From the NCBI RefSeq assembly GCF_035920365.1, contig NZ_CP109150.1, forward strand, positions 558,001 through 622,000: DNA of 64,000 nt, in the 5' to 3' direction. Shown here piece by piece: positions 1 to 64,000 of the stretch. Origin of the DNA: Micromonospora sp. NBC_01740 (lineage in GTDB: Bacteria > Actinomycetota > Actinomycetes > Mycobacteriales > Micromonosporaceae). The first letter of the stretch is position 1; the number at the start of each line of letters is the position of its first letter. The notes beneath the pieces were generated by a model. The model was not told the DNA's origin. It did not search any database and saw nothing but the letters and a program-made list of their open reading frames with translations. The translations under genes and the position numbers were made by a program.

Positions 1-136
1 AGGTCTGCGGGAACTCGTCGTCGGCGAAGCGACGCCCGGCCTCCAGCACCCCGACCGAGTAGCCCTTCTCGGCCAGCCGGAGCGCGGTGACGCTGCCGCC
101 GAAGCCGGACCCGATGACGAGCACGTCGTACCGCAT
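1..136 (-). CDS. GMC-type FAD oxidoreductase, N-terminal end only (ChoD-like)
   Basis: Only the first 45 codons are in the window; the gene runs off the left edge. The protein begins [20 protein letters not shown], a Rossmann FAD-binding motif (GSGFGG at residues 9-14) right at the N-terminus, followed by an acidic strand end (VLEAG). This start is typical of GMC oxidoreductases, including cholesterol-oxidase-like ChoD. In other actinobacteria a choD gene lies close to guaB3, as it does here, which favours that assignment. The substrate cannot be judged from this fragment. It could instead be another GMC or FAD dehydrogenase. Confidence 0.6.
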
Positions 137-272
137 GACCGCATCATTACCGCTCGGTAGCCATCGCGCCAGCGCCCGATTTCGCGGGATCATGCTCCGG
201 TCCACGATCCCGGAGGCGCCCGCCCACAACTCGGCGCCCCCGTCGAGGCGTTGTCATCACCGGGGGTGTCGC

Positions 273-1397
273 ATGACTCAGCGGACAGGGGCGCCACGCC
301 CGCGATGGGTGCTGGGGCTGGCCGCCCTGGCGGTCGTGGTCCTGGTGGCCGTGGGCGCCCTCGTGGTCACCCGGCTCGTCCGCGACGACGGGCCGCGGCG
401 CGCGATCGGGCCGACGGGCGCCACCGGGACGCCGCAGGCGAGCCCCACCCCGAGCCCGAGCCCGACCGCGACGCCGGGCGCCGGCATCACCGGCCCGCTC
501 AACCTCCTGCTCGTCGGGGTGGACACCCGGGTCAGCGTGCCGGGCTGGGAGCCGCACGGTGACGCCGTGCTGGTGCTGCACGTGCCGAAGGGACTCGACC
601 GGGCGTACCTCTTCTCCCTCCCCCGCGACCTGCTGGTCGACATCCCGGCCTTCCCGAAGGCCGGCTACCGCGGCGGCAGGACCAAGCTCACCCACGCGAT
701 GAGCTACGGCAGCCGGGTGCCCGGCAGACCGAAGCAGCCGAGCACCGCCCAGGGGTACGAGCTGCTGCGCAGCACGGTCAGCGGCTACACGGGGCTGCGC
801 TTCGACGCCGGCGCGGTGCTCACCTTCAACGGCTTCGACCGGCTGGTGGACAGCCTCGGCGGGGTGGACCTCTACGTCGACCAGCGGGTGGTCTCGCTGC
901 ACCGCCGCCCCGACGGCCGGCACCGGGAGCCCGCGCCGGGCGGTGGCGGCTACACCGGGCCGCAGATGGTCTACGAGAAGGGCGAGCGGCACCTCACCGG
1001 CTGGCAGGCGCTGGACTACGCCCGGCAGCGCTACGTCACCGGCGGCGGCTACGCCCGGCAGCGCCACCAGCAGCAGCTGGTCAAGGCGCTGGCCACGAAG
1101 ATCCTCGGCGAGGACCTGGCCCGGCAGCCGGAGCGCGTCCAGCAGGTGGTCGACGCGCTCGGCGACACCCTGGTCTACGCGGGCGGGCCGCGCGTCGTGG
1201 ACGTCGCGTACGCCCTCGGCGGGCTCACGCCGGAGAGGTTCGTGCTGGTCGACCTGCCCGGCGCGGGCGTCGGCAGGGGCAGCGCCTACCGGGGCGAGGA
1301 GCTCACGCAGACCGGGCGGAAGTTCCTCACCGAGCTGCGCGCCGGCCGGGCCGACGCCTACCTCGCCGCCAACCCGAAGCTGCGCGTCACGCGCTGA
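273..1397 (+). CDS. LytR-CpsA-Psr (LCP) family cell-wall ligase
   Basis: LCP proteins transfer lipid-linked glycopolymers onto peptidoglycan at the outer membrane face. The 374-residue protein has a short basic N-terminus, one membrane segment (about residues 13-35), a Pro/Thr/Ser linker (about 45-70) and then the LCP domain (about 75-310). Visible motifs are LLLVGVDTR, a SLPRD stretch with the conserved Arg-Asp, KLTHAMSYG, and the LTGWQALDYARQR region with its Arg residues. The ATG at 273 is chosen over an in-frame ATG at 87 because it sits directly before the membrane segment and has a G-rich Shine-Dalgarno a few bases upstream. It ends 6 bp from the convergent peptidase gene. Its specific polymer (teichoic acid-like or arabinogalactan-like) cannot be told. 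Confidence 0.88.
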   Translation: MTQRTGAPRPRWVLGLAALAVVVLVAVGALVVTRLVRDDGPRRAIGPTGATGTPQASPTPSPSPTATPGAGITGPLNLLLVGVDTRVSVPGWEPHGDAVLVLHVPKGLDRAYLFSLPRDLLVDIPAFPKAGYRGGRTKLTHAMSYGSRVPGRPKQPSTAQGYELLRSTVSGYTGLRFDAGAVLTFNGFDRLVDSLGGVDLYVDQRVVSLHRRPDGRHREPAPGGGGYTGPQMVYEKGERHLTGWQALDYARQRYVTGGGYARQRHQQQLVKALATKILGEDLARQPERVQQVVDALGDTLVYAGGPRVVDVAYALGGLTPERFVLVDLPGAGVGRGSAYRGEELTQTGRKFLTELRAGRADAYLAANPKLRVTR

Positions 1398-1403
1398 GCG
1401 TCG

Positions 1404-2861
1404 TCACACCCGCTCGGGACGGTCCGGCCGCTGCTTGCCGTACAGCCACGCCTCGAAGAGGTCGTCGAGCTGCTTGCCCGAGACCCGCTCGGCCAGCGCG
1501 ACGAACTCGGCCGTGGTCGCGTTCGCGTCGCGCTTCTGCGCCGCCCAGGTCTTCAGGATCTCGAAGAACGCCTTGTCGCCGACGGCCACCCGCAGCGCGT
1601 GCACGGTCATCCCGCCACGCTGGTAGACCGACTCGCTGAACAGGTTCGCCACCCCCGGCTCGCCCGGCGGCGTCCGCCACACCTGGCCTGAGGAGCCCGC
1701 GTACCGGGCGTCGAACTCCTGCTGGGCGGTGCGCCCGCCGTCGTGCTCGGCCCACAGCCACTCGGCGTACGTGGCCAGGCCCTCGTTGAGCCAGATGTCC
1801 TGCCACCTCGCCAGCGACACGCTGTTGCCGAACCACTGGTGCGCCATCTCGTGGGCGACCACGGCCGTGTTCTCGCCGCGGGAGAAGAAGCTCGCGGAGT
1901 AGACCGGGCGGCTCTGCGTCTCCAGGGCGTACCGGATCCGGGCGTCGGAGATCACCACACCGCCGTACGCCTCGAACGGGTACGGCCCGAAGACGCTCTC
2001 CAGGTAGTCGGTCACCTTGACCGTGTCGGCGATCGACCGGTCCGCCGCGCCCGAGGGCAGGTCGGTGGTGACCGCGTGGAACACCGGCCGTCCCTTGTGC
2101 TCGCCCTCGGTGATCCGGAACTTCCCGATGACCACGGTGCTCAGGTAGCTCGCCATCGGGCTGCGCTCCGCCCACTTCCAGGTGGTCCAGTCGCCGGTCG
2201 TGCTCTTTCCCGCCGGCACACCGTTGCTGACCGCCGTAAGCCCCTTCGGCACGGTGATCTCGAAGTCGTAGGTGGCCTTGTCCGAGGGATGGTCGTTGAC
2301 GGGGAACCACGTGCTCGCCGACTCGGGCTGGCCGAGCGCGATCGCCCCCTCGTCGGTGTGCAGGAAGCCGCCGCTGCCGAGGACCTCGTTGCGCAGGGGC
2401 TCCGGCTTGCCGTCGTACGCGACCTCGACGACGAAGCCGTTGCCGGCGATCAGGCCACGGGCCGGAGTCACCACCAGCTCGTCGCCCTTGCGGCCGTGCT
2501 TCGCCGGGGCCCCGTCCACCGTCACGGACCGCACGGTCAGCCCGGCCAGGTCCAGGTTGAACGCGGACAGGTCGCCGGTCGCCGCCGCCTGCACGGTGGT
2601 GGTTCCGGTCAACCGGTCCTCCGCCGGGTCGTAGCGCACCTTGACCGTGTAGCGGCTGACGTCGTACCCGCCGTTGCCGTAGGTCGGGAAGTAGGCGTCG
2701 CCGACGCCGGCCGCGCCGAGGAGGAGCTGGCGCGGCGCGGCCGGCGCGGCGGTGCTCGGGGCCGGAACCGGTTCCTCGGCCGACCCGCAGCCGGCCAGCC
2801 CCAGCATCCCGGCCAGTAGCAGGCCGGTGCCCGCGCACAGCGTCCGCCGCGACAGCGTCAT
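1404..2861 (-). CDS. M1 family metallopeptidase, lipoprotein (paralogue 1)
   Basis: A zinc aminopeptidase of the M1 family, predicted to be anchored outside the cell. The 485-residue protein has a twin-Arg-like basic start (MTLSRRTL) and a lipobox LAGC with Cys25 as the lipidation site. The zinc motif HEMAHQ is at 337-342 with the third ligand Glu360 in WLNEG, giving the family spacing HExxH-x18-E. The ATG at 2861 has a strong GGAGGAG Shine-Dalgarno. It lies about 155 bp downstream of a close paralogue (3017..4426) on the same strand; the two align along their whole length, including a shared GNGGYDV start of the mature protein. At under 490 residues it is the short secreted type, without the long C-terminal domain of PepN. 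Confidence 0.92.
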   Translation of the reverse strand: MTLSRRTLCAGTGLLLAGMLGLAGCGSAEEPVPAPSTAAPAAPRQLLLGAAGVGDAYFPTYGNGGYDVSRYTVKVRYDPAEDRLTGTTTVQAAATGDLSAFNLDLAGLTVRSVTVDGAPAKHGRKGDELVVTPARGLIAGNGFVVEVAYDGKPEPLRNEVLGSGGFLHTDEGAIALGQPESASTWFPVNDHPSDKATYDFEITVPKGLTAVSNGVPAGKSTTGDWTTWKWAERSPMASYLSTVVIGKFRITEGEHKGRPVFHAVTTDLPSGAADRSIADTVKVTDYLESVFGPYPFEAYGGVVISDARIRYALETQSRPVYSASFFSRGENTAVVAHEMAHQWFGNSVSLARWQDIWLNEGLATYAEWLWAEHDGGRTAQQEFDARYAGSSGQVWRTPPGEPGVANLFSESVYQRGGMTVHALRVAVGDKAFFEILKTWAAQKRDANATTAEFVALAERVSGKQLDDLFEAWLYGKQRPDRPERV

Positions 2862-3016
2862 CGCCTCTTCTCCTCCCTGCGTCGCCGGCTGCCCCACCGG
2901 CGAGCGTGGTGGACCCGCGCCGGCCGGTGCCGCCAGCCCCGCCGCACGGGGGCGGGCGGGCAGGCGGTGCCGCGCCGGGTCCGGCCGCAGCCTACCGATC
3001 GCCGACGCGAGCCGCG

Positions 3017-4426
3017 TCAGGGCAGTGCGGGGGCGCTCCCGCCGACGAGCCAGGCGTCGAAGAACGGGCGCAGGGGCTGCCCGGCGACCCGCTCGGCCAG
3101 GGCGATCAGGTCGTCGGTGGTGGCGTTGCCGTCGCGCCGCTCGGCCGTCCAGGTCCGCAGGACGCGGAAGAACGCCTCGTCGCCGACCGTGCGGCGCAAC
3201 GCGTGCACGGCGAGCGCGCCACGCTTGTAGACGGCCGCGCCGAACAACCGGGACCGTCCGGGGTCGACGGACGGCCGGGACCAGTCGGTCGCGGCGTACT
3301 CCAGCTCGAAGTTGCGCTGCGCGGTACGACCGCCGTCGTGCTCCTCCCACAGCCACTCCGCGTAGCTGGCGAAGCCCTCGTTGAGCCAGATGTCGCTCCA
3401 CCGGCTCAGCGCCACGCTGTTGCCGAACCACTGGTGGGCCAGCTCGTGCGCGACCACCCCCGGGTTGGGTCGCCCGCCACGGAAGAAGCCCGGCCCGTAG
3501 ACCGGTCGGGACTGGGTCTCCAGCGCGTAGCCGATCCGGGCGTCGGTGACCACGACACCGCCGTAGGAGTCGAACGGGTACGGCCCGAAGCGGCTGGCCA
3601 GGAAGTCGGCGATCTCGCCGGTGCGGGCCAGCGAGGCGGCCTCCGGCCCGTTCTCCGGCAGGCTCGCCGGCACCGCCGTGACCATCGGCCTGCCGGCGTG
3701 CGTGCCGCTGCGCACCCGGTAGTCGCCGATCACCAGGGTCGTCAGGTAACTGGCCATCGGCGACCGCTCGGCCCAGCGCCAGGTGGTCCAGCCGCCGGCG
3801 CTGGTCTTCTCCCCCGGCACCCCGTTGCTCAGCGCGGCCAGCCCGTCCGGGACGGTCACCTCGATGTCGTACGTGGCCTTGTCGGACGGGTGGTCGTTGA
3901 CCGGGAACCAGGTGGCCGCCGACCAGGGCTGGCCGAGGGCGATCGCGCCGTCGTCGGTGTGCAGGAAGCCGCCGCTGCCGAGCTGCCCGTCGGCCTTGGC
4001 CGCCGGCACGCCGGAGTAGTCCACCTCGACGACGAACCGGGCGCCCCGGGGAAGGCCGTCGCGCGGGGTGACCACCAGCTCGTCGCCGTCGCGGGCGGAC
4101 CCGGCCGGGTGGCCGTCGACGGCCACCCGCGACACGTCCAGCCCGGCGAGGTCCAGGTTGAACCGGGACAGCCCGGTGGTCGCGGTGGCCGTCAGCGCGG
4201 CCCGCCCGGCGAGCCGGTCGGTCGCCGGGTCGTAGCGCACGGCGAGCCGGTAGCCCGCCACGTCGTAGCCGCCGTTGCCGGCCCCCGGCACGTACGGGTC
4301 GCCGAGGTCGGTCGCCCCGGGCCGGAAGCCGCCCCGCTCGTCGCCGCTCGTGCAGGCCGGGGACACCAGGGCCGCGACGACGGCGACGGCGAGCGCGGGG
4401 CGGATCCGACGGCGGGTACGACGCAC
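3017..4426 (-). CDS. M1 family metallopeptidase, lipoprotein (paralogue 2)
   Basis: The tandem paralogue of the gene at 1404..2861, 469 residues. It has a basic start, a hydrophobic stretch and a likely lipobox SPAC (Cys25). The zinc site is HELAHQ at 327-332 with Glu350 in WLNEG. The GTG start at 4426 has no Shine-Dalgarno but sits 6 bases after a TAGGCT -10 motif, so the mRNA is probably leaderless. The two copies have diverged most in their signal regions and around the substrate-binding loops, which suggests different peptide preferences; that last point is inference. Confidence 0.92.
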   Translation of the reverse strand: MRRTRRRIRPALAVAVVAALVSPACTSGDERGGFRPGATDLGDPYVPGAGNGGYDVAGYRLAVRYDPATDRLAGRAALTATATTGLSRFNLDLAGLDVSRVAVDGHPAGSARDGDELVVTPRDGLPRGARFVVEVDYSGVPAAKADGQLGSGGFLHTDDGAIALGQPWSAATWFPVNDHPSDKATYDIEVTVPDGLAALSNGVPGEKTSAGGWTTWRWAERSPMASYLTTLVIGDYRVRSGTHAGRPMVTAVPASLPENGPEAASLARTGEIADFLASRFGPYPFDSYGGVVVTDARIGYALETQSRPVYGPGFFRGGRPNPGVVAHELAHQWFGNSVALSRWSDIWLNEGFASYAEWLWEEHDGGRTAQRNFELEYAATDWSRPSVDPGRSRLFGAAVYKRGALAVHALRRTVGDEAFFRVLRTWTAERRDGNATTDDLIALAERVAGQPLRPFFDAWLVGGSAPALP

Positions 4427-4432
4427 CGGCCG

Positions 4433-4438
4433 AGCCTA
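4433..4438 (-). promoter_or_regulatory. -10 element TAGGCT for a leaderless M1 peptidase mRNA
   Basis: TAGGCT (TANNNT type) on the minus strand, followed by exactly 6 bases and then the GTG start at 4426. This places the expected transcription start on the start codon. Confidence 0.6.
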
Positions 4439-4475
4439 TCGGCGCGGCCGGTGCGGGTGGTGCTGCTTGCGCAGG

Positions 4476-5594
4476 TCAGCGGTCGAGGACCAGGCCGACC
4501 TTCTGGAACTCCTTCAGGTCGCGGTAGCCGCACTTGGCCATCGCGCGGCGCAGGCCACCGAAGAGGTTGAGCTGGCCGTCCGGCTCGTCGGCCGGGCCGA
4601 AGAGCAGCTGCTCCATCGAGCCGAGCGGCTCGCCGGCGGTCTCGAAGGCGCCCCGGGGCAGCGACGGGTGGCTGGCGGCGGAATGCCACCAGGCGCCACC
4701 GGCCGGCGCCTCGGCGCAGAGCGACAGCGGCTCGCCGAGCATCACCGCGTCGGCGCCGCAGCCGAGCGCCTTGGCGATGTCGCCCGAGGTCTCGATGTCG
4801 CCGTCGGCGATCAGGTGCACGTACCGGCCGCCGGTCTCGTCGAGGTAGTCCCGGCGGGCCGCCGCCGCGTCGGCGATCGCGGTCGCCATCGGCACCCGGA
4901 TGCCCAGCACCGACTCGGTGGTGGACCACTCGTCGCCGCCGATGCCGACGATGACGCCGGCCGCGCCCGTACGCATCAGGTGCAGCGCGGTCTTGTAGTC
5001 GGTGCAGCCGCCGACGACGACCGGGAGGTCCAGGTCGGCGATGAACTCCTTGAGGTTGAGCGGCTCGTCGGTGGTCGAGACGTGCTCGGCGGAGACGATG
5101 GTGCCCTGGATGACGAGGATGTCGACGCCGGCGTCGAGGATCACCGGGGCCAGCGCCAGGGTGTGCTGCGGGGAGACCCGCACCGCCACCGTGCCGCCGC
5201 CGGCGCGCAGCTCGCGGACCCGCTCGGCGATCAGGTCGGGGCGGATCGGCTCCGCGTAGACCTCCTGGAGCCGCTTCGTGGTGCGGGCGTCCTCGTCGAG
5301 CCCGGACAGCTCCTCCAGGACCTTGGTCGGGTTCTCGTAGCGGGTCCACAGGCCCTCGACGTTGAGCACGCCGAGGCCGCCGAGCTGACCGAGCCGGACG
5401 GCGGAGGCCGGGCTCATCGTCGCGTCCGACGGGTGCCCGACGCAGGGGATGCCGAACTGGTACGCGTCGAGCTGCCAGGCGGTGGAGACGTCGTCGACGT
5501 CCCGGGTCCGGCGGCTCGGCACGATGGCGATGTCGTCCAGGTGGTAGCCGCGCTGCGCGGTCTTGCCCAGCCCGATCTCGACCACGTCACGCAT
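4476..5594 (-). CDS. guaB3: GuaB3 family IMP dehydrogenase-related protein
   Basis: A TIM-barrel protein of the IMPDH/GMP reductase superfamily, 372 residues, directly downstream of guaB as in other actinobacteria. It lacks the CBS pair found in GuaB. In the loop where GuaB has its catalytic cysteine (AICTTR) this protein reads EWSTTE, so by eye the cysteine is replaced by serine. IMP oxidation is therefore doubtful; a GMP reductase-like or regulatory role is possible. The ATG at 5594 has GGAG 6 bases upstream. The C-terminus ends LKEFQKVGLVLDR. Confidence 0.9.
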   Translation of the reverse strand: MRDVVEIGLGKTAQRGYHLDDIAIVPSRRTRDVDDVSTAWQLDAYQFGIPCVGHPSDATMSPASAVRLGQLGGLGVLNVEGLWTRYENPTKVLEELSGLDEDARTTKRLQEVYAEPIRPDLIAERVRELRAGGGTVAVRVSPQHTLALAPVILDAGVDILVIQGTIVSAEHVSTTDEPLNLKEFIADLDLPVVVGGCTDYKTALHLMRTGAAGVIVGIGGDEWSTTESVLGIRVPMATAIADAAAARRDYLDETGGRYVHLIADGDIETSGDIAKALGCGADAVMLGEPLSLCAEAPAGGAWWHSAASHPSLPRGAFETAGEPLGSMEQLLFGPADEPDGQLNLFGGLRRAMAKCGYRDLKEFQKVGLVLDR

Positions 5595-5631
5595 GGGGGA
5601 CTCCAGTTGTCGCAGGGGGGATGGGGGATGG

Positions 5632-7224
<1,593 letters not shown>

Positions 7225-7367
7225 TCAGCGAGGTGGCGCGGGCGGGCACCGGCACACGCCGGGTGACGGGCGCGTCGTCCCATCGTACCCACCGGCACGG
7301 GCCGTCCCCGGGCGGTGGCAGCCCAGGTCACCGGTGGCGGGGGCGGACGCGGCCCTGGCGTTGGGTC

Positions 7368-7373
7368 TACGGT
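7368..7373 (+). promoter_or_regulatory. -10 element TACGGT for a leaderless DUF5319 mRNA
   Basis: TACGGT followed by 6 bases and then GTG at 7380. No usable spacing exists for a Shine-Dalgarno, so a leaderless transcript is the best reading. Confidence 0.55.
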
Positions 7374-7379
7374 GAGGGG

Positions 7380-7790
7380 GTGCACGACGAGCCCATCGAC
7401 CCCTTCAACGGCGACCCGGCAGATCCGGCCGCCGGCCTGCACGATCCGGGCGACGACGCCCCGCTCGACCCGCTGACCGACGTCGAGCGTCAGGACGTGC
7501 TGGAGGATCTCGCCGACCTGGAGATCTACCAGGCGCTGCTGGCGCCGATCGGGGTGCGCGGGCTGGTCATCGAGTGCGAGGACTGCCGGGAGCCGCACTA
7601 CTTCGACTGGGACCTGCTGCGGGGCAATCTGCGCCACCTGCTCAGCTCGGGGCGTCCCCGGGTGCACGAGCCGGCCTACGACCCGGACCCGGACCACTAC
7701 GTCACCTGGGACTACGCCCGTGGCTACGCCGACGGGGTGCACGACACCCTGACCGAGGGCGCCGACGAGGAACCCGACGCCGAACGCTGA
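7380..7790 (+). CDS. DUF5319 family protein
   Basis: A small acidic cytoplasmic protein of 136 residues. It begins MHDEPIDPFNGDPAD and contains VIECEDCREPHYFDW (two cysteines spaced CxxC) and the C-terminal stretch HYVTWDYARGYADGVHD. The family is actinobacterial, lies next to guaB in related genomes and has no known function. The CxxC and an HY pair could form a metal site, but that is inference. The start is fixed by the leaderless promoter just upstream; longer in-frame starts lie in the guaB promoter region and look non-coding. Confidence 0.85.
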   Translation: MHDEPIDPFNGDPADPAAGLHDPGDDAPLDPLTDVERQDVLEDLADLEIYQALLAPIGVRGLVIECEDCREPHYFDWDLLRGNLRHLLSSGRPRVHEPAYDPDPDHYVTWDYARGYADGVHDTLTEGADEEPDAER

Positions 7791-7830
7791 GGCGGGCCGG
7801 GGCCGCACCGGCGGGGCCCGGGCCGCCCGC

Positions 7831-7920
7831 CCGGCTCCACGCCCCGAGGCCCCCGGCTCCACGCCCCGAGGCCCCCGGCTTCACGCCCCGAGGCCCCCCG
7901 GCTCCCGCTCCGAGGCCTTC
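7831..7920. repeat. Tandem repeat, four copies of about 22 bp
   Basis: Units begin with CCGGCTCC or CCGGCTTC at 7831, 7853, 7875 and 7898 and contain ACGCCCCGAGGCCCC. The repeat fills the gap between the convergent DUF5319 and bldM genes. Copy four has decayed. Confidence 0.85.
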
Positions 7921-7948
7921 CGGGCGGCCGGGCGGCCGGGGGTGCGGT

Positions 7949-8773
7949 TCAGGCCACCAGGCCGGCGCGGAAGCCGGCCGCCACCGCGTGCGCGCGGTCC
8001 CGCGCGCCGAGCTTGCGGAACAGCCGCCGCGCGTGGGTCTTCACGGTGTCCTCCGAGACGAACAACTCCCGGCCGATCTCGGCGTTGCTCTTGCCCTCCG
8101 CCATGCCCAGCAGCACCTGGAGTTCGCGTTCGGTGAGCCCGACCTGGGACCGGCCGCCGCGCGGGCCGGGCCCGGACCGCCGACCGGGGGGCGTGGCCTC
8201 GACCGGCTCGTCGGCGGGCTCGGCCGGGTCGTCGCCGCGCTGCGACGGCACCACCGTCGGGGTGCCGCCCGGGCCGTCGGGGGCCGTCGCCTGCCAGCCG
8301 GGTCCCGGTTCGGCCGGCGGCCGGCCGGCCGGGCCGGTACGGGCGGGACCGCCGACCGCCGCGGTGTCCCGGGCCGGGTCGGTGGCCGGGCGTCGGGCTG
8401 CCCGGCCGGGCGAGGAGAGCAGCAGCAGGGCCTTGGCCACCGCGCTGGTCAGGTCCTGGTCGACGCCCTGGATGAGGCCCCGGGCACCCGCGCTGATGGT
8501 GGCCGCGGCGGCCTCCGACTCCTCCGTGCCGAGCAGCAGCACGGAGGCCTGCGGCGCGCGGGCGAGCACCCGCCGGACGAAGCCCGCGCTGTCCGGCCGG
8601 GTGAGGGCCGTGTCCGCGAGCACCACGTCGGCCGGGCGCTCGGCCAGCCGCAACATCACCTCGGAATCGGAGACGGCCGTCCGCACCACGGCGGACAGCC
8701 CGAGCCGTGCCGCCGCGGACGCCAGATGCTGCGCCGCGAGCGGTGTCCGAACGCACACGAGAACCGTACGCAC
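7949..8773 (-). CDS. bldM: BldM-type atypical response regulator
   Basis: A LuxR-type DNA-binding response regulator that in Streptomyces controls aerial growth and sporulation, alone or with WhiI. The C-terminal helix-turn-helix (about 213-274, GKSNAEIGRELF...SEDTVKTHARRL) is almost the same as that of Streptomyces BldM, and the gene sits beside whiD as it does there. The receiver domain keeps Asp54 but has VCVR where the acidic pair should be and GLIQG where the lysine should be. Phosphorylation by a kinase is therefore unlikely. A Pro/Gly-rich linker of about 85 residues makes it 274 residues, longer than the roughly 200 of Streptomyces BldM. GTG 8773 has GGAGAGGAG upstream. Confidence 0.9.
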   Translation of the reverse strand: MRTVLVCVRTPLAAQHLASAAARLGLSAVVRTAVSDSEVMLRLAERPADVVLADTALTRPDSAGFVRRVLARAPQASVLLLGTEESEAAAATISAGARGLIQGVDQDLTSAVAKALLLLSSPGRAARRPATDPARDTAAVGGPARTGPAGRPPAEPGPGWQATAPDGPGGTPTVVPSQRGDDPAEPADEPVEATPPGRRSGPGPRGGRSQVGLTERELQVLLGMAEGKSNAEIGRELFVSEDTVKTHARRLFRKLGARDRAHAVAAGFRAGLVA

Positions 8774-9025
8774 AGTGGTCTCCTCTCCGTCCAGAAGCAG
8801 ACCATGACCGGGTCGGGTCGCGAGGGGGTTCGGGCAATCCTCCGAACTTTTCCGACAAGTGGGGCATATGCCGCTAGTTGCCGGAAGTTTTCGATCACAG
8901 GTGTGTGAGCCGGCGACGGCCCGGGTACGGAGGTCCCAGGCCGGAAACGGCGCGCCTGCGCGGACCGTCGCCCGGACGCCGATTCACCAGGATCTGCGCG
9001 GTGCCGCGCGGGAGGAGGGGTGCTG

Positions 9026-9409
9026 ATGTCGAACGTACGCAGACTGCCCGGACCCATCGTCGACCTCTGGGACTGGCAGCGGCTCGGTGCCTGCCGGGGC
9101 CGGGACAGCGCGCAGTTCTTCCACCCGGACGGCGAGCGTGGCTCGTCCCGCCTGCGCCGGGAATCCGGCGCGAAGGCCGTCTGCCGCGCCTGCCCGGTAC
9201 GGGCCGAGTGCGCCGCCCACGCCCTCGCCGTACGCGAGCCGTACGGCGTCTGGGGCGGCTTCAGCGAGTCGGAGCGGCTGCGGCTGCTCGCCGTCGGCTG
9301 GGAGGACCTGGCCGACCGCCGGCAGAGCCGGGTCGACGTGGCCCGGCTGGAGGCCCGCCTGGGCCAGCCGCACCGGTCGACCGTCCCCGCCCAGCGCAAG
9401 ATCGCCTGA
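9026..9409 (+). CDS. whiD: WhiD/WhiB3-type iron-sulfur regulator
   Basis: A Wbl protein of 127 residues that binds a [4Fe-4S] cluster and acts with the principal sigma factor; WhiD is needed for spore maturation in Streptomyces. Cluster ligands are Cys23, Cys53, Cys56 and Cys62 (C-x29-C-x2-C-x5-C), followed by the family turn GVWGG at 74-78. The LPGP...DLWDWQ N-terminus matches WhiD and WhiB3. ATG 9026 is chosen over GTG 9020 because the GGAGGAGGGG Shine-Dalgarno (9011-9020) would overlap the latter. It is divergent from bldM across a 252-bp gap that holds both promoters. Confidence 0.92.
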   Translation: MSNVRRLPGPIVDLWDWQRLGACRGRDSAQFFHPDGERGSSRLRRESGAKAVCRACPVRAECAAHALAVREPYGVWGGFSESERLRLLAVGWEDLADRRQSRVDVARLEARLGQPHRSTVPAQRKIA

Positions 9410-9437
9410 GCCGGCAACCTCCGCGATAGACCACACC

Positions 9438-9469
9438 GACGCCGCGTCCCCGCCCGGGGACGCGGCGTC
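9438..9469 (+). terminator. Perfect 14-bp hairpin after whiD
   Basis: Arms 9438-9451 and 9456-9469 pair perfectly around a GCCC loop, 28 bases after the whiD stop. There is no U-tract, as is common in high-GC actinobacteria. Confidence 0.8.
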
Positions 9470-9486
9470 GCGGCGTTCCCGGCCCG

Positions 9487-9524
9487 GGGGGCGTGACCAC
9501 CGACCGGCCGGTGGCCACGCCCCC
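9487..9524. terminator. Second hairpin, 16-bp stem with one mismatch
   Basis: Arms 9487-9502 and 9509-9524 pair except at 9496/9515, with loop ACCGGC. It lies midway between the convergent whiD and groEL genes and could act in either direction. Confidence 0.7.
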
Positions 9525-9539
9525 GGCCCGTTGAAAGGC

Positions 9540-9576
9540 GTCGGGGCGCACCGCCACAGGGACGGTGCGCCCCGAC
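9540..9576 (-). terminator. Perfect 14-bp hairpin after groEL
   Basis: Arms 9540-9553 and 9563-9576 pair perfectly around a 9-base loop, 17 bases beyond the groEL stop codon. Confidence 0.8.
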
Positions 9577-9593
9577 TGGGCGTACGGCGAGGG

Positions 9594-11625
<2,032 letters not shown>

Positions 11626-11760
11626 ACCCTCCCGGGTACTTGGTTTCGTTACCGGCCGGCATGCCGACCAGCGTCAATCTGCCACATGCCACCGGGCGGG
11701 GCCGTCGTCGCGGGTGCCGGTCCGCCTGGCGTTCAGCAGCCGGACCATGGGGCCCGGAAG

Positions 11761-11787
11761 CTGGCACCCTCGGGGTGAGAGTGCTAA
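11761..11787 (-). promoter_or_regulatory. CIRCE operator 1 (HrcA site), imperfect
   Basis: CTGGCACCC - 9 bases - GAGTGCTAA. The right arm is a perfect match to the CIRCE consensus (TTAGCACTC-N9-GAGTGCTAA) and the left arm has three mismatches. Confidence 0.8.
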
Positions 11788-11805
11788 TCGCAGGTTATTC
11801 CTCGG

Positions 11806-11832
11806 CTAGCACTCCGTCAAGGAGAGTGCCAA
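11806..11832 (-). promoter_or_regulatory. CIRCE operator 2 (HrcA site)
   Basis: CTAGCACTC - 9 bases - GAGTGCCAA, one mismatch in each arm against the consensus. It lies 45 bp centre-to-centre from operator 1, about four and a quarter helical turns. Confidence 0.9.
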
Positions 11833-11874
11833 CCCGCCGGCCGGCGCGTCGGGTCCGCCGACCACAATGAACGG

Positions 11875-13098
11875 GTGGATCTCGACCAACTCGCCGCCCT
11901 GCGTACGCCCGAGGGGTCGGCCGCGCTCGCCGCCGCCGCGCGGGTGGCCGGCGGTGATCCGCTGACCGCGGCGGCCGCGCTCCGCTCTACGGGGCTGCCG
12001 GCCGACCTGGCGTCGGCCGCCCTCACCCAGGCCGAGCTGCGCCGCCGGGCAGTCGGCAAGTTCGGGCCGGCGGCGGCCGGGATGTTCCTCACCCGGGCCG
12101 GGCTGGAGCAGGCCACGCGGGGCGTCGTCGCGGCACGGCGGGCCGAGCGGCTGCGGGCCGCCGGGGTGCGCGTCCTCGCCGACCTCGGCTGCGGCCTCGG
12201 CGCGGACGCGCTCGCCGCCGCCCGCGCCGGCATCCGGGTGTACGGCGTGGAGGCCGACCCGCTGACCGCCGCGATGGCCGCCGCGAACGCCGAGGCGGCC
12301 GGGCTGGCCGAGCTGTTCACGGTGGAGTGTGGCGACGCCACGGCGTTCGACGTGGACCGGGTCGACGGGGTGTTCTGCGACCCGGCGCGCCGGAAGGCGG
12401 GCACCGGGCGGCGGATCTTCGACCCGAACGCCTACTCGCCGCCCTGGGACTTCGTCGTCGGGCTGGCGGAGCGGGTGCCGCACACCGTCGTGAAGGTGGC
12501 GCCCGGCATCGACCACGCGCTGGTCCCGGCGAGCGCCGAGGCGGAGTGGGTGAGCGTCGACGGCGACCTGGTCGAGGCGGCCCTGTGGTGCGGCGAGCTG
12601 GCGCAGGTCCCCCGCCGCGCCACCCGGCTGCACGGCAAGGAAGGGCCCCCTGTCGACGCCTCCGGCAGCGGAAGGGTCCCCTGCTGGCAGTTGACGGGCT
12701 CCGGGGACGCCGAAGCACCGGTCGGCCCGGCGCGCCGCTTCCTGTACGACCCCGACCCGGCGGTGGTCCGCGCGCACCTGGTCGCGGAGCTGGCCGAGAC
12801 GCTGGGCGCGACGCTGGCCGACCCGAGCATCGCCTACCTCTACGCGGACGCGCCGACGCCGACGCCGTTCGCCCGCTGCCTGGAGGTCACCGACGTGCTG
12901 CCGTTCTCGCTCAAGCGGCTGCGGGCGCTGCTGCGGGAGCGCCGGGTCGGGCGGGTGGAGATCCTCAAGCGCGGGTCCGCCCTGGAGCCGGAGAAGCTCC
13001 GCCGGGACCTGCGGCTGACCGGGGGCGAGGCGGCCAGCCTGGTGCTGACCCGGGTCGCCGGGGCGCCGACGGTGCTGGTCTGCCGGCCGGTCGGGTAG
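11875..13098 (+). CDS. SAM-dependent methyltransferase with THUMP-like C-terminal domain
   Basis: A class I methyltransferase of 407 residues, with the SAM-binding motif DLGCGLGADA at 103-112, the acidic GVEADP after strand two, and FCDPARR, a motif IV resembling the (N/D)PP(Y/F) loop of base methylases. The C-terminal part matches the THUMP-like domain found fused to such enzymes, which points to RNA as substrate. Residues 255-270 are encoded by a pair of short direct repeats and look like an in-frame insertion. GTG 11875 lacks a Shine-Dalgarno; CACAAT ends 6 bases before it, so the message may be leaderless. Its promoter overlaps the groES operator region. Confidence 0.82.
   Translation: MDLDQLAALRTPEGSAALAAAARVAGGDPLTAAAALRSTGLPADLASAALTQAELRRRAVGKFGPAAAGMFLTRAGLEQATRGVVAARRAERLRAAGVRVLADLGCGLGADALAAARAGIRVYGVEADPLTAAMAAANAEAAGLAELFTVECGDATAFDVDRVDGVFCDPARRKAGTGRRIFDPNAYSPPWDFVVGLAERVPHTVVKVAPGIDHALVPASAEAEWVSVDGDLVEAALWCGELAQVPRRATRLHGKEGPPVDASGSGRVPCWQLTGSGDAEAPVGPARRFLYDPDPAVVRAHLVAELAETLGATLADPSIAYLYADAPTPTPFARCLEVTDVLPFSLKRLRALLRERRVGRVEILKRGSALEPEKLRRDLRLTGGEAASLVLTRVAGAPTVLVCRPVG
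12639..12683. repeat. Direct repeat GGAAGGGYCCCCTG inside a coding region
   Basis: GGAAGGGCCCCCTG at 12639-12652 and GGAAGGGTCCCCTG at 12670-12683, 31 bp apart, each with a GGGCCC-like core. The unit resembles short GC-rich repeats seen scattered in Micromonospora intergenic DNA (from memory). Here it is translated in frame. Confidence 0.6.
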
Positions 13099-13148
13099 CG
13101 CGCGAGGGCGTCCGGCCTTTTCGGCTCGCGGGTCGTACGGGGCCGGGT

Positions 13149-13154
13149 TAGCTT
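13149..13154 (+). promoter_or_regulatory. -10 element TAGCTT for a leaderless ybaK mRNA
   Basis: TAGCTT followed by 7 bases and then ATG at 13162. Confidence 0.6.
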
Positions 13155-13161
13155 GACCGTC

Positions 13162-13641
13162 ATGGCGGGACAGGGCACTCCGGCGACCGCGCTGCTGACC
13201 AAGCGGAAGATCGCCCACAGCACCCATCCGTACGACGTCTCCCCGGACGCGCCCCACTACGGCGCGCTGGTCGCGGCGGCCCTGGGGGTGCCGCCGGAGC
13301 GGGTCTTCAAGTCGCTGGTCGCCGAGGTCGACGGCGCGCTGACGGTGGCGGTCGTGCCGGTCACCGGCGAGCTGGACCTCAAGGCGCTCGCGGCGGCGGT
13401 CGGCGGCAAGCGGGCCGCCATGGCCGACCGGGCGGTCGCCGAACGGGCCACCGGCTACGTGCGCGGCGGGATCAGCCCGCTCGGCCAGCGCCGGCGACTG
13501 CCCACGGTGCTCGACTCGTCGGCGCTCGACCATCCCACCGTCTACGTCTCGGCGGGCCGGCGCGGGCTTCAGCTCCAGCTCGACCCGCAGGATCTCGTCG
13601 CCCTCACCGGGGCGGTCACGGCCCCGCTGTCGGCCCGCTGA
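13162..13641 (+). CDS. ybaK: YbaK/EbsC-type aminoacyl-tRNA deacylase
   Basis: A small cytoplasmic hydrolase that removes wrongly attached amino acids (Cys-tRNA(Pro) in bacterial YbaK). The 159-residue protein has the family features VFKSLV near residue 50, GELDLKALA and the YVRGGISPLGQ segment around residue 100, with the conserved Gly-Gly-x-Ser-Pro. The ATG at 13162 is fixed by the leaderless promoter; an upstream TTG would lie inside the -10 box. Confidence 0.9.
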   Translation: MAGQGTPATALLTKRKIAHSTHPYDVSPDAPHYGALVAAALGVPPERVFKSLVAEVDGALTVAVVPVTGELDLKALAAAVGGKRAAMADRAVAERATGYVRGGISPLGQRRRLPTVLDSSALDHPTVYVSAGRRGLQLQLDPQDLVALTGAVTAPLSAR

Positions 13642-13727
13642 GCTGCACCGCTCCCGTCAGCCCCGAGAGAGCGCTCCCCGGTGGACGACGGCCGGGTGTC
13701 AGGGACGTTGCTGAATTGTTACTGCCG

Positions 13728-13736
13728 ACAACAAAC
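13728..13736. promoter_or_regulatory. Candidate regulator half-site ACAACAAAC (upstream copy)
   Basis: A first copy of ACAACAAAC. With TTGTT at 13716-13720 it forms an imperfect inverted repeat around 9 bases. A second copy lies 63 bp downstream, over the expected transcription start of xylF. Confidence 0.4.
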
Positions 13737-13753
13737 TCGCCACCTCGGCGCTC

Positions 13754-13783
13754 TTGTGCCCACGGCGCGAACCGGAATACGTT
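13754..13783 (+). promoter_or_regulatory. xylF promoter: TTGTGC, 18 bp, TACGTT
   Basis: A -35 like TTGTGC (13754-13759) and a -10 TACGTT (13778-13783) spaced 18 bp. The start point would be near 13790, leaving a leader of about 45 bases with an AAAGGA ribosome site. Confidence 0.5.
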
Positions 13784-13790
13784 GCCGGAC

Positions 13791-13799
13791 ACAACAAAC
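13791..13799. promoter_or_regulatory. Candidate operator ACAACAAAC over the xylF start point
   Basis: The second copy of ACAACAAAC, placed where a repressor would block initiation. The ROK regulator encoded after xylH is the obvious candidate to bind it. Confidence 0.4.
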
Positions 13800-13834
13800 C
13801 AACATCATCCCCCACCCCCGAAAGGACCCTGCTG

Positions 13835-14932
13835 ATGCGCAAGGGCTTCCTCACCTTCGCCGCCGTGGGCCTGCTGGCCGCCGGCGGCCTGACCGCCTGC
13901 GGCGACGACTCCGGTTCCGATGCCGGCGGCTCCACCGAGAAGAAGCCGAAGATCGGCGTGATCCTTCCGGACAGCAAGTCCTCCGCCCGCTGGGAGGGCG
14001 CGGACCGAAAGTTCCTGACGGAGGCGTTCCAGGCGGCCGGCGTCGACTTCGACATCCAGAACGCCCAGGGCGACAAGACGGCGTTCCAGACCATCGCCGA
14101 CCAGATGATCACCAACGGCGTGACCGCCCTGATGATCGTCAACCTGGACTCCGGCACCGGCAAGGCCGTCCTCGACAAGGCGAAGTCCCAGGGCGTGGCG
14201 ACCATCGACTACGACCGGCTCACGCTGGGCGGCTCGGCCACCTACTACGTCAGCTTCGACAACGAGGTCGTCGGCAAGCTCCAGGGCGAGGGCCTGAGCA
14301 AGTGCCTGACCGACAAGGGCGCCAAGAACCCGGTGGTGGCGTACCTCAACGGCTCGCCGACCGACAACAACGCCACCCTGTTCAAGAACGGGTACGACTC
14401 GGTGCTCAAGCCGAAGTTCGACTCGAAGGAGTACACCAAGGGCCCGGACCAGAACGTGCCGGAGTGGGACAACACCCAGGCGGCCACGATCTTCGAGCAG
14501 ATGCTGACCCAGCAGCGGGGCAAGATCGACGGCGTGCTCGCCGCCAACGACGGCCTCGGCAACGCGGCCATCTCGGTTCTGAAGAAGAACAAGCTCAACG
14601 GCAAGGTCCCGGTGACCGGCCAGGACGCCACCCCGCAGGGCCTGCAGAACATCCTCTCCGGCGACCAGTGCATGACCGTCTACAAGGCGATCAAGGAGGA
14701 GGCTAAGGCCGCCTCGGACCTGGCCATCGCGGTCGCCAAGGGTGAGAAGAAGGAGACCGGCCAGACGGTCAAGGACCCGGAGGGCGGCCGGGACGTCCCG
14801 TCGGTCCTGCTGACCCCGAAGCTGATCTTCAAGGAGAACGTCAAGGACGTCATCGCCGACGGCTTCGTCACCAAGGACGAGGTCTGCGCCGGGGCGTACG
14901 CCAAGCTCTGCGCCGACGCCGGCATCAGCTGA
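13835..14932 (+). CDS. xylF: Xylose-type ABC importer, substrate-binding lipoprotein
   Basis: The periplasmic-binding component of a CUT2 sugar importer, 365 residues. Cys22 in the lipobox LTAC is the lipid anchor. The mature part starts with a KIGVILPDSKSSARW strand and has the DNAQGD-like and VTGQDATPQGLQ motifs of D-xylose binding proteins; overall it resembles XylF more than ribose or galactose binding proteins. ATG 13835 follows AAAGGA. A stem-loop after the gene separates it from the ATPase gene and probably keeps the binding protein in excess. Xylose is the likely but unproven ligand. Confidence 0.88.
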   Translation: MRKGFLTFAAVGLLAAGGLTACGDDSGSDAGGSTEKKPKIGVILPDSKSSARWEGADRKFLTEAFQAAGVDFDIQNAQGDKTAFQTIADQMITNGVTALMIVNLDSGTGKAVLDKAKSQGVATIDYDRLTLGGSATYYVSFDNEVVGKLQGEGLSKCLTDKGAKNPVVAYLNGSPTDNNATLFKNGYDSVLKPKFDSKEYTKGPDQNVPEWDNTQAATIFEQMLTQQRGKIDGVLAANDGLGNAAISVLKKNKLNGKVPVTGQDATPQGLQNILSGDQCMTVYKAIKEEAKAASDLAIAVAKGEKKETGQTVKDPEGGRDVPSVLLTPKLIFKENVKDVIADGFVTKDEVCAGAYAKLCADAGIS

Positions 14933-14954
14933 CCCGTACCCGATTCCACGCGCA

Positions 14955-14987
14955 CGCCGCCCGGCACGGACCCTGTGCCGGGCGGCG
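14955..14987 (+). other. Hairpin between xylF and xylG
   Basis: Perfect 13-bp arms at 14955-14967 and 14975-14987 with a 7-base loop. Such hairpins after the binding-protein gene are typical partial terminators or 3' stabilisers. Confidence 0.7.
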
Positions 14988-15037
14988 GTTCGCGCCGGAC
15001 GGGATCCGAGACCTCCCCTCCACCTGAAGGAGCCCCC

Positions 15038-15862
15038 GTGTCCGCAACCCCCCTGCTGGAACTACGCGGGATCGACAAGAGCTTCGGTCCCGTCCAGGTC
15101 CTGCGCGACGTCGCCTTCACCGCCCACCCGGGCGAGGTGACCGCGCTGGTCGGCGACAACGGCGCCGGCAAGTCGACCCTCGTCAAGTGCATCAGCGGCA
15201 TCCACCCCACCGACGCCGGCGAGTTCCGCTTCGACGGCCGACCGGTGACCATCAACAGCCCCCGCGACGCCGCCGCGCTCGGCATCGAGGTCGTCTACCA
15301 GGACCTCGCGCTCTGCGACAACCTCGACATCGTGCAGAACATGTTCCTCGGCCGGGAGAAGCGCAGCGGCATCGTGCTCGACGAGCCGACCATGGAGCAG
15401 ATGGCCGCCGACACCCTCGCCGGGCTCAGCGTACGGACCGTGAAGTCGCTGCGGCAGCACGTCTCCAGCCTCTCCGGCGGCCAGCGCCAGACCGTCGCGA
15501 TCGCCAAGGCCGTGCTCTGGAACAGCAAGCTCGTCATCCTCGACGAGCCGACCGCCGCGCTGGGCGTCGCGCAGACCGCCCAGGTGCTCGAACTGGTCCG
15601 CCGGCTCGCCGACAACGGCCTCGCCGTGGTGCTCATCTCGCACAACATGAACGACGTCTTCGCCGTCTCCGACCGGATCGCCGCGCTCTACCTCGGCCAG
15701 ATGGTCGCCCAGGTGAAGACCACCGACATCACCCACTCGCAGGTGGTCGAGCTGATCACCGCCGGTCGCTCCGGCGGGCTCGGGCTCGCCGCCGAGCCGA
15801 CCAACGGCGGCAACGGGAACGGCGCAGGGCGGGCCGGCAGCAACTCAGGAGGCGTCCGATGA
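15038..15862 (+). CDS. xylG: Sugar ABC importer ATPase, single nucleotide-binding domain
   Basis: The energy-coupling subunit, 274 residues. Walker A is GDNGAGKST (39-47), the signature LSGGQ (145-149), Walker B VILDEP (Asp169-Glu170), and the switch His lies in LISHN. Canonical XylG carries two such domains in about 500 residues; this protein has only one and must form a homodimer, like FrcA-type ATPases. GTG 15038 has AAGGAG upstream. Its stop overlaps the permease start as ATGA. Confidence 0.9.
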   Translation: MSATPLLELRGIDKSFGPVQVLRDVAFTAHPGEVTALVGDNGAGKSTLVKCISGIHPTDAGEFRFDGRPVTINSPRDAAALGIEVVYQDLALCDNLDIVQNMFLGREKRSGIVLDEPTMEQMAADTLAGLSVRTVKSLRQHVSSLSGGQRQTVAIAKAVLWNSKLVILDEPTAALGVAQTAQVLELVRRLADNGLAVVLISHNMNDVFAVSDRIAALYLGQMVAQVKTTDITHSQVVELITAGRSGGLGLAAEPTNGGNGNGAGRAGSNSGGVR

Positions 15863-17118
15863 CCACCACCGTCGTGCACAAGGACGGCCCGGCGGCCGTC
15901 ACACCGCCGGCCACCCTCGCCAGCCACGTCCGCAACTACGTCGGTCGGGTCCGTGGCGGCGACATCGGGGCGCTGCCCGCCGTACTCGGCCTGGTCGTGC
16001 TCTGCACGGTCTTCTCGATCATGCAGCCGACGTTCCTCAGCGCCGGCAACTTCGCCAACCTGTTCACCCAGGGCGCCGCGGTCACGCTGATCGCCATGGG
16101 GCTGGTCTTCGTCCTGCTGCTCGGCGAGATCGACCTCTCCGCCGGCTTCGCCAGCGGCGTCTGCGCCGCCATCCTCGCCAACGTGGTCACCGTGCTCGGC
16201 TACCCGTGGTACGTGGCCGTGATCGCCGCGATCGTCACCGGCGTGGCGATCGGCACCACCCTCGGCTTCCTCGTCGCGAAGATCGGCATCCCGTCGTTCG
16301 TGGTGACCCTCGCCGGGTTCCTCGCCTTCCAGGGCATCGTGCTGATGCTGATGGAGGAGGGCGCCAACATCTCGGTGCGCGACGAGGTGCTGGTGGCCAT
16401 CGCCAACCGCAACCTCCCGCCCGTCCTGGGCTGGCTGCTGGCCGCGGTGGCGGTCGCCGGCTACGCGGCCGTGCAACTGCTCCGGCACCGTACGCGGGTC
16501 GCCCGGGGTCTGGTCACCGACCCGATCGCGGTGGTCTTCGCCCGCATCGGCGGGCTGGCGCTCGTCCTCGGCGTCGCGGTCTTCATCCTCAACCTGGAGC
16601 GCAGCCGCAACGTCGTGATCAGCTCGCTCAAGGGCGTGCCGATCGTGGTGCCGATCATCGCGGTGCTGCTGGTCTTCTGGACCTTCGTGCTCCAGCGCAC
16701 CAGCTACGGCCGGCACGTCTACGCGGTGGGCGGCAACAAGGAGGCGGCGCGCCGCGCCGGCATCAACGTGGACCGCATCCGCATCTCGGTCTTCGTGATC
16801 TGCTCCTCGATGGCGGCCGTCGGCGGCATCGTCGCCGCCAGCCGGGCCAACTCGGTGGACCCCAACACAGGCGGCAGTGATGTACTGCTCTACGCGGTCG
16901 GCGCGGCCGTCATCGGAGGCACCAGCCTCTTCGGCGGCAAGGGCCGGGTGCTGGACGCCGTCCTCGGTGGCGCGGTCGTCGCGGTCATCGACAACGGGAT
17001 GGGCCTGATGGGATACAGCTCGGGGGTGAAGTACGTGGTCACCGGCGTGGTGCTGCTGCTCGCCGCGAGCGTGGACGCGTTCTCCCGCCGGCGTTCCACC
17101 GCCACCGGCAACCGCTGA
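15859..17118 (+). CDS. xylH: Xylose-type ABC importer permease
   Basis: The membrane channel of the importer, 419 residues with about ten hydrophobic segments. The conserved region of this family (about 355-370) reads GAAVIGGTSLFGGKG. Its start overlaps the xylG stop (ATGA) and is preceded by CAGGAGG. Length and motifs fit XylH-type permeases. Confidence 0.9.
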   Translation: MTTTVVHKDGPAAVTPPATLASHVRNYVGRVRGGDIGALPAVLGLVVLCTVFSIMQPTFLSAGNFANLFTQGAAVTLIAMGLVFVLLLGEIDLSAGFASGVCAAILANVVTVLGYPWYVAVIAAIVTGVAIGTTLGFLVAKIGIPSFVVTLAGFLAFQGIVLMLMEEGANISVRDEVLVAIANRNLPPVLGWLLAAVAVAGYAAVQLLRHRTRVARGLVTDPIAVVFARIGGLALVLGVAVFILNLERSRNVVISSLKGVPIVVPIIAVLLVFWTFVLQRTSYGRHVYAVGGNKEAARRAGINVDRIRISVFVICSSMAAVGGIVAASRANSVDPNTGGSDVLLYAVGAAVIGGTSLFGGKGRVLDAVLGGAVVAVIDNGMGLMGYSSGVKYVVTGVVLLLAASVDAFSRRRSTATGNR

Positions 17119-17134
17119 CCGCGCGGCACCGGAA

Positions 17135-18328
17135 GTGACGACGGCGATGCGCGCAGGACCGAGCCAGGACGAGATCCGCCGGCAGAACCTGGGCGCGTTG
17201 CTGCGGTACGTGCACGTGCACGGGGCCACCACCCGTGCCGAGCTCACCACCACGCTGGGGCTCAACCGCAGCACCATCGGCGCGCTGACCGCCGACCTGG
17301 CCGGCGCCGGGCTGGTCAGCGAGGGGACGCCGAAGGAGACCGGTCGGGCCGGGCGACCGTCGCTGGTCGTCCGGCCCGAGTCGGACCGGGTGCACGCGTA
17401 CGCGTACAGCATCGAGGTGGACCGGCTGCGCGCCGCGCGGATCGGTCTCGGCGGCGCGGTGCTCGACCGCCGGGAGCTGGACCGCCCCCGGGGTCTGACC
17501 GCCGCGGAGGCCGCCCCGCTGCTGGCCGGGGCGGTCAAGGACATGCAGCAGAGCGCGCCGGCGGACGCCGTCTGCGTCGGCGCGGGCGTCGCGGTCTGCG
17601 GCATGGTCCGCCGCGACGACGGGCTGGTCCGGCTGGGCCCGACCACCGGATGGGTGGACGAGCCGATCGGCGCGGCGCTCGGCGCCGAGCTGGGCTGCGA
17701 CGTGCCGGTCACGGTCGGCAACGTGGCCGACGTGGCGGCCTTCGCCGAGCACGCCCGGGGCGCGGCGGCCGGCTGCGACAACGTCATCTACCTGTACGGG
17801 GACGTGGGCGTCGGCGCCGGCATCATCGCCGGTGGGCGGCGGCTGACCGGGCACGGCGGCTACGGCGGCGAGGTCGGCCACATGGTGGTCGTCCGCGACG
17901 GCGCGCCCTGCGAGTGCGGCTCCCGGGGCTGCTGGGAGACCGAGATCGGCGAGCACGCGCTGCTGCGCGCGGCCGGCCGCTCCGACGCGCGGGGCCGCGA
18001 CGCGCTGCTGGCCGTCTTCGACGCCGCCGACCGGGGCGACCTGCGGGCGCAGACGGCGGTACGCCAGGCCGGCGACTGGCTCGGCTTCGGGGTCGCCAAC
18101 CTGGTGAACATCTTCAACCCGGAGATGGTCATCTTCGGCGGCGGCATGCGGGACCTCTACCTCGCGGCGGCGGCCCAGGTCCGCAGCCGGCTCAACTCGA
18201 TGGCCCTGCCCGCCTGCCTGGAGCACGTCCGGCTGCGCACCCCGAAGCTCGGGGACGACGCGGCGCTGATCGGCGCCGCCGAACTGGCCTTCGAACGCCT
18301 GCTGGCGGACCCCCTCGACGTCGGCTGA
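17135..18328 (+). CDS. ROK family transcriptional regulator (XylR-like)
   Basis: A 397-residue ROK repressor with an N-terminal winged helix (about 10-75, TTRAELTTTLGLNRSTIGAL) and a sugar-kinase-like domain. The zinc motif C-x-C-G-x2-G-C is at 259-266 (CECGSRGC). The ATP-site glycines are partly changed, as usual for ROK regulators that do not phosphorylate sugar. It follows xylH by 16 bp and is probably the sugar-responsive repressor of the operon. GTG 17135 is used; an in-frame ATG at 17147 is a possible alternative. Confidence 0.87.
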   Translation: MTTAMRAGPSQDEIRRQNLGALLRYVHVHGATTRAELTTTLGLNRSTIGALTADLAGAGLVSEGTPKETGRAGRPSLVVRPESDRVHAYAYSIEVDRLRAARIGLGGAVLDRRELDRPRGLTAAEAAPLLAGAVKDMQQSAPADAVCVGAGVAVCGMVRRDDGLVRLGPTTGWVDEPIGAALGAELGCDVPVTVGNVADVAAFAEHARGAAAGCDNVIYLYGDVGVGAGIIAGGRRLTGHGGYGGEVGHMVVVRDGAPCECGSRGCWETEIGEHALLRAAGRSDARGRDALLAVFDAADRGDLRAQTAVRQAGDWLGFGVANLVNIFNPEMVIFGGGMRDLYLAAAAQVRSRLNSMALPACLEHVRLRTPKLGDDAALIGAAELAFERLLADPLDVG

Positions 18329-18390
18329 CCGGCCCCGCCCCGCCCGCCCCGCCACCTGCCCCGTCCCGTGCGGTGCCGTCCCACCTGCCC

Positions 18391-18455
18391 CGTGCCGTGC
18401 CGTGCCGTGCCGTGCCGTGCCGTGCCGTGCCGTGCCGTGCCGTGCCGTGCCGTGC
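18391..18455. repeat. Thirteen perfect tandem copies of CGTGC
   Basis: A 65-bp pure pentamer array in the 275-bp gap between the ROK gene and the DUF4142 gene, with decayed copies just before it (18366-18390). Perfect purity suggests recent expansion or active slippage. Confidence 0.95.
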
Positions 18456-18603
18456 CGACGAATGGTGGACGGGTGCCGGAGCCGGTGGGCCGGTCCGGTG
18501 AACCGATCGGTCGGTCCGTCCGTACCAGTGCGCGGACGGGCGAAGGCGGAGGCGTCGCCCGGCCCGGACTCGTTTCGGACCGGACCGAGGAGACAGCACG
18601 GAC

Positions 18604-19341
18604 ATGACACCGCTCAGATCCGCCCGTCGCCGACAGGGACACCGCAGCAGTCGCCTGGCGGCGCTGCTCGTCACGATCGTCGCCGGGCTCGGGGTGCTGC
18701 CCGGCGTGGCCGTCGCCGCGCCGGGCGGTCAACAGCTCAACGCGGCCGACGCCGCCCTGCTCAACGGGGTACGCCTGGCCGGTCTCTGGGAGATGCCGGC
18801 CGGGCAGCTGGCCGCCGACAAGGGGCAGAGCGCGAAGGTGCGCGAGATCGGCGCCGGCATCGCCACCGAGCACGAGGAACTGGACCGGCTCACGGTCGAG
18901 GCGGCCAACAAGCTCGGAGCGAGCATCCCGAGCGACCCGACGGCCGAGCAGAAGGGCTGGCTGACGGAGATGCAGAACGCCTCCGGCGCCCGCTTCGACC
19001 AGATCTTCGTCACCCGGCTCCGGGTCGCCCACGGCAAGATCTTCCCGGTCATCGGGGCGGTCCGCGCCAGCACCCGCGACCCGGTGATCCGCAAGCTCGC
19101 CGACGACGCCAACCGGTTCGTCCTGCACCACATGCAGATGCTGGAGAGCACCGGGCTGGTGCGCTGGCCGGAACTGCCGCCGGCCGCCCTGCCCGCCCCC
19201 GGCGACGACGGCCTGCTCGCCGCCGCCTCCGCCAACTCCGGCCCGCCGATCGGGGTCAGCAGCACGGTGGTCTGGCTGGTCTTCCTCGCCGCGCTCGGCA
19301 CGGGAGGCGTCGCCACGTACCGCATCCTGCGCCGCGCCTGA
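18604..19341 (+). CDS. Secreted DUF4142 protein with C-terminal membrane anchor
   Basis: A 245-residue exported protein with a signal peptide ending near AVAA/PGG (about 39/40), a DUF4142 four-helix bundle (about 45-185, HEELDRL and HHMQMLES segments) and a C-terminal hydrophobic segment (about 218-240) followed by arginines. It has the architecture of an outward-facing anchored domain. DUF4142 is ferritin-like in fold but its function is not known. GAGGAG lies 10-15 bases before ATG 18604. Confidence 0.85.
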   Translation: MTPLRSARRRQGHRSSRLAALLVTIVAGLGVLPGVAVAAPGGQQLNAADAALLNGVRLAGLWEMPAGQLAADKGQSAKVREIGAGIATEHEELDRLTVEAANKLGASIPSDPTAEQKGWLTEMQNASGARFDQIFVTRLRVAHGKIFPVIGAVRASTRDPVIRKLADDANRFVLHHMQMLESTGLVRWPELPPAALPAPGDDGLLAAASANSGPPIGVSSTVVWLVFLAALGTGGVATYRILRRA

Positions 19342-19351
19342 CCACGGCGGT

Positions 19352-19377
19352 CCTCCCGGCGGCCACGGGCCGGGAGG
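19352..19377 (+). terminator. Hairpin after the DUF4142 gene
   Basis: A 9-bp stem (CCTCCCGGC, 19352-19360, with GCCGGGAGG, 19369-19377), 10 bases after the stop. Confidence 0.55.
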
Positions 19378-19403
19378 CCGTCGAACCGCAGGGAATCCTG
19401 CCG

Positions 19404-19515
19404 CTGGCGGCCTGGCGGCCTGGCGGTGCGGCGGCCTGGCGGTGGGCGGCCTGGCGATGTGGCGGCCTGGCGGCTGGGCGGTGTGGCGGCTGGGCGGTGT
19501 GGCTGCCTGGCTGCT
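19404..19515. repeat. Degenerate GGCGGCCTG repeat tract
   Basis: About ten imperfect copies of GGCGGCCTG or GGCGGTGTG in a row. The 665-bp stretch 19342-20006 holds this tract, a long palindrome, one weak small open frame and a C/G-rich simple stretch, and no well-supported gene. Confidence 0.7.
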
Positions 19516-19587
19516 CGTGGCCCTGCTTTCACGGCCCTGCCGTCCGCAGCCGCCCACCGTCGTTACTTTCGGTAATCGTCAGGGGTG

Positions 19588-19815
19588 TCACGCCGTCGCC
19601 ACCGGGCACCCGCCTCGGTCCCTTTGCTCTGCAGCCATCCACGCACCAGCTACGGACGGTGGCTGGTGCGTCGGCGGCTGCAGAGCAAAGGGGGCGTGAG
19701 GGCATTCGGCCGGCTCGGCGATCGCGAGAAGAAACCGCTGGTCAGCCTGGCTAAGCGCTGAAACGAGGCCGCTCACGCTTGGAAGCCAGGCAAATTCGAC
19801 TACCGTGCGTGACAT
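19588..19815 (-). CDS. Doubtful 75-residue ORF reading into a palindromic repeat
   Basis: It starts at ATG 19815 with a GGAGGG ribosome site 6 bases upstream and encodes MSRTVVEFAWLPSVSGLVSA and more. The last third is translated from the palindrome at 19620-19692. Third codon positions are only about 60% G/C by eye, against well over 90% in neighbours, so the DNA is either foreign or not coding. No family is recognised. It may be a gene relic cut by the repeat. Confidence 0.3.
   Translation of the reverse strand: MSRTVVEFAWLPSVSGLVSALSQADQRFLLAIAEPAECPHAPFALQPPTHQPPSVAGAWMAAEQRDRGGCPVATA
19620..19692. repeat. Long palindromic element, 31-bp arms
   Basis: Arms 19620-19650 and 19662-19692 match at 27 of 31 positions; the only differences are in a 4-base block, and the loop is 11 bases. 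The outer 17 bp of each arm (CCCTTTGCTCTGCAGCC) are perfect. The sequence is less GC-rich than its surroundings. It looks like a dispersed REP-type or MITE-like element. Confidence 0.85.
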
Positions 19816-19910
19816 TAGCGGCCCTCCGCAAGCATCGTCACGATGAGTTACCGGCGACGGGATCCGCTCAGCGGTCGGCTGCGTGCCGGCACGACGGCGC
19901 GGCCCGCGGG

Positions 19911-20005
19911 CCCACACGCCCGGCACGCCCGCGCGCCCCGCACACCCGGCAGGCCCGCGCGCCCGGCCCGCACGCACGCCCGGCCCGCCCGCACGCACGG
20001 CCACG
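19911..20005. repeat. Simple C/G-rich tract of CCCGGCACGCCCGCG type
   Basis: A run of short imperfect repeats of CCCGGCACG, CCCGCGCG and CCCGCACG directly after the stop of the antiporter gene. Confidence 0.6.
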
Positions 20006-20006
20006 G

Positions 20007-21587
20007 CTACTCGTTGACCTCCGGGCCCAGCAGGCGAATCTCCTCGATGTCGAGGACGGCCTGCAGCTCCCGCAGGACGATGTCGTCGATCTCGTTCGTG
20101 TCCCGCAGCCTGGTGATCTCGCGCCGCTTGTGTTCGAGCACGGCCAGCCGCAGTCGCCGGTCGAGGTCCCGGGCCTGCTCCGCCGACCGGCTCTCCTCGT
20201 CGGTGGAGCGGACGTCGTCGAGGTGCTGCTCGTAGTCCGCCCGGATCCGGTCGACCGCGGCCGGCGCCGCGCCGAGCCGGTCCGCGACCTCGGGCAGCAC
20301 CGCCAGCGCGGCCTCGGTGGCCCGCATCCGGGCCAGCCGCAGCTCGCCGACCCGCCGGGTGTCGCCGACCAGACCCGCCCACCCGACGACGGCGGGCAGC
20401 GTGGTGCCCTGGATCAGCATCGTCAGCAGGATGACCACGGCGGTGGTGAAGATGATCAGATCACGCTCGTGCACACGGGTGCCGGCGGGCGTGGTCACCG
20501 GCACCGCGAGGGCGGCCGCGAGGGAGACCGCGCCCCGGAACCCCGCCCACCCGGCCGCCGTGCGCACCCGCCAGTCGACCCGCTCGTCCTGCTCCGCCGC
20601 CCGGCGATCGACGACGAGAAAGGCGAACGCCGCCAGGTGGACCCACAACATCCGGGTCAGCACGACCACGCCTGTCACCACCACCGCGATGACCAGCGCC
20701 CGCATCACCGACAGGCTGGTCACGTCGCGCAGGGCGCGCGGGATCTGCATCCCCAGGAGCACGAAGAGTCCGCCGTTGATCAGGAACGTGGCGAGGTCCC
20801 AGAAGCCGTACGCCAGCACCCGGGAGCGGGCCCGGATGACCCGGGGGGCGGCGTACGCCAGCACGAGGCCCGCGACCACCACCGCCAGGACGCCACTGGC
20901 GTGCACGAGCTCGGCGAGGAGGAACGCGACGAACGGCGTGAGGACGCTCAGCGCGCCCTCGCGCAGCGGGTCGTCGAGCCGCCGCCGGAGCAGGATCACC
21001 GCCCAGCCGACCAGCAGGCCGGCGGCGATGCCACCGGTCGACGCAAGGACGAACCGCTCGGTCAGCCCGAGCAACCCCGGCTCGGTGCCGCCCACGATCA
21101 GGCCCAACCCGACGGAGAAGAGCACCAGCGCGGTGCCGTCGTTGATCAGGCTCTCCGCGTGCAGGGTGGTCAGGATCCGGCGTGGCATCCGCTTGGCCAG
21201 GCCGGCGACCGCCGCCGCGTCGGTCGGCGCGAGCACCGCGCCGAGCACCCAGGCGGCGGCCGGGTCCACGCCGAACCGCTGCACGACGAGCGACACCGCG
21301 ACCATCGTCGCCACCACCAGCCCCACCGCGAGCAACGCGATCGCGAGCAGGTTCGTGCGGATCTCGCGCAGGCTGGTGGTGATGCTCTCCTTGTAGAGGA
21401 TCGCCGGCAGGAACAGCAGCAGCACCACGTCGGGCTCCAGCACCACGTGGGACAGCGGCGGCAGGAGCGCGAGCAGCGCGCCCATCGTGATGAGCAGGAC
21501 GGGGGGCGCCACGCTGTACCGTCCGCCGAGGGTCGTGCCTACCAGCACCGTGACGCCCAGCACCACGATCAGTTCGAGACCGCCCAC
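20007..21587 (-). CDS. Na+/H+ antiporter of the CPA1 family
   Basis: A membrane protein of 526 residues with about 12 hydrophobic segments and a 130-residue charged cytoplasmic C-terminal tail. The ion-binding region reads LAPTDAAAVAGL (about residues 119-130), and a second family motif is HAESLINDGTALVLF with the Asn-Asp pair. It exchanges Na+ (or K+) for H+ to control pH and salt. GTG 21587 has no strong Shine-Dalgarno. It is a single gene, convergent with the repeat-rich stretch. Confidence 0.9.
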   Translation of the reverse strand: MGGLELIVVLGVTVLVGTTLGGRYSVAPPVLLITMGALLALLPPLSHVVLEPDVVLLLFLPAILYKESITTSLREIRTNLLAIALLAVGLVVATMVAVSLVVQRFGVDPAAAWVLGAVLAPTDAAAVAGLAKRMPRRILTTLHAESLINDGTALVLFSVGLGLIVGGTEPGLLGLTERFVLASTGGIAAGLLVGWAVILLRRRLDDPLREGALSVLTPFVAFLLAELVHASGVLAVVVAGLVLAYAAPRVIRARSRVLAYGFWDLATFLINGGLFVLLGMQIPRALRDVTSLSVMRALVIAVVVTGVVVLTRMLWVHLAAFAFLVVDRRAAEQDERVDWRVRTAAGWAGFRGAVSLAAALAVPVTTPAGTRVHERDLIIFTTAVVILLTMLIQGTTLPAVVGWAGLVGDTRRVGELRLARMRATEAALAVLPEVADRLGAAPAAVDRIRADYEQHLDDVRSTDEESRSAEQARDLDRRLRLAVLEHKRREITRLRDTNEIDDIVLRELQAVLDIEEIRLLGPEVNE

Positions 21588-21757
21588 GTCGCACCCCCGT
21601 CACCGGCCGACGGCACGGTGACGGGTACGCGCCGGTCGCCTGCCGCTCCACCATCGTGGTACGGCGGTCCGGCGCGGCACCCACGAACCCGGAAACAGAC
21701 AACATGCCCGCCGGTGTCGACGGCGGCGGCCTCGGGCACGGCACGCCGCGCGGCGCG

Positions 21758-23539
21758 TCAGGGGCCGGTGCCGTGCCAGGAGCGCCAGAGGGCCGCGTAG
21801 GAGCCGTCGGCCGCGACCAGTTCGTCGTGCGAGCCGATCTCGGCGATCCGGCCGTCCTCCACCACCGCCACCCGGTCGGCGTCGTGCGCCGAGAAGAGGC
21901 GGTGCGCGATGGCCACGACCGTACGGCCCTGGAGGACGGCCGCGAGGGACCGCTCCAGGTGCCGGGCGGCGCGGGGGTCGATCAGCGAGGTGGCCTCGTC
22001 CAGCACCAGGGTGTGCGGGTCGGCCAGCACCAGCCTCGCCAGCGCCAACTGCTGCGCCTGCGCGGGCGACAGCGGGTGCCCGCCGGCGCCGACCACGGTG
22101 TCCAGCCCGTCCGGCAGCCCGTCGGCCCACTCCAACGCGTCGACGGCGGTCAGCGCCGACCTCACGGCCATCTCGTCGGCGCCCGGTCGCACCATCGCCA
22201 CGTTCTCCCGCAGCGTGCCGATGAAGACGTGGTGCTCCTGGGTGACCAGGGCGACGTGCGTACGCAGCTCGGACAGGGGCAGCTCGTCGAGTCGCCGGCC
22301 GGCCACCGTGACCGAGCCGGTACGGGGCGCGTGCACCCCGGCGAGCAGCCGGCCGAGCGTGGACTTGCCGGCGCCCGAGGGGCCCACCATGGCCAGCTTC
22401 TCTCCCGGCTCCGGCAGCAGGGTCACCCCGTGCAGCACGTCCCGGCCCTCCCGGTACGCGTACCGGACGTCCCTGGCGGCGAGCCGCCGCTCCCCCGGTG
22501 GCGGAGGATCGGGCGGGCCCGCAGAGCCCGCGGCGGGCCGGGTCGGGGAGCCGGCCGGCGGGTCGGCGTCGGCCACCCCGAGCAGGCGCGCCATGGAGGC
22601 GCCGCCGACCTGCAACTCGTCCAGCCAGGAGAGCAGCCGGTCGACCGGGTCGATCAACGCCTGCACGTAGAGCGTGGCGGCGGTGACCTCGCCGAGGCTC
22701 ACCCAGCCCTTCAGGTGGAACCAGCCGCCGATGATCAACGTGGCCACCACCGGCAGCACGTAGCCGATCTCGGCGATCGGGAAGAACACCGTGCGCAGCC
22801 GCAGGGTGTAGCGCTCGGCCGCGTACGACCGGCGGATGTCGGCGTCGGTGCGGGCCCGGCGGCGCGCCTGCTGCCGCAGCGCCTCCGTGGTCCGCGAACC
22901 CTCGACGGTCTCGCTGATGCCGTCGGTGATGTCGGAGTAGGCGGCGTTCTCCCGCAGGTAGCCGGCAGGCGCGCGGCGCAGGTACCAGCGGGTGCCCGCC
23001 CACAGCAGCGGCACCGCGAGCAGGCAGGGCAGCGCGAACAGCGGGTCGACGAGGAGCAGCGCGCCGACGATGAAGCAGCCGGTGACGATCGCGATCAGCG
23101 TCTCCGGCACCGCGAACCGGACCGTCCGCGACAGCGCGGAGACGTCCCGGGACGTCCGGGTGAGCAGGTCGCCCGTGCCGGCCCGCTCCACGGTGGCCAG
23201 CGGCAGCGCCAGGATCCGGTCGACGAACTCCTCGCGCAGCTCGGCCAGCACCCGCTCGCCGAGCCGGGCCGACGCCAGGTGGGCGAAGCGGACCAGCACC
23301 GACTGCACCAGCACGAACCCGGCGATCAGCAGGGCGATCCGGTCCACGGTGACGCCGGACGTGCCGCGGGAGATCCCCTCGACCAGGTCGCCGAGCAGCC
23401 ACGGCGCGACCAGGCCGGCGGCGGCGGCCAGCGCGTGCAGGCCGAGCGCGGCTCCGAGCGCCCTCGGATGCCGGCGGGCCAGCGTGCGGGCGTAGCGGCG
23501 CACCTGGCGCCCGTCGGCGACCGGCAGAGCGGTGGCCAT
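21758..23539 (-). CDS. ABC exporter half B (catalytic Walker A/B, weak signature)
   Basis: A membrane-ATPase half-transporter of 593 residues: six membrane segments, then a nucleotide-binding domain. Walker A GPSGAGKST (386-394), Walker B LVLDEA (Asp514-Glu515) and switch His546 are intact. The signature motif reads LSPAQ (490-494) instead of LSGGQ. It overlaps the partner gene by ATGA and must pair with it, because half A supplies the good signature. The cargo is unknown; such pairs export lipids, peptides or drugs. Confidence 0.88.
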   Translation of the reverse strand: MATALPVADGRQVRRYARTLARRHPRALGAALGLHALAAAAGLVAPWLLGDLVEGISRGTSGVTVDRIALLIAGFVLVQSVLVRFAHLASARLGERVLAELREEFVDRILALPLATVERAGTGDLLTRTSRDVSALSRTVRFAVPETLIAIVTGCFIVGALLLVDPLFALPCLLAVPLLWAGTRWYLRRAPAGYLRENAAYSDITDGISETVEGSRTTEALRQQARRRARTDADIRRSYAAERYTLRLRTVFFPIAEIGYVLPVVATLIIGGWFHLKGWVSLGEVTAATLYVQALIDPVDRLLSWLDELQVGGASMARLLGVADADPPAGSPTRPAAGSAGPPDPPPPGERRLAARDVRYAYREGRDVLHGVTLLPEPGEKLAMVGPSGAGKSTLGRLLAGVHAPRTGSVTVAGRRLDELPLSELRTHVALVTQEHHVFIGTLRENVAMVRPGADEMAVRSALTAVDALEWADGLPDGLDTVVGAGGHPLSPAQAQQLALARLVLADPHTLVLDEATSLIDPRAARHLERSLAAVLQGRTVVAIAHRLFSAHDADRVAVVEDGRIAEIGSHDELVAADGSYAALWRSWHGTGP

Positions 23540-25239
23540 CAGTCCTCCCCCCGGCTGACCGTCGCCCGGTAGCGCGGCTCGCCGTCGAGCAGTGCGGTGT
23601 GCGACCCCTCGGCCACCACCTTGCCGTCCTCCACGAAGATCACGTGGTCGGCGCGGTGCAGCACGAGCGGGCTGGTGGTGCAGACCAGGGTGGTCCGGCC
23701 CGCCCGGGCGGCGCCGAGCCGGTCCGCGATGCGGGCCTCGGTGTGCGCGTCCACGGCGCTGGTCGGCTCCACCAGCAGCAGGATCTCCGGGTCGGCGACC
23801 AGCGCCCGGGCCAGCCGCAGCCGCTGCTGCTGGCCGCCGGAGAACTCCCGGCCGCGCTCGGCGACCGCGCTGTCCAGCCCCGCCGGCAGGGCCTCGACGA
23901 TGTCGGTGGCGCTCGCCGCCGTCAGCGCCGCTTCGAGCGTCGCGTCGTCGGCCCGGTCGCGCGGGTCCAGCTCCGCGCGGAGCGGGCCGGTGAACAGGTG
24001 CGCGTCGTTGTCGGCCACCAGGATCCGCTCCCGCACCGTCGCCAGCGCCACCTCCCGCAGCGGTACGCCGTGCAGCGTCGCGTCCGAGTCGACGTACCGG
24101 CCGAGGCGGTCCACGACCGCCGCCGCGTCCTCGGGGGCGGTGGCGGCGAGCGCGGTGAACCGGCCCGGCCGTACCGTCACGCCGGAGGCCACGTCGACCA
24201 GCTCGCCGGGGCCGTCCGGCAGGGCGGTCGGGCGGGCCGGGTCGAGCAGTTCCGGGGTGAGCCGCAGCAGCCGCACCACCCGCCGGGCGGCGACGTGCCC
24301 CCGGGTCAGCTTGTCCACCGCCTCGGTGAGCTGCCGCAGCGGGCTGACCAGGAACGCCGTGTAGCCGTAGAACGCCACCAGCTCACCGGCGCTGATCTCG
24401 CCGCGCAGCGCGAACCGGGCGCCCAGCCAGGTGACCAGCACCAGGAACGCCCCCGGGAGCAGCACCTGGGCCGCCTCCAGCAGCGACTCGACGCGGGCCA
24501 CCCGCAGGCCGTCGGCGCGCAGCGCCTGCGACCGCGACCGGTAGCGGGCGGAGAGCACCGGCTCGCCGCCGACGCCGCGCAGCACCCGCAGCCCGGAGAC
24601 GATGTCGCCGGCCCGGGCGGTCAGCGCCCCCTCCGAGTCCCGGTACGCCTGCTGCTGCCGGTGCAGCGGCCGGATGAGCAGCCCGACGACCGCCATCAGC
24701 AGCGGCACCCCGAGCACCACGACCAGTCCGAGCGGTACGGAGGCGCCGAGCAGGAGCACCCCGACGGTCACGATCGCCACGATCGCGCCGGTGCCCCGGG
24801 CGGTGATGTCGATGGCCGCACCGATCTGGCTGATGTCGGCCGTACCGATGCTCACCACCTCGCCGGCGGACACCCGCCGGGGCAGCGCGGCGCCGAGCCG
24901 GTTCGCCGCGCCCACGGTCAACTGCACCGTCCGGTACGCCCCGGCGAGGAAGTTGTGCACCGCGCAGTAGTGCCGCAGGATCCCCGCGGCCGCCTGGAAC
25001 ACGCCCAGCCCGAGCAGCACCAGCCCCCAGGTGAGCAGCGCCTCCTCGTCCCGGCGGGTGAGCCCGTCGACGGCCCGGCCGACGGCCGCCGGCACCAGCG
25101 CCTGGGCGACCATCCAGACGACGCCCAGCAGGATGCCGACGGTGAGCAGCGCCTTGTGCCGCCCGGCCAGCCACACGAGGTAGCGGGTCGCCGAGCGGAT
25201 GTCGGGTACGCCGGGGTCACCGGCCGGTGAGAAGCGCAT
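23539..25239 (-). CDS. ABC exporter half A (destroyed Walker A, B and H-loop)
   Basis: The first gene of the pair, 566 residues with six membrane segments. Where Walker A should be the sequence reads LAATAPEDAA (364-373), with no P-loop Gly-Lys-Ser. Walker B reads LLLVEP (Val490 replaces Asp) and the H-loop is CTTSP with no His. The signature FSGGQ (466-470) is intact. The half therefore cannot hydrolyse ATP in its own site, but completes the partner's site. A TAGCGT box 9 bases before ATG 25239 suggests a very short leader. Confidence 0.88.
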   Translation of the reverse strand: MRFSPAGDPGVPDIRSATRYLVWLAGRHKALLTVGILLGVVWMVAQALVPAAVGRAVDGLTRRDEEALLTWGLVLLGLGVFQAAAGILRHYCAVHNFLAGAYRTVQLTVGAANRLGAALPRRVSAGEVVSIGTADISQIGAAIDITARGTGAIVAIVTVGVLLLGASVPLGLVVVLGVPLLMAVVGLLIRPLHRQQQAYRDSEGALTARAGDIVSGLRVLRGVGGEPVLSARYRSRSQALRADGLRVARVESLLEAAQVLLPGAFLVLVTWLGARFALRGEISAGELVAFYGYTAFLVSPLRQLTEAVDKLTRGHVAARRVVRLLRLTPELLDPARPTALPDGPGELVDVASGVTVRPGRFTALAATAPEDAAAVVDRLGRYVDSDATLHGVPLREVALATVRERILVADNDAHLFTGPLRAELDPRDRADDATLEAALTAASATDIVEALPAGLDSAVAERGREFSGGQQQRLRLARALVADPEILLLVEPTSAVDAHTEARIADRLGAARAGRTTLVCTTSPLVLHRADHVIFVEDGKVVAEGSHTALLDGEPRYRATVSRGED

Positions 25240-25248
25240 GGCCCACCG

Positions 25249-25254
25249 ACGCTA
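25249..25254 (-). promoter_or_regulatory. -10 element TAGCGT of the ABC exporter operon
   Basis: TAGCGT ends 9 bases before ATG 25239, giving an expected leader of only two or three bases. Confidence 0.45.
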
Positions 25255-25342
25255 GGTGGCGGGCCGGTCACCCCGCCAACCAATTACCGCCTCGGCGTGC
25301 CGTGGCTCACGTGTCCTCCGCCCTCGGCCGGCCGGCCCGGGC

Positions 25343-25606
25343 TCAGCGGTCGACCTGCGTGAAGTCCCAGGAGTGCGGCGGGCGGGCCAGCAGCGTCGCC
25401 GGGGGCTCCGGCAGCGGACGCGGGTTGCTGCGCCACTTGGAGATGACCACCACCCGGTGGTCGGTGGAGGAGAACACCTCGCTGGACAGGTGCATCGGGT
25501 CGTGCTCGAACTCGGGCAGCGCGGTGTCGCACACCCAGGTGATCAGGTCCGCGGCGCCGTACGGCTCCGCCCGCGCCTCCCACATCCGCACGATCACGTC
25601 AGCCAT
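25343..25606 (-). CDS. Conserved hypothetical protein, 87 residues
   Basis: A small protein starting MADVIVRMWEARAEPYGAAD. Strand-helix-strand character and a VVVISKWRS strand near residue 55 resemble the ferredoxin-like dimeric barrel of ABM or EthD proteins, but no catalytic residues are evident. It is the last gene after tsaD, 9 bp downstream. ATG 25606 has GAGG too close; GTG 25594, four codons in, is better spaced and could be the real start. No function is proposed. Confidence 0.6.
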   Translation of the reverse strand: MADVIVRMWEARAEPYGAADLITWVCDTALPEFEHDPMHLSSEVFSSTDHRVVVISKWRSNPRPLPEPPATLLARPPHSWDFTQVDR

Positions 25607-25615
25607 CCTCGGGGT

Positions 25616-26662
25616 TCAGACGCTGACTGTCGTCAGCGGCATGGCGGAGTCGGCGGGCAGGTCCAGCCGGCTCGGCGCGACACCCGAGGCGACCAGGTGC
25701 GAGCCGAGGGCGGCGACCATCGCGCCGTTGTCCGTACAGAGCCCGGGTCGGGGCACCCGGACCCTGATGCCGTACGCGGCGGCGCGGTCCTCGGCCATCA
25801 CCCGCAGCCGGGAGTTGGCCGCCACGCCCCCGCCGATCACCAGCGTCTCGACGCCGGTGGACCGGCAGGCGTCCAGCGCCTTGCGTACCAGCACGTCGCA
25901 GACCGCCTCCTGGAAGGACGCGGCCACGTCGGCGACGGGCACCGGCTCACCGGCGCGCTGCCGCGCCTCGACCCACCGGGCCACCGCCGTCTTCAGTCCG
26001 GAGAAGGAGAAGTCGTAGCGGTGGGCGGCGAGGTCCTTGGGGGCGGTCAGGCCGCGCGGGAAGCCGATGGCCGCCGGGTCGCCGGCCCGGGCCTCCCGGT
26101 CGATGTACGGGCCGCCGGGGAACGGCAGCCCGAGCAGCCGGGCCACCTTGTCGAACGCCTCGCCGGCCGCGTCGTCGATGGTGGCGCCGAGCGGGGTGAC
26201 GCCCCGGGCCAGGTCGTCGACGAGCAGCAGGGAGGAGTGCCCGCCGGAGACCAGCAGGGCGATCGCCGGCTCGGGCAGCGGGCCGTGTTCCAGGGTGTCC
26301 ACGGCGACGTGCGCGGCGAGGTGGTTGACGCCGTAGACCGGCTTCTCGGCGGCGAGCGCGTAGCCCTTCGCGGCGGCCACCCCCACCAGCAGCGCGCCGG
26401 CCAGTCCCGGGCCGGAGGTGACCGCGATCGCGTCGATGTCGGCGAGGGTCACCCCCGCCTCCTTCAACGCCCGGTCCATGGTCGGCACGATGGCCTCCAG
26501 GTGGGCCCGGCTGGCCACCTCGGGCACCACGCCGCCGAAGCGGGCGTGCTGCTCGACGCTGGAGGCGAGCGCGTCGGCCAGCAGGGTGTGCCCGCGTACG
26601 ATGCCGACCCCGGTCTCGTCGCAGGAGGTCTCGATGCCGAGGATCAGGGGCTCGTCACTCAT
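25616..26662 (-). CDS. tsaD: tRNA N6-threonylcarbamoyladenosine synthase TsaD
   Basis: The catalytic subunit for t6A37 modification of ANN-decoding tRNAs; it transfers the threonylcarbamoyl group. The 348-residue ASKHA-fold protein starts [17 protein letters not shown], carries the iron-binding histidines in NHLAAHV, and has SGGHSSLLL and [11 protein letters not shown]. It overlaps rimI by 8 bp. Partners TsaB (27231..27908) and TsaE (29801..30283) are close by. Confidence 0.97.
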
Positions 26663-27116
26663 CGCTCACATCCTGCGTGCGCTGCATGACCAGCGCGTCG
26701 GTGTTGCTCGGTTGGTAGTAGCCGCGCCGTACGCCGATCGGCTCGAAGCCGTACGTCGCGTAGAGCTTCTGGGCGGGGGCGTTGTCCGCCGCGACCTCCA
26801 GCAGGACGCTGCGGACGCCGAGCCGGGCGGCCTCGGCGAGCAGCGCCTCCAGCAGGAGCCGGCCGACGCCGCGCCGCTGGGCGTCCCGGCGCACCGCGAC
26901 GTTCTGCACCCACGCCTCGTCGGGCGGGGCCACGGCGAGCCCGGCGTAGCCGAGCAGGTCGCCGTCGTCGCCGGTGGCGACCAGGTAGAAGTGCCCGTTG
27001 GCCAGCTCGTTCCAGAACATCGCCGCCGACCACTGCTCGGCGCCGAACAGGTCCGCCTCGATCGGCAGCACCTCGTCGACGTGCCACCACCGCAACCGCC
27101 CCAGCCGCACGCTCAC
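26655..27116 (-). CDS. rimI: Ribosomal protein S18-type N-acetyltransferase RimI
   Basis: A GNAT acetyltransferase of 153 residues. The acetyl-CoA phosphate loop RRGVG lies in [18 protein letters not shown], followed by [21 protein letters not shown], the RimI hallmark. In E. coli RimI acetylates S18; in actinobacteria TsaD-linked RimI may have wider targets. GTG 27116 overlaps the stop of a mini-ORF (GTGA) that carries its ribosome site GAGGTG. Confidence 0.92.
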
Positions 27117-27175
27117 GGCAACACCTCGGCTCGCGACTGCGGGGCTCGCAAACCCGGCTCACTCCTCGCGCTCAC
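27113..27175 (-). other. Relay mini-ORF B between tsaB and rimI (20 codons)
   Basis: GTG 27175 to TGA 27115-27113. The start overlaps the stop of mini-ORF A (GTGA) and the stop overlaps the rimI GTG (GTGA). It begins MSARSEPGLRAPQS. It is the second copy of a 59-bp tandem duplication and differs from copy A only in its last few bases. Confidence 0.6.
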
Positions 27176-27234
27176 GGCGCCACCTCGGCTCGCGACTGCG
27201 GGGCTCGCAAACCCGGCTCACTCCTCGCGCTCAC
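27172..27234 (-). other. Relay mini-ORF A between tsaB and rimI (20 codons)
   Basis: GTG 27234 to TGA 27174-27172. Its start lies on the tsaB stop (GTGA) and its stop on the start of mini-ORF B. The 59-bp unit carries its own GAGGTG ribosome site before the next GTG. Protein function is not implied; keeping ribosomes moving along the message is the likely effect. Confidence 0.6.
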
Positions 27235-27908
27235 GGCAGCACCGGCTTGCGGGCCGTCGCCGCCACGGCGTCCGGGCGGCGCAGGTAGAGCGGGGTGAGC
27301 GCCTCCGAGGGGACGCCGGCCCGGATGCGCTCGGCGGCCAGGGTCGCCAGCACGGCCGCGTCCGGGTAGCGGGGCTCGTCCCGCACGGGCAGGCCCAGCG
27401 CGTCCGCGTACCGGTGCGCGCCGTCGCCGACCGCGGCAGTGACGGCCAGACCGCGGGCGCGCCCGGCGGCGACCGCCGGCGCGGACACCTCCGGGCCGAC
27501 GATCCGCTGGCCCGCGCCGTCGTAGACCGCCCAGTAGATCTCCCGGCGGCGCGCGTCGCTCGCCGCCAGCACCGGCTCGCCGGCGGCCGCCGGGTGACCG
27601 ATGGCGTCCAGCGAGCAGACACCGTACGTCGGGACGCCCAGCACCTGGCCGATGGTGGCGGCGGTGACCAGCCCCACCCGCAGCCCGGTGAACGGGCCGG
27701 GGCCGAGCCCGGCGACGATCGCGCCCAGGTCGGCCGGGCGGGCGCCCGCCTCGGTGAGCACGGCGTCGACCTGCGGCGCGAGCAGTTCACCGTGGGCGCG
27801 GGCGTCGACCGTGCAGCGGTGCGCGCGGGTCGCGACACCGTCCGCCGCGACCTCCACCAGCGCCGCGGTCACCGCGGGGGTCGAGCTGTCCACCACCAGT
27901 ACGAGCAC
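27231..27908 (-). CDS. tsaB: t6A complex scaffold protein TsaB
   Basis: An ASKHA-fold partner of TsaD, 225 residues, without catalytic metal ligands. It begins MLVLVVDSSTPAVTAAL and contains GPGPFTGLRVGL, the TsaB signature. GTG 27908 has no Shine-Dalgarno; a TAGGCT box ends 8 bases upstream, so the transcript has a leader of one or two bases. It is the first gene of tsaB-rimI-tsaD. Confidence 0.95.
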   Translation of the reverse strand: MLVLVVDSSTPAVTAALVEVAADGVATRAHRCTVDARAHGELLAPQVDAVLTEAGARPADLGAIVAGLGPGPFTGLRVGLVTAATIGQVLGVPTYGVCSLDAIGHPAAAGEPVLAASDARRREIYWAVYDGAGQRIVGPEVSAPAVAAGRARGLAVTAAVGDGAHRYADALGLPVRDEPRYPDAAVLATLAAERIRAGVPSEALTPLYLRRPDAVAATARKPVLP

Positions 27909-27916
27909 GGTGAGCC

Positions 27917-27922
27917 AGCCTA
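27917..27922 (-). promoter_or_regulatory. -10 element TAGGCT of the tsaB-rimI-tsaD operon
   Basis: TAGGCT on the minus strand, 8 bases before GTG 27908. Confidence 0.5.
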
Positions 27923-28059
27923 GTCGCCCCCGCGGTCACCCCCGGTCACGCCCCGGCCGGGTGGGATGAGCAGCGAGGCCGACGGCGCGGGCGGCGGGCC
28001 GGGAACCGGGGACCGGTGGCACGGGCGACGGGACCGGCGGGCGGGACGAACGGCCGGGG

Positions 28060-28911
28060 TCAACTCGGGGTGCGGAACTTGCGCAGGAAGGCCGGCAGCA
28101 GCCAGGGGCGCCGCCCGCTGACGCGCACCTTGCCGGTGAGCACCGCCCGGGCGCGGCTGACCCGGCCGAACATCATCAGGTTGAGTGTGCCGGGGTCGTG
28201 GTCGATCCGGGCGTCCGCCCGTGCTCCGGGATCGGCGAACGTCATCCGCCCCCGGTGCAGCAGGAGCCGGACCGGGGCCGCGTACGCCGAGCGGAACTCG
28301 ACCACGACGGGGCGTTCGCTCGGCGGCGCGCCGCCGTCGATGAGCCGCCCGTAGCCGTGCCGGACCACGCCGGCCACGAACAGCTCCATGAACAGCGCGG
28401 CGTCCCGGCCGGGGAGCGACCACGGCCGCCCGGCGACGCGGGCGACGTCGTGACCGTGGATGAGCAGCTCGTTGACCAGGTGCGCGCAGAGGCCGGCGAG
28501 GGGCACCCGGGCCCCGCCGAGCCAGGGCACCGTCTCGTCGGGGCGCTGCCCCTCGCAGACGGCCAGGAGCCGCCCGACGTCGGCCCGCAACCGGTCGGCC
28601 AGGGCCTGCGGCTCGCGCTCGGTGAGGTGCCGCAGCAGCACGTCGTTGAAGTCCGCCACCGTGTCGACGGTGACGTCCGGGAGCTGCCGGTGCAGACCCG
28701 GCACCGGCAGGGGCGGGTGGTCCGGGTCCACGAGGCACGCGTAGTACCACGCCAGGGAGCCCACGTGGGCCAGCGTGTCGGCCACCGACCAGTGGGCGGT
28801 GGCCATGGCCTCGGGTGGGGTGGCGCGGACCAGGTCGAGGAAGCGGTCGGTCTGCTCCGCCAGCGCCGTCCGCGCCACCCGCCACCGCTGTTCGCTGACC
28901 GTCGCCGCCAT
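28060..28911 (-). CDS. Maleylpyruvate isomerase-family (mycothiol-type) protein with SCP2-like tail
   Basis: A DinB-fold protein of 283 residues. The N-terminal domain has WSVADTLAHVGSL (helix with His) and LVNELLIHGHDVAR, where three histidines form the family metal site. The C-terminal part (about 190-283) resembles an SCP2-type domain. Members use mycothiol as cofactor for isomerase or transferase reactions; the substrate here is unknown. ATG 28911 has GGGAGG 6 bases upstream. An upstream GTG at 28989 is unlikely because a TAGCCT -10 box (28990-28995) would place transcription start downstream of it. Confidence 0.83.
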   Translation of the reverse strand: MAATVSEQRWRVARTALAEQTDRFLDLVRATPPEAMATAHWSVADTLAHVGSLAWYYACLVDPDHPPLPVPGLHRQLPDVTVDTVADFNDVLLRHLTEREPQALADRLRADVGRLLAVCEGQRPDETVPWLGGARVPLAGLCAHLVNELLIHGHDVARVAGRPWSLPGRDAALFMELFVAGVVRHGYGRLIDGGAPPSERPVVVEFRSAYAAPVRLLLHRGRMTFADPGARADARIDHDPGTLNLMMFGRVSRARAVLTGKVRVSGRRPWLLPAFLRKFRTPS

Positions 28912-28989
28912 CGCCGCCTCCCGGCTCGCGTCGCTGCTCGGCGAGGTCGACACGCCACGGCGTACGCGCCGACCGACCGCTCGCAGCAC

Positions 28990-28995
28990 AGGCTA
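28990..28995 (-). promoter_or_regulatory. -10 element TAGCCT of the mycothiol-type gene
   Basis: TAGCCT on the minus strand; the start point would fall near 28983, giving a leader of about 70 bases to ATG 28911. Confidence 0.4.
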
Positions 28996-29038
28996 CAACG
29001 GACGGTCACCGCGCGGTGACCGCGAAAGTGCGCAGCTG

Positions 29039-29740
29039 TCAGCCGGCGGAGCGCTCCCAGTCGACCGTGGGCAGGCCGGCGTCGGCGAGCGCCTTGTTGG
29101 CCGCGCTGAACGGGCGGCTGCCCAGGAAGCCGCGCGGGTTCATCGGGCTGGGGTGCCCGGCCTCCAGCACCACGTGCCGCGGGTTGGTCACCAGGGCCGC
29201 CTTCTTGCGCGCGTAGCCGCCCCAGAGCAGGAAGACCACCCGCGAGTCCATCGCGTCGAGCGCCCGGATGGTGGCGTCGGTGAACTCCTCCCAGCCCCGG
29301 TTGGCGTGCGAGCCGGGCGTCGCCTCGCGGACGGTGAGCACGGCGTTGAGCAGCAGCACGCCCTGCGCCGCCCAGCCGCTCAGGTTGCCGCCGCGCGGCT
29401 TCGGCACGCCGAGGTCCTCGCCCAGTTCCTTGAAGACGTTGCGCAGCGACGGCGGCACGCTCACGCCCTCCCGCACGCTGAAGCTGAGCCCGTGGGCCTG
29501 CCCCGCCTTGTGGTAGGGATCCTGCCCGAGGATCAGCACCCGGCAGTCGGCCGGCGCGCAGAGCCGGTAGGCCGAGAAGAGGTCCTCGACCGGCGGGAAG
29601 ACGGTGCGGGTCGCGTACTCGCCCGCGACGAACTCGGCCAGCGCGGCGGTGCGGGCCGGGTCGAGGTGCGGGGTGAGCACGGCACGCCAGTCCTCCGGCA
29701 GCAGCGCCGGCAGGTCCAGGGTGGGGGCGTCGTCGGGCAT
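29039..29740 (-). CDS. ung: Uracil-DNA glycosylase, family 1
   Basis: Removes uracil from DNA. The 233-residue protein has the water-activating motif GQDPYH (catalytic Asp), the uracil-binding LLLNAVLTV segment (Asn) and the minor-groove loop HPSPMNPRGF with the catalytic His. ATG 29740 follows AAAGG; an in-frame GTG at 29776 is less likely. Confidence 0.97.
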   Translation of the reverse strand: MPDDAPTLDLPALLPEDWRAVLTPHLDPARTAALAEFVAGEYATRTVFPPVEDLFSAYRLCAPADCRVLILGQDPYHKAGQAHGLSFSVREGVSVPPSLRNVFKELGEDLGVPKPRGGNLSGWAAQGVLLLNAVLTVREATPGSHANRGWEEFTDATIRALDAMDSRVVFLLWGGYARKKAALVTNPRHVVLEAGHPSPMNPRGFLGSRPFSAANKALADAGLPTVDWERSAG

Positions 29741-29800
29741 CGGCAACCTTTCGCCTGTCGGGTCCGTCCCGCGCACTCTAGGCAGCCGGTACGACAGCGC

Positions 29801-30283
29801 TCACCCGAGGGCGGTCAGGCGCTGCGCCCAGTCGCCGCCGACCGGTTCCAGCTCGACCACCCGGGTGTCGTCGTCGCGCCGGTCGACGCGTACCCGCAGG
29901 TGGGCGTCGACGAGCTGCTCGACCAGGCCCTCGCCCCACTCCACCACGGTCACCGACTCGTCCACCGAGGCGTCCAGGTCGAGGTCGTCGATCTCGGCGC
30001 GCGGGTCGGCGGCGTCCCCCAGCCGGTACGCGTCGGCGTGCACCAGCGCCACCGTGCCGCCCCGGGCCGGGTCGGGCCGGTGCACCCGGGCGATCACGAA
30101 GGTGGGCGAGGTGACGTCCCCGAGCACCCCGAGCCCGGCCCCGAGGCCCCGGGTCAGCGCGGTCTTGCCGGCGCCGAGCGGCCCGGTCAGCAGCAGCAGG
30201 TCGCCGGCGCGCAGCAGCCCGGCCAGCCGCCGCCCGAACTCGTGGGTGTCGTCGACGGTCGGCAGCTTCACGACGTGGCTCAC
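29801..30283 (-). CDS. tsaE: tRNA threonylcarbamoyladenosine biosynthesis ATPase TsaE
   Basis: The P-loop ATPase that recharges the TsaB-TsaD complex, 160 residues. Walker A GPLGAGKT is near residue 34, switch-like SPTFV follows, and HADAYRL and VEWGEGL are family motifs. GTG 30283 overlaps the stop of the hydrolase gene (GTGA), so it is coupled to alr and the hydrolase. Confidence 0.95.
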   Translation of the reverse strand: MSHVVKLPTVDDTHEFGRRLAGLLRAGDLLLLTGPLGAGKTALTRGLGAGLGVLGDVTSPTFVIARVHRPDPARGGTVALVHADAYRLGDAADPRAEIDDLDLDASVDESVTVVEWGEGLVEQLVDAHLRVRVDRRDDDTRVVELEPVGGDWAQRLTALG

Positions 30284-31371
30284 AACGCCTCCAGGAACCG
30301 GACCAGCGCCTCGTTGACCTCGTCGGCGTGCTCCAGCATCACCACGTGCCCGCTGTCGGAGATCTTGACGAACTCGGCGTGCGGCAGTCGCCGGACGATC
30401 TCCTCGGAGTGCGTCACGGGGGTGATCATGTCCTTGTCGCCGACGACCACCAGCACGGGGGTGTCCGCCAGCGCGGCGAGCGCCGGGAACCGGGAGTGCG
30501 TGGCCAGCGTCCGCAGGTAGCGCGTCACCGTGTCGGCGGAGGTGCGGGAGTTCATCGTCTCGACGTACGACACCAGGGCCGGGCTGGGCTGGCGGGTGCC
30601 GAAGCCGTACTTGCGGGTGAGCAGCCAGGCCATGTTGGTGGTGGACCTGCGCGCCCGGTCGATCACCGGCCCGCCGTAGCGGGTGACGTTGCCGACCATG
30701 TGCAGCACCGGCGCGCCGACCCGGCCGAGCAGGGCGGGCGCGACCAGCTTGGTCTCGGCGATCAGGCCGCCCGAGGTGGCCATCAGCACGGTGCCCACGA
30801 CCCGGTCGCCGAACAGCTCCGGAAACAGCTCGGCGAACGCCATGATGGTCATTCCGCCCATCGAGTGGCCGACCAGCACCAGCGGCCCCTCCGGGGCGGT
30901 CCGGTCGATCACCTCGCGCAGCGTCCGGCCGAGCGCGGTCAGGTCGTACTCGCCGGTCTCCAGCCGCCCCGACCGGCCGTGCCCGGGCTGGTCGTAGGCG
31001 ACGATCCGGTGCTCGCCCCGCTCGGCGAGCAGCTCGCGCTGGAAGTGGAAGGTGCCCATGTCCAGGCAGAAGCCGTGCACCAGCACCACGGTCGGGTTGC
31101 CGGGCACGGGCCGGGTCGGCTCCACCACCTCGACGTGGATGTCGGTGCCGTCGGGCATCTCCAGCCGGAACGAATCGTCGTACCGCTGCTCGCCGAAGAC
31201 CTCCCCGGCGTACCGGTCGGTGGGGTCGGCCTTGAGCTTGCGGACCAGGGCGCGTTCGGTGGCGACGCCGGCCGCGAGCCCGGCGGCGGCGACCCCGACG
31301 GCGGCCAACGCGCCGATGGCCGCCTTGGCGTGTCCGGTACGCGGCAGCGGGATGCGGGAACGGGTCGTCAC
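30280..31371 (-). CDS. Alpha/beta hydrolase, membrane-tethered
   Basis: A 363-residue alpha/beta hydrolase with an N-terminal hydrophobic segment (about 16-37), the oxyanion strand VLVHGFCLD, nucleophile elbow GHSMGG, acid in VVGDKDMITP and His in DSGHVVML. It lies between alr and tsaE with GTGA overlaps at both ends, an arrangement seen in other actinobacteria. Natural substrates are not known; an ester or lipid is likely. Confidence 0.88.
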   Translation of the reverse strand: MTTRSRIPLPRTGHAKAAIGALAAVGVAAAGLAAGVATERALVRKLKADPTDRYAGEVFGEQRYDDSFRLEMPDGTDIHVEVVEPTRPVPGNPTVVLVHGFCLDMGTFHFQRELLAERGEHRIVAYDQPGHGRSGRLETGEYDLTALGRTLREVIDRTAPEGPLVLVGHSMGGMTIMAFAELFPELFGDRVVGTVLMATSGGLIAETKLVAPALLGRVGAPVLHMVGNVTRYGGPVIDRARRSTTNMAWLLTRKYGFGTRQPSPALVSYVETMNSRTSADTVTRYLRTLATHSRFPALAALADTPVLVVVGDKDMITPVTHSEEIVRRLPHAEFVKISDSGHVVMLEHADEVNEALVRFLEAL

Positions 31372-32486
31372 GGGCGCTCGCCGTCGTAGACGCGGGGCAC
31401 CCGGGTGCTGCCGAACCGCGTGACGATCTCGTAGTTGATGGTGCCGACCGCCTCGGCCCAGTCGTCGGCGGTGGGCCCGCCGTCGGCGCCGCTGCCGAAG
31501 AGGGTGACCTCGTCGCCGGCGGCCACCGGGTCGTCGCCGCAGTCGAGCACGAACTGGTCCATGCAGACCCGGCCCGAGATCGTCCGGCGCTTGCCGCCGA
31601 GCTGCACCGGGCCGCTGTTCGAGGCGTGCCGGGGCACCCCGTCGGCGTAGCCGAGCGGCACCACCGCGAGGTTCGCCGCCCGCTCGGTGGTGTAGGTGTG
31701 CCCGTACGAGACGCCGGAACCGGCGGGGACGCGCTTGGTCAGCATCACCCGGGCGCGGGCGGTCATCGCCGGGCGCAGCCCGTAGCGCTCGCCGGCCACC
31801 GGGGAGAGGCCGTACACGGCCAGCCCGGGCCGGACCAGGTCGAAGTGGGTGTCGGGCCGGGTCAGGGTGGCCGCCGAGTTGGCCAGGTGCCGGTAGCGCG
31901 GCCGAAGGCCGGCCTGTTCGGCCATGCCGATCCCCTCGTGGAAGACGGCGATCTGACGGTCGATGGTCGGGTGGCCGGGCGAGTCCGCGTACACGAAGTG
32001 GCTCCACACCCCGACCACCTCGACCAGGCCGTCGGCCTGCGCCTTGGCGGCGGCATCGAGCAGGGCCGGCCAGTCGGCGACGGTCGCGCCGCCCCGGGCC
32101 AGCCCGGTGTCGATCTTGAGGTGCAGCCGGGCCGGCCGACCGGCGGCGCGGCCCGCCGCGACCATCTCGTCGAGCTGGGGCAGGCTGGCGACGCCGAGGT
32201 CGACCCCGGCGGCGACGCCCTCGTGCAGCGGCAGCCCGGGCGCGAGGAGCCAGGCCAGCACCGGCGCGGTGATCCCGGCCCGGCGCAGCGTGAGCGCCTC
32301 GTCCAGCGTGCAGACCCCCAGCCAGTCGGCTCCGGCGTCGAGGGCGGCGCGGGCGGCCGGGACCATGCCGTGGCCGTAGCCGTCGCCCTTCACCACCGCC
32401 ATCAGCTCGGCGGCGGTGCCGGACCTCAGCCGGCTCACGTTCTCGCGGATCGCGTCCAGGTCCACGCGTACCTCGGCCTGCCACAT
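31368..32486 (-). CDS. alr: Alanine racemase
   Basis: A PLP enzyme that makes D-alanine for peptidoglycan, 372 residues. Lys33 in VVKGDGYGHG binds PLP, and the catalytic Tyr is in SYGHTYTTE. Both the N-terminal barrel and the C-terminal beta domain are complete. ATG 32486 is 6 bases after a TAGGCT box and has no Shine-Dalgarno, so the message is probably leaderless. It starts the alr-hydrolase-tsaE operon. Confidence 0.96.
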   Translation of the reverse strand: MWQAEVRVDLDAIRENVSRLRSGTAAELMAVVKGDGYGHGMVPAARAALDAGADWLGVCTLDEALTLRRAGITAPVLAWLLAPGLPLHEGVAAGVDLGVASLPQLDEMVAAGRAAGRPARLHLKIDTGLARGGATVADWPALLDAAAKAQADGLVEVVGVWSHFVYADSPGHPTIDRQIAVFHEGIGMAEQAGLRPRYRHLANSAATLTRPDTHFDLVRPGLAVYGLSPVAGERYGLRPAMTARARVMLTKRVPAGSGVSYGHTYTTERAANLAVVPLGYADGVPRHASNSGPVQLGGKRRTISGRVCMDQFVLDCGDDPVAAGDEVTLFGSGADGGPTADDWAEAVGTINYEIVTRFGSTRVPRVYDGERP

Positions 32487-32492
32487 GCCCCC

Positions 32493-32498
32493 AGCCTA
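32493..32498 (-). promoter_or_regulatory. -10 element TAGGCT for leaderless alr mRNA
   Basis: TAGGCT on the minus strand, 6 bases, then ATG 32486. Confidence 0.65.
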
Positions 32499-32583
32499 CT
32501 TTCCACGCCGATCTCCCCGGCCGAGGCCGGCGCAGCCGGCAGGAGCCACCGCCGGCGCGGCCGGTGCCGCCGGCGCGGCCGGG

Positions 32584-34053
32584 TCAGCCGAGGCGGGCGA
32601 GGACCGGGCGGAGGGCGTCGGCCACGTCGGGCGCCGTCACCGGCCCGCCCCGGGCCGCCTCCCGGCCGGCCAGCCCGTGCAGGTACGCGGCGGCGGCCGC
32701 CGCCCGCTCCGGGGGCAGCCCGGCCGCGAGCAGCGAGCCGAGCAGCCCGGCCAGCACGTCGCCGGTGCCGCCGGTGGCCAGCGCCGGGGTGCCGGTCGGG
32801 TTGACGTACGCCCGGCCGTCCGGCGTGCCGATCACCGTGCGGTCGCCCTTGAGCAGCACCACCGCGTTCATCCAGGCGGCCAGCCGCAGGGTGGCGGCCA
32901 CCCGGTCGGCACCCGGCTCCTCCCCGCAGAGCCGGGTGAACTCGCGGTCGTGCGGGGTGACCACGATCGGGGCGTCCCGCGTGCGCAGCCGGCCGGCGAG
33001 CGAGCCGTCGACCAGCAGCGTCAGCGCGTCGGCGTCGAGCACCACCGGCACGGGGGCGGCGAGCACCGCCCGCAGCTCCGCGGCCGCCTCCTCGCCGGTG
33101 CCCAGGCCGGAACCGCAGACCCACGCCTGCACCCGCCCGGCGTCGGCGACCCGGCCGGTCGCGATCACCGACGGGTGCCGGCGCAGCACGTCGTCCCGGG
33201 CCGAGCCGGCGTAGCGGACCAGGCCGGTCGGGCCGGCCAGCGCCCCCGCGACGGAGAGCACGGCCGCGCCGGGGTAGGTCGCCGAGCCGGTCGCGACGCC
33301 CACCACGCCCCGGCTGTACTTCTCCGAGGCCGGGCCGAGCCGGGGCCACCAGTCGACGACGTCCGACCACTCGGTCACGCCCAACGCCGGGCTGCCCCGC
33401 AGCCACGGCTCCAGCCCGATGTCGACCAGCTCCACCTCACCGGCGAGCGCGGCGGCCGGGCCCACCACCAGGGCGGGCTTCAGCGCGCCGAACGCCACCG
33501 TCACGTCGGCCCGTACCGCGCTGGGGCGGCCCGACGCGGTCAACGGCACTCCCCCGGTGTCGACCGCGACCCCGCTGGGCACGTCCACGGCGATCACGGC
33601 GGCCGGTGCGCCGTCGCGCCCACGGTGCCGCACGAGGCTGGCGGCGAGTTGGTCGGCGGTGTCCCGCAGCCCGCCGTGCCCGCCGATCCCCACGATGCCG
33701 TCCAGCACCAGGTCGACGGTCCCCGGCGGCCGGTCGACGACCCGCCCGCCCGCGGCCCGCAGCGCGGCCAGCCCGGCCGCGTGCGCCCGGCCGGGGGCCA
33801 GCAGCAGCGCCGACACGGCGGCACCCCGCCGGGCCAGGTGCGCGCCGGCGAGGAGCGTGTCGCCGCCGTTGTCGCCCGAACCGACCAGCAGCAGCACCCG
33901 CGCGGCGTAGACGCCGCCCCGGTCGGCCAGCAGCAGCGCGCAGCGGCGGGCCAGCCCGGCCGCCGCGCGCTTCATCAGCGTCCCGGGCGGCAGCGTGGCC
34001 ATCAGGCCCGCCTCCGCAGCGCGTACGTCCGCGACCCGCCACACCGATCTCAT
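32584..34053 (-). CDS. nnr: Bifunctional NAD(P)H-hydrate epimerase/dehydratase
   Basis: Repairs hydrated NADH and NADPH. The N-terminal YjeF domain (about 1-215) has VGSGDNGGDTLLAGAHLARRG, and the C-terminal ribokinase-like dehydratase (about 225-489) has VVTPHDREFTRL, LLKGDRTVI and the catalytic GGTGDVLAGL. The length of 489 residues fits the fused family. It lies downstream of acpS with a 52-bp gap. Confidence 0.95.
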   Translation of the reverse strand: MRSVWRVADVRAAEAGLMATLPPGTLMKRAAAGLARRCALLLADRGGVYAARVLLLVGSGDNGGDTLLAGAHLARRGAAVSALLLAPGRAHAAGLAALRAAGGRVVDRPPGTVDLVLDGIVGIGGHGGLRDTADQLAASLVRHRGRDGAPAAVIAVDVPSGVAVDTGGVPLTASGRPSAVRADVTVAFGALKPALVVGPAAALAGEVELVDIGLEPWLRGSPALGVTEWSDVVDWWPRLGPASEKYSRGVVGVATGSATYPGAAVLSVAGALAGPTGLVRYAGSARDDVLRRHPSVIATGRVADAGRVQAWVCGSGLGTGEEAAAELRAVLAAPVPVVLDADALTLLVDGSLAGRLRTRDAPIVVTPHDREFTRLCGEEPGADRVAATLRLAAWMNAVVLLKGDRTVIGTPDGRAYVNPTGTPALATGGTGDVLAGLLGSLLAAGLPPERAAAAAAYLHGLAGREAARGGPVTAPDVADALRPVLARLG

Positions 34054-34105
34054 GCCACCCCGTCCCGTCCGACTCCCGGCGCGCCGCGACCCGGCACGCC
34101 CCCGA

Positions 34106-34474
34106 TCACCGCTCCGCGACCACCATCGCCGAGGCGATCCCGCCGTCGTGCGACAACGAGAGATGCCAGCGGTTGACCCCGCGCTCGGTGGCCGCCGCCG
34201 CGACCGTGCCGGAGACGGTCAGCCAGGGCCGGCCGTCCGGGTCCGGCACGACCTCGCAGTCGTGCCAGCTCAGGCCGGCCGGGGCGCCGAGCGCCTTGGC
34301 GACCGCCTCCTTGGCCGCGAAGCGGGCGGCCAGCGACTCGGGCGAGCGCGGGTTGCCGGAGCGGGTGCACCGCTCGGCCTCCGTGAAGAGCCGGTCGGCG
34401 AGCAGCGGTGTCCGTGCCAGGGCCTTGGCGAACCGCTCGACGAGGACGACGTCGATGCCGACAGCGACGATCAC
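34106..34474 (-). CDS. acpS: Holo-[acyl-carrier-protein] synthase
   Basis: Attaches 4'-phosphopantetheine to acyl carrier proteins, 122 residues. Mg-binding Asp8 (GIDVV) and the Glu of [12 protein letters not shown] are present, as is the C-terminal [10 protein letters not shown] 34474 is 6 bases after TAGGGT, so the mRNA is probably leaderless. Confidence 0.95.
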
Positions 34475-34480
34475 CCGCTC

Positions 34481-34486
34481 ACCCTA
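34481..34486 (-). promoter_or_regulatory. -10 element TAGGGT for leaderless acpS mRNA
   Basis: TAGGGT on the minus strand, 6 bases, then GTG 34474. Confidence 0.6.
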
Positions 34487-34534
34487 CCGGCGCGGGCGGC
34501 CGCAGATTAGCCCTCGGCACCGCGCGCGGCAACG

Positions 34535-34604
34535 CCTGTGGACGACGCGGCCGTACGCGGGCGGGCCGTCGTCCACAGGCCACGCGCGGGGGTGTGGACG
34601 ACGC
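34535..34604. promoter_or_regulatory. Inverted and direct repeats of TGTGGACGAC
   Basis: CCTGTGGACGAC (34535-34546) and its exact reverse complement (34568-34579) flank 21 bases, and TGTGGACGACGC recurs at 34593-34604. A TAGCGT -10 follows at 34606-34611 for the gene starting at 34650. Three oriented copies next to a promoter suggest a regulator site. Confidence 0.5.
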
Positions 34605-34649
34605 CTAGCGTCGCGGCCGTCGATGTTTTCGCGAGGCGGGGGGCCGAGG

Positions 34650-34946
34650 ATGACCGAGGAGCCGTTGACCGTACGACCGGACGCGCTGCGCCGGGCCGCG
34701 CGGGGGCTCGACGACGACGCGTACCGGCTGGCGCACGGGCTGGCCGGGGCGTCCGGGCTGGTGGTGCCGGCCCCGGAGTGGTCGACCGGGGCGGCGTCGG
34801 CCGGGCTGGAGTCGGCCGTGCACGCCTGGTTCGGCGGGCTCGGCGCCCGGGTGGCCCACACGGCCGGGGCGGTCCGTTCCGCCGCCGAGGCGTACGAGGC
34901 GGTGGACGACCGGGCGGCCGGCCGCCTCACCGCGCTGCCCCGGTGA
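34650..34946 (+). CDS. Small EspC/WXG100-like secretion-associated protein
   Basis: A 98-residue helical protein beginning MTEEPLTVRPDALRRAARGL, with a central W (PEWSTGAAS) and two long amphipathic helices. This is the layout of the ESX/EspC family of type VII secretion substrates. Its stop overlaps the GTG of the next gene (GTGA), so the two are co-translated. No ESX core gene is in the window. Confidence 0.65.
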   Translation: MTEEPLTVRPDALRRAARGLDDDAYRLAHGLAGASGLVVPAPEWSTGAASAGLESAVHAWFGGLGARVAHTAGAVRSAAEAYEAVDDRAAGRLTALPR

Positions 34947-36883
34947 ACGCGCCGGCACCTTCGGCGCCGGGTCGGTCGGCCCCGGCCGGGCACGCGGCGC
35001 GCCCGGTCCCGCCGGCGCGCCCGGTCCCGCCGGCGCCCCCGGCACGCCCGACGCCTCCGACGCGCCCGGTGCACCCCGCCGACCGCGCGGCGGACGTCGG
35101 CTACCGGCAGCTGTGGGCGGCCGATCCCGACGCGTGGCGGGCGGCCGGGGTGGCCTGGCGGGGGCTGACCGGCCCGGTGGCGCGGCGGGTCGACGAGCTG
35201 GCCGCCGGCGCGGCGGTGCTGCGGTCCGGGTGGTCGGGCGGGGCCGGCGTCGCCGCCGACGCCCGGCTCGCGGCCCTGCGCACCGAGCTGACCGCCGTCT
35301 CCCCCGCCCTGATCGAGGCAGACCAGGTGCTGGCCGAGTTCGCCGGCCGGCTGGCCGCCGCCAAGGCCCGGCTCGCCGCCGCGGTGGCCCGCGCCGACGC
35401 GGCCGGACTGCTTGTCGACCGGCAGGGCCGGGTCACCGCCGACCCCGCCCGCGCACCGGCGACCACACGCTCCGGGACGGGCGCAGCCGGGCCGGGCGCG
35501 TCCGGGGCCGGCGCACCCGTGGTCCGCGCGCCCGGAGCCGGCGCGTCCGGAGCCGGCGCGTCCGGAGCCGGAGCGTCCGGAGCCGGAGCGGGCGGGGCTG
35601 GCGCACCCGGAGCCAGGGCGGGCGGAGCCGGGGCGGGCGGATCGGTCGGGGCGGGCGGCGCGGCCGGAGCCGGGGCGGGCGAGGTGAGCGCGGCGATCCG
35701 GGCGGCGCTGGAGCTGGCCGGCGCGGCCGACCGGGAGGCCGCGGGCCGGCTGGACGCGCTGGCCGACGCCGCCCGCGCGGGGTGGGCCGAGCGGCCGCCG
35801 CCCGGCCGCCCGAAGGCCGGCGCCGACCCGGCGTCGGTGCGGGCCTGGTGGGCCGGGCTCACCCCCGCGCAGCGCCGGTGGCTCGTCGCGCACGAGCCGG
35901 GGCTCCTCGGCCGCCTCGACGGGGTGCCGGTGGCCGCCCGCGACCAGGCCAACCGGCTGCTGCTCGGGGCGCGGCGGGAGGAACTGCTGGCCGCGCGGCG
36001 AAGGCTGCTGGAGCGGGTGCCGCGCGGGCCGCGCGGGCCGGTCGAGCTGGCCGGGCTGTCGCGGATCGGGAAGTCCCTGGCCGGGCTGGACGCGCTGGCC
36101 GCCCGCCTGGCGGGCGACGAGCAGCCCCGGGCATACCTGCTGGGGCTGGGCACGGGCGGCGAGGGACGGGCGGTGGTGGCGCTGGGCAACCCCGACCGGT
36201 CGGCCCGGGTGCTGACCTACGTGCCGGGGATGACCGCGGGCCTGCACGACGTGCCCGGCGAGTTGGGTCGGGCGGCCCGGGTGCTGGCCCGCTGCGCCGC
36301 CCTCGCCCCCGAGGAGGAGGCCGCCGCGGTGCTCTGGCTGGACTACGACGCCCCCGATTTCCTGCACGAGGCGGCGTGGCCGGGCCAGGCCCAGAACGCC
36401 GGCCCGGCGCTGCACCGGTTCCAGGAAGGGCTGCGGGAGACCCACGACGGGCCGCCGGGCCGGCAGACCGTGCTCGGGCACAGCTACGGCTCGCTGGTGG
36501 TCGGCACGGCCGCCCGCGATCACGGGCTGGCCGCCGACGCGCTGGTCTTCGTCGGCTCGCCCGGGGTGGGGGTCGCCCATGCGGGCGAGTTGGGCGTGCC
36601 GCCCGGGCAGGTCTGGGCGAGCACCGCGCCGGACGACGTGATCCGGTGGGCCCGGCCGCCGGACGAGCTGGCCCGCCGGTCCCTGCTGGGCGCGTCGCCG
36701 GTCGGCCCGGCGATCGGGGCGCTGCTCGGCGCGCCGGAGCGGGAGCTGTGGTTCGGGCAGGACCCGTCCCACCCGGGCTTCGGCGGGCGTACGTTCCCCA
36801 GCGGCCGGCACGGCCACACGGGCTACTGGGCGCCCGACAACCCGGCCCTCGACGGGATGGCCCGGGTGGTGCTCGGCCGCTGA
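34943..36883 (+). CDS. WXG-like and DUF1023 alpha/beta hydrolase protein
   Basis: A 646-residue protein. In order: a Pro/Ala-rich start (1-55), a helical WXG100-like domain with SGWSGG (about 60-160), a low-complexity Gly/Ala linker (about 172-250), a second helical part, and a DUF1023 hydrolase domain (about 390-646) with nucleophile elbow GHSYGS. The pairing with a small EspC-like protein suggests a type VII-exported enzyme, acting perhaps on lipid or wall. GTG 34943 overlaps the stop upstream. No signal peptide is present, as expected for such exports. Confidence 0.75.
   Translation: MNAPAPSAPGRSAPAGHAARPVPPARPVPPAPPARPTPPTRPVHPADRAADVGYRQLWAADPDAWRAAGVAWRGLTGPVARRVDELAAGAAVLRSGWSGGAGVAADARLAALRTELTAVSPALIEADQVLAEFAGRLAAAKARLAAAVARADAAGLLVDRQGRVTADPARAPATTRSGTGAAGPGASGAGAPVVRAPGAGASGAGASGAGASGAGAGGAGAPGARAGGAGAGGSVGAGGAAGAGAGEVSAAIRAALELAGAADREAAGRLDALADAARAGWAERPPPGRPKAGADPASVRAWWAGLTPAQRRWLVAHEPGLLGRLDGVPVAARDQANRLLLGARREELLAARRRLLERVPRGPRGPVELAGLSRIGKSLAGLDALAARLAGDEQPRAYLLGLGTGGEGRAVVALGNPDRSARVLTYVPGMTAGLHDVPGELGRAARVLARCAALAPEEEAAAVLWLDYDAPDFLHEAAWPGQAQNAGPALHRFQEGLRETHDGPPGRQTVLGHSYGSLVVGTAARDHGLAADALVFVGSPGVGVAHAGELGVPPGQVWASTAPDDVIRWARPPDELARRSLLGASPVGPAIGALLGAPERELWFGQDPSHPGFGGRTFPSGRHGHTGYWAPDNPALDGMARVVLGR
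35534..35595. repeat. Four 15-bp tandem repeats encoding GAGAS-type linker
   Basis: Units start at 35534, 35549, 35564 and 35579 (GGAGCCGG followed by CGCGTCC or AGCGTCC). The 15-bp period keeps the frame, so the linker length can vary without breaking the protein. Confidence 0.85.
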
Positions 36884-36897
36884 CCCGCGCGACGCAG

Positions 36898-36933
36898 CGG
36901 GCCCCGCCCACCGGCGCGGGTGGACGGGGCCCG
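36898..36933. terminator. Bidirectional hairpin between the DUF1023 gene and glmS
   Basis: A 9-bp outer stem (36898-36906 with 36925-36933), one mismatch, and a 5-bp inner stem. It lies between two converging stop codons. Confidence 0.75.
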
Positions 36934-36950
36934 TCGTGGGGCGGTGCGGC

Positions 36951-38864
36951 CTACTCGACCGTGACCGACTTCGCCAGGTTGCGGGGCTGGTCCACGTCGT
37001 GCCCCCGGGCGGCGGCGATCTCGGCCGCCAGGACCTGCAACGGCACGGTGGTGACCAGCGGCGCGAGCAGCGTCGGCGTACGCGGCACGCGGATCAGGTG
37101 GTCGGCGTAGCGGACGACCGCCTCGTCGCCCTCCTCCGCGATCACGATGGTCCGGGCGCCGCGCGCCCGTACCTCCTGGATGTTGGAGACCACCTTGTCG
37201 TGCAGCATGCCCCGGCCGACCGGGGAGGGCACGATGCAGATCACCGGGGTGCCCTTGTCGATCAGCGCGATCGGGCCGTGCTTCAGCTCGCCGGCGGCGA
37301 AGCCCTCGGCGTGCATGTACGCCAGCTCCTTGAGCTTGAGCGCGCCCTCCAGGGCCACCGGATAGCCCACGTGCCGGCCGATGAAGAGCACGGTCGGCTC
37401 GGCCTTCAGGTCGCGGGCCAGCTCGCGGACAGGCTCGATCCGCTCCAGCAGCTCGCGCAGCTTGCCCGGCATCTCCTGGAGCTGGGCGACCACGGCGGCC
37501 ACCTCGTCGGCGAACTTGATGCCGCGCACCTGGGCCAGGTGCAGGCCGATCAGGTAGCAGGCGACGAGCTGGGTGAGGAACGCCTTGGTGGACGCGACGG
37601 CGATCTCCGGCCCGCCGTGGGTGTAGAGGACCGCGTCGGACTCGCGGGGGATCGTGGACCCGTTGGTGTTGCAGATGGCCAGGACGCGGGCCTTCTGCTC
37701 CTTCGCGTGCCGCAGCGCCATCAGGGTGTCCATCGTCTCGCCGGACTGCGAGATCACCACGATCAGCGTGGACCGGTCGAGGACCGGGTCGCGGTAGCGG
37801 AACTCGCTGGCCAGCTCCACCTCGCACGGGATCCGGGTCCAGTGCTCGATGGCGTACTTGGCGACCAGGCCGGAGTGGTACGCGGTGCCGCAGGCGACGA
37901 TGAAGATCTTGTCGACGTCGCGCAGGTCCTGGTCGCTGAGGCGGACCTCGTCGAGCATGATCTCGCCGGAGTCGGTGAGCCGGCCGAGCAGCGTGTCGGC
38001 GATGGCCTGCGGCTGCTCCTCGATCTCCTTGAGCATGAACCAGTCGTAGCCGCCCTTCTCGGCGGCGGAGGAGTCCCAGTCGATGTGGAAGTCCTTGCCG
38101 CTGGCGGGCTGGCCGGCGAAGTCGGTGATCTCGATGGTGTCGCCGGTGATCAGGACGATCTGGTCCTGGCCGAGCTCCACCGCCTCCCGGGTGTGCTCGA
38201 TGAACGCGGCCACGTCGCTGGCGAGGTAGTTCTCGCCGTCGCCCCGCCCGACGACGAGCGGCGAGTTGCGCCGGGCGCCGACCACCGCGCCGGGCACCGC
38301 GGCGTCGACGGCGAGCAGCGTGAACGCGCCCTCCAGCCGCTGGCAGACCACCCGCATGCCGGCGGCGAGCAGCTGCGGCCCGTCGGGGTGGCCGGCGGCG
38401 CGCAGGTCGGCCAGCGCGGCGGAGAGCAGGTGCGCGGCGCACTCGGTGTCGGTGTCGCTGGTGAACTGGACGCCGTCGGCCTCCAGTTCGGCGCGCAGCT
38501 TGGCGAAGTTCTCGATGATGCCGTTGTGGATCACGGCGACGCGGCCGTCGGGGGCCAGGTGCGGGTGGGCGTTGCGGTCGGTCGGGCCGCCGTGGGTGGC
38601 CCAGCGGGTGTGCCCGATGCCGGTGGTGCCGTCCCCGATGCCGATCGGGCTGGCCGCGCAGGACGTGGGATCCTCGGCGGCCCGCTCGGAGAGCACCTTC
38701 TCCAGGTTGGCCAGCTTGCCGGCCTTCTTCTCGGTCAGCAGCGCGCCGTCGCAGACGATGGCGACGCCGGCCGAGTCGTAGCCGCGGTATTCCAGCCGCC
38801 GCAGTCCGTCGAGCACGATGCCGAGCGCCGGGCGCGCGCCGGCGTAACCAACGATTCCACACAT
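36951..38864 (-). CDS. glmS: Glutamine-fructose-6-phosphate aminotransferase
   Basis: Makes glucosamine-6-phosphate for wall precursors. The 637-residue protein has Cys2 as the N-terminal nucleophile (MCGIVGYAG), a glutaminase domain (1-235), and two SIS domains with VACGTAYHSG and VISQSGET. The C-terminus PRNLAKSVTVE is typical. ATG 38864 is 7 bases after TAGGCT, so it is probably leaderless and there is no room for a glmS ribozyme. Confidence 0.97.
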   Translation of the reverse strand: MCGIVGYAGARPALGIVLDGLRRLEYRGYDSAGVAIVCDGALLTEKKAGKLANLEKVLSERAAEDPTSCAASPIGIGDGTTGIGHTRWATHGGPTDRNAHPHLAPDGRVAVIHNGIIENFAKLRAELEADGVQFTSDTDTECAAHLLSAALADLRAAGHPDGPQLLAAGMRVVCQRLEGAFTLLAVDAAVPGAVVGARRNSPLVVGRGDGENYLASDVAAFIEHTREAVELGQDQIVLITGDTIEITDFAGQPASGKDFHIDWDSSAAEKGGYDWFMLKEIEEQPQAIADTLLGRLTDSGEIMLDEVRLSDQDLRDVDKIFIVACGTAYHSGLVAKYAIEHWTRIPCEVELASEFRYRDPVLDRSTLIVVISQSGETMDTLMALRHAKEQKARVLAICNTNGSTIPRESDAVLYTHGGPEIAVASTKAFLTQLVACYLIGLHLAQVRGIKFADEVAAVVAQLQEMPGKLRELLERIEPVRELARDLKAEPTVLFIGRHVGYPVALEGALKLKELAYMHAEGFAAGELKHGPIALIDKGTPVICIVPSPVGRGMLHDKVVSNIQEVRARGARTIVIAEEGDEAVVRYADHLIRVPRTPTLLAPLVTTVPLQVLAAEIAAARGHDVDQPRNLAKSVTVE

Positions 38865-38871
38865 GTCCCGC

Positions 38872-38877
38872 AGCCTA
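38872..38877 (-). promoter_or_regulatory. -10 element TAGGCT for leaderless glmS mRNA
   Basis: TAGGCT on the minus strand, 7 bases, then ATG 38864. Confidence 0.65.
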
Positions 38878-39055
38878 ACCTAGTTCCACTCATCGCGCGT
38901 GCGCGAAAGCCGGGTAAACGATCACCCAACTTGAGCGATCGGAGGGGAAGCGGCACTCTCCGTGACATAGCTCCGCCGGGCGACGGTGCTGCCGGCGACG
39001 GTTCCGGGCGGTCGGGGCCGCCCTCGGCAGGGGTTGAAGCCGCGCCGGGAGTCCG

Positions 39056-39061
39056 TAGGCT
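39056..39061 (+). promoter_or_regulatory. -10 element TAGGCT for leaderless aminotransferase mRNA
   Basis: TAGGCT, 7 bases, then GTG 39069. It is the mirror of the glmS promoter 180 bp away. Confidence 0.65.
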
Positions 39062-39068
39062 GGCGGGC

Positions 39069-40259
39069 GTGACGACCGCCGACGTGGATCCGCTGGTGGC
39101 CCGGATGCGCCCGTTCGGGACGACCGTCTTCGCCGAGATGTCCGCCCTCGCCGTGCGCACCGGCGCGGTCAACCTCGGTCAGGGCTTCCCCGACACCGAC
39201 GGGCCGCCGGAGATGCTGGCCGCCGCCGCGGAGGCGCTGCGCACCGGGCAGAACCAGTACCCGCCGGGCCCGGGCGTCCCGGCGTTGCGCGCGGCGGTGG
39301 CGGCGCACCAGCGCCGGTTCTGGGGACTGGAGTACGACCCGGACGGCGAGATCGTGGTGACGGCGGGCGCCACCGAGGCGATCGCGGCGGCCATCCTCGG
39401 GCTCTGCGAGCCAGGCGACGAGGTCGTCTGCTTCGAGCCCTACTACGACTCGTACGCCGCCTCGGTCGCGCTGGCCGGCGCGGTCCGGCGCCCGGTCACG
39501 CTGCGTCCCGCCGCCGACGGCCGGTACGCCTTCGACCCGGCCGCCCTGCGCGCCGCGTTCGGCCCGCGCACCCGGCTGGTGCTGCTGAACTCGCCGCACA
39601 ACCCGACCGGCAAGGTGTTCACCCCCGACGAGCTGGCCCTGGTCGCCGAGCTGTGCCGGGAGCACGGCGCGTACGCGGTGACCGACGAGGTGTACGAGCA
39701 CCTGGTCTTCGCCGACGCGTCCACCCCGCACGTCCCGCTGGCCACTCTGCCCGGCATGCGGGAGCGGACGCTGCGCATCTCGTCGGCCGGCAAGACGTTC
39801 TCCTGCACGGGTTGGAAGGTCGGCTGGGTGAGCGGGCCGGCGGCGCTGGTCTCGGCGGTGCTGCGGGTGAAGCAGTTCCTCACCTTCGTCAACGCCGCGC
39901 CGCTCCAGCCGGCGGTCGCGGTGGCGCTGGCCCTGCCGGACGCCTACTTCGCCGACTTCCGCGACGACATGCAGGCCCGCCGCGACCAGCTCGTCGGCGG
40001 GCTCACCGACGCCGGGTTCGAGGTGCTCCCGCCGGAGGGCACCTACTTCGTCACCGCCGACGTCAGCGCGCTGGGCGGGCGGGACGGGGTGGAGTTCTGC
40101 CGGTCCCTGCCCGAGCGGTGCGGGGTGGTCGCCGTGCCGACGCAGGTCTTCTACGACGACGCCGAGGCCGGTCGGCACCTGATCCGCTTCGCCTTCTGCA
40201 AGCGACCCGAGGTGCTGACCGAGGCCGTCACCCGGCTGCGCCGGCTGTCCGCGACCTGA
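39069..40259 (+). CDS. PLP-dependent class I/II aminotransferase (DapC/KAT-like)
   Basis: A 396-residue aminotransferase. Lys242 in SSAGKTFSCTGWKVGW binds PLP; NSPHNPTGKVF and TDEVYEHL carry the conserved Asn and Asp/Tyr. The N-terminal NLGQGFPDTDGP is found in methionine or kynurenine aminotransferases and in actinobacterial DapC (N-succinyldiaminopimelate aminotransferase). Which substrate applies cannot be decided by sequence reading. The GTG start is set by the leaderless promoter. Confidence 0.87.
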   Translation: MTTADVDPLVARMRPFGTTVFAEMSALAVRTGAVNLGQGFPDTDGPPEMLAAAAEALRTGQNQYPPGPGVPALRAAVAAHQRRFWGLEYDPDGEIVVTAGATEAIAAAILGLCEPGDEVVCFEPYYDSYAASVALAGAVRRPVTLRPAADGRYAFDPAALRAAFGPRTRLVLLNSPHNPTGKVFTPDELALVAELCREHGAYAVTDEVYEHLVFADASTPHVPLATLPGMRERTLRISSAGKTFSCTGWKVGWVSGPAALVSAVLRVKQFLTFVNAAPLQPAVAVALALPDAYFADFRDDMQARRDQLVGGLTDAGFEVLPPEGTYFVTADVSALGGRDGVEFCRSLPERCGVVAVPTQVFYDDAEAGRHLIRFAFCKRPEVLTEAVTRLRRLSAT

Positions 40260-40318
40260 GCTTCCCGGCGGCCGGCCGCGCTCGACGCCGTCCGCGCCGG
40301 TCCACGCGTACCCGAACG

Positions 40319-40924
40319 TCAGCCGGCCGCCCGGGTCGGGCCGGTCCCCCGCTCCGGCGGCACCGCCTCGGAGCGGGGCGCCCGGAGCCGGGCGAGCGCC
40401 GCGCCGCCGTCGGCGAGCAGCACCTGCTCGGCGTCGTCGACGAAGGCCAGGTCGGCCTCGACGTGTCGACTCGCCGCCGAGAGCAGCAGGCCGACCACCG
40501 GGTCGTCGGCTCGGCGGCGCAGCCCGTCGAGGTTGCGCAGCTCCCGCATCAGGTGACCGCGCTGGTTGCCGAGCACCGTGCGCACGGTCGCCGGCTCGCC
40601 GGAGCGGGCCGCGGCGGTCACCTTGAGGAAGAAGTCGTCCCGGAACCCACCGCTGCGCGGGCTGGGCTCGCCGAGCCAACGGTCCAGCTCGGCCCGACCC
40701 TCCGGGGTGATCTCGTAGACCACCCGGTCGGGCTTGACCGGCTGGGGCTGCCGTTCGGCCACCACCAGGCCGTCGCGGGAGAGCCGGTCGAGGATCTGGT
40801 AGAGGTGCCCGATGTTGAGCGGCCCCCACTGCGGGCCGACCGCCTCCTCGAAGGCGCCCTTCAGCTCGTAGCCGTAGCTGGGGCCGCTGGCGAGCAGGGC
40901 CAGGACCGCGTGCTGTATCGCCAC
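40319..40924 (-). CDS. PadR family transcriptional regulator
   Basis: A 201-residue repressor with an N-terminal winged helix (about 1-85: AIQHAVLALLASGPSYGYELK and LYQILDRLSRDGLV) and a C-terminal dimer helix region. It is divergent from an ABC efflux pair, the usual target of PadR regulators, and two palindromes lie between them. GTG 40924. Confidence 0.9.
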   Translation of the reverse strand: MAIQHAVLALLASGPSYGYELKGAFEEAVGPQWGPLNIGHLYQILDRLSRDGLVVAERQPQPVKPDRVVYEITPEGRAELDRWLGEPSPRSGGFRDDFFLKVTAAARSGEPATVRTVLGNQRGHLMRELRNLDGLRRRADDPVVGLLLSAASRHVEADLAFVDDAEQVLLADGGAALARLRAPRSEAVPPERGTGPTRAAG

Positions 40925-40969
40925 CGTCTACTCCGATCCGACCCGGAGGCTGACCGCCACCGGGCCTTG

Positions 40970-40982
40970 CATTGTCACAATG
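40970..40982. promoter_or_regulatory. Perfect palindrome CATTGT-C-ACAATG, likely PadR operator
   Basis: Six-base arms around one base, 46 bp from the padR start and 40 bp before the ABC permease start. The AT-rich arms stand out in this GC-rich DNA. Confidence 0.6.
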
Positions 40983-40993
40983 TATCGCGCACA

Positions 40994-41008
40994 GTGTGCT
41001 CAGCACAC
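40994..41008. promoter_or_regulatory. Perfect palindrome GTGTGCT-C-AGCACAC
   Basis: Seven-base arms around one base, 13 bp before the ABC permease start codon, overlapping its leader. A second operator or an mRNA hairpin that hides the ribosome site is possible. Confidence 0.5.
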
Positions 41009-41021
41009 GGGGAGGCGCGAC

Positions 41022-43856
41022 ATGTTCGACATCATCTGGAGACAGCTTCGCGGCCGTGCGGGGCGGTCGGTGGCGCTGCTGCTCGGCGTACTGGTGGCGA
41101 CCACCGGTTTCGTCGTGCTGACCGGCGCCACCACCACCTCCCGCCTCGACGTCACGGGCTCCGTCGAGCGGAACACCGACGCCGCCTACGACATCCTGGT
41201 CCGCCCGAAGGGCACGCGTACCCCGCTGGAGGCCGAACGCAGGCTGGTCCAGCCCAACTACCTCTCCGGCCTGTTCGGCGGCATCACGATGGCGCAGTAC
41301 GACCAGGTGAAGGCGGTCACCGGGGTGGACGTCGCCGCCCCCATCGCCATGCTCGGCTACTCGACCGCCCCCGTCCCCACCGCGATCGACCTGACCGACG
41401 CCGTCGACCGCTCGCTCGACCGGCAGGTCATCCGGATCGACCCGCGCTTCGTCGCCGAGCGCGGCCTCTCCACCGCCCCGGGCCACGCCCGGTACGTGTA
41501 CATCACCACGCACCCGATCATCCACGCCCGTCCTGACATGCCCTCCAGCAGCGACGCCACCCCCTACACCGACGGCCGGAGCTACCCCTGGGACGACAAG
41601 TGTGGTCCCTCCCCGCGCGAGGTCCTGCCCGACGGCCGCACCCACTCGATCTGCGACCGGCGGCATTACATGGGCAGTCTGGGCGCCTACTCGGAGCGGG
41701 AGGACTGGACGGTGATGGCTGTGCGGCTGCTGCCCGACGGCCGGTTCGAGGCCCACGTCAACGTCCTCGCGGACGGGGAGGGTCACGGGCCAGGTTACGT
41801 GACCACCTCGGACCGGCTCCAGATCAAGTACAACCTGACCGTGCCCTTCCTGCTGGCCGCGGTGGACCCGGCCGCCGAGGACCGACTCGTCGGCCTGGCC
41901 GGGACGGTGGTCGAGGGGCGGGCGCTCCGTCCCGACGACTCGGTCGTCGAGGGACGTGGGGGAGGCAACTTCACCGTCCCGGTCCTCACGACCAGCCGTC
42001 CCTTCCTCGACGAGGCGCTGCGCGTCGACGCCACGCGGCTGCCCGCCGCACGCCCGGGCGGCGTGCCGTTGGCCGATCTGGAGCGGGAGCTGCGGCGGGG
42101 GCCGGCGATCCCCGCCGGGGACGCCAGCGCCGACGTCGTCTCCGGTTGGCGTTCCCGGTTGAGCGGGGGCCTCTCCCCGACCGGCTGCTGCTTCGGCCAG
42201 CTCCAGGACATCGTGCAGGCCGGGCCCGCGGAGTACGACCGGTTCCCCGACGGCACCCTGCGGGTCCGTCCGCTCCCGCCGGCCGCACCCGAACTCTACG
42301 GTGGGCACCAGGACTTCAACCCGTACCCGCGCCCCTGGCTGACGGAGGACGTCGGTGCCCGCCCGCTGCGCGAGCTGCCGCTGAAGAAGTCGACCCCCAA
42401 GAAGCCCCTCTGGCGCGACTGGCGGGCGGTGGGGGTCTTCGACCCACAGAAGCTGACCGGGTTCAGCGACCTGGGCAAGGTCCCGCTGGAGACGTACGAG
42501 CCGCCGCGGGCCGCCGGCGCCGACGCCGCCAGCCGGGACGCGCTGGGCGGGCAGCCGCTGGAGCCGAGCGGCAATCCCGCCGGCTACCTCGCCGCCCCGC
42601 CGCTGCTGCTGACCAGCCTCGCCAGCGTGCCGAAGCTGCTGGCGGGCGGCGGCAGTCCGCAGCTCGCCGCCCCGATCAGCGCGATCCGGGTCCGGGTCGC
42701 CGACGTGGGCGGCTACAGCGACCGCGCCGCCGAGCAGGTCCGGCTGGTCGCCGAGCGGATCGCCCAGGTCACCGGGCTCGACGTCGACATCACCCTCGGC
42801 TCGTCCCCCGCCCCGCAGGCCGTGGAGCTGCCCGCCGGGTCGTTCGGCCGGCCGGCGCTGCGGCTGACCGAGGAGTGGTCGGCGCTCGGGGTCGCCTCGG
42901 TGATCACGAAGGCAGTGGACCGCAAGAGCGTCGCGCTCTTCGTACTGGTGCTGGTGGTCTGCGCGCTCTTCCTCGGCAACGCGGTCGCCGCCGCCGTCCG
43001 GGACCGCAGATCGGAGCTGGCGGTGCTCGCCTGCCTGGGCTGGCCCGCCCGGCGGATCGGCGCGCTGATCCTCGGCGAGGTGGCCGCCCTCGGGCTGGCC
43101 GCCGGTCTGCTCGCGCTGGCGCTGGCCGTCCCGCTCGGCGCCGCGCTCGGCATCGACGTGGGGTGGCGGCGGGCGCTGCTGGCCGTACCGGTGGCACTGC
43201 TGCTGGCGCTGGTCGCGGGCCTGACGCCGGCCCTGCGGGCGGCGCGCGCCCACCCGGCCGCCGCGCTGCGCCCGGCGGTGGCGACGGCCCGGTGGGTACG
43301 CCGGCCGCGCACCCTGGTCGGCCTGGCCCTGGCCAACCTGGCCCGTACGCCCGGCCGCACCCTGCTCGGGGCCGGCGCCCTGGCCATCGGGGTCGCCGCG
43401 CTGACCCTGGTCGCCGCCGCCGGCTACGCGTTCCGCGGCGCCATCGTCGGCAGCCTGCTCGGTGACACGGTGTCGCTGAGCGTGCGGGGCGCGGACACCA
43501 TGGCCGCCGTCGCGACGGTGCTGCTCGGTGCCGCCGCGGTCGCCGACGTGCTCTACCTGAACATCCGGGACCGGGCCGCCGAGCTGGCCACCCTGCGCGC
43601 GGTCGGCTGGAGCGACGCCGCGCTGGGCCGCCTCATCGCCTACGAGGGGCTGGCCCTGGGTCTGCTCGGCGCGGTCACCGGCGCCGGCCTCGGGCTGACC
43701 GGGGCGGCCTGGCTGGTCGGCGCCCTGCCCGGCACGTTGGTCGCGGTCGCCGCGTCGGTGGCGGCGGCCGGTGTCCTGGTCACCTCGGTGGCCGCCCTGG
43801 TCCCGGCCGCGCTGCTGCGCCGGCTGCCGACCGCCCGACTGCTCGCGGAGGAGTGA
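41022..43856 (+). CDS. MacB/FtsX-type ABC transporter permease
   Basis: A 944-residue membrane protein. One segment near residues 14-35 is followed by a very large extracytoplasmic region (about 40-630). Seven more segments lie at about 636, 678, 718, 779, 826, 870 and 907, giving two FtsX units. Such permeases act mechanically in efflux or lipoprotein handling. ATG 41022 has GGAGG 6 bases upstream; an earlier ATG at 40980 lies in the operator. It is coupled to its ATPase gene. Cargo is unknown. Confidence 0.87.
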   Translation: MFDIIWRQLRGRAGRSVALLLGVLVATTGFVVLTGATTTSRLDVTGSVERNTDAAYDILVRPKGTRTPLEAERRLVQPNYLSGLFGGITMAQYDQVKAVTGVDVAAPIAMLGYSTAPVPTAIDLTDAVDRSLDRQVIRIDPRFVAERGLSTAPGHARYVYITTHPIIHARPDMPSSSDATPYTDGRSYPWDDKCGPSPREVLPDGRTHSICDRRHYMGSLGAYSEREDWTVMAVRLLPDGRFEAHVNVLADGEGHGPGYVTTSDRLQIKYNLTVPFLLAAVDPAAEDRLVGLAGTVVEGRALRPDDSVVEGRGGGNFTVPVLTTSRPFLDEALRVDATRLPAARPGGVPLADLERELRRGPAIPAGDASADVVSGWRSRLSGGLSPTGCCFGQLQDIVQAGPAEYDRFPDGTLRVRPLPPAAPELYGGHQDFNPYPRPWLTEDVGARPLRELPLKKSTPKKPLWRDWRAVGVFDPQKLTGFSDLGKVPLETYEPPRAAGADAASRDALGGQPLEPSGNPAGYLAAPPLLLTSLASVPKLLAGGGSPQLAAPISAIRVRVADVGGYSDRAAEQVRLVAERIAQVTGLDVDITLGSSPAPQAVELPAGSFGRPALRLTEEWSALGVASVITKAVDRKSVALFVLVLVVCALFLGNAVAAAVRDRRSELAVLACLGWPARRIGALILGEVAALGLAAGLLALALAVPLGAALGIDVGWRRALLAVPVALLLALVAGLTPALRAARAHPAAALRPAVATARWVRRPRTLVGLALANLARTPGRTLLGAGALAIGVAALTLVAAAGYAFRGAIVGSLLGDTVSLSVRGADTMAAVATVLLGAAAVADVLYLNIRDRAAELATLRAVGWSDAALGRLIAYEGLALGLLGAVTGAGLGLTGAAWLVGALPGTLVAVAASVAAAGVLVTSVAALVPAALLRRLPTARLLAEE

Positions 43857-43858
43857 CG

Positions 43859-44605
<747 letters not shown>

Positions 44606-44623
44606 ACCCGGCCGGGACGGGCA

Positions 44624-44730
44624 CCGTGGCCGGTCCCGGACGTCGGCGGCGCCATGGCCGGTCCCGGACGTCGGCGTGCCGTGCCCAGTCCCGGACGTCG
44701 GCGGCACCGTGCCCGGTGCCGGCACCGCCG
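44624..44730. repeat. Tandem repeat, 3.5 copies of 27-28 bp
   Basis: Units start at 44624, 44652, 44679 and 44707 (CCGTGGCC or CCATGGCC, then GGTCCCGGACGTCGGCGG). It fills the convergent gap after the ATPase gene. Confidence 0.8.
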
Positions 44731-44780
44731 ACGCGGGGGCTGCGCGGCACCCGGCCGCCGGACCGGTCCGGGAAAGGCGA

Positions 44781-44812
44781 CGGCCCGGGCCGCCGATGGC
44801 GAGCCCGGGCCG
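44781..44812. terminator. Hairpin between the ATPase gene and glmM
   Basis: 10-bp arms CGGCCCGGGC (44781-44790) and GCCCGGGCCG (44803-44812) with a 12-base loop, 11 bases after the glmM stop. Confidence 0.65.
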
Positions 44813-44822
44813 ATGCGAAAGG

Positions 44823-46178
44823 TCAGGCAGTCGGGCTGGCGGTGCGGACCTGCTCGGCGATGCGCTCCGCGACGCTTCGGGCGACCTGCTCGGTGGCCGC
44901 CTCGACCATGACGCGGACCAGCGGCTCGGTGCCGGACGGGCGCAGCAGCACCCGGCCGGTCTCGCCCAGCTCCGCCTCGGCCCGCTCGACCTCGGCCCGG
45001 ACGGCGGGTGCGGCCGCGCCGACCGTACGGTCGCCGACGGGGACGTTGATCAGCACCTGCGGCAGCCTGGTCACCACGGCGGCCAGTTCCGCGAGGGACT
45101 TGCCGGTGGCGGCCAGCCGGGACATCAGGTGCAGGCCGGTCAGCACGCCGTCGCCCGTGGTGGCGTACGCGGGCATCACGATGTGCCCGCTCTGCTCGCC
45201 GCCCAGCGCGAGGCCGGACGCACGCAACTCCTCCAGCACGTACCGGTCGCCGACCTTGGTCTCCAGGAGGCGGATGCCCTGCGCGGACATGGCCAGCCGC
45301 AGGCCGAGGTTGCTCATCACCGTGGCGACCAGGGTGTCGTCGGTGAGCGTGCCGGCCTCCCGCATGGCGAGCGCGAGGATCGCCATCACCTGGTCGCCGT
45401 CGACCTCGTCGCCGTCGGCGGTCACCGCGACGCAGCGGTCGGCGTCGCCGTCGTGCGCGATGCCGAGGTGCGCGCCGTGCTCGACCACCGCGGCCCGCAG
45501 TGCCTCGAGGTGGTTGGAGCCGCACTCGTCGTTGATGTTGAGGCCGTCCGGCTCGGCGTAGATGGCGACGACCTCGGCCCCGGCCTCCCGGTACACCACC
45601 GGCGCCACCTCGGCCGCCGCGCCGTTGGCGCAGTCGACCACGACCTTGAGGCCGTCGAGGCGGTGCGGCAGGGTGCCGATCAGGTGCTGCACGTAGTGGT
45701 CCGCGCCGTCGAGCAGGTCGTGCACCCGGCCGACGCCGGCGCCGACCGGCCGCTCCCAGGCGGTGGTGGCGTTCGCCTCGACGGCCGCCTCGATCCGCAT
45801 CTCGATCTCGTCCGGCAGCTTGTGCCCGCCGGCGGCGAAGAGCTTGATCCCGTTGTCGGGCATCGGGTTGTGCGAGGCGGAGAGCATCACGCCGAGGTCG
45901 GCCTTGGCCTCGGCGGTGAGGAACGCCACGGCCGGGGTGGGCAGCACGCCCACCCGGACCACGTTGGCGCCGGCGCTGGTGAGCCCGGCGACCACGGCGG
46001 CCTCCAGCATCTCGCCGCTGGCCCGGGTGTCCCGCCCGACCACGGCCAGCGGGGGATGGCTCCGGTCCGACTCGGCGAGCGTGTGAGCGGCGGCGACCGC
46101 CACCGCCAGCGCCAACTCAGGCGTGAGATCCGCGTTCGCCCGCCCGCGTACGCCGTCCGTGCCGAACAACCGGCCCAT
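44823..46178 (-). CDS. glmM: Phosphoglucosamine mutase
   Basis: Interconverts glucosamine-6- and -1-phosphate on the UDP-GlcNAc route after GlmS. The 451-residue protein starts [12 protein letters not shown]; the phosphoserine loop is [13 protein letters not shown] (about 98-110) and the metal loop DGDADRC. ATG 46178 follows GGAGG, and the family length supports it over an upstream in-frame start at 46229. Confidence 0.97.
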
Positions 46179-46216
46179 ACCCGCCAACCTCCGATGAAAC
46201 GGTCCAGGAAAGGCGA

Positions 46217-46259
46217 ACGGCCGGGCCACCTCCCGTCGAGGGGAGGTGAACCCGGCCGT
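46217..46259 (-). terminator. Strong hairpin after rpsI
   Basis: A 9-bp outer stem (46217-46225 with 46251-46259) plus an 8-bp inner stem (46227-46234 with 46241-46248), 29 bases after the rpsI stop. Confidence 0.8.
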
Positions 46260-46288
46260 CCGTCAGAAGTACAACGCGCCGCTGATGA

Positions 46289-46756
46289 TCAGCGCTTCGA
46301 GTACTGGGGAGCCTTACGGGCCTTCTTGAGGCCGTACTTCTTGCTTTCCTTGACCCGGGCGTCCCGGGTGAGGAAGCCGGCCTTCTTCAGCGCCGGACGG
46401 TCGTCCGGCTCGCTGACGATCAGGGCCCGGGCGATGGCCAGGCGCAGCGCGCCGGCCTGACCGGTGGTGCCGCCGCCACGCAGGTTGGCGATGACGTCGA
46501 AGGCCTCCGGCTTCTCGGCGGTGACCAGCGGGTCCTTGATCAGCTGCTGGTGCACCTTGCTCGGGAAGTAGGCCTCGAGGTCACGGCCGTTGCACGTGAT
46601 CTTGCCGCTGCCGGGGACGATGCGCACCCGGACGATGGCCTCCTTGCGCCGACCCACGGTCTGGATCGGGCGGTCACCACGCGGCGCGCGGGCGACGGGC
46701 GCCGGCGCCTCGGTGGCCTCCTCGGGGGCAACCTCGGTCTCGGTGATGTCGGTCAT
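46289..46756 (-). CDS. rpsI: 30S ribosomal protein S9
   Basis: Ribosomal protein, 155 residues, with an acidic actinobacterial N-terminal extension (about 1-33) and the C-terminal [11 protein letters not shown] tail that contacts tRNA. ATG 46756 is 6 bases after an AAGGA site. A GTG eight codons upstream overlaps the rplM stop and is a possible coupled start. Confidence 0.98.
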
Positions 46757-46776
46757 GCTGTTTCCTTCGCCCGCGC

Positions 46777-47220
46777 TCACTGCGCGATCTGCTTGATCTC
46801 GAACGGCACCGGCTGCTGCGCGCCGTGCGGGTGCTCGGCACCGGCGTAGACCTTCAGCTTCTTGATGAGCTGACGGCCGAGCTTGTTGTGCGGGAGCATG
46901 CCCTTGACGGCCAGCTCGATGGCCCGCTCGGGACGCTTGGTCAGCAGCTCGTCGTAGCCGACCTGCTTAAGACCACCCGGGTAGCCGGAGTGGCGGTAGG
47001 CGACCTTGGTGTGACGCTTGTTGCCGGTCAGCGCGACCTTGCCCGCGTTCACGATGACGACGAAGTCGCCCGTGTCGACGTGCGGCGCGAAAGTCGGCTT
47101 GTGCTTGCCGCGCAGCAGCGTGGCGGCGTGGGTGGCCAGGCGGCCCAGCACGACATCAGAGGCGTCGATGACGTGCCACTGACGCTCGATCTCACCCGGC
47201 TTCGGGCTGTACGTACGCAC
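46777..47220 (-). CDS. rplM: 50S ribosomal protein L13
   Basis: Ribosomal protein, 147 residues, starting [20 protein letters not shown] (GTG 47220), which matches actinobacterial L13 starts exactly. Longer in-frame starts lie in the promoter region. It is the first gene of rplM-rpsI. Confidence 0.98.
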
Positions 47221-47412
47221 AGGTATACCTTGTCTCGTCGTCGGTCTGGGGTCGCGCGCCGAGGTTACCGGGCGCGCACGAACGACCAAGCGTACCTCAG
47301 GCGGCACGCCTCTGGATGTCGTACAACAGCAGGCAACGATACCCGCCGCCCCGTCGGCAGGTCAAAACGGGGTACCGCCCCCGCCTGGCCCCATGAGGAT
47401 ACATGGCGGCGG

Positions 47413-48798
47413 TCACACGCCGGTCAGCCGGCGCGGGCCCGGCCGCAGGTAGACCAGCCAGGTCACCCCGAAACAGAGCGCGTACGCGACGATGAAGGCG
47501 ACGTACGCCGCGTCCGCGCTGCCCCCGGTCAGGAACGACTGCCGGAAGGCGATGTTCACCAGCACCCCGCCGGAGGCCCCGACCGCCCCGGCGATGCCGA
47601 TCACCGAGCCGGTCATCCGCCCGGCCCGGCGCTGCGCCGCGACCGCGTCCCGCCGACCGGCGGCCACCTCCGCCGTCGTCCGGGCCCGGAAGATCGCCGG
47701 GATCATCTTGTAGGTCGAGCCGTTGCCGATGCCCGAGAAGACGAAGAGCGACAGGAAGCCGAGCAGGTAGAGCCCGAAAGACCGCTCCCGGGCGGCGTGG
47801 AGCACCAACGAGGCGCCGGCCGCCATCGCGACGAAGTTCCAGAAGGTCACCCGGGCCCCGCCGAGGCGGTCGGCGAGGTGCCCGCCGACCGGCCGGACCA
47901 GCGAGCCGACCAGCGGGCCGAGGAAGGTGAGCCAGGCGGCGTCGACCGGGGTCGGGAAGCGCTCGGCGAACTGGAGCTGGAGCACCTGGCCGAAGGCGAA
48001 GCAGAAGCCGATGAACGAGCCGAAGGTGCCGACGTAGAGCAGCGACATGATCCAGGTGTGCGGGTCGCGGGCCGCCTCGCGCAGCGCGCCGGGCTCGTTG
48101 CGCGCCCCGGAGATGTCGTCCAACCCGCGCGCCGCGGCGAGCGCGGCCAGCACGATCAGCGGCAGGTAGACCGCCGGCACCAGCCGGGGGTACGCGGCCC
48201 CCGCCGTCGCCAGCACCGCCAGGCCGACCAGCTGCACCGCCGGCACGCCGAGGTTGCCGCCGCCGGCGTTGAGCCCGAGCGCCCGGCCCTTGAGCCGCTG
48301 CGGATAGAACAGGTTGATGTTCGCCATCGAGGAGGCGAAGTTGCCCCCGCCGACGCCGGTCAGGCAGGCCAGCACCATCAGGGTGGAGTAGGAGACGCCG
48401 GGCTCCAGCAGCACCGTCATCGGCACGGCCGGGACGAGCAGCAGCAGCGCGCTGACGATCGTCCAGGTCCGCCCGCCGAAGCGCGCCACGGCCAGCGTGT
48501 AGGGCAGCCGCAGCGCCGCCCCCAGTGCCGCCGGCACGGCGGTGAGCAGGAACTTCCCCGCCGGGTCGATGCCGTACTCGGGGCCGAGGAAGAGCACCGT
48601 CACCGACCAGAGGCTCCACACCGAGAAGCCCACGTGCTCGGCGAAGATCGAGACCCGGAGGTTGCGGCGGGCGACGGGCGCCCCGGTCGTACGCCAGAAC
48701 TCGGGGTCCTCGGGCCGCCAGTCGTCGATGCGATGCCGGCGGCCGGCGGCCGGCGGAACGACCTCGGCCGGGGGTGTGGTGGGGGCCAGTGTGCTCAC
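47413..48798 (-). CDS. narK: Nitrate/nitrite transporter (NarK, MFS)
   Basis: A major facilitator protein of 461 residues with 12 membrane segments and a 45-residue cytoplasmic N-terminus. The two nitrate signatures are present, GVGGGNFASSMANINLFYP (about 148-166) and GIGNGSTYKMIP, as is a charged Arg near residue 97 in the first nitrate-binding helix. It supplies nitrate to the reductase encoded nearby. GTG 48798 follows GGAGGAG. It stands alone on the minus strand. Confidence 0.93.
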   Translation of the reverse strand: MSTLAPTTPPAEVVPPAAGRRHRIDDWRPEDPEFWRTTGAPVARRNLRVSIFAEHVGFSVWSLWSVTVLFLGPEYGIDPAGKFLLTAVPAALGAALRLPYTLAVARFGGRTWTIVSALLLLVPAVPMTVLLEPGVSYSTLMVLACLTGVGGGNFASSMANINLFYPQRLKGRALGLNAGGGNLGVPAVQLVGLAVLATAGAAYPRLVPAVYLPLIVLAALAAARGLDDISGARNEPGALREAARDPHTWIMSLLYVGTFGSFIGFCFAFGQVLQLQFAERFPTPVDAAWLTFLGPLVGSLVRPVGGHLADRLGGARVTFWNFVAMAAGASLVLHAARERSFGLYLLGFLSLFVFSGIGNGSTYKMIPAIFRARTTAEVAAGRRDAVAAQRRAGRMTGSVIGIAGAVGASGGVLVNIAFRQSFLTGGSADAAYVAFIVAYALCFGVTWLVYLRPGPRRLTGV

Positions 48799-48923
48799 GG
48801 CGACTCCTCCTCGTCGGGTGCGACCTGGAGGAACGCTAGGAATCCGGGATTACCCCGGGGTGCCCGTCGCGGGTCGGGCGGGAAACGGAGACCGCACCGG
48901 GGACGGATGCCGCCGGTGAGATT

Positions 48924-49217
48924 TCAGAGTTCCTGGAGGATGCGCAGCGCCCGGCCGACCCTGAGCATGGTCCCGGTGTCGGCGACGTCCACGCACTCGG
49001 TGAACCACTTCTTCATCGGCGAGGAGATCCGGTCGGGCATCACCACGTACGCGCCCATCGGCACCGCCAGGGGCGAGTCGCGCAGCAGCGCCTCCTCGAC
49101 CACCTCGACCACGATCACGATCGGCACGTCGGTGGAGTTGTAGACGTCGGAGCTGATCACAAGTCCGAGCCGTTCCCGGGCGCCGTCGATGCGCCAGACC
49201 TCGCCCCTACGCAGCAC
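48924..49217 (-). CDS. PemK/MazF-type toxin
   Basis: A 97-residue endoribonuclease-fold protein. It begins MLRRGEVWRIDGARERLGLV, the usual RGEVW strand of MazF, and contains VISSDVYN and the RALRILQEL tail. It overlaps the antitoxin gene by 11 bp and is second in the pair. MazF toxins cut mRNA at short sites; this one's specificity is unknown. Confidence 0.85.
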   Translation of the reverse strand: MLRRGEVWRIDGARERLGLVISSDVYNSTDVPIVIVVEVVEEALLRDSPLAVPMGAYVVMPDRISSPMKKWFTECVDVADTGTMLRVGRALRILQEL

Positions 49218-49464
49218 GCGGGCGCCCGCCGAAGAGCGCGTCGTCGACCATGCCCACCTCGCGGGCGTCGGCGAGGGCGGCGGCTTCGAGGTCGAGCCCG
49301 GCCCGGCCGACGGCGGCGGCGTGCGCGGTGAAGACCTCGCGCAGCGCCTTCTCCCGGGCCGCCTGGTCCATCCACGCCGACAGGGAGAGCCCTTCGCGCT
49401 TGGCGAACCGCCGGGCCTCCTCGATCGTCTCGTCCGAGAACGACAGGGTCACCTTGGCAGTCAT
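49207..49464 (-). CDS. Antitoxin (ribbon-helix-helix type)
   Basis: An 85-residue partner of the toxin. The N-terminus KVTLSFSDETIEEARRFAKR is a ribbon-helix-helix DNA-binding fold and the acidic C-terminus should mask the toxin. ATG 49464 is 7 bases after a TAGTCT box, so the operon is probably leaderless; a start at 49482 would precede the transcription start. Confidence 0.82.
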   Translation of the reverse strand: MTAKVTLSFSDETIEEARRFAKREGLSLSAWMDQAAREKALREVFTAHAAAVGRAGLDLEAAALADAREVGMVDDALFGGRPRAA

Positions 49465-49471
49465 GCCGTGG

Positions 49472-49477
49472 AGACTA
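49472..49477 (-). promoter_or_regulatory. -10 element TAGTCT for the leaderless antitoxin-toxin mRNA
   Basis: TAGTCT on the minus strand, 7 bases, then ATG 49464. Confidence 0.6.
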
Positions 49478-49515
49478 CCCACCGGTATGACCGGCAGTCA
49501 TCCCGTCGACCCCGA

Positions 49516-50211
49516 CTATTCGCGACGGCCGCCGAACACGGCAAACCGCCACTGCTTGAAGAAGCAGTCGACGTCGACCAGGCCGGCCTCGGCCAGCCAG
49601 CGGCACTGCGCGGCGACCGGCGCCGGCCGGTCGTACGCCATCCGGCCCTCGGCGGCGGCGATCTCGTCGGCGTCGGAGCCCAGCGCCGCGACCTGCCCCA
49701 GCCACACCTCGTGGTACCGCCGGTCGAGCGCCGGGGTGGGGCCGGCGACCTGCTCGGCGTTGACGAAGACGCCGCCGGGGGCCAGCGCCGCCGGCACCCG
49801 CCGGTAGAGCTCGCGCTTGCCCGCGTCGTCGAGGTGGTGGATGGCCAGCGCGCTGACCACGGCGTCGTAGCGGCCGGCGGGCAACTCCCCCGCCAGGTCG
49901 GCCCGGACCGTCCGGTGCGCGACGCCGCGGGAGCGCAGGTGGTCGGCGGCGACGGCGAGCATGGCCGGCGCGGCGTCCACCAGGGTCAGCCGGATCCCCG
50001 GCACCGCCGCGGCGAGCAGCAGCGACAGCAGCCCGGTGCCCGCGCCCAGGTCCAGCACCTCCGGGGTACGCCCCGCGGCGAGCGCGGCCCGCAGCGGCGG
50101 CGCGGCCACCTCGACGGCGGTGCCGTAGAAGGCGTCGAAGCAGGGCACCAGGCGCCGTCGGGCCTCGTCGTAGCTGCCCGCGACCGCGTCGAAGGCCTCG
50201 GCCACGTTCAT
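49516..50211 (-). CDS. Class I SAM-dependent methyltransferase
   Basis: A 231-residue small-molecule methyltransferase with motif I VLDLGAGTGLLSLLL, acidic LVDAAP after strand two and SALAIHHLDD as motif IV. ATG 50211 follows GGGAGG. It is divergent from the nitrate operon and may share its control region. The substrate is unknown. Confidence 0.85.
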   Translation of the reverse strand: MNVAEAFDAVAGSYDEARRRLVPCFDAFYGTAVEVAAPPLRAALAAGRTPEVLDLGAGTGLLSLLLAAAVPGIRLTLVDAAPAMLAVAADHLRSRGVAHRTVRADLAGELPAGRYDAVVSALAIHHLDDAGKRELYRRVPAALAPGGVFVNAEQVAGPTPALDRRYHEVWLGQVAALGSDADEIAAAEGRMAYDRPAPVAAQCRWLAEAGLVDVDCFFKQWRFAVFGGRRE

Positions 50212-50292
50212 CGCGCCTCCCAAATGTCAGGATTGTTGTCCCATATTGTAAACGCGAGCCGGCCCGATGCCCGCATGCGGTGTGAGCGGCTC

Positions 50293-50330
50293 TTGACAGG
50301 ACCGAAACAGACGGGACCCGGACCGGAAAT
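50293..50330 (+). promoter_or_regulatory. GlnR-type box upstream of the nitrate operon
   Basis: TTGAC - 6 bases - GAAAC - 6 bases - GACCC - 6 bases - GAAAT. The four blocks have the exact spacing of actinobacterial GlnR sites (gTnAC-n6-GaAAc, twice); blocks 1, 2 and 4 match well and block 3 poorly. It ends 24 bp before the nasC start. Confidence 0.65.
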
Positions 50331-50354
50331 CGCCCCCCGGCACGCTTTGCCGAC

Positions 50355-52478
50355 ATGACAGACGGTGCACACGCGGCGACCGGACCGGGGCGGACGCCCC
50401 GGGAGGTGGCGACGCACTGCCCGTACTGCGCCCTCCAGTGCGGGATGACGCTGCGCGAGGAGGCCGGCCGGGCGACGGTGCTCCCCCGGCAGTTCCCCAC
50501 CAACCGGGGCGGCCTCTGCCAGAAGGGCTGGACCGCCGCCGAACTGCTCGACCACCCCGAGCGGCTGACCACCCCGCTGCTGCGGGACGCGGCCAGCGGC
50601 GAACTGCGCCCGGCGAGCTGGGCCGCTGCCCTCGACCGGATCGTCACCGGCCTGCGCACCGTCCAGCAGGGACACGGCCGCGACGCGGTCGCCGTCTTCG
50701 GCGGCGGCGGGCTCACCAACGAGAAGGCGTACGCGCTGGGGAAGTTCGCCCGGGTGGCGCTGCGCACGAGGCACATCGACTACAACGGACGGTTCTGCAT
50801 GTCCTCGGCGGCGGCGGCCGGGATGCGCGCCTTCGGCATCGACCGGGGCCTGCCGTTCCCGCTGGCCGACCTGGGCCGGGCCGACACGCTGCTGCTGGTC
50901 GGCGCGAACCCGGCGGAGACCATGCCCCCGCTGGTGCGCTGGCTGACCGAGCAGCGCGAGCGCGGCGGCCGGCTGATCGTGGTCGACCCCCGGGTCACCG
51001 CCACCGCCCGCCAGGCCGACCTGCACCTGCAACCCCTGCCCGGCACCGACCTGGCGGTGGCGAACGCGCTGCTGCACGTCGCGCTCACCGAGGGCTGGAT
51101 CGACCGGGAGTACGTGGCCGCCCGTACCACCGGCTTCGAGGCGGTCCGCCGCAGCGTGGCCAGCTGGTGGCCGGCCCGCGCCGAGGCGCTCTCCGGGGTG
51201 CCGGTGGCCGACCTGGAGGCGACCGCCCGGGCCCTCGGCACCGCCGAACGCGTGATCATCCTGACCGCGCGCGGCGCCGAGCAGCACGCCAAGGGCGTCG
51301 ACACCGTCGCCGCCTTCGTCAACCTGGCGCTCGCCCTCGGGCTGCCCGGCCGCCCCGGCTCCGGCTACGGCTGCCTGACCGGGCAGGGCAACGGGCAGGG
51401 CGGGCGGGAGCACGGGCAGAAGGCCGACCAGCTCCCCGGCTACCGCAGGATCGACGACCCGGCCGCCCGGGAACACGTCGCCGGGGTCTGGGGGGTGCCG
51501 GCCGACGAACTGCCCGGGCCGGGCGTGCCGGCGTACGAGCTGCTGGACTCGCTGGGCACGCCCGACGGGCCGAAGGCGCTGCTGGTCTTCGGCTCCAACC
51601 CGGTGGTCTCCGCGCCCCGGGCCGCCCGGATCGAGGGCCGGCTACGCGATCTCGACCTGCTGGTGGTCGCCGACTTCCTGCTCTCCGAGACCGCCGCGCT
51701 CGCCGACGTGGTGCTGCCCACGGCCCAGTGGGCCGAGGAGGACGGCACGATGACCAACCTGGAGGGCCGGGTGCTGCGCCGCCGCGCGCTGCGCCCGCCG
51801 CCGCCCGGCGTCCGTACCGACCTGGAGATCCTCGCCGACCTCACCGCCCGCCTCCGGGGTGGTGCCGGTGGGGCGGACGCCAGCGATCCGCGGGTCGTGT
51901 TCGCGGAGCTGCGGCGGGCCTCGGCCGGCGGGATCGCCGACTACGCCGGGGTGAGCTGGGAGCGGATCGACGAACGCGACGGGGTGTTCTGGCCCTGCCC
52001 GGCCGAGGACGGCCCGGACACCCCCCGGCTCTTCGCCGACCGCTTTCCCACCCCCGACGGGCGGGCCCGGTTCCACGCCGTGGAGCACCGGCCGGCGGCC
52101 GAGGAGGTGTGCGCCGAGTACCCGCTGCACTTCACCACCGGCCGGGTCCTCGCGCAGTACCAGTCGGGCACCCAGACCCGCCGGGTCGCCGCACTGCGCC
52201 GGGCCGCCCCGGACGCGTTCGTCGAGCTGCACCCCGACCTGGCCGGGTGGCTCGGCATCGACGACGGCGAGCCGGTGCGGGTGGTCTCCCGTCGGGGCGA
52301 GTTCTGCGCGCCGGCCCGGTTCAGCACCGCGATCCGGCCGGACACCGTCTTCGCGCCGTTCCACTGGGGCGGCGGCGCGCGGGCCAACTCGGTCACCAAC
52401 GACGCCGTCGACCCGGTCTCCGGGATGCCGGAGTTCAAGATCTGCGCCGTCCGGCTGGAGAGGGTGGAGCAACCATGA
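50355..52478 (+). CDS. nasC: Assimilatory nitrate reductase, molybdopterin catalytic subunit
   Basis: Reduces nitrate to nitrite in the cytoplasm. The 707-residue protein binds an N-terminal [4Fe-4S] through Cys22, Cys25, Cys29 and Cys55 and a bis-MGD molybdenum with Cys148 (NGRFCMSSA). The MGD-binding GCLTGQGNGQGGREHGQK loop and C-terminal cap are present. No Tat signal is seen, so it is cytoplasmic. Its stop TGA overlaps the ATG of a 14-codon mini-ORF. Confidence 0.95.
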   Translation: MTDGAHAATGPGRTPREVATHCPYCALQCGMTLREEAGRATVLPRQFPTNRGGLCQKGWTAAELLDHPERLTTPLLRDAASGELRPASWAAALDRIVTGLRTVQQGHGRDAVAVFGGGGLTNEKAYALGKFARVALRTRHIDYNGRFCMSSAAAAGMRAFGIDRGLPFPLADLGRADTLLLVGANPAETMPPLVRWLTEQRERGGRLIVVDPRVTATARQADLHLQPLPGTDLAVANALLHVALTEGWIDREYVAARTTGFEAVRRSVASWWPARAEALSGVPVADLEATARALGTAERVIILTARGAEQHAKGVDTVAAFVNLALALGLPGRPGSGYGCLTGQGNGQGGREHGQKADQLPGYRRIDDPAAREHVAGVWGVPADELPGPGVPAYELLDSLGTPDGPKALLVFGSNPVVSAPRAARIEGRLRDLDLLVVADFLLSETAALADVVLPTAQWAEEDGTMTNLEGRVLRRRALRPPPPGVRTDLEILADLTARLRGGAGGADASDPRVVFAELRRASAGGIADYAGVSWERIDERDGVFWPCPAEDGPDTPRLFADRFPTPDGRARFHAVEHRPAAEEVCAEYPLHFTTGRVLAQYQSGTQTRRVAALRRAAPDAFVELHPDLAGWLGIDDGEPVRVVSRRGEFCAPARFSTAIRPDTVFAPFHWGGGARANSVTNDAVDPVSGMPEFKICAVRLERVEQP

Positions 52479-52519
52479 GCGAGCGAATCGTCCGGCAGGG
52501 CCCGGTGACGCGGCCGTGA
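52475..52519 (+). other. Relay mini-ORF 1 of the nitrate operon (14 codons)
   Basis: ATG 52475 overlaps the nasC stop (ATGA) and TGA 52517-52519 overlaps the next GTG (GTGA). It encodes MSERIVRQGPVTRP. Its first six codons mirror those of the next gene, suggesting a duplicated start region. Confidence 0.6.
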
Positions 52520-53955
52520 GCGAACGCGTCGTGATCATCGGCAACGGGATGGCCGGCTCAAGGCTGGCCGGCGAGCTGCACGCCCGGGGCGGGGACCGGA
52601 AGGTCACCGTGCTCGGCGCGGAGCCGCACCGGGCGTACAACCGGATCATGCTCTCCACCCTGCTGGCGGGCAAGGTCGGCGAGCCGGACGTGGAGCTGGC
52701 CGAGGCCGCCGGGCAGGGCGTCGACCTGCGTACCGGCGTGACGGTCACCGCCATCGACCGCGCCGCCGGCACGGTCCACACCGACGACGGCGACCGCGTC
52801 GCGTACGACCATCTGGTGCTCGCCACCGGGAGCCGGGCCGTGGTGCCGCCGCTGCCCGGGCTGGACGGGCCCGGGCTGCCGGAGCGGGTGGTGCGGTTCC
52901 GCACGCTTGACGACTGCCGCCGGATCCTCGCTGTGGCCGACGGCGCGCGCAGCGCCCTGGTGCTCGGTGGCGGGCTGCTCGGGCTGGAGGCGGCGCGCGG
53001 GCTCGCCGCCCGGGGTCTCGACGTCGGGGTGGTGCACCCGGTGCCGTACCTGATGGAGCGGCAGCTCGACCCGGCCGGCGCGGCCGTCCTGGCCGGCACG
53101 CTCGCGGGCCTCGGGGTGACCACCCACCTGGCCGTGTCGGCCACCGGGGTGGTCGCGGACGCCGACGGGGTCCGCCTCGACCTGGCCGACGGCCGATCAC
53201 TCGCCGCCGACCTGCTGGTCCTCTCCTGCGGGGTACGCCCCGACACCGCCCTCGCCCGCGCGGCCGGGCTGGCCGTGGAACGGGGCGTGCTGGTCGACGA
53301 CCGGTTGCGCACCAGCGACCCGCGCATCTCGGCGGTCGGCGACTGCGCCCAGCACGACGGCAACCTCACCGGGCTGGTCGCCCCGGCCTGGGCGCAGGCC
53401 CGGGTGGTGGCGCAGGTGCTCACCGGGGAGGACCCGCAGGCCCGCTACCGGCCCCGGCCGGTGGTGACCCGGCTCAAGGCGACCGGCATCGATCTCGCCG
53501 CCATGGGTGACCCGGGCGACGGCGGGGCCGGCGAGGAGCTGACCTTCGCGGACCCGTCCCGGGGCACGTACGCCCGGCTGCGCATCCACGACGAGCGGCT
53601 GACCGCCGCGATCCTGCTCGGCGACAACCCGGCGGTCGGCACGGTCATCCAGCTCTTCGACCGGGGCCAGCCGGTGCCGGCCGACCGGCGCTCGCTGCTG
53701 CTCGGCCGGGCGTTCGGCGCGGCGGCAGCGGCGCCCGCCGCGACGCCGGCCCTGATGCCGGACGCGGCGACCGTCTGCCAGTGCAACAACGTCAGCAAGG
53801 GGGCGCTGGTGGGCTGCTGGCGTGCCGGGGCCCGGACGGTCGACACCGTGGTCGCCGCGACCCGGGCCGGCACGGGGTGCGGCGGCTGCCGGGACGCGGT
53901 CGCCGGCATCGTCGGCTGGCTGTCCGAGGTGGATTCGGCGGAGGTGGCGTCATGA
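52516..53955 (+). CDS. FAD-NAD(P)H reductase with Bfd-type [2Fe-2S] domain (nitrate reductase partner)
   Basis: A 479-residue electron-transfer protein. The FAD-binding GNGMAG (9-14), NAD-binding GGGLLG (about 156-161) and GDCAQH resemble the N-terminal half of NirB. The C-terminal Bfd-like domain has Cys421, Cys423, Cys455 and Cys458 (CxC...CxxC) for a [2Fe-2S]. By position it feeds NAD(P)H electrons to the nitrate reductase, like NasB of Klebsiella or Bacillus. GTG 52516. Confidence 0.88.
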   Translation: MSERVVIIGNGMAGSRLAGELHARGGDRKVTVLGAEPHRAYNRIMLSTLLAGKVGEPDVELAEAAGQGVDLRTGVTVTAIDRAAGTVHTDDGDRVAYDHLVLATGSRAVVPPLPGLDGPGLPERVVRFRTLDDCRRILAVADGARSALVLGGGLLGLEAARGLAARGLDVGVVHPVPYLMERQLDPAGAAVLAGTLAGLGVTTHLAVSATGVVADADGVRLDLADGRSLAADLLVLSCGVRPDTALARAAGLAVERGVLVDDRLRTSDPRISAVGDCAQHDGNLTGLVAPAWAQARVVAQVLTGEDPQARYRPRPVVTRLKATGIDLAAMGDPGDGGAGEELTFADPSRGTYARLRIHDERLTAAILLGDNPAVGTVIQLFDRGQPVPADRRSLLLGRAFGAAAAAPAATPALMPDAATVCQCNNVSKGALVGCWRAGARTVDTVVAATRAGTGCGGCRDAVAGIVGWLSEVDSAEVAS

Positions 53956-54035
53956 ACGAGCGAAGCGAGCGAATCAGCAAACTCAGCGCGACGGTGCCTC
54001 ATGACGGCACGCAGCGGAGCGGAGTGCGGTCATGA
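53952..54035 (+). other. Relay mini-ORF 2 of the nitrate operon (27 codons)
   Basis: ATG 53952 overlaps the upstream stop (ATGA) and TGA 54033-54035 overlaps the nirB ATG (ATGA). It begins MNERSERISKLS. GAGCGAATCAGCAA inside it matches the start region of nirB. It carries GGAG before the nirB start. Confidence 0.6.
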
Positions 54036-56557
54036 GCGGGCGAATCAGCAGGTTGGTCGTCGTCGGCAACGGGATGGTGGGGCAGCGCTTCGTCGACGCG
54101 CTGCGCGCCCGTGACCCCGGGGGGCGGTGGCGGGTCACCGTGCTCGCCGAGGAGAGCCGCCCGGCGTACGACCGGGTGCGGCTCTCGGCGTTCTTCGACG
54201 GGGTCGGCGCCGAGGAGCTGAGCCTGCACACCCCCGACGACGGGGTGGAGCTGCGCCTGGGTGAGCCGGCCACGGAGATCGACCGGGAGCGGCGGCTGGT
54301 GCGCACCGCGACCGGCGAGCACCCGTACGACGCGCTGGTGCTGGCCACCGGCTCGTCCGCGTTCGTGCCGCCGGTGGCCGGCGCGTCCCTGCCCGGGGTC
54401 TTCGTCTACCGGACGCTGGACGACCTGGAGGCGATCCGGGAGCACGCGGCGGGCCGGCGGACGGGGGCGGTGATCGGCGGCGGGCTGCTCGGGCTGGAGG
54501 CGGCGAACGCGCTGCGGCTGCTCGGGTTGGACACCAGCGTGGTGGAGTTCGCGCCCCGGCTGATGCCGGTGCAGGTGGACACGGCCGGTGGCGCGATGCT
54601 CCGCCGGTACGTCGACGAGCTGGGCGTGACCACCCACCTGGGCGTGGCCACCACCGCGATCCGGTCCGGCCCGGACGGCACGGTCGCCGGGCTGGAACTG
54701 GCCGACGGGAGCGTGCTCGACGCCGACCTGGTGGTGGTCGCGGCGGGCATCCGGCCCCGCGACGAGTTGGCCCGGGCGGCCGGGCTCGCCCTGGGCCCGC
54801 GCGGCGGCGTGCTGGTCGACGGCGCCTGCCGTACCGCCGACGAGCGGATCTGGGCGGTCGGCGAGTGCGCGGCGGTCGACGGCGTCTGCCACGGCCTGGT
54901 CGCCCCCGGGTACGCCATGGCCGAGGTCGTCGCCGACCGGCTGGTCGGCGGGGCGGCCACCTTCCCCGGCGCGGACACCGCCACCAAGCTGAAGCTGCTC
55001 GGCGTGGACGTGGCCTCGTTCGGCGACGCGCACGGCACGACGCCGGGCTGCCTCGACGTGACGTTCACCGACCCGGCCACCCGGGTCTACGCCAAGCTGG
55101 TCCTCTCCGACGACGCGCAGACCCTGCTCGGCGGGGTGCTGGTCGGCGACGCGAGCGCGTACCCGACGCTGCGGGCCAGCGTCGGCGGCCCGCTGCCCGG
55201 GCCGCCGCTGGCGTTGCTCGCCCCGGAGGGCGCGGCGGGCGTGGGCGCCGGCGCGCTGCCCGCCACCGCGCAGGTCTGTTCCTGCAACGCGGTGACCCGC
55301 GCGGACGTGGACGCGGCGATCGCCGGCGGCTGCGCGGACGTGCCGGCGCTGAAGGCGTGCACCCGGGCGGGTACGAGCTGCGGCTCCTGCGTGCCGATGC
55401 TCAAGCAGCTCCTCGACGCGGCTGGGGTGCGGCAGTCCACCGCGCTCTGCGAGCACTTCGACGTCAGCCGGCAGGAACTCTTCGACATCGTCCGGGTACG
55501 CGGCATCCGCACCTTCTCGCAGCTCGTCGCCGAGCACGGCCGGGGCCGCGGCTGCGACATCTGCAAGCCGGTGGTCGCCTCGATCCTCGCCTCCCTCGGT
55601 ACCGGCCACGTGCTGGACGGGGAGCAGGCGTCGTTGCAGGACACCAACGACCACTTCCTGGCCAACCTGCAACGCGACGGCAGTTACTCGGTGGTGCCCC
55701 GGATCCCCGGCGGCGAGATCACCCCGGAGAAGCTCATCGTGATCGGCGAGGTGGCCCGGGACTTCCAGCTCTACACGAAGATCACCGGCGGGCAGCGGAT
55801 CGACCTGTTCGGGGCCCGGGTCGACCAGCTGCCGCAGATCTGGCGCCGGCTGGTCGACGCCGGCTTCGAGTCCGGCCACGCGTACGGCAAGGCGCTGCGC
55901 ACGGTGAAGTCCTGCGTCGGCGAGACGTGGTGCCGGTACGGGGTACAGGACTCGGTCGGGCTGGCCGTCGCCCTGGAGCTGCGCTACCGGGGGCTGCGCG
56001 GTCCACACAAGATCAAGTCGGCGGTCTCGGGCTGCGCCCGCGAGTGCGCCGAGGCGCGCAGCAAGGACTTCGGCATCATCGCCACCGAGACCGGCTGGAA
56101 CCTCTACGTCGGCGGCAACGGCGGCTTCCGGCCCCGGCACGCCGACCTCTTCGCCACCGACCTGTCGACGGAGGCGCTGGTCCAGCTCATCGACAGGTTC
56201 CTGATGTACTACATCCGCACCGCCGACCGGCTGCAACGCACCGCCGCCTGGATCGAGGCGATGGAGGGCGGGCTGGACCACCTCCGCGCGGTGATCGTGG
56301 ACGACTCGCTCGGCCTCTGCGCCGAACTCGACGCCGCGATGGCCCGGCACGTCGACGCCTACTCCGACGAGTGGCGCGACGTGCTGGAGGACCCGGTCCG
56401 GCTGCGCCGGTTCGACTCCTTCGTCAACGCCCCCGGGGTGCCCGACCCGTCCATCACGTTCGCGCGCGAGCGGGGCCAACCGGTCCCGGTGGGCCCGGCG
56501 CAGGTCGGCGAGGGCCGGCAGCCGGTCACGCTGGGCATGCCGGAGGTGCGGCGATGA
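54032..56557 (+). CDS. nirB: NADH-dependent nitrite reductase, large subunit
   Basis: Reduces nitrite to ammonium with six electrons, 841 residues. In order: FAD domain (GNGMVG, 12-17), NAD domain (GGGLLG near 149), Bfd-type CSCN...TSCGSC [2Fe-2S] region, and a siroheme/[4Fe-4S] domain with Cys628-x5-Cys634 and Cys668-x3-Cys672. All cluster ligands are present. It is followed by nirD across a duplicated junction. Confidence 0.97.
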   Translation: MSGRISRLVVVGNGMVGQRFVDALRARDPGGRWRVTVLAEESRPAYDRVRLSAFFDGVGAEELSLHTPDDGVELRLGEPATEIDRERRLVRTATGEHPYDALVLATGSSAFVPPVAGASLPGVFVYRTLDDLEAIREHAAGRRTGAVIGGGLLGLEAANALRLLGLDTSVVEFAPRLMPVQVDTAGGAMLRRYVDELGVTTHLGVATTAIRSGPDGTVAGLELADGSVLDADLVVVAAGIRPRDELARAAGLALGPRGGVLVDGACRTADERIWAVGECAAVDGVCHGLVAPGYAMAEVVADRLVGGAATFPGADTATKLKLLGVDVASFGDAHGTTPGCLDVTFTDPATRVYAKLVLSDDAQTLLGGVLVGDASAYPTLRASVGGPLPGPPLALLAPEGAAGVGAGALPATAQVCSCNAVTRADVDAAIAGGCADVPALKACTRAGTSCGSCVPMLKQLLDAAGVRQSTALCEHFDVSRQELFDIVRVRGIRTFSQLVAEHGRGRGCDICKPVVASILASLGTGHVLDGEQASLQDTNDHFLANLQRDGSYSVVPRIPGGEITPEKLIVIGEVARDFQLYTKITGGQRIDLFGARVDQLPQIWRRLVDAGFESGHAYGKALRTVKSCVGETWCRYGVQDSVGLAVALELRYRGLRGPHKIKSAVSGCARECAEARSKDFGIIATETGWNLYVGGNGGFRPRHADLFATDLSTEALVQLIDRFLMYYIRTADRLQRTAAWIEAMEGGLDHLRAVIVDDSLGLCAELDAAMARHVDAYSDEWRDVLEDPVRLRRFDSFVNAPGVPDPSITFARERGQPVPVGPAQVGEGRQPVTLGMPEVRR

Positions 56558-56595
56558 CCACCACGACGCCCCGACTGCCGGAGGTACGGCGATGA
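56554..56595 (+). other. Relay mini-ORF 3 of the nitrate operon (13 codons)
   Basis: ATG 56554 overlaps the nirB stop (ATGA) and TGA 56593-56595 overlaps the nirD ATG (ATGA). It encodes MTTTTPRLPEVRR; the 20 bp around its start (56539-56558) recur with one change at 56577-56596. The ribosome site GGAGGT is carried in each copy. Confidence 0.65.
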
Positions 56596-56948
56596 CGATC
56601 ACGATGCCCAACCCGACGCGCACCTGGACGCCGGTCTGCCCGCTCGACCGGCTGGACCCCGACCGGGGCGTCGCCGCGCTCGTCGACGGCGTGCAGGTGG
56701 CTCTCTTCCGCACCGCCGACGGGCTGTTCGCCCTCGACAACCGCGACCCGGTCTCCGGGGCGTACGTGCTGTCGCGGGGAATCGTCGGCAGCCGGGGCGG
56801 GGTGCCGACGGTCGCCTCGCCCCTGCACAAGCAGGTGTACGACCTGCGCACCGGGGTCTGCCTGGACCTGCCCGGCGTCGCCGCTCCCCGGCACGACGTG
56901 CGCTGCCGGGACGGCCTGGTCGAGGTGCGGCTGCGACAGGAGGAGTGA
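56592..56948 (+). CDS. nirD: NADH-dependent nitrite reductase, small subunit
   Basis: A Rieske-fold subunit of 118 residues, starting MTITMPNPTRTWTPVCPLDRL. The cluster ligands of true Rieske proteins are missing (FALDNRDP and SPLHKQ in their place), as normal for NirD, which does not bind a cluster. It ends just before the HemD fusion gene. Confidence 0.95.
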   Translation: MTITMPNPTRTWTPVCPLDRLDPDRGVAALVDGVQVALFRTADGLFALDNRDPVSGAYVLSRGIVGSRGGVPTVASPLHKQVYDLRTGVCLDLPGVAAPRHDVRCRDGLVEVRLRQEE

Positions 56949-58037
56949 ATGCGCGACGAACTGGCGGGCTTCACCATCGGGGTGACCGCCGACCGCCGGC
57001 GGGACGAACTCGCCGCGCTGCTCCAACGGCGCGGCGCCCGGGTGGTGATCGCCCCGGCCCTGCGGATCGTGCCGCTGGCCGACGACACCGACCTGCGGGA
57101 GGCCACCCGGGCCTGCCTGGACCGGCCGCCGGACGTCCTGATGGCCAACACCGGCATCGGCATGCGCGGCTGGTTGGAGGCGGCCGAGGGCTGGGGGCTG
57201 GCCGAGCCGCTGCGCAACGTCCTGGCGGACGCGTACGTGGTGGCCCGCGGGCCCAAGGCGCGCGGGGCCATCCGGGCCGCCGGCCTGCACGACCAGTGGT
57301 CACCCGACTCGGAGAGCTGCGACGAGGTGATCGAGCACCTGTGCCGGCGCGGCGTGGCCGGGCAGGTGGTCGCCATGCAGCTGCACGGCGAGCGGCAGCC
57401 CGAGTGCACGCTGGCGCTGGAGGCTGCCGGGGCCACCGTGATCGAGGTGCCCGTCTACCGCTGGGCGCCGCCGACCGACCCGGCCCCGCTGCACCGGCTG
57501 ATCGACCTGGTCGCCGGCCGGCTGGTCGACGCGGTCACCTTCACCTCGGCCCCGGCGGCCGAGGCGCTGCTGCGCGCCGCCGGGGACCGCTCCGAGGCGG
57601 TGCTGGACGCGTTCCGGGGCGACGTGCTCGCCAGTTGCGTGGGCGCGGTCACCGCGGAGCCGCTGCTGCGGCGCGGGGTGCCGGTCAGCGCGCCGGCCAG
57701 GGCCCGCCTGGGCGCCCTGGTCCGGACCATCGTCGACGAACTGCCGCGCCGGACGGTCACCCTGAAGGTGGCCGGTCACCTGCTCACGCTACGCGGGCAC
57801 GCCGCCGTGGTCGACGGCGAACTGCGTCCGCTCGCGCCGGCGCCGATGGCGGTGCTGCGGGCGCTGTGCGGCTCGCCGGGTCGGGTGCTGTCCCGGACCG
57901 CCCTGCTGCGTACGCTGCCGCGCGGCGCCGACGAGCACGCCGTGGAGATGGCGGTGGCCCGGCTGCGCGCCGGGTTGCGCGCGCCCCGGGTGGTGCAGAC
58001 GGTCGTCAAGCGCGGCTACCGCCTCCGGGTCGACTGA
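56949..58037 (+). CDS. hemD: Uroporphyrinogen-III synthase fused to a winged-helix regulator
   Basis: A 362-residue fusion. The N-terminal part (about 1-265) is a HemD-type bidomain with FTIGVTADRRRDEL at the start and VTFTSAPAAEALL near 195. The C-terminal part (about 275-362) is an OmpR-type DNA-binding domain (APMAVLRALCGSPGRVLSRTALL, ending VVQTVVKRGYRLRV). It adjoins nirBD, whose siroheme needs uroporphyrinogen III, and may both supply precursor and regulate the operon. Similar fusions sit by nitrite genes in other actinobacteria. Whether the synthase part is active is unknown. Confidence 0.88.
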   Translation: MRDELAGFTIGVTADRRRDELAALLQRRGARVVIAPALRIVPLADDTDLREATRACLDRPPDVLMANTGIGMRGWLEAAEGWGLAEPLRNVLADAYVVARGPKARGAIRAAGLHDQWSPDSESCDEVIEHLCRRGVAGQVVAMQLHGERQPECTLALEAAGATVIEVPVYRWAPPTDPAPLHRLIDLVAGRLVDAVTFTSAPAAEALLRAAGDRSEAVLDAFRGDVLASCVGAVTAEPLLRRGVPVSAPARARLGALVRTIVDELPRRTVTLKVAGHLLTLRGHAAVVDGELRPLAPAPMAVLRALCGSPGRVLSRTALLRTLPRGADEHAVEMAVARLRAGLRAPRVVQTVVKRGYRLRVD

Positions 58038-58065
58038 CGCGACCCGGAGGCGGGAGCCGTCCCGA

Positions 58066-58689
58066 TCAGCCGACCGGCGCCGGGTAGCCCCGGCCGTGCT
58101 CGGCCTCGAGGCGGAGCATGGCGTGCTCGACGACGGTCACCAGCACCTGCTTGACCGCGTCCCGGTGCCGGGCGTCGGTCAGCACCAGCGGCACGTCCGG
58201 CGAGATGGCCAGCGCCTCGCGGACCTCCTCCAGCTCGTACTGCGGCGCGCCGTCGAAGCGGTTCAACGCCACGACGTACGGCAGCCGACGGTTCTCGAAG
58301 TAGTCCAGCGGCGCGAAGGCGTCGGTGATCCGGCGGGTGTCCACCAGCACGGCCGCCCCCACGGCGCCCTTGATGATCTCGTCCCACATGAACCAGAACC
58401 GGGTCTGGCCGGGCGTGCCGAAGAGGTACAGGATCAGGTCCTCGGCCATGGTGATCCGGCCGAAGTCCATGGCGACCGTGGTGGTCTGCTTCCCCGGCAC
58501 CTTGGACGGGTCGTCGATGCCGACACCGGCCGCGGTCATCACCGCCTCGGTTCTCAGCGGGGTGATCTCCGAGATCGCGCCGACCAGGGTCGTCTTGCCC
58601 ACGCCGAAGCCACCCGCGACCACGATCTTCGCGGAGATGATTCCCCGGTTTCGGCGGGCCCCGGCGGGGTCATAGCCTGCGAAGTCCAC
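58066..58689 (-). CDS. Conservon GTPase (CvnD type)
   Basis: A small Ras/MglA-like GTPase of 207 residues. P-loop GGFGVGKTT (26-34), switch-II-like LFGTPGQTRF, and base motif NRFD (in place of NKxD). It is the last gene of the four-gene conservon and overlaps the DUF742 gene by 20 bp. Confidence 0.93.
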   Translation of the reverse strand: MDFAGYDPAGARRNRGIISAKIVVAGGFGVGKTTLVGAISEITPLRTEAVMTAAGVGIDDPSKVPGKQTTTVAMDFGRITMAEDLILYLFGTPGQTRFWFMWDEIIKGAVGAAVLVDTRRITDAFAPLDYFENRRLPYVVALNRFDGAPQYELEEVREALAISPDVPLVLTDARHRDAVKQVLVTVVEHAMLRLEAEHGRGYPAPVG

Positions 58690-59035
58690 TTAGCACCCTT
58701 CCAAGGATTTCCATCCGCTCCTCGAACCCCTCGGCGGGAGCGGCAGTGTGTAGCGTCAGCAGGCTCTCGGCCACCATGTCGGCGACCAGCACCCGGGTGA
58801 CGCCCAGCGGCATCCGGGTGTACGCGGAGATCTCGGCCAGCGACTGCGCCCGGCCCTCACAAACGTTGGCGATGCGGTGCTTGTCGTGCCCCGCAAAGCG
58901 GGCCTCCGCAGCCTGGGTCGCGCTGGCCGTCAGGACCGCCTCCAGGGCGATGTCCATCCGGGCCTCGGTCCGGCCGCGGGTGACCGCGTACGGCCGTACC
59001 AGCGCACCACGTGGGTCCACGCGCCGTTGGTCCAT
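58670..59035 (-). CDS. Conservon DUF742 protein (CvnC type)
   Basis: A 121-residue winged-helix-like DUF742 protein with LVRPYAVTRGRTEAR at the N-terminus and MPLGVTRVLVADM in the centre. It is the third conservon gene and probably part of the GTPase signalling complex. Confidence 0.92.
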   Translation of the reverse strand: MDQRRVDPRGALVRPYAVTRGRTEARMDIALEAVLTASATQAAEARFAGHDKHRIANVCEGRAQSLAEISAYTRMPLGVTRVLVADMVAESLLTLHTAAPAEGFEERMEILGRVLSGLRRL

Positions 59036-59122
59036 CGACGATCACCTCCTCTCCCGGCCGGGCCCCTGGTCGGGCACCGGATCCTCTCGTTCCTGGCGAC
59101 GCACGTCCGCGCGTCGCGCCCG

Positions 59123-59530
59123 CTAGGACCGCACCGCGTCCCGGGGCAGCGGCACCAGCGCCGCACCGACCCGCTCGACCAGCAGCGCCATCTCGTAACC
59201 CACCTGACCGACGTCGCAGCTGCGGGCCGCCAGCACGGCCATCGACGAGCCGTCGCTGATCGACATCAGGAACAGGTAGCCGCTGTCCATCTCGATGACC
59301 GTCTGGAGCACACCGCCGGCGCTGAACATCCGGGCGGCGCCCTCGGTCAGGCTGACCACGCCCGAGGTGATCGCCGCGAGCTGGTCCGCCCGGTCCGCGG
59401 GCAGGTCCCGCGAGGAGGCGAGCAGCAGCCCGTCGGCGGACACCGCCACCACGTGGGCGATCCCCGCCACGCTGTCGGCGAAGTTGGTGAGCAACCAACT
59501 CATGTCCTGCATGGCCGCTGGCCTGTTCAT
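59123..59530 (-). CDS. Conservon roadblock/LC7 protein (CvnB type)
   Basis: A 135-residue roadblock-fold protein (VVAVSADGLLLASSRDL near 27-43). Such proteins act as GTPase-activating or scaffold subunits for CvnD. It overlaps the kinase gene by ATGA. Confidence 0.93.
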   Translation of the reverse strand: MNRPAAMQDMSWLLTNFADSVAGIAHVVAVSADGLLLASSRDLPADRADQLAAITSGVVSLTEGAARMFSAGGVLQTVIEMDSGYLFLMSISDGSSMAVLAARSCDVGQVGYEMALLVERVGAALVPLPRDAVRS

Positions 59531-62500
59531 CGACTCGTCTCCTTGGTCGAGGTGCTGTCCTGGTCCGTGCCGGCCGCCCGGCCGCGCTGCACGCCGCGGT
59601 GGTAGGCCGACAACAGGCCCCGAACTTCGTCCGGGGTACGCCGGCTGCGGTCGCGGCCGCTCCGGGGTTCGATCCCGCCGGGCACGAGCTGTGCCTGCGG
59701 CTGCCGCTTGGGCAGCCCCGAGCGGGTGGTGCCGGCGGTGGCGGGGGCCGCCGCCCGGCTGGCCCGGGTCCAGCCTTCGTCTGCCGCCGTCCGCCAGGCG
59801 TCCGTGTCGGACGCGGGCGCCGCCGGGGGCGGGTCCGCGACCGGCGCGGCGGGGGGCGCCGCAGGGGGCGCGGCGGGAGGTGTGGCCGGCGGGGCGGGTC
59901 GCGCCGCGGCCGGCGGGGTGTACGACGGCGGTGCCGGCTGCACGGGCAGCGGAGCGGTGTCGGTGCTGCCCGGCGTACGCGTGGGCAGTCGGGGCGCGCG
60001 GGGCTGTGCCGGTGCCGGCTGGGCGGCGGCCGGCTGGGCGGCGGGTGCTGCGGCGCTGGGCGCCCCGGCGGCCTGCTGGGCCGCGGCCGACTGGCTGAAG
60101 TCGGGGCGGGTGAAGATGGCCGTGGCGTCGTTACCGTGCGACCGGAACCACACCGCCTCCATCTCCCGGAAGATCGGTGCCTCGGCCGGCAGTTCGGCGC
60201 GCGGGGTGATCGGCGCGGCGGGGGCGGGCGGGGCCGTGGCGGCCAGGCCGGCCCCGAGGCCGCGGCCGGCGCCCGGGTCGGTGCCGAAGCCGGTCTCCCG
60301 GGCGGAGCCGGCGAACCCCGCCGACAGCCCGGTGGCCGGCGAGCCGGCGATCGGGCCGACCGGCAGCGCCGGAGCGCCCGGCGCTTGCGCATCCCCGCCG
60401 GGGACGCGCTTGGGCAGCGCGTCGACCGTGGGGTACGCGACGGTCGGCGTACCGACCGAGGGGCCTCCGCCGGCGAAGGAAGGCCGGGTCGGGGGTGCCG
60501 CCGGGGGCGGCGACATCAGGCCACCGGCCTGCACCGGGGCTGCGGTGTCCCGCGCCTGCTCCGGGGCCTGCCACGGCGTCGGGGCGGCGGACCGCCACTG
60601 GTCGGTGAGGGTGGCCGAGGCGGTACGCCCCGCGCCGGCCGGCTCGCCGAGGCCGGCCGGGGTGAGCGGGTTCTGCTCGACCGCGAGCGGCTGCCGGGGG
60701 CGGGTGATCTGCTGGTCCCGGCTGTGTACGGGCGGCAGCACCACCGTCGCGGCGGGGAGCGTCACCTGGGCGACGGTGCCGCCCTCCACGTTGCGGCGCA
60801 GCTCCACGCGGATGCTGTAGCGGGAGGCCAGCCGGCTGACCACGGCCAGACCCATCAGCCGGAACGCCGCGACGTCGACGCTCGGCGGGGCGGCCAGTCG
60901 CCGGTTGAGCGAGTCGAGCTGGTCGTCGGTCAGGCCGAGGCCCCGGTCCTCGACCTGGATCAGGACGTAGTCCCGGATCCGTCGGGCGTCGGCGACCACG
61001 GTGGTGGTCGGCGGCGAGAAGCGGGTGGCGTTGTCGAGCAGCTCGGCGACGAGCCGCACCACGTCGTTGACCGCGTGTGCCGCCACCGAGATGTCGGTGT
61101 CGACGGTGCCGAACTCGATCCGGTTGTAGAGCTCCACCTCGGACTGCGCGGCCCGCAGCACGTCCACCAGGAGGGCGTCGTCGCGGCGCGGCACGGCGGA
61201 GTCGGCGCCGGCCAGGACGAGCAGGTTCTCGTCGTTGCGGCGCATCCGGGTGGCGAGGTGGTCCAGCTCGAAGAGCTGCGCGAGCCGCTTCGGGTCCTCC
61301 TCGCCGCGCTCGATCGCGTCGAGCTCGCCGATCATGCGGTCGACCAGGGTCTGACTGCGGCGGGCCAGGTTGAGGAACATCGCCGAGACGCTGGTACGCA
61401 GCGCGGCCTGCTCGGCCGCCACCCGGACCGCCTCGCGGTGTACGACGTTGAAGGCGAGCGCGACCTGGCCCACCTCGTCGCGGTTGTTGAGCTGGATCGG
61501 GTCGCGTACCTGCCGGACGATCTCCTCGACGCCGCCGTCGCCGACGTTGCCGACGTTCTGCAGCCGCTTGACCGCGTCCGGCAGGTCGTGGTTCGCCACC
61601 GAGAGGGCGCCCTCCCGCAGCCGGCGCAGCGAGTGGTTGAGCGAGCGGGCCAGCACCACGGCGAGGGTCACCGCGACGATGAGGGTCAGCAGCACCAGCG
61701 CCGTCTCGATGAAGGCCTGCCGGATGACGTCCGACCGGGCCTGGTCGGCCTGGCTGAGCAGCCGGTCCTGGAGCCGGATCTCGGCCCACCGCATGAGGTC
61801 GTTGACCGCGCCGATGGCGGCGGTGGCGTCCTGGGCGGTCACCGGCGAGGTCTGCCCGACCGAGCGGGTGATGTCGGCGGCCACCCGGTCGGCGAGGGTG
61901 ACCGCGTCACCGGAGACCGTGCTGTCGACCAGGGCGCGCTGGGTCGGGTCGGCGGCCAGGGAGAAGGCGACCAGTGCCTCCTGCTGGCTGGTCAGCGTGG
62001 CCACGAAGGAGGAGAACTGCTCCTCGTCGAGCTTGCCGGCGACGAGGGCGGTGTAGACGACCGACTGCTCCTCGGCGACGGCCGCCTTGGCGCGGGCGAA
62101 CGCGGCGACCGCGCGCCGGGCGTCCGAGAGCCGCTCGTCGCCGGGCAGCTGGGCCAGCCCGTCGCCGTACGCGACCAGGTCGGTGATGATGACCCCGTAG
62201 CGGAGCGCCGCCTCGGCGACCGCCATCTGCTGGCGGTCCAGCACCTCCTGCCGGGTGCTGGCGAGCGTCTCCAGGTGCTCGTCGATGGTCGCCAGCCGCT
62301 CCCGTACGGCGGCCGGCACCTCGCCGACCCGTCCGCGCTCCGCCCGGTACGCCTCGACCCGCTCGTCGGTGCTGCGCACCCGCAGGTTGTAGGCGTCGGC
62401 CTTCTGCTGCGGCGTCGACAGGAAGGCGGCGGCGGCCATCCGCTCGGCGTGCAGGTCCTGCGTCAACGCGGAGACGTCGATGGAGAGCGCCGTCAGCGCC

Positions 62501-62700
62501 CGGGCCTGGTTGGCGTCGAAGGTGTTCTCACCGACGGCGACGAGTCGGACCGTGGCCAACGCGAGCACCGCGGCGACCGGCACGACCAGGATCAGGGCGA
62601 GCTTGGAGCGGATCCGCACGTCGCGGAGCCGGGGCAGCCGACGCCGCTTGGGCTGTTCGGTGTCGCCACTCGCGGGCAGGGTCGTCGGTCCGGTGCTCAC
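59527..62700 (-). CDS. Conservon sensor kinase with NIT domain (CvnA type)
   Basis: A 1057-residue membrane histidine kinase-like protein. In order: membrane segment (about 33-54), extracytoplasmic NIT-type nitrate/nitrite-sensing domain (about 60-330), second segment (about 335-360), HAMP-like linker, a helical part, ATPase domain (about 510-660; N-box with Asn557, then VEDRGLGL), and a Pro/Ala-rich tail of about 380 residues. The His-box is not canonical; autophosphorylation is uncertain, as in other CvnA proteins. GTG 62700 follows GGAGG. Confidence 0.9.
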   Translation of the reverse strand: MSTGPTTLPASGDTEQPKRRRLPRLRDVRIRSKLALILVVPVAAVLALATVRLVAVGENTFDANQARALTALSIDVSALTQDLHAERMAAAAFLSTPQQKADAYNLRVRSTDERVEAYRAERGRVGEVPAAVRERLATIDEHLETLASTRQEVLDRQQMAVAEAALRYGVIITDLVAYGDGLAQLPGDERLSDARRAVAAFARAKAAVAEEQSVVYTALVAGKLDEEQFSSFVATLTSQQEALVAFSLAADPTQRALVDSTVSGDAVTLADRVAADITRSVGQTSPVTAQDATAAIGAVNDLMRWAEIRLQDRLLSQADQARSDVIRQAFIETALVLLTLIVAVTLAVVLARSLNHSLRRLREGALSVANHDLPDAVKRLQNVGNVGDGGVEEIVRQVRDPIQLNNRDEVGQVALAFNVVHREAVRVAAEQAALRTSVSAMFLNLARRSQTLVDRMIGELDAIERGEEDPKRLAQLFELDHLATRMRRNDENLLVLAGADSAVPRRDDALLVDVLRAAQSEVELYNRIEFGTVDTDISVAAHAVNDVVRLVAELLDNATRFSPPTTTVVADARRIRDYVLIQVEDRGLGLTDDQLDSLNRRLAAPPSVDVAAFRLMGLAVVSRLASRYSIRVELRRNVEGGTVAQVTLPAATVVLPPVHSRDQQITRPRQPLAVEQNPLTPAGLGEPAGAGRTASATLTDQWRSAAPTPWQAPEQARDTAAPVQAGGLMSPPPAAPPTRPSFAGGGPSVGTPTVAYPTVDALPKRVPGGDAQAPGAPALPVGPIAGSPATGLSAGFAGSARETGFGTDPGAGRGLGAGLAATAPPAPAAPITPRAELPAEAPIFREMEAVWFRSHGNDATAIFTRPDFSQSAAAQQAAGAPSAAAPAAQPAAAQPAPAQPRAPRLPTRTPGSTDTAPLPVQPAPPSYTPPAAARPAPPATPPAAPPAAPPAAPVADPPPAAPASDTDAWRTAADEGWTRASRAAAPATAGTTRSGLPKRQPQAQLVPGGIEPRSGRDRSRRTPDEVRGLLSAYHRGVQRGRAAGTDQDSTSTKETSR

Positions 62701-62866
62701 GACATCGCCTCCGTCGTTTCTTCCACGCCTGCCCCGCCGACTCGCGCCCGGTGCAGCGGACTGCGCCACACGCGGCACGGCCGCGATTTCATCAGAACTG
62801 ATCCTGTTTGGGAAGTCGCGGCGGGGTAGGAAACGGTCTGAGGGCTCGCATCCCGTGATCCGGTCA

Positions 62867-62939
62867 ACTAATACCTTCAATTCTCCATGCCCGTGAACAG
62901 GGCATGTAACTCCAGAGTGGTCATCCGTGTCGTATTAGT
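62867..62939. promoter_or_regulatory. Nested inverted repeats in the conservon/binding-protein divergent region
   Basis: ACTAATAC (62867-62874) and GTATTAGT (62932-62939) are exact inverted copies. They enclose a hairpin with arms CATGCCC (62886-62892) and GGGCATG (62900-62906). The palindrome GTTTGCAAAC follows at 62944-62953. The gap 62701-63147 (447 bp) contains no gene; it should hold the promoters of both divergent genes. Confidence 0.55.
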
Positions 62940-63147
62940 AAGCGTTTGCAAACTTCCCGTTGCCCCACCATGTGGGATACGTGTCCCGAAACGCATCCGA
63001 GGCTCCGCTTGACCGCGGGGCGCGGCGTTGGCAAGGTTTTGCAGGCTTCGCGCACACCGTACGGCAGACCGATCCCGTTCCTCTACTGAGGACGGACAAC
63101 CCGGCGGTGACCGGGTACCGCCCGGGCCGCATCTGGAGGACTGAGTT

Positions 63148-64000
63148 GAGCCCCATCCGCTCCGCGACCGCCGCGGCGCTCGCATCGGCCGTGCTGGCCA
63201 CCACGCTCACCGGCTGCCAGTTCGGGGCGGACGAGCAGGACACGAGTCCCATCGTCATCGCCGCGGACCTCGAGCTCTCCGGCGCGGCCGCGCCCGTCGG
63301 CAAGGCGTACCAGCGGGCGCTGGAACTGAAGGTCGAGCAGCTGAACTCGTCCGGCGCGCTCAACGGCCGGAAGGTCGAGCTGCGGGTGAAGGACAACCGG
63401 TCGGACGCGAGCGAGTCGCTGCGCAACATCGGTGACTTCAGCGCTGATTCCCAAGTCAGCGCCATCATCATGGGCGGCTGCAACGAATGCGCCGTCGGTG
63501 CCGTCCGCACCATCAACGAGAAGCGAATTCCCACCATTGCGCTCGCCGCCTCCAGCGCCGTGTCCACCCCGGTCGCCGACCGGCGGTACGTGTTCAAGCT
63601 CTCCCCGAACGCGGCCGACAGCGCCGCCGCCCTCGCCGGCGAGATGCGCCGCAAGGGCGTCCGCAAGGCGGGCGTGCTGCACAGCGACGACGCCTACGGC
63701 CGCGAGGGGTTGACCGCGCTGCGCGCCGAGTTCGCGAAGGCCGGCGTCAAACTGCTGCGCGAGGAGGCCGTGCGCACCACCGCCACCGACGTCGCCAAGC
63801 CGGTCAAGGACCTGATCGACAAGAAGCCGGACGCGCTGGTCGTCTGGACCCCGGCGGAGCAGGCGACGCTGGCCGCCACCGCCGCCCAGCAGGCCAAGTA
63901 CAAGGGCGAACTCTTCTTCGACGCGACGGCGGCCGGCGACCTCTTCCTCGGTGCCGCGTCCGGGGCGACCGAACGCACCACGCTGGTCTTCACCCAGACC
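63148..64000 (+). CDS. Branched-chain amino acid-type ABC binding lipoprotein, 5' part
   Basis: The first 284 residues of a type I periplasmic-binding protein; the gene continues past the window. TTG 63148 is chosen because GGAGG lies at the right distance and no ATG or GTG nearby fits the signal. The lipobox is LTGC with Cys24. The mature part begins with a PIVIAADLELSG strand and has VRTINEKRIPTIALAASSA and the hinge region of LivJ-like proteins. The ligand is unknown; amino acid or amide are likely. Confidence 0.85.

Follow-up and report, generated by a model that had tools for sequence, protein, structure and literature searches.

Genes and junctions of the nir operon

The window analyzed in this article is a stretch of 64,000 nucleotides from the 7.3-Mb, one-contig genome of Micromonospora sp. 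NBC_01740. Encoded in its run 50355–58037 are a nitrate reductase similar to NasC, a NasB-like reductase that resembles the N-terminal portion of NirB, NirB itself, NirD, and a member of the uroporphyrinogen-III synthase family. The junctions between the first four genes are named J1, J2, and J3, and each of them contains a putative relay mini-ORF. The features of the locus are as follows.

50355–52478, plus strand: nasC-like gene, catalytic subunit of assimilatory nitrate reductase, 5′ gene of J1 (NF047855 at 784 bits, below the cut-off of 1100; molybdopterin domains)
52475–52519, plus strand: J1 relay mini-ORF of 14 codons, MSERIVRQGPVTRP; 41-bp insert, most likely a shortened family A relic
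52516–53955, plus strand: NasB-like FAD/[2Fe-2S] reductase (TIGR02374 positions 1–464 of 794 at 386 bits, below cut-off; Pyr_redox_2, Fer2_BFD)
53952–54031, plus strand: family A unit of 80 bp, reading ATGA, then an SD-like GGAG, then the next ATGA (nhmmer E 2.9e-21 with the unit profile)
53952–54035, plus strand: J2 relay mini-ORF of 27 codons, MNERSERISKLSATVPHDGTQRSGVRS; 80-bp insert (sequence and ORF list)
54032–56557, plus strand: nirB, nitrite reductase large subunit (TIGR02374 at 1054 bits); first codons similar to a relic of a fused unit
56538–56609, plus strand: 38-bp tandem duplication of the nirB end/nirD start region (88% over 34 nt)
56554–56595, plus strand: J3 relay mini-ORF of 13 codons, MTTTTPRLPEVRR; 38-bp insert (sequence and ORF list)
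56592–56948, plus strand: nirD, nitrite reductase small subunit, Rieske type (TIGR02378 above cut-off; Rieske_2)

All three mini-ORFs run from the stop of the upstream gene to the start of the downstream gene. At J1, the nasC stop is contained in the ATGA at 52475–52478 and the reductase starts with the GTGA at 52516. At J2, the upstream ATGA lies at 53952 and the nirB start ATGA at 54032; at J3, the corresponding positions are 56554 and, for the nirD start ATGA, 56592. The inserts of 41, 80, and 38 bp leave remainder 2 on division by three in 3/3 cases. A previous, sequence-only reading of the window had described these three consecutive mini-ORFs and their insert lengths, and both are borne out by the sequence and the ORF list. 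Its wording that every junction of the operon is built in this way applies to the three named junctions and fails at the fourth co-directional one, from nirD to the uroporphyrinogen-III synthase family gene, where TGA is directly followed by ATG (56946–56951) without a mini-ORF. The remainder of the step lengths is no evidence by itself because it follows from the construction of the chain, which is defined here as the path that leads from an upstream stop over successive starts overlapping at −4 or as TGATG.

Origin of the three inserts

The J2 insert is a single 80-bp unit of a dispersed repeat, herein called family A. It shares 81–91% identity with other places of the genus among the matches listed. 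At J1, the genome G025 carries 80 bp that can be aligned with the family A consensus from one end to the other, and 0/2000 shuffles align as well; for the 41-bp insert of the window, 3/2000 shuffles score equal or higher. Because of the full unit at the same place in G025 and of this shuffle score, the J1 insert is most likely a family A unit shortened by 39 bp in all, as judged by sequence comparison. The length of 41 bp recurs in G125 and G086. For G095, where 315/2000 shuffles match or surpass the stretch compared with the same consensus, the score is uninformative because the stretch was placed some bases off.

The J3 insert is, by its sequence, a local 38-bp tandem duplication, and the 38-bp step is also present in G125, G025, G086, and G095. 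Descent of J3 from family A was considered and rejected, since 1379/2000 shuffles score as well.

Empty and filled sites are found side by side among 40 relatives (the 20 best matches of a search and 20 hand-picked from the remainder). The bare 4-base overlap ATGA or GTGA is the commonest state, with 28 relatives at J1, 25 at J2, and 32 at J3, according to our own start calls. Among the filled sites, J1 holds a unit in G025, G146, and G120, J2 in the window, G086, and other genomes, and J3 in G044. Insert sizes across species are 80, 71, 41, and 26 bp at J1, and 71, 68, 62, 155, and 179 bp, besides 80 bp, at J2; family A ancestry was checked for part of these variants.

Spread and placement of family A

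Family A is a short dispersed repeat with tandem copies, for which a spacing of 80 bp is common. A 111-bp query consisting of J2 and its flanks matches in 130/151 Micromonospora genomes, often in tandem at 77–80 bp spacing. With a 33-base core and up to two mismatches, 108/151 genomes of the genus are matched at 0–39 places each, and the reversed-pattern control gives 0. Among 298 genomes of the order, which represent 76 genera, 37 were matched, all within one genus, and no match of the pattern was obtained outside Micromonospora. Contigs picked up with a repeat pattern belong to M. lupini, M. lutea, M. thermarum, M. noduli, and an unclassified strain of the Micromonosporaceae.

For the study of placement, family A loci were taken from the searches and from 80 chosen stretches, many of them in copy-rich genomes. 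The 133 arrays collected reduce to 112 distinct ones and, after removal of four at locus ends and three without a left xTGA, to 105. Of these, 69 begin at the stop of a gene upstream, and for 36 our own gene calls show no overlapping upstream gene. Exact ending on a called downstream start is seen for 83/112 arrays, and 113/142 unit steps measure exactly 80 bp. The array G001:C124:6698–7189 contains six units in tandem at exactly 80 bp. In L038 (G000:C1:1529712–1529825, the genome of the window) and in L180, two units about 81 bp apart fuse to one longer mini-ORF. L180 holds the only 81-bp unit; both pairs total 161 bp, which again leaves remainder 2, and the total length of the fused mini-ORF still allows it to end on a gene start.

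A carrier was sought in plasmid records by blastn and in viral contigs by exact patterns, and neither search gave a match. Hairpins do not stand out: compared with shuffles, the stability z scores of the family A consensus and the J2 unit are −0.33 and 1.52 as DNA and 0.04 and 1.82 as RNA, respectively.

Family B and the tsaB–rimI junction

A scan of 464 kb of the window's genome revealed a second repeat, family B, which opens with GTGAGCGCGAGG and has a unit of about 56–66 bp. It occurs at 47 places in this genome and is matched in 101/101 genomes of the genus searched. Among 200 genomes of the order, it was found in 23 genomes of the genus and at eight places in one genome of a sister genus of the family; single matches in nine further genomes are at the level of the reversed-pattern control. 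Forty-one of 47 family B arrays begin exactly on the stop of the upstream gene, a count that leaves out ten arrays without a recognizable element start and three at edges.

One family B array lies in the window, on the minus strand, between two genes that were named by interpretation.

27231–27908, minus strand: tsaB-like gene upstream of the array (Pfam TsaD-family match; start codon uncertain; the name tsaB is an interpretation)
27117–27234, minus strand: family B array of two 59-bp units with two 20-codon relay mini-ORFs, 27234–27172 and 27175–27113
26655–27116, minus strand: rimI-like GNAT acetyltransferase downstream of the array (GNAT domains; the name rimI is an interpretation from gene order)

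The chain at this junction is intact in 30/30 genomes, the window's included, with 20 lacking a mini-ORF and ten containing one to three. By eye, these ten comprise seven clear family B cases, one B-like remnant (L292), one unclear case (L298), and one junction with two family A units (L283).

Conservation of frame and peptide

Among the 123 nir junctions of 41 genomes, 122 lead into the following gene in the frame of that gene: 96 do so directly, in some cases with in-frame extensions, and 26 via one or two mini-ORFs. The exception, J1 of G117, has no overlapping start; none of the 123 chains is broken. The insert lengths include 26, 38, 41, 62, 68, 71, 80, 155, and 179 bp. Across the repeat arrays, an intact chain leads into a coding-like frame in 104/105 cases for family A and in 46/47 for family B, the latter including two in-frame fusions. 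The sole failing family B chain is the four-unit array L187, which lies behind a gene ending with TAG and does not start on the stop of an upstream gene.

Random indels placed in the arrays give the scale for these counts: −1 leaves 30–37% of the chains intact (63–70% broken), +1 or −2 leaves 77–87% through in-frame fusion, and −3 leaves 96–98%. The chain test alone is thus weak against +1 and −2 changes because an in-frame fusion keeps the chain intact. Owing to these weaknesses, more weight is given to unit lengths, chain-independent frame offsets, and the avoidance of stops. In all of these the copies share ancestry, meaning that counts are not independent events.

Unit lengths were counted for full-span matches, namely, 125 of 179 places or 116 distinct units, with a profile built from 80-bp units. 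Because of this restriction, strongly shortened copies, J1 among them, are outside the set. Of the 116 units, 115 measure 80 bp or differ from it by a multiple of three. A compensating +1/−1 pair, which puts part of the peptide into another frame, is present in 53 of them and probably goes back to one ancestral change. When the downstream coding frame is judged without the chain, it is offset by 2 in 65/70 decided single-unit family A arrays and in 24/26 family B arrays; by eye, the five exceptions in family A include some misjudged frames or wrong left ends and one in-frame fusion, and family B has two exceptions.

The relay frame is open in 116/116 family A units, as compared with 83 and 64 units for the other two frames. 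Among the 112 units of 80 bp, one-step stops are present in 0 units for the relay frame and in 34 and 57 units for the others, at 13, 24, and 26 possible changes, respectively. The ratios of synonymous to nonsynonymous changes (0.344 and 0.388) are similar to those expected under uniform change (0.317 and 0.333). There is therefore no synonymous bias, and a function of the peptide was set aside. As far as sequence statistics can tell, it is the frame of the relay units that is preserved and not the peptide.

Mini-ORFs expected by chance

Starts that overlap a stop were compared with other nearby starts in 464 kb, consisting of the window and 20 stretches, where genes were called from the G+C of the codon positions and not with a gene finder. 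The sample is not fully random, as one stretch, L188, was chosen to cover an array already known. A mini-ORF arises from 8/43 stop-overlapping starts vs 31/335 other starts (one-sided Fisher p = 0.059). This corresponds to an approximately twofold enrichment, and four of the eight lie in the window, three of them being J1, J2, and J3. From stop-overlapping starts to a possible downstream [AG]TGA, the distances fall 16/8/5 over remainders 2/0/1, with several starts per gene that are not independent. A lone double-overlap frame is not striking; three consecutive ones, together with their behavior in relatives, exceed chance.

Further double-overlap mini-ORFs were seen without a recognized repeat. 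On the minus strand of the window, a 19-codon mini-ORF from 34109 overlaps both neighbors and may be due to chance. Two more, of 13 and 30 codons, lie elsewhere in the same genome (L197 and L198) and belong by eye to neither family A nor family B.

Proposed mechanism and alternative explanations

With high probability, the J2 and most likely the J1 inserts are copies of family A, mobile mini-cistrons that would be transparent to translation and whose chain-breaking relatives appear to have been purged, and the J3 insert is the product of local duplication. Family A would be a mobile, nonautonomous repeat that inserts in sense orientation just before an xTGA start, mostly within a stop–start overlap. 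The unit's own ATGA would then provide both the stop of the upstream gene and the start of the unit, followed by about 27 dispensable codons and an SD-like GGAG ahead of the next xTGA start. A terminating ribosome is predicted to reinitiate first at the mini-ORF and then at the gene behind it. Since each unit brings its own start, stop, and SD-like site, inserted or tandem units should be transparent to translation. Copies with chain-breaking indels appear to be purged, and copies that keep the chain or are fused in frame would survive. J3 arrived at the same geometry through its 38-bp duplication, and family B shares the design, mostly at GTGA sites.

The sequence-only reading had proposed that local duplication of gene starts produced all three inserts. 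For J3, the tandem copy agrees with this proposal. J2 contradicts it by its resemblance to other places of the genus, and for J1 the full unit of G025 would have to be a separate, later insertion, which makes duplication throughout very improbable. A common origin of all junctions is thereby abandoned in favor of a genus-wide dispersed repeat at J2 and most likely at J1. The related idea that units of ribosome-site-like sequence, start, and first codons are inserted or duplicated, almost only in chain-keeping configurations, agrees with the sequences, single origin excepted. Chance open frames in G+C-rich DNA have in their favor that 9.3% of the control starts also end on a possible downstream start; recurrence and frame preservation over 41 and 30 genomes and 116 units, taken together, refute them, and this explanation is hardly credible.

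Another rival assumes selfish repeats that were born with their length and frame and are too young to have decayed, without any selection after insertion. The prevalence of exactly 80-bp steps fits with it, and so do the many sites that are empty in relatives, as many insertions may be young. Against it, diverged and deleted inserts keep the chain (80, 71, 41, and 26 bp at J1; 71, 68, 62, 155, and 179 bp at J2), and stops are found in both other frames and not in the relay frame, which also offers fewer possible one-step stops. Such repeats without selection are rather improbable. Adaptive control, in which mini-ORFs tune the downstream/upstream protein ratio or serve as promoters, along the lines proposed for the senX3–regX3 MIRUs, fares slightly better and is still unlikely. 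The intergenic region of senX3–regX3 that contains MIRUs is described in PMC4213456 as having promoter activity, and the number of mini-ORFs at tsaB–rimI ranges from 0 to 3. This reading is opposed by the patchy presence among relatives, by the absence of a sigma-70–like site in 50200–58100 (a consensus little suited to this G+C), and by the lack of any Rfam 15 match at gathering score in 50000–58500. No terminator consensus was found at the nir locus.

Beyond the mobile mini-cistrons at the nir junctions, stop–start overlaps could be a general landing site, at which family A (mostly ATGA), family B (mostly GTGA), and local duplications converge on the mini-cistron, the choice of target is linked to the translation junction, and relics become N termini (nirB, the reductase, and rimI). 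This extension is tentative and on balance doubtful. The clearest sign that the junction itself is the target is the occurrence of both families at one overlap, tsaB–rimI. If the extension is correct, translational coupling would serve a class of mobile DNA as its substrate and would open a way to new gene starts.

Comparison with known systems

MIRUs share the orientation of their downstream gene. Families A and B do so as well, which is implied by the chain in 104/105 and 46/47 arrays. In architecture, and without regard to sequence, both families resemble MIRUs in being short dispersed repeats with tandem copies at start codons, whose element ORF overlaps the next gene by 4 nt. MIRUs are portrayed in a passage of PMC12548453, which cites Supply et al. 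(1997), as apparently mobile repeats that insert at start codons with the MIRU ORF coupled at −4 nt. The previous remark that no named class was known is hence to be corrected. PMC4213456 gives unit sizes of 77 bp and 53 bp, both of which leave remainder 2 by our calculation, and reports the units from M. leprae and the tuberculosis complex only. The families described herein differ in belonging to another genus, Micromonospora, and in consisting of two families with units of 80 and about 56–66 bp, for which statistics of indels, stops, and codons are given in this article. By the anatomy of its units, the design is the one already known from mycobacteria. What is added is the same strategy outside mycobacteria, in two families, with sequence evidence that the frame and not the peptide is kept.

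REP/BIME and MITE-like repeats typically contain palindromes or inverted repeats. By contrast, the family A consensus and the J2 unit folded no more stably than their shuffles, and the units keep a fixed orientation and frame relative to the downstream gene. REP/BIME and MITE-like repeats (PMC2817692, PMC2229807, PMC2759123) are likewise short, dispersed, intergenic, and devoid of their own transposase. Coupling through an upstream ORF, e.g., iraD of E. coli (PMC5574718), similarly joins a short ORF to the downstream gene; it concerns a single site, in contrast to a repeat dispersed between genes. In the open-licence PMC literature, no description of repeats such as families A and B was found, in Micromonospora or generally.

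If the proposed relay is real, operon junctions can take up DNA that brings its relay along, and gene pairs at which the number of units varies would offer natural tests of termination–reinitiation.

Possible relics at gene starts

The likeness between mini-ORF starts and the start of the next gene, pointed out before, is real: it amounts to 88% over 34 nt at J3, and AGCGAGCGAATCAGCA-type repeats are present at J1, J2, and the nirB start. In part, it looks like the relics of units fused to genes, as is seen by eye for nirB in this clade when G125, G025, and the window are compared with G086. Relay units may in this manner turn into new protein N termini. Some "hypothetical" ORFs of Micromonospora with roughly 20 to 27 residues, as well as odd N termini, may be relay units or their relics. 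N termini of nirB or rimI in the window (54032–54055), L074, L075, L079, and L301 resemble the fused beginnings of family A units, the A-like relic of L301 being, by eye, fused in frame to rimI.
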